The notes under the pieces were generated by a model. It made no database searches. It saw only the letters and a list, made by a program, of their open reading frames with translations, and had not been told where the DNA came from. Both the position numbers and the translations under genes were made by a program. From contig JAKLKB010000188.1 in assembly GCA_023150835.1 (NCBI GenBank), forward strand, positions 1 through 8,594: a stretch of DNA of 8,594 nt, in the 5' to 3' direction. This DNA is from Myxococcota bacterium. GTDB taxonomy: Bacteria; Myxococcota_C; UBA6777. Below are positions 1 through 8,594 of this stretch, piece by piece (within the stretch, counting starts at the first letter, position 1; each line of letters opens with the position of its first letter).

Positions 1-2
1 AC

Positions 3-3000
3 CTCCACGATCCGCTCTGGAAGCCTCTTGTCGATGCTCTGCCACTTCTCCTCGCCGCTCAACCTCTGTTCCCCGATACCACCGACACTCTCCGCTCTCC
101 GCACACCCTTTACCTCGCCCCCCCCAGCGTGGCCCTCCTGCTCGACCCCATCCCCCTCCCCCACGCGATCTTTTTCCCTTTCCTTCCCACCAAAACGACC
201 GAACCATCGGCCTCACCTACACCCAAACAAACCAACGCCCACGACTCCATCCCGCCCGAACGATGGCCCGCAAGGCTTGATGTGCAGCCCGAAGAAGCGC
301 TGCGCTTACAGCAGTTGGGCGTCCCAACCTTCACTTTACCGATGTGGCTGGATCTGCTTGCTTTGTGGCTACACGATCACCCCGAAGGCGCCCCCCCGCC
401 CGAAAAGCTGGCTTCCTTGTTTGCTTCACCTCGGATCGATCGCCTTTACCAACAACTGACGCATCTCCTCCAATCACAAACCGCCGAAGATCCGTCGCAC
501 AGCCAAGCCTCACTCCAACAATTGCGCGAACTTCCGCTGTTGCTCGGTGAAGATGGCGGACTCTACCGCCCAAGCCGAGGCCAGATCGCCCTCGGCATCC
601 CTGCCATCCGCCAAGCATGGGGCTCCCAACAACGCTTCCTCCCCCAACACCTCCAAGATCAAGCCTCCGATCTCTTCCGACATCTGAGCATCCCCACCCG
701 CGATTTCCGCGATCTCGCAAACAAGATATCCCAAACCCTCGCCACCACCGACTTCTCCATCGATCCCCACCTCCACATACAAAAGAACATCCCCCCCCTC
801 CGCCTCACTCTTCAAGACTACACGCGATGCTGGCCTGTCCCTCGTGCGAGCCTCTTGGACAGCCTAACACACGCAACCGAAAACGAACGCAAAGCCTTTG
901 CCCGCTTGCCTCTGTTTCTTGCGCATGATCAACACCTTTACCCGCTCGCCCAAGATCCCCAAGACAACGGTGCTTTTTTCCTCCCCCCAAGCCCCGCCTA
1001 CAAGGCGGCCTTTGCGCTGCTTTCTCCACAGTTTCCGCTGCTTTCCGAAGACCCCTCGATCCGCCAACACTTTCCAACGCTCTCTCTTTATCCCTCTGCT
1101 CTTGTCGCGCTGATCACCCATCACGCGGAGCGCTTTCATGATCACCTGCTCGATCTGCACGCAGTCTTCGGGCTGATCGCAGACGACCTCACCCACACCC
1201 AACTCCACGCCCTTTGCAAAGCCCCGCTCTGGCTCACCACCCAACAGCGCATCACCTCGATCGATGCGCCTGATGCGCCCATGCTCACCCACGATCCTGA
1301 CCTGCCGCGCTTCCTCCCTTTACGCGAGTTCATCCACCCCGAGATCGCTGCACAGCCCCATACGCGGCTCTTACCTGTCTCTTCTTACGGTATCACCGAT
1401 CTTTTTGAGATGCTGCTTGCCGCCGATCCTCCCCTCGAAGCCTTCCAATCGTACCTTCTCAAACACGCTTCGCGCCTGCGCACCCTCCCCTTTGATCAAC
1501 GCGCCAAAGCCCCGCTGTTCCTCGACCAACACGATACGCGCCAGCCTGCCCAAGCCCTCAGCCGCTCTCCCGCTCCTGCGTGGCTCCCCTTTCTGCAACG
1601 CCGAGGCGAACGCCGATATCTCGCCGCTCATCCACCCGAACAATCGACGCTCTTGCAAGCCCTCGATCTTGAATCCGTCCTGCGCTCCGTTGCTCCCGCC
1701 GAGATCCTTCGTGAATCCTTTCAACAGCTCCACACCTTTGAACCCCAAGAAAAACAACTTCTTCTGCGCTTGATCCTCCAACACATCGACGCACTGCCCT
1801 TTGGACTGCTTGAGATGACACGCAAGTCCCCGATCTTCCCCGATACATCGGGAGCATTTGCCCCTCTCGCAGATTGGGACAAGACGCCTTGGCACGAACA
1901 CTTCCCCAAGCACCTGATCTTTCGCTGTGGGCCTCCGCTGCTGCGTACGATCTTGGAACAAGCGGGCTTTCGCTTGTTGGCCCTCGATACACAAGACGCC
2001 ATCCATCCGCTGTTTCAGCCGCTTTCTGTCCGTGACGCATCTCTTGGCGATCTCTTGGCGGTCTTGCGCCATGCTCCGCCCTCCTCCGAAAAACTCTCCT
2101 CCATCATCCTCCCGCTGATCCGCCGATTTTTCCAACAACACCTCGACGATCTCCGAACCCTCTTCCCTAAAATGTCTCGCCCTCACCGCGCTGATGGACA
2201 TCCCGATCTGGAAGCCCTTCCGCTGTTTTCCAACCAACTCCAACAACCCACGCCCCTCTCGCAACTGACCGACTCTCCGCTGCTTGACGATCTGTGGGGC
2301 CACGAATCTGCATGGCAACGGCGAAGGCTCCATCCCAACGAACAAGCCGATCTTACCGCGTTTTCAGGACTCATGGCCCCCTCTTCTGTCGTCGAAGTCC
2401 TCCGTAACGTCCTCGACGAGATCGCCCTTCCGCTTCGCCCCCTCGCCGAACAACCCGCTCCACTCGCCTCCCTAGAGCATCTCCAACAACACCTCCAACG
2501 CTTGTCCCCGCTTTGTTCCGCCGCAGAGCTTTCTGAGATGCCCTTGTGGGCGGATCGCAAGTCGCGGCTGCGCAAAGGCCCGCTGTCCCGACAAGGCACA
2601 CACCACGCAGCTTGGCTCGAAGGTCTCTCGATCACCAACGAACTTCTCCATCCCTCCCTTGAATCCGCCTTAACCAACGACCTCCGTCATGCTTTTCCAG
2701 AGATCTCCGTCTTTCATCTCCTTGATGCTTTTTCCAACGGTGCTTTTCCAGATCAACCTGTCTCCAAACACCCGACCCTCAACACTCTCGAACGCCGTAA
2801 GCTCTTTTATGACTTCTTGCTCCAGCGATGGGACGCCCTCTGCACAGACGAACGTAGCGCCAAACGCCTCCGAACTTCCGCACTTTTCGCCACAACCGAT
2901 GCCAAGCTTCACTCCCTCTACGAGATCGATTGGTCCACGCCTCCCCACGATCCACAGCAGCCACGTCCCGAAACCCTGATCCCTTCGGAGCTTTGCCGAC

Positions 3001-6000
3001 GCATCGAACGCCATCTCCTCGAACATCCGTTGTCTGTCCCCGAGCAAGCCCGTGCGCTGTTTGCACGCCTCCTTGAATCCGCCACACAGGACGACTTGGC
3101 TTCTTTTCAACACACCTACACCGCGCTCGCTCACCTCTGGCAACACGCCCCCTCTTCCCAACAAAAACAGATGCTTCTGTCTCTCCCCCAAGAAGAACTG
3201 CTTTTCCCAACCCTCACCTCCCAATGGCTGCCTCTCTCGCGTATCCTTTTGCCAGACTCCGAAGATCGCGATGTTCTGGCTCGGCTCCTCGGACCCTCGT
3301 TGCAGTTTCACGTCCCCCAACACCCCGCAGCAGTAGCCTTCGCACACGCGATCGGGATCGCCAAAGAACCCGACAGCAAAACGCTTCGACAACGCCTTGA
3401 TCACCTCGCATCCACCGAAGATTACAAAGCCTTCGCTCGCTATCTTAGCCGCCACCCACAATGCCTCCCCATCGAATCCCTGCGATCCACCACGTGGATA
3501 CTCGATGATCAACAAGCGGCTCGCCATCCAAGCGATCTCTACTGGTTCGACGAACGCATCCAACGCCTAACCCTCGACGCGCCCGGGATCTTCCCTGATG
3601 CTTTTTACGAAGACCTCCTTCCGACAGCCCTCCACAAACCGCTGCGCTTTCGCTCGATCAAAGACCTCGGCCTTCTCGATGTTCTCCCTGCACGTCCTGA
3701 TCACGCAACGCTCGATCAAGACGTGCTTTTGTGGATCGAACACGGACTCGAAGATCGCCGCTTTGCGCGAGACCTACTCCAAACACATACCAGCCGCCTG
3801 ACCTTGTCTTGCCACGATGGACAACCGCGCCCTCCGCGCCTTGTGCTTGCGCTTCCACCGACACCGCTTTTCGCCGATCTACGCGGCTTTTGGCCCGAAG
3901 GCGCGCACCGCTATCCTCTCTTTTGCAAAGCCCTGAATATCCCCACACAGATATCCTCCGATCTTGTGCGCAACTTCCTCGAACACATCGGACAATCCGC
4001 ACGCCAAGATCCACAGATCCTGCACAAACACCCTTCCCTGCTAGATGCCCTCCCCCGCTGCTACGCCTATCTCCACCCACAGCAAAGCACCCTCCGTACC
4101 AAGCTGCCCGTCTTTCTCGCCGAACGCATCGACCCCCAACGCACGCAGCCCTCAAACAAGGCCCATCCCCAAAGAGATCCATCACACTTCGCGTTGTTGT
4201 CGAGCGATGCCAAGGGCTTCTTCGTCTGCCAACGCCCCACCCTGATCGCACCGTACCGCAGTCTCAGCTTTTCTCTTGCGGCGCTCGGTCCTGCGGATAT
4301 CGCCCCCGATGCTGCGGCCTTTGCCTTGGCTTGTGGTGTCCCCGCCTTTGAATCCTGCATCAGCATCAAGATCTCTACCAAGGCCGGAAAAGACACCACC
4401 CAGCGCCACACCGAAACCCTCGACCGACTGCGCGAACTGATCGAGGCGCTGCGCTCCGTCCTGCCGCGTGTACAAGCCCAACGCGGCGGTCCAGATACTG
4501 ATTGGACTTTTGCTGATCAACTTGGCGCACTTCTTCAACCCAACGCCATCCACGTCTTCCAAGGACTCCACGTCAAAGCCTCCCTCAAAGACGTTGGAAA
4601 GCTCGATATCCCCGAGATGATCACCTATGATCCCCAAAAACACCGCCTGATGCTCGACGAAAAACTCTTGCGCTCTCTCTCCGACGCCACTCCTCGCCTC
4701 GCTTCCACTCTCGCACCGCTTGTCCACCGCGACCCACAACAACAAGCTCTCCCCGATATGATCGAACTGTTGTTGCGTTGCCAAACCCTCCCCGCCATGC
4801 AGCAATACCTCGACCAACGCCACTTTCCACGCGCCATCCTCGCCCAAAAACACAACAAGAAAAAACCCGACCACACCTCCTCCAAACACGCCGATCCCCA
4901 CAACGCAAGCGCCGAATACGCCGATCCCCACAACGCAAGTTCCGAATACGACGACCTTTACAACACCTCCGATGCTTTTGATCCATCTCGCCCCGATCAA
5001 GCCCCCTCCCCACAACCCGCCACCCAAGGCTTTCTCCGCGATCTCTGGTCTCGCTTCTTCCGCAAACCACCCACCACACCAACCCGCCCCACAAACACCG
5101 ATAAACCCGACAAAAACGCCGACACATCCGATAAAAACAAAAACAACAACAGCATCGACAAAAGCAACAACAGCATCGACAAAAACGCCGACGCATCCGA
5201 TAAAAACAAAAACAACAACAGCATCGACAAAAGCGCCGACACATCCGACAAAAACAACGCTTCGCCCAAAAAGCCCACACCACCGCCCAAACAAGAGCGC
5301 CCCTCTCCCTCTCCCATCGACGATGCGCCCGACCGCGATCACTCGCCGCCCTCTCGCTTCCTCGACGCCTTCAATCGCCTACTCCAACGGCAAAGCCGCC
5401 CTTCCAAACAGCACGACCCAAACGATGCCTTCCCTCGCCATGACGCTCACGATCCCAAGCCACCCTTCCCTTACGAAGACAGCGATCACGACAACACCGC
5501 ACCTTCCGATCCCAACGACTGGAACCGTCCAAGCGACTCCATCGGCCCACAACTTGATTTCGACGCGGGCCGATTTAGCCAACACGCCCCAAATCCCCAA
5601 GACATCGGACTCTTTCATCAGCCGACCGCTCTTCCGCACCCTTACCGTTATGCTCTCCACACCGTCACGGGCTACTTCGACCCCCGCACCCAACGTTGGT
5701 CGCCCACGCCGCTCAAGGCCCCGTTGATCTGGCAACACGGCCCCAAGCTCGGCTCCCTCCTCCTCCAAGGAAACCTCCCCCCCGGCCTGATCCAACTTCC
5801 GATGCCTTTGTACAGCGCAAGCAATGCACCCCCCGAGATCACCTGCAACGGCGAAACGGTCGATTACAGGGTCAAGACCGCCACGCCCGACACATGGCAG
5901 ATCCAGATCAATGCCCCAAGCACCGCCACGATCCGCTACGCCCTCGACCTCTATTCGCCCCCACCCATCGCCTCCCAAGGCTCCATCCACCCCAACAAAC

Positions 6001-6851
6001 ACTACTCCCAGCCCACCGCACGGCGCGAAGATCTCCCTCCTGCCTTGCAAGACTTTTTGGCCGACCTCCAATCGAGCGATCTGAGCGCACTCGAAAAAGC
6101 CCGACGGATCGAACAATTGGTGCGCAAGCGTTATCTCTACGAGATGGAATACGCCAAACGACCTGCGGTTCGCGCTGCCCGCGAGCGCATCCATCAAGAT
6201 CGCCGCCCCCTCCAAAATGATGCGCTGATCCTTTTGCATGCCGGTCAACACGGGGCCTATTGGGGGGTGGGCGTCTGTCACGGACTCAATCTCTTGATCG
6301 CCGAGATGCTCCGACAAGTCGGTATACCAAGCGCCATCGCAACCTGTTGGGTTCTCGATCAAGGCTTCCTCTCCCGCCCTGATCACTTGATCGCCTTGGC
6401 GTTGCTCCCCACCGAAGGCGGTCTGACCGCCCTTCCTCTCGACGGCGCGGTCAACCACCAAGATCGTGTTCTTCACAGCGCCTCCCCTCCCCCTCCCAAA
6501 AATATCCCCGATCTCCCGAGTCTTCCACCGCCCAACACCCAACGCGCCGCACTGATCGAGCAGATCGCACTTTACCAGCGGCTGCTCACCCGCCTTCAAA
6601 CACCGCTGCCTCTTCCTTCTCTCGAAGAACTCGACTTCAACGCGCTCCAGCGGCAATTCCAAGCCATCCGCCAACACCTGCTCGATGCGTTAGGCTCCAA
6701 ACATCTGCTTCATCGCTTGCTTGCGATCCTTGATGCAGGTGAACTCCGCACCGAACACCTCGACCCCACCCTCCAAACTCTCCTCGATCGCGGCTTGATC
6801 CAAGCCGAGCAGCACACCACTTGGCAGATCCGCCCCCGTGATCGCAACTAA
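3..6851 (+). CDS. Giant sacsin-like repeat protein with C-terminal transglutaminase-like domain (5' truncated)
   Basis: Frame 3 is open from the first full codon to TAA at 6849-6851 (2,282 residues). GTG at 129 is an unlikely start: no ribosome binding site precedes it and protein-like sequence continues upstream. Residues ~1-1600 are Leu-rich and helical, with a recurring 'LPLFLxxD' type motif (residues near 178, 303, 408, 504, 610, 740, 847, 960, 1067, 1165, 1281, 1369). This resembles bacterial sacsin-like giants, whose N-terminus usually carries an HSP90-like ATPase domain; here that part would be off the window. Residues ~1615-1860 are a disordered Asp/Lys/Asn/Pro-rich linker. Residues ~1880-1990 look beta-rich. 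Residues ~2010-2160 resemble a transglutaminase-like core with Cys2092 (GVCHGLN), His2128 (DHLIALAL) and Asp2147 (PLDGAV). Residues ~2180-2282 are helical. No signal peptide or membrane segment is visible, so a cytoplasmic chaperone-like or scaffold role with protease or amidase-type chemistry is inferred. The reading frame is secure, the transglutaminase fold likely, the sacsin relation moderate, and the biological role unknown. Confidence 0.8.
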   Translation, partial: LHDPLWKPLVDALPLLLAAQPLFPDTTDTLRSPHTLYLAPPSVALLLDPIPLPHAIFFPFLPTKTTEPSASPTPKQTNAHDSIPPERWPARLDVQPEEALRLQQLGVPTFTLPMWLDLLALWLHDHPEGAPPPEKLASLFASPRIDRLYQQLTHLLQSQTAEDPSHSQASLQQLRELPLLLGEDGGLYRPSRGQIALGIPAIRQAWGSQQRFLPQHLQDQASDLFRHLSIPTRDFRDLANKISQTLATTDFSIDPHLHIQKNIPPLRLTLQDYTRCWPVPRASLLDSLTHATENERKAFARLPLFLAHDQHLYPLAQDPQDNGAFFLPPSPAYKAAFALLSPQFPLLSEDPSIRQHFPTLSLYPSALVALITHHAERFHDHLLDLHAVFGLIADDLTHTQLHALCKAPLWLTTQQRITSIDAPDAPMLTHDPDLPRFLPLREFIHPEIAAQPHTRLLPVSSYGITDLFEMLLAADPPLEAFQSYLLKHASRLRTLPFDQRAKAPLFLDQHDTRQPAQALSRSPAPAWLPFLQRRGERRYLAAHPPEQSTLLQALDLESVLRSVAPAEILRESFQQLHTFEPQEKQLLLRLILQHIDALPFGLLEMTRKSPIFPDTSGAFAPLADWDKTPWHEHFPKHLIFRCGPPLLRTILEQAGFRLLALDTQDAIHPLFQPLSVRDASLGDLLAVLRHAPPSSEKLSSIILPLIRRFFQQHLDDLRTLFPKMSRPHRADGHPDLEALPLFSNQLQQPTPLSQLTDSPLLDDLWGHESAWQRRRLHPNEQADLTAFSGLMAPSSVVEVLRNVLDEIALPLRPLAEQPAPLASLEHLQQHLQRLSPLCSAAELSEMPLWADRKSRLRKGPLSRQGTHHAAWLEGLSITNELLHPSLESALTNDLRHAFPEISVFHLLDAFSNGAFPDQPVSKHPTLNTLERRKLFYDFLLQRWDALCTDERSAKRLRTSALFATTDAKLHSLYEIDWSTPPHDPQQPRPETLIPSELCRRIERHLLEHPLSVPEQARALFARLLESATQDDLASFQHTYTALAHLWQHAPSSQQKQMLLSLPQEELLFPTLTSQWLPLSRILLPDSEDRDVLARLLGPSLQFHVPQHPAAVAFAHAIGIAKEPDSKTLRQRLDHLASTEDYKAFARYLSRHPQCLPIESLRSTTWILDDQQAARHPSDLYWFDERIQRLTLDAPGIFPDAFYEDLLPTALHKPLRFRSIKDLGLLDVLPARPDHATLDQDVLLWIEHGLEDRRFARDLLQTHTSRLTLSCHDGQPRPPRLVLALPPTPLFADLRGFWPEGAHRYPLFCKALNIPTQISSDLVRNFLEHIGQSARQDPQILHKHPSLLDALPRCYAYLHPQQSTLRTKLPVFLAERIDPQRTQPSNKAHPQRDPSHFALLSSDAKGFFVCQRPTLIAPYRSLSFSLAALGPADIAPDAAAFALACGVPAFESCISIKISTKAGKDTTQRHTETLDRLRELIEALRSVLPRVQAQRGGPDTDWTFADQLGALLQPNAIHVFQGLHVKASLKDVGKLDIPEMITYDPQKHRLMLDEKLLRSLSDATPRLASTLAPLVHRDPQQQALPDMIELLLRCQTLPAMQQYLDQRHFPRAILAQKHNKKKPDHTSSKHADPHNASAEYADPHNASSEYDDLYNTSDAFDPSRPDQAPSPQPATQGFLRDLWSRFFRKPPTTPTRPTNTDKPDKNADTSDKNKNNNSIDKSNNSIDKNADASDKNKNNNSIDKSADTSDKNNASPKKPTPPPKQERPSPSPIDDAPDRDHSPPSRFLDAFNRLLQRQSRPSKQHDPNDAFPRHDAHDPKPPFPYEDSDHDNTAPSDPNDWNRPSDSIGPQLDFDAGRFSQHAPNPQDIGLFHQPTALPHPYRYALHTVTGYFDPRTQRWSPTPLKAPLIWQHGPKLGSLLLQGNLPPGLIQLPMPLYSASNAPPEITCNGETVDYRVKTATPDTWQIQINAPSTATIRYALDLYSPPPIASQGSIHPNKHYSQPTARREDLPPALQDFLADLQSSDLSALEKARRIEQLVRKRYLYEMEYAKRPAVRAARERIHQDRRPLQNDALILLHAGQHGAYWGVGVCHGLNLLIAEMLRQVGIPSAIATCWVLDQGFLSRPDHLIALALLPTEGGLTALPLDGAVNHQDRVLHSASPPPPKNIPDLPSLPPPNTQRAALIEQIALYQRLLTRLQTPLPLPSLEELDFNALQRQFQAIRQHLLDALGSKHLLHRLLAILDAGELRTEHLDPTLQTLLDRGLIQAEQHTTWQIRPRDRN
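4890..4979 (+). repeat. Three 30-bp in-frame repeats encoding a decapeptide
   Basis: Two nearly identical 30-bp units encode ADPHNASAEY (residues 1630-1639) and ADPHNASSEY (1640-1649). A diverged third unit encodes DDLYNTSDAF (1650-1659). The consensus is [AD]D[PL][HY]N[AT]Sx[EA][YF]. The two first copies differ at only a few bases, so the duplication is recent, while the third has drifted. It lies at the beginning of the disordered linker. Confidence 0.85.
5109..5258 (+). repeat. 69-bp in-frame repeat encoding DKNADTSDKNKNNNSIDKS
   Basis: A unit beginning at 5109 is repeated at 5178 with a 69-bp period (23 residues). The first 57 bases of the two copies differ at one position (ACA/GCA, Thr/Ala). 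A partial third copy (DKSADTSDKN) starts at 5226. The tract is Asn/Lys/Asp/Ser-rich and A-rich, in sharp contrast to the C-rich flanks. Near identity of the copies indicates recent slippage or unequal exchange, so copy number may vary between strains. Confidence 0.85.
6030..6482 (+). other. Transglutaminase-like (papain-fold) domain in the giant protein
   Basis: Residues ~2010-2160 of the visible protein. A helical lead-in (ALEKARRIEQLVRKRY) precedes 'GVCHGLNLLIAEMLRQVGIP', the usual Cys-bearing helix followed by the 'GIP' strand of transglutaminase-core proteins. His2128 follows 36 residues after Cys2092, and Asp2147 another 19 residues later, close to family spacing. The usual 'HAW' around the His is replaced by 'DHLIAL', so this is a divergent member. 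In bacteria such domains act as cysteine proteases, amidases or protein cross-linkers; the sequence does not say which applies here. Confidence 0.7.
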
Positions 6852-6907
6852 CGCGACCCCCTGAAATCTGTGATTTTTTAGAGGATCTTATACGATATCC
6901 CAGTGAT

Positions 6908-6986
6908 GTGTGATCGTAAGATAGTACGTAGACGACCGATTCTTGGGCAGCCACACCTGTCTGCCCCTACATTTTTACGATCACAC
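6908..6986. repeat. 12-bp perfect inverted repeat with 55-nt spacer
   Basis: GTGTGATCGTAA at 6908-6919 and its exact reverse complement TTACGATCACAC at 6975-6986. The spacer contains a second perfect inverted repeat (6945-6950/6961-6966), so the whole could fold into a long stem topped by a GC hairpin. It could be a transcript 3'-end structure, a protein-binding dyad or a relic of a small palindromic repeat element. Confidence 0.8.
6945..6976 (+). terminator. Candidate rho-independent terminator for the giant gene
   Basis: GGGCAG (6945-6950) pairs with CTGCCC (6961-6966) around a 10-nt loop. It is followed by CTACATTTTT, giving five T residues at 6972-6976. It lies ~94 bp past the giant gene's stop. 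The stem is short (6 bp), the loop large and the T-run displaced by five bases, so it may be weak; the surrounding 12-bp dyad may strengthen or compete with it. Confidence 0.4.
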
Positions 6987-7005
6987 TACGGGCGGATCTC
7001 GTATG

Positions 7006-7022
7006 ATGGGGTTCCACCCCAT
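7006..7022. terminator. Perfect 7-bp hairpin with 3-nt loop, 3' of orn
   Basis: ATGGGGT (7006-7012), loop TCC, ACCCCAT (7016-7022). It sits 52 bp downstream of the orn stop on the - strand. No T-run follows on either strand, so it is not a standard intrinsic terminator. It could protect the orn mRNA 3' end or be a protein site. The symmetry is certain; the terminator role is not. Confidence 0.35.
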
Positions 7023-7074
7023 ACCCCGCTTCCTTAGCGCGGCTCCCTTGACCCCGTATTTGGCGACAAGATCA

Positions 7075-7647
7075 TCAGAGTTGCGTAGCTTGTTCGGAAG
7101 GCAAGGGGAGGAAGATACGTTGGCGATAAAAGCGCAACTCATCGACAGATTCACGGATGTCATCAAGCGCGAGGTGGCTTTGCTTTTTGGGGGGGGCGTG
7201 CATCTCGGGCGGATACCAGCGGCGCACAAGCTCTTTGATCGAGGAAACGTCGACATTTCGGTAATGAAAGTGTGCTTCGAGCTTCGGCATATATTTCAGC
7301 AGAAAAAGCCGATCTTGGAAGATGGTATTGCCGCAAAGAGGGCTTGTGAACGGGTAGGTGTAAAGCTGCAAAAAGTCTAGCGTGGCTTCTTCGGCGTCTT
7401 GCATGGAGACATGGGAGGTGCGCACACGCTCCAACAAGCCGCTCTGTCCGTGATGTGTCGTATTCCACTCGTCCATCGCCTGCAAGACTTCTTCGGGCTG
7501 ATAGATCGCCATCACGGGGCCTTCCGCCACCAAGTTCAATTCGGCATCCGTCACCAACGTCGCGATCTCAAGAATCGTACTCGTCCGAATATCCAACCCC
7601 GTCATCTCCAAATCGATCCAGATCAGATGCGTTTTCTCTTGTGACAC
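7075..7647 (-). CDS. orn: Oligoribonuclease (3'-5' exoribonuclease, DEDDh family)
   Basis: Degrades 2-5 nt RNA oligonucleotides to mononucleotides in the cytoplasm as the last step of RNA decay; Orn also clears pGpG from cyclic-di-GMP turnover. The product has 190 residues, against 181 in E. coli. Motifs: Exo I 'WIDLEMTGLD' (Asp12, Glu14), Exo II 'CGNTIFQDRLFL' (Asp112), Exo III 'HLALDDIRESV' (His158, Asp163). These are the same positions as in the E. coli enzyme. 'LEIATLVTDAELNLVAEGP' and 'YMPKLEAHFHYRNVDVSSIKEL' are also typical. The frame runs back to an ATG at 7707, but GTG at 7647 is preferred: AGGAG lies six bases upstream and the resulting MSQEKTHLIW matches the family N-terminus. A C8A5 run (residues 151-155) precedes the catalytic His. 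The C-terminus carries ~10 extra residues. It is convergent with the giant gene and divergent from the 7974 gene, so probably a single-gene transcript. Confidence 0.96.
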   Translation of the reverse strand: MSQEKTHLIWIDLEMTGLDIRTSTILEIATLVTDAELNLVAEGPVMAIYQPEEVLQAMDEWNTTHHGQSGLLERVRTSHVSMQDAEEATLDFLQLYTYPFTSPLCGNTIFQDRLFLLKYMPKLEAHFHYRNVDVSSIKELVRRWYPPEMHAPPKKQSHLALDDIRESVDELRFYRQRIFLPLPSEQATQL

Positions 7648-7653
7648 AGACTG

Positions 7654-7658
7654 CTCCT
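7654..7658 (-). promoter_or_regulatory. Ribosome binding site of orn
   Basis: On the - strand AAAGGAG precedes GTG at 7647, with six bases between AGGAG and the start. This decides the GTG start over the upstream in-frame ATG at 7707, which has no comparable site. Confidence 0.85.
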
Positions 7659-7716
7659 TTCGCTTTTTTTTGCAAACCGATACCACCGTAAAGCCAAATA
7701 AACACAAACACCCGCT

Positions 7717-7745
7717 TTTTTAACGGATAGATATGTACCACGCAA
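7717..7745 (-). promoter_or_regulatory. Possible orn promoter
   Basis: On the - strand TTGCGT (7745-7740) and TAAAAA (7722-7717) are separated by 17 bp, a weak sigma-70-like pair ~70 bp upstream of the orn start. The TGTACCnnGC direct repeat overlaps the -35 side, where a repressor or activator could bind. Matches to consensus are poor (3 and 4 of 6), so this is a suggestion only. Confidence 0.2.
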
Positions 7746-7853
7746 GGTGTACCGTGCGCAGGCAGTACGAATCAATTGACCCATGCCCCCTTGGCCCTGC
7801 GCTGGCGAAACAAGCAGGCGTTTTTCAAACAAACGACTCCACCGATCGAAGGC

Positions 7854-7883
7854 TTGCGAACACAGAGGGTTTCTTGGTAGTAT
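7854..7883 (+). promoter_or_regulatory. Possible promoter of the 7974 gene
   Basis: TTGCGA (7854-7859) and TAGTAT (7878-7883) with an 18-bp spacer resemble a sigma-70 promoter (each 4 of 6 matches). Transcription would begin near 7890, giving a leader of ~80 nt before GTG at 7974. Confidence 0.3.
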
Positions 7884-7960
7884 CACTCAAGTGCATGAGG
7901 CTACCTCGTTTCATTTCTAAACCATGCAGAAGGCAAAAACAACCTACAAAAGTTTACAGG

Positions 7961-7966
7961 AAGGAG
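7961..7966 (+). promoter_or_regulatory. Ribosome binding site of the 7974 gene
   Basis: AAGGAG lies seven bases before GTG at 7974. The strong match and good spacing support this GTG as the start and show that the small gene is meant to be translated efficiently. Confidence 0.85.
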
Positions 7967-7973
7967 CGTCAAC

Positions 7974-8420
7974 GTGTTGAAAAAGGCCGAAAAGAGCATC
8001 GACCTGAGCGCTTTAGAGATTCAAAACTACACGCAGGAACAAGTGGCAAGTTTCCGTATCGTGAGGGAAGACTACCCAGAACAGTTGGAGCCTGTACTCA
8101 AAGGACTGGTCAACGATCCGACGTTGGTTGAAGTGAAAGGCGTGAATTATGGAGAGCTTCAAGATCGATTGAAAAAAGCCATGGAGTTGAAAGAAGCAGA
8201 AGACTGGCTGGAGAAGAAATGGAAGCTGATTCAAGAAAACCGAAGAGCCGTCTTGTCGGGCATTAAAGAGCAGATGGATCGCGTGGTGGAAGTGGCAAAG
8301 GTTCAATCACAAGCGGATCCCCAAGTGACTACGTTGTTCGCGGATTTCTTGGATTATCGGGCAACTCCGGGGAAAAAAGCTGCCGCAACAAAAAAGAAAA
8401 AAGCGCAAAGCCAAGGATAA
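7974..8420 (+). CDS. Hypothetical helical protein with Lys/Ala-rich C-terminal tail
   Basis: 148 residues, not recognised. It begins with GTG behind a strong ribosome binding site. Residues 1-57 are mixed and acidic ('LSALEIQNYTQEQVASFRIVR', 'EDYPEQLEPVLKGL'). Residues ~58-112 are continuous charged helix, possibly coiled coil ('ELQDRLKKAMELKEAEDWLEKKW', broken here for description: residues 61-83). Residues 113-130 form a short hydrophobic segment (LFADFLDY). Residues 131-148 are a basic tail 'TPGKKAAATKKKKAQSQG' resembling the flexible Lys/Ala tails of some nucleic-acid-binding proteins. There is no signal peptide or membrane helix, so it is probably cytoplasmic. Unlike the giant gene it has ordinary purine-rich coding. 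It diverges from orn and is followed after 10 bp by a 20-bp tandem array. A nucleic-acid-binding role is inferred only from the tail and context. Confidence 0.8.
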   Translation: MLKKAEKSIDLSALEIQNYTQEQVASFRIVREDYPEQLEPVLKGLVNDPTLVEVKGVNYGELQDRLKKAMELKEAEDWLEKKWKLIQENRRAVLSGIKEQMDRVVEVAKVQSQADPQVTTLFADFLDYRATPGKKAAATKKKKAQSQG

Positions 8421-8430
8421 AAGCAACATA

Positions 8431-8586
8431 CCCTTACAAGTCTAAGCCAGCCTTTACAAGTCTAAGCCAGCCTTTACAAGTCTAAGCCAGCCTTTACAAG
8501 TCTAAGCCAGCCTTTACAAGTCTAAGCCAGCCTTTACAAGTCTAAGCCAGCCTTTACAAGTCTAAGCCAGCCTTTACAAGTCTAAG
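8431..8586 (+). repeat. Tandem array of a 20-bp unit (seven full copies plus 16 bp)
   Basis: The unit is CCTTTACAAGTCTAAGCCAG. Copies start at 8431, 8451, 8471, 8491, 8511, 8531, 8551 and 8571; the last follows the unit only to TCTAAG at 8586. The first copy differs by one base (CCC for CCT), the rest are identical. The unit contains a weak dyad (CTTA/TAAG in copy 1). A 20-bp period cannot keep a reading frame, and each copy supplies a TAA, so the array is non-coding. There are no spacers, so it is not a CRISPR array. Twenty bp is close to two helical turns, which would place a bound protein on the same face in every copy. Confidence 0.97.
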
Positions 8587-8594
8587 AGGGTGTT

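Follow-up and report, generated by a model that had tools for sequence, protein, structure and literature searches.

A bacterial protein family joining a single sacsin-type ATPase, a repeat solenoid and a predicted transglutaminase-like enzyme in one chain

The stretch of DNA analysed here (the window, 8,594 nucleotides, which is the entire contig C144 in a 7.56-Mb draft genome of a Myxococcota bacterium) carries most of a giant gene whose product represents a conserved bacterial protein family. As predicted, the complete chain would run from an N-terminal helical domain through a single GHKL ATPase of the sacsin/HSP90 type, its middle domain and about 13 repeats to a linker and a thiol enzyme. 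Human sacsin is a giant HSP90-related protein that is lost in the ataxia ARSACS, and bacterial relatives of sacsin are known mainly through the Tiamat defence protein. To the favoured reading, a client-capture machine of the cytosol that is driven by ATP and has a thiol enzyme tethered to it, we give about an even chance.

The main open reading frame (ORF) of the window comprises 2,282 stop-free residues and extends beyond the start of the contig. Its 5' end is lacking because contig C144 stops there, and the suspicion of the initial annotation that an upstream part was missing was borne out by recovery of the start from the same genome. When this genome was searched with the ORF, the second match covered residues 1-30 of the ORF and lay at a terminus of contig C209, on the minus strand, within a 708-residue open frame. 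The ends of the two contigs share a 92-base overlap with one mismatch, which falls on the third base of a Leu codon. C209 supplies 597 residues from a Met that aligns to the N-terminus of a complete homologue, and the whole protein therefore has about 2,850 amino acids (aa; Table 1). The reading of the ORF as a complete gene with an internal GTG start is ruled out, as the true start lies on C209. A complete homologue from the same genus (KLAP109, L017:9967-18540) has 2,858 aa, and a relative from another genus of the same taxonomic family (NP119, L018:1366-8985) has 2,540 aa and is 29% identical to the window protein along its length. The sister species within the genus shares 89% identity over 2,249 aligned residues, with a dN/dS of 0.25. 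This conservation at the protein level and the dN/dS rule out a chance or artefactual ORF, whereas the long ORFs in other frames are without such support. ORF 3-6851 is a real gene.

Table 1. Positions of the giant gene, its parts and its upstream neighbour. Positions refer to the window unless a contig or locus is named; residues are those of the window protein.
Feature	Position	Strand	Details
Giant gene, 3' four fifths	3..6851	+	2,282 of ~2,850 codons; stop 6849-6851
5' continuation of giant gene	contig C209, locus L016, 1791 down to 1	-	
Solenoid, 13 degenerate units of ~105 residues	48..4208	+	residues 16-1402; iterative profile
Conserved post-repeat segment	4443..4802	+	residues 1481-1600; 95% identity to sister species; dN/dS 0.10
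Linker, low-complexity, charged/proline-rich	4803..5552	+	residues 1601-1850; dN/dS 0.76
Beta-rich domain before thiol enzyme	5607..5954	+	residues 1869-1984; AlphaFold model m55cea1a8479c
Transglutaminase-like core	5970..6470	+	residues 1990-2156; Transglut_core match and structure match
Predicted catalytic Cys2092 (GVGVCHGLN), opens helix	6276..6278	+	invariant 20/20
Predicted catalytic His2128 (RPDHLIA), opens strand	6384..6386	+	invariant 20/20
Predicted catalytic Asp2147 (LPLDGA), just past next strand	6441..6443	+	invariant 20/20
C-terminal winged-helix-like domain	6696..6848	+	residues 2232-2282; one subclade only
M48/HtpX-like protease gene	L016 1952-4273; L017 7610-9931	-; +	dN/dS 0.18

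The strongest matches of the N-terminal part are to the PADLOC models of TmtA (Tiamat), covering about 550 residues with an E-value of about 1e-45; the best of these (E 7e-46) pairs residues 236-787 of the 2,858-aa protein with positions 35-580 of a model of 1,655. An upstream HSP90-like ATPase of sacsin type had been anticipated from the window, and its presence is indicated by matches to Pfam SACS (PF25794; E 2.6e-11 to 8.9e-14) and to the NCBIfam sacsin N-terminal ATP-binding domain (E 1e-20 to 1e-22). A family-profile search also retrieves the solved sacsin SR1 chains by sequence (E 7e-8). When residues 1-1180 of the whole homologue were modelled with AlphaFold (mean pLDDT 83.1, pTM 0.62), the best match of the model was human sacsin SR1 (Z 15.4, rmsd 3.4, 178 residues), followed by the ATPase regions of HSP90 and GyrB, and Foldseek aligns it with the N and middle domains of HSP90 at an E-value of about 1e-6. 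Residues 1-222 form an extra helical domain, which is modelled with confidence.

For the ATP site, residue equivalences between HSP90 and sacsin were taken from PMC9880540. The equivalents of HSP90 Glu33, Leu34, Asn37, Asp40, Gly118, Gly121, Gly123 and Phe124 are invariant in 20/20 family sequences, and those of Asp79 and Thr171, an equivalence drawn from our own alignment, are kept in 19/20. Arginines 513 and 515, both candidates for the catalytic-loop arginine, are invariant as well (20/20). Judged by these residues, the ATP site is intact and the activity putative. Between two species of the genus, the dN/dS is 0.12 in the ATPase and likewise in the core of the thiol enzyme, a sign of strong purifying selection, and both have therefore been kept functional.

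The comparison with vertebrate sacsin (SACS) holds for the ATPase, which resembles SR1 by sequence and predicted fold, for the long repeat region that follows it and for the nature of the protein as a giant cytosolic chain. It does not hold for the number of ATPase modules, which qualifies the initial interpretation, otherwise supported. Sacsin is defined by three internal repeats (SIRPT1-3) that all contain an ATPase of their own (PMC3629688), whereas a single module per protein was found in 19/19 long ORFs of the bacterial family. For the ubiquitin-like, DnaJ and HEPN domains of sacsin, a Pfam comparison of two full-length members at an E-value of 0.1 yielded nothing, and the bacterial family differs further in carrying the transglutaminase-like enzyme. 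HSP90/HtpG shares the GHKL ATPase and, in the model, a partly similar middle domain, but the giant protein scores only 11-15 bits against the full NCBIfam HSP90/HtpG models, whose cut-offs lie above 370, and no HSP90 C-terminal dimerisation domain was recognised in it.

The ATPase is followed by a degenerate solenoid with the consensus LAALPLFPDDDGRLRPLAALLRADPELRALLG and a spacing of 96-130 residues between units. An iterated profile detects 13 units in the window protein and 6-13 per family member; in the control, it gave one hit among shuffled copies of all 20 sequences. A short strand motif (LPLFPDDDGRLRPL) accompanies the helices of the units, and in the AlphaFold model every unit combines its helices with a short strand pair. 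The scaffold is therefore alpha-beta and not purely helical, which refines the proposal of a long helical repeat scaffold while confirming the repeats themselves. Along its length the dN/dS between the two species is 0.13-0.25. Behind the conserved post-repeat segment lies the linker, for which the identity to the sister species falls to 76% compared with 89% overall. With its nearly neutral dN/dS, this segment behaves as a spacer; it is presumably disordered and joins the scaffold to the thiol domain as originally described.

Among the enzymes with a transglutaminase fold are peptidases, amidases and true transglutaminases, as well as members that have lost activity. The C-terminal module was recognised by Transglut_core (PF01841) with 25.4 bits in the genome search, above the curated cut-off of 23, with 21.1 bits when the window protein was scanned whole and with 42.8 bits in a relative. 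Neither the window protein alone nor the C-terminal profile yielded a useful sequence match in the PDB, and within six carrier genomes no further match to the family profile was found at an E-value of 1e-5. Residues 1850-2282 were modelled with AlphaFold using 20 family sequences (mean pLDDT 83.7, pTM 0.70). The model contains a beta-rich domain with strands at model residues 20-135 (pLDDT about 75-90), and residues 2010-2160 adopt the papain/transglutaminase fold that the initial annotation had proposed together with a Cys-His-Asp triad. According to the secondary-structure positions in the model, the triad is placed canonically for a transglutaminase fold. The best structure match is TgpA, the periplasmic transglutaminase from Pseudomonas aeruginosa (6g4h/6g49; VIA Z 14.6, rmsd 4.1, 241 residues, beta domain included), the second is the Cytophaga cysteine protease 3isr (Z 10.0), and human transglutaminases and LapG follow at a Z of about 6; since the structure-search list holds few transglutaminase-fold peptidases, this ranking counts nothing against such peptidases.

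The resemblance to TgpA raises the question of the reaction. TgpA, the nearest solved relative, is active as a transglutaminase in vitro (PMC3507681) and is the best structural match even across the beta domain, so the module could be a true transglutaminase that covalently joins clients held by the scaffold. However, TgpA sits in the membrane and has its enzyme part in the periplasm, whereas the giant protein is fused to an ATPase scaffold and has no predicted transmembrane segment. As the later structure matches include proteases such as LapG, the fold alone cannot choose the reaction. We consider such a structural cross-linker improbable, and equally so its action on, for example, cell-envelope or cell-interior assemblies of large-genome bacteria. 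Alternatively, the thiol domain could be a non-catalytic substrate-binding or regulatory module and the protein solely a chaperone, since inactive transglutaminase-fold domains occur in other proteins (PMC10318531). Against this stands the triad, which is invariant in 20/20 sequences across several phyla at about 30% identity, as well as the low dN/dS of the core, and we regard this possibility as very remote.

Beyond the thiol core, the C-terminal tail has a higher dN/dS (0.45 between the two species). Its winged-helix-like domain shows a modest similarity to ArsR-type repressors (VIA Z 6.2, rmsd 2.9, 51 residues), and its presence separates the two subclades of the family. This domain might bind DNA or a partner protein.

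The survey of homologues for the same fusion, as proposed initially, uncovered a family of single origin. A scan with the ATPase profile across 84,980 species genomes returned 22 close loci, namely the sister species and 21 loci with 40-53% identity, before identity dropped to about 33% and below. The transglutaminase module was present in 19/19 close relatives whose ORF reaches the C-terminal region; the other three of the 22 loci were left out, two being cut by contig ends before the module and one having a broken frame. This last locus (L036 9332-17421), from a Myxococcales MAG (UBA5297), may reflect decay or an assembly error. By comparison, none of the 58 more distant sacsin/Tiamat-like ORFs (478-1,553 aa) has the module. 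These ORFs are mostly 950-1,550 aa long, while complete family members span 2,413-3,005 aa, and the family adds the N-terminal helical domain and the thiol module. A maximum-likelihood tree of the ATPase splits the fusion family from the more distant ORFs with 100/100 support. This tree rules out that a transglutaminase domain was generically recruited within a single lineage; on the sequences compared, the fusion arose once and has been kept.

Carriers comprise MAGs named Myxococcota, Planctomycetota, Eremiobacterota, Obscuribacterales and Proteobacteria, together with the isolate Paraliomyxa miuraensis. Their genomes usually hold one copy and are mostly larger than 6.5 Mb; in one MAG (G346), two family members, one per subclade, fall in the same bin (L020 and L029). 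The mixing of phyla in the ATPase tree suggests horizontal transfer, although the naming or binning of some MAGs may be in error. The distribution is sporadic, with the module in 29/1,019 genomes (3/5, 14/377, 7/149, 3/294 and 2/194 in the individual samples), which were sampled around known carriers and do not give an unbiased prevalence.

This patchy occurrence across phyla, in conjunction with the kinship to Tiamat, could point to an antiviral function. Tiamat, a relative of the ATPase, is antiviral, and by extension the giant protein would be a sensor-effector. Its ATPase and solenoid would sense a phage component, a step that we consider possible but rather unlikely; to the same degree doubtful is the subsequent nucleotide-driven rearrangement that would set the thiol enzyme free, with cleavage or modification of proteins of the host or the phage aborting the infection. 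TmtA and the DUF3883/sacsin-like bacterial proteins share a homologous N-terminal ATPase and middle region with the family and form its sister group in the tree; five of the more distant ORFs were checked against the same models, and all match TmtA. Effector-type transglutaminase-like peptidases fused to other domains have also been described in other bacterial conflict systems (PMC3710099, PMC8195603). However, the TmtA match of the family is confined to the N-terminal part, whereas some TmtA-like ORFs match to near the C-terminal end of the models. These models comprise 1,063-1,782 positions, compared with 2,858 aa for the family protein, and no full-length match was obtained.

The genomic context also speaks against the sensor-effector. 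No close relatives were found in plasmid and phage collections, where the best identity was about 33% over most of the query. Neighbouring genes are mostly metabolic and housekeeping, and defence genes do not recur consistently among them. Genes for an HflX-type GTPase, oxidoreductases, arginyl-tRNA synthetase and response regulators are among the neighbours. A comparison of 98 neighbour proteins, from gene calls based on codon composition, with PADLOC gave best matches in two-member families, several of them generic kinase or AAA models, in a comparison made without a baseline that speaks neither for nor against a defence island. In Eremiobacterota, the giant gene has retained its place beside the same oxidoreductase gene in several species, and all folded parts of the protein are under purifying selection.

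In the genus of the window, an M48 (HtpX-like) membrane protease gene ends 36 bases before the giant gene in the same orientation, and the gene order upstream of the giant gene is identical in both same-genus genomes. The protease gene and the giant gene may form an operon for stress or quality-control proteins. As a conserved operon partner, the protease is ruled out because it occurs at family loci of this genus only. No partner gene common to the whole family was found, and the clustering of neighbours reflects local synteny only. Further upstream, AcrB, HlyD and outer-membrane efflux genes are located at L016 7001-12387 on the minus strand; AcrB and HlyD are also present in the sister species. 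Downstream in the window, an RNase_T exonuclease gene (7075-7707, minus strand, E 1.5e-29), an oligoribonuclease by its start motif, is convergent with the giant gene, and a 148-aa ORF without a Pfam match lies at 7974-8420 on the plus strand.

Taken individually, sacsin, Tiamat and TgpA are known; the latter shares with the giant protein the beta domain and core, alignable over 241 residues, and the Cys-His-Asp triad. The permanent fusion of their parts in one chain sets the family apart, and, in agreement with the initial annotation, which knew of no described system with this architecture, no description of a sacsin-type ATPase fused to a transglutaminase was found in the open-licence literature. 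Since ATPase and enzyme share one chain and there is no conserved partner gene, the protein is probably a self-contained capture-and-modify machine. It would act in the cytosol, given that no transmembrane segments are predicted in the window protein or in its sister.

In such a client-capture machine, ATP binding and hydrolysis would open and close the ATPase clamp and the solenoid on a protein client, whose binding by these parts is proposed by analogy with HSP90 and sacsin. The flexible linker would give the tethered TgpA-like thiol enzyme reach to the client, and its Cys would attack an amide, either of a peptide or of a Gln side chain; cleavage, deamidation or cross-linking of the client may result. 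The most likely role is the disposal or marking of damaged or foreign cytosolic proteins. A possible quality-control role would fit the stable chromosomal context and purifying selection, and a possible antiviral role would fit the kinship to Tiamat, the patchy distribution and the mixed phyla.

Only tentatively can the protein be regarded as the first one-chain machine that is powered by an HSP90-family ATPase and cleaves or cross-links proteins; should it turn out to be an HSP90-driven protease, it would represent a new kind of ATP-dependent protein-processing machine. With similar reserve, it may be viewed as a one-chain analogue of the AAA+ unfoldase-proteases: the AAA+ ring would be replaced by a GHKL clamp together with a sacsin-like solenoid, which would capture the client and pass it to the tethered transglutaminase-fold enzyme. 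Paraliomyxa miuraensis, a sequenced isolate with a family member, may give access to the family. The bacterial fusion would offer a direct readout, as the targets of the enzyme would reveal the cargo of the scaffold.
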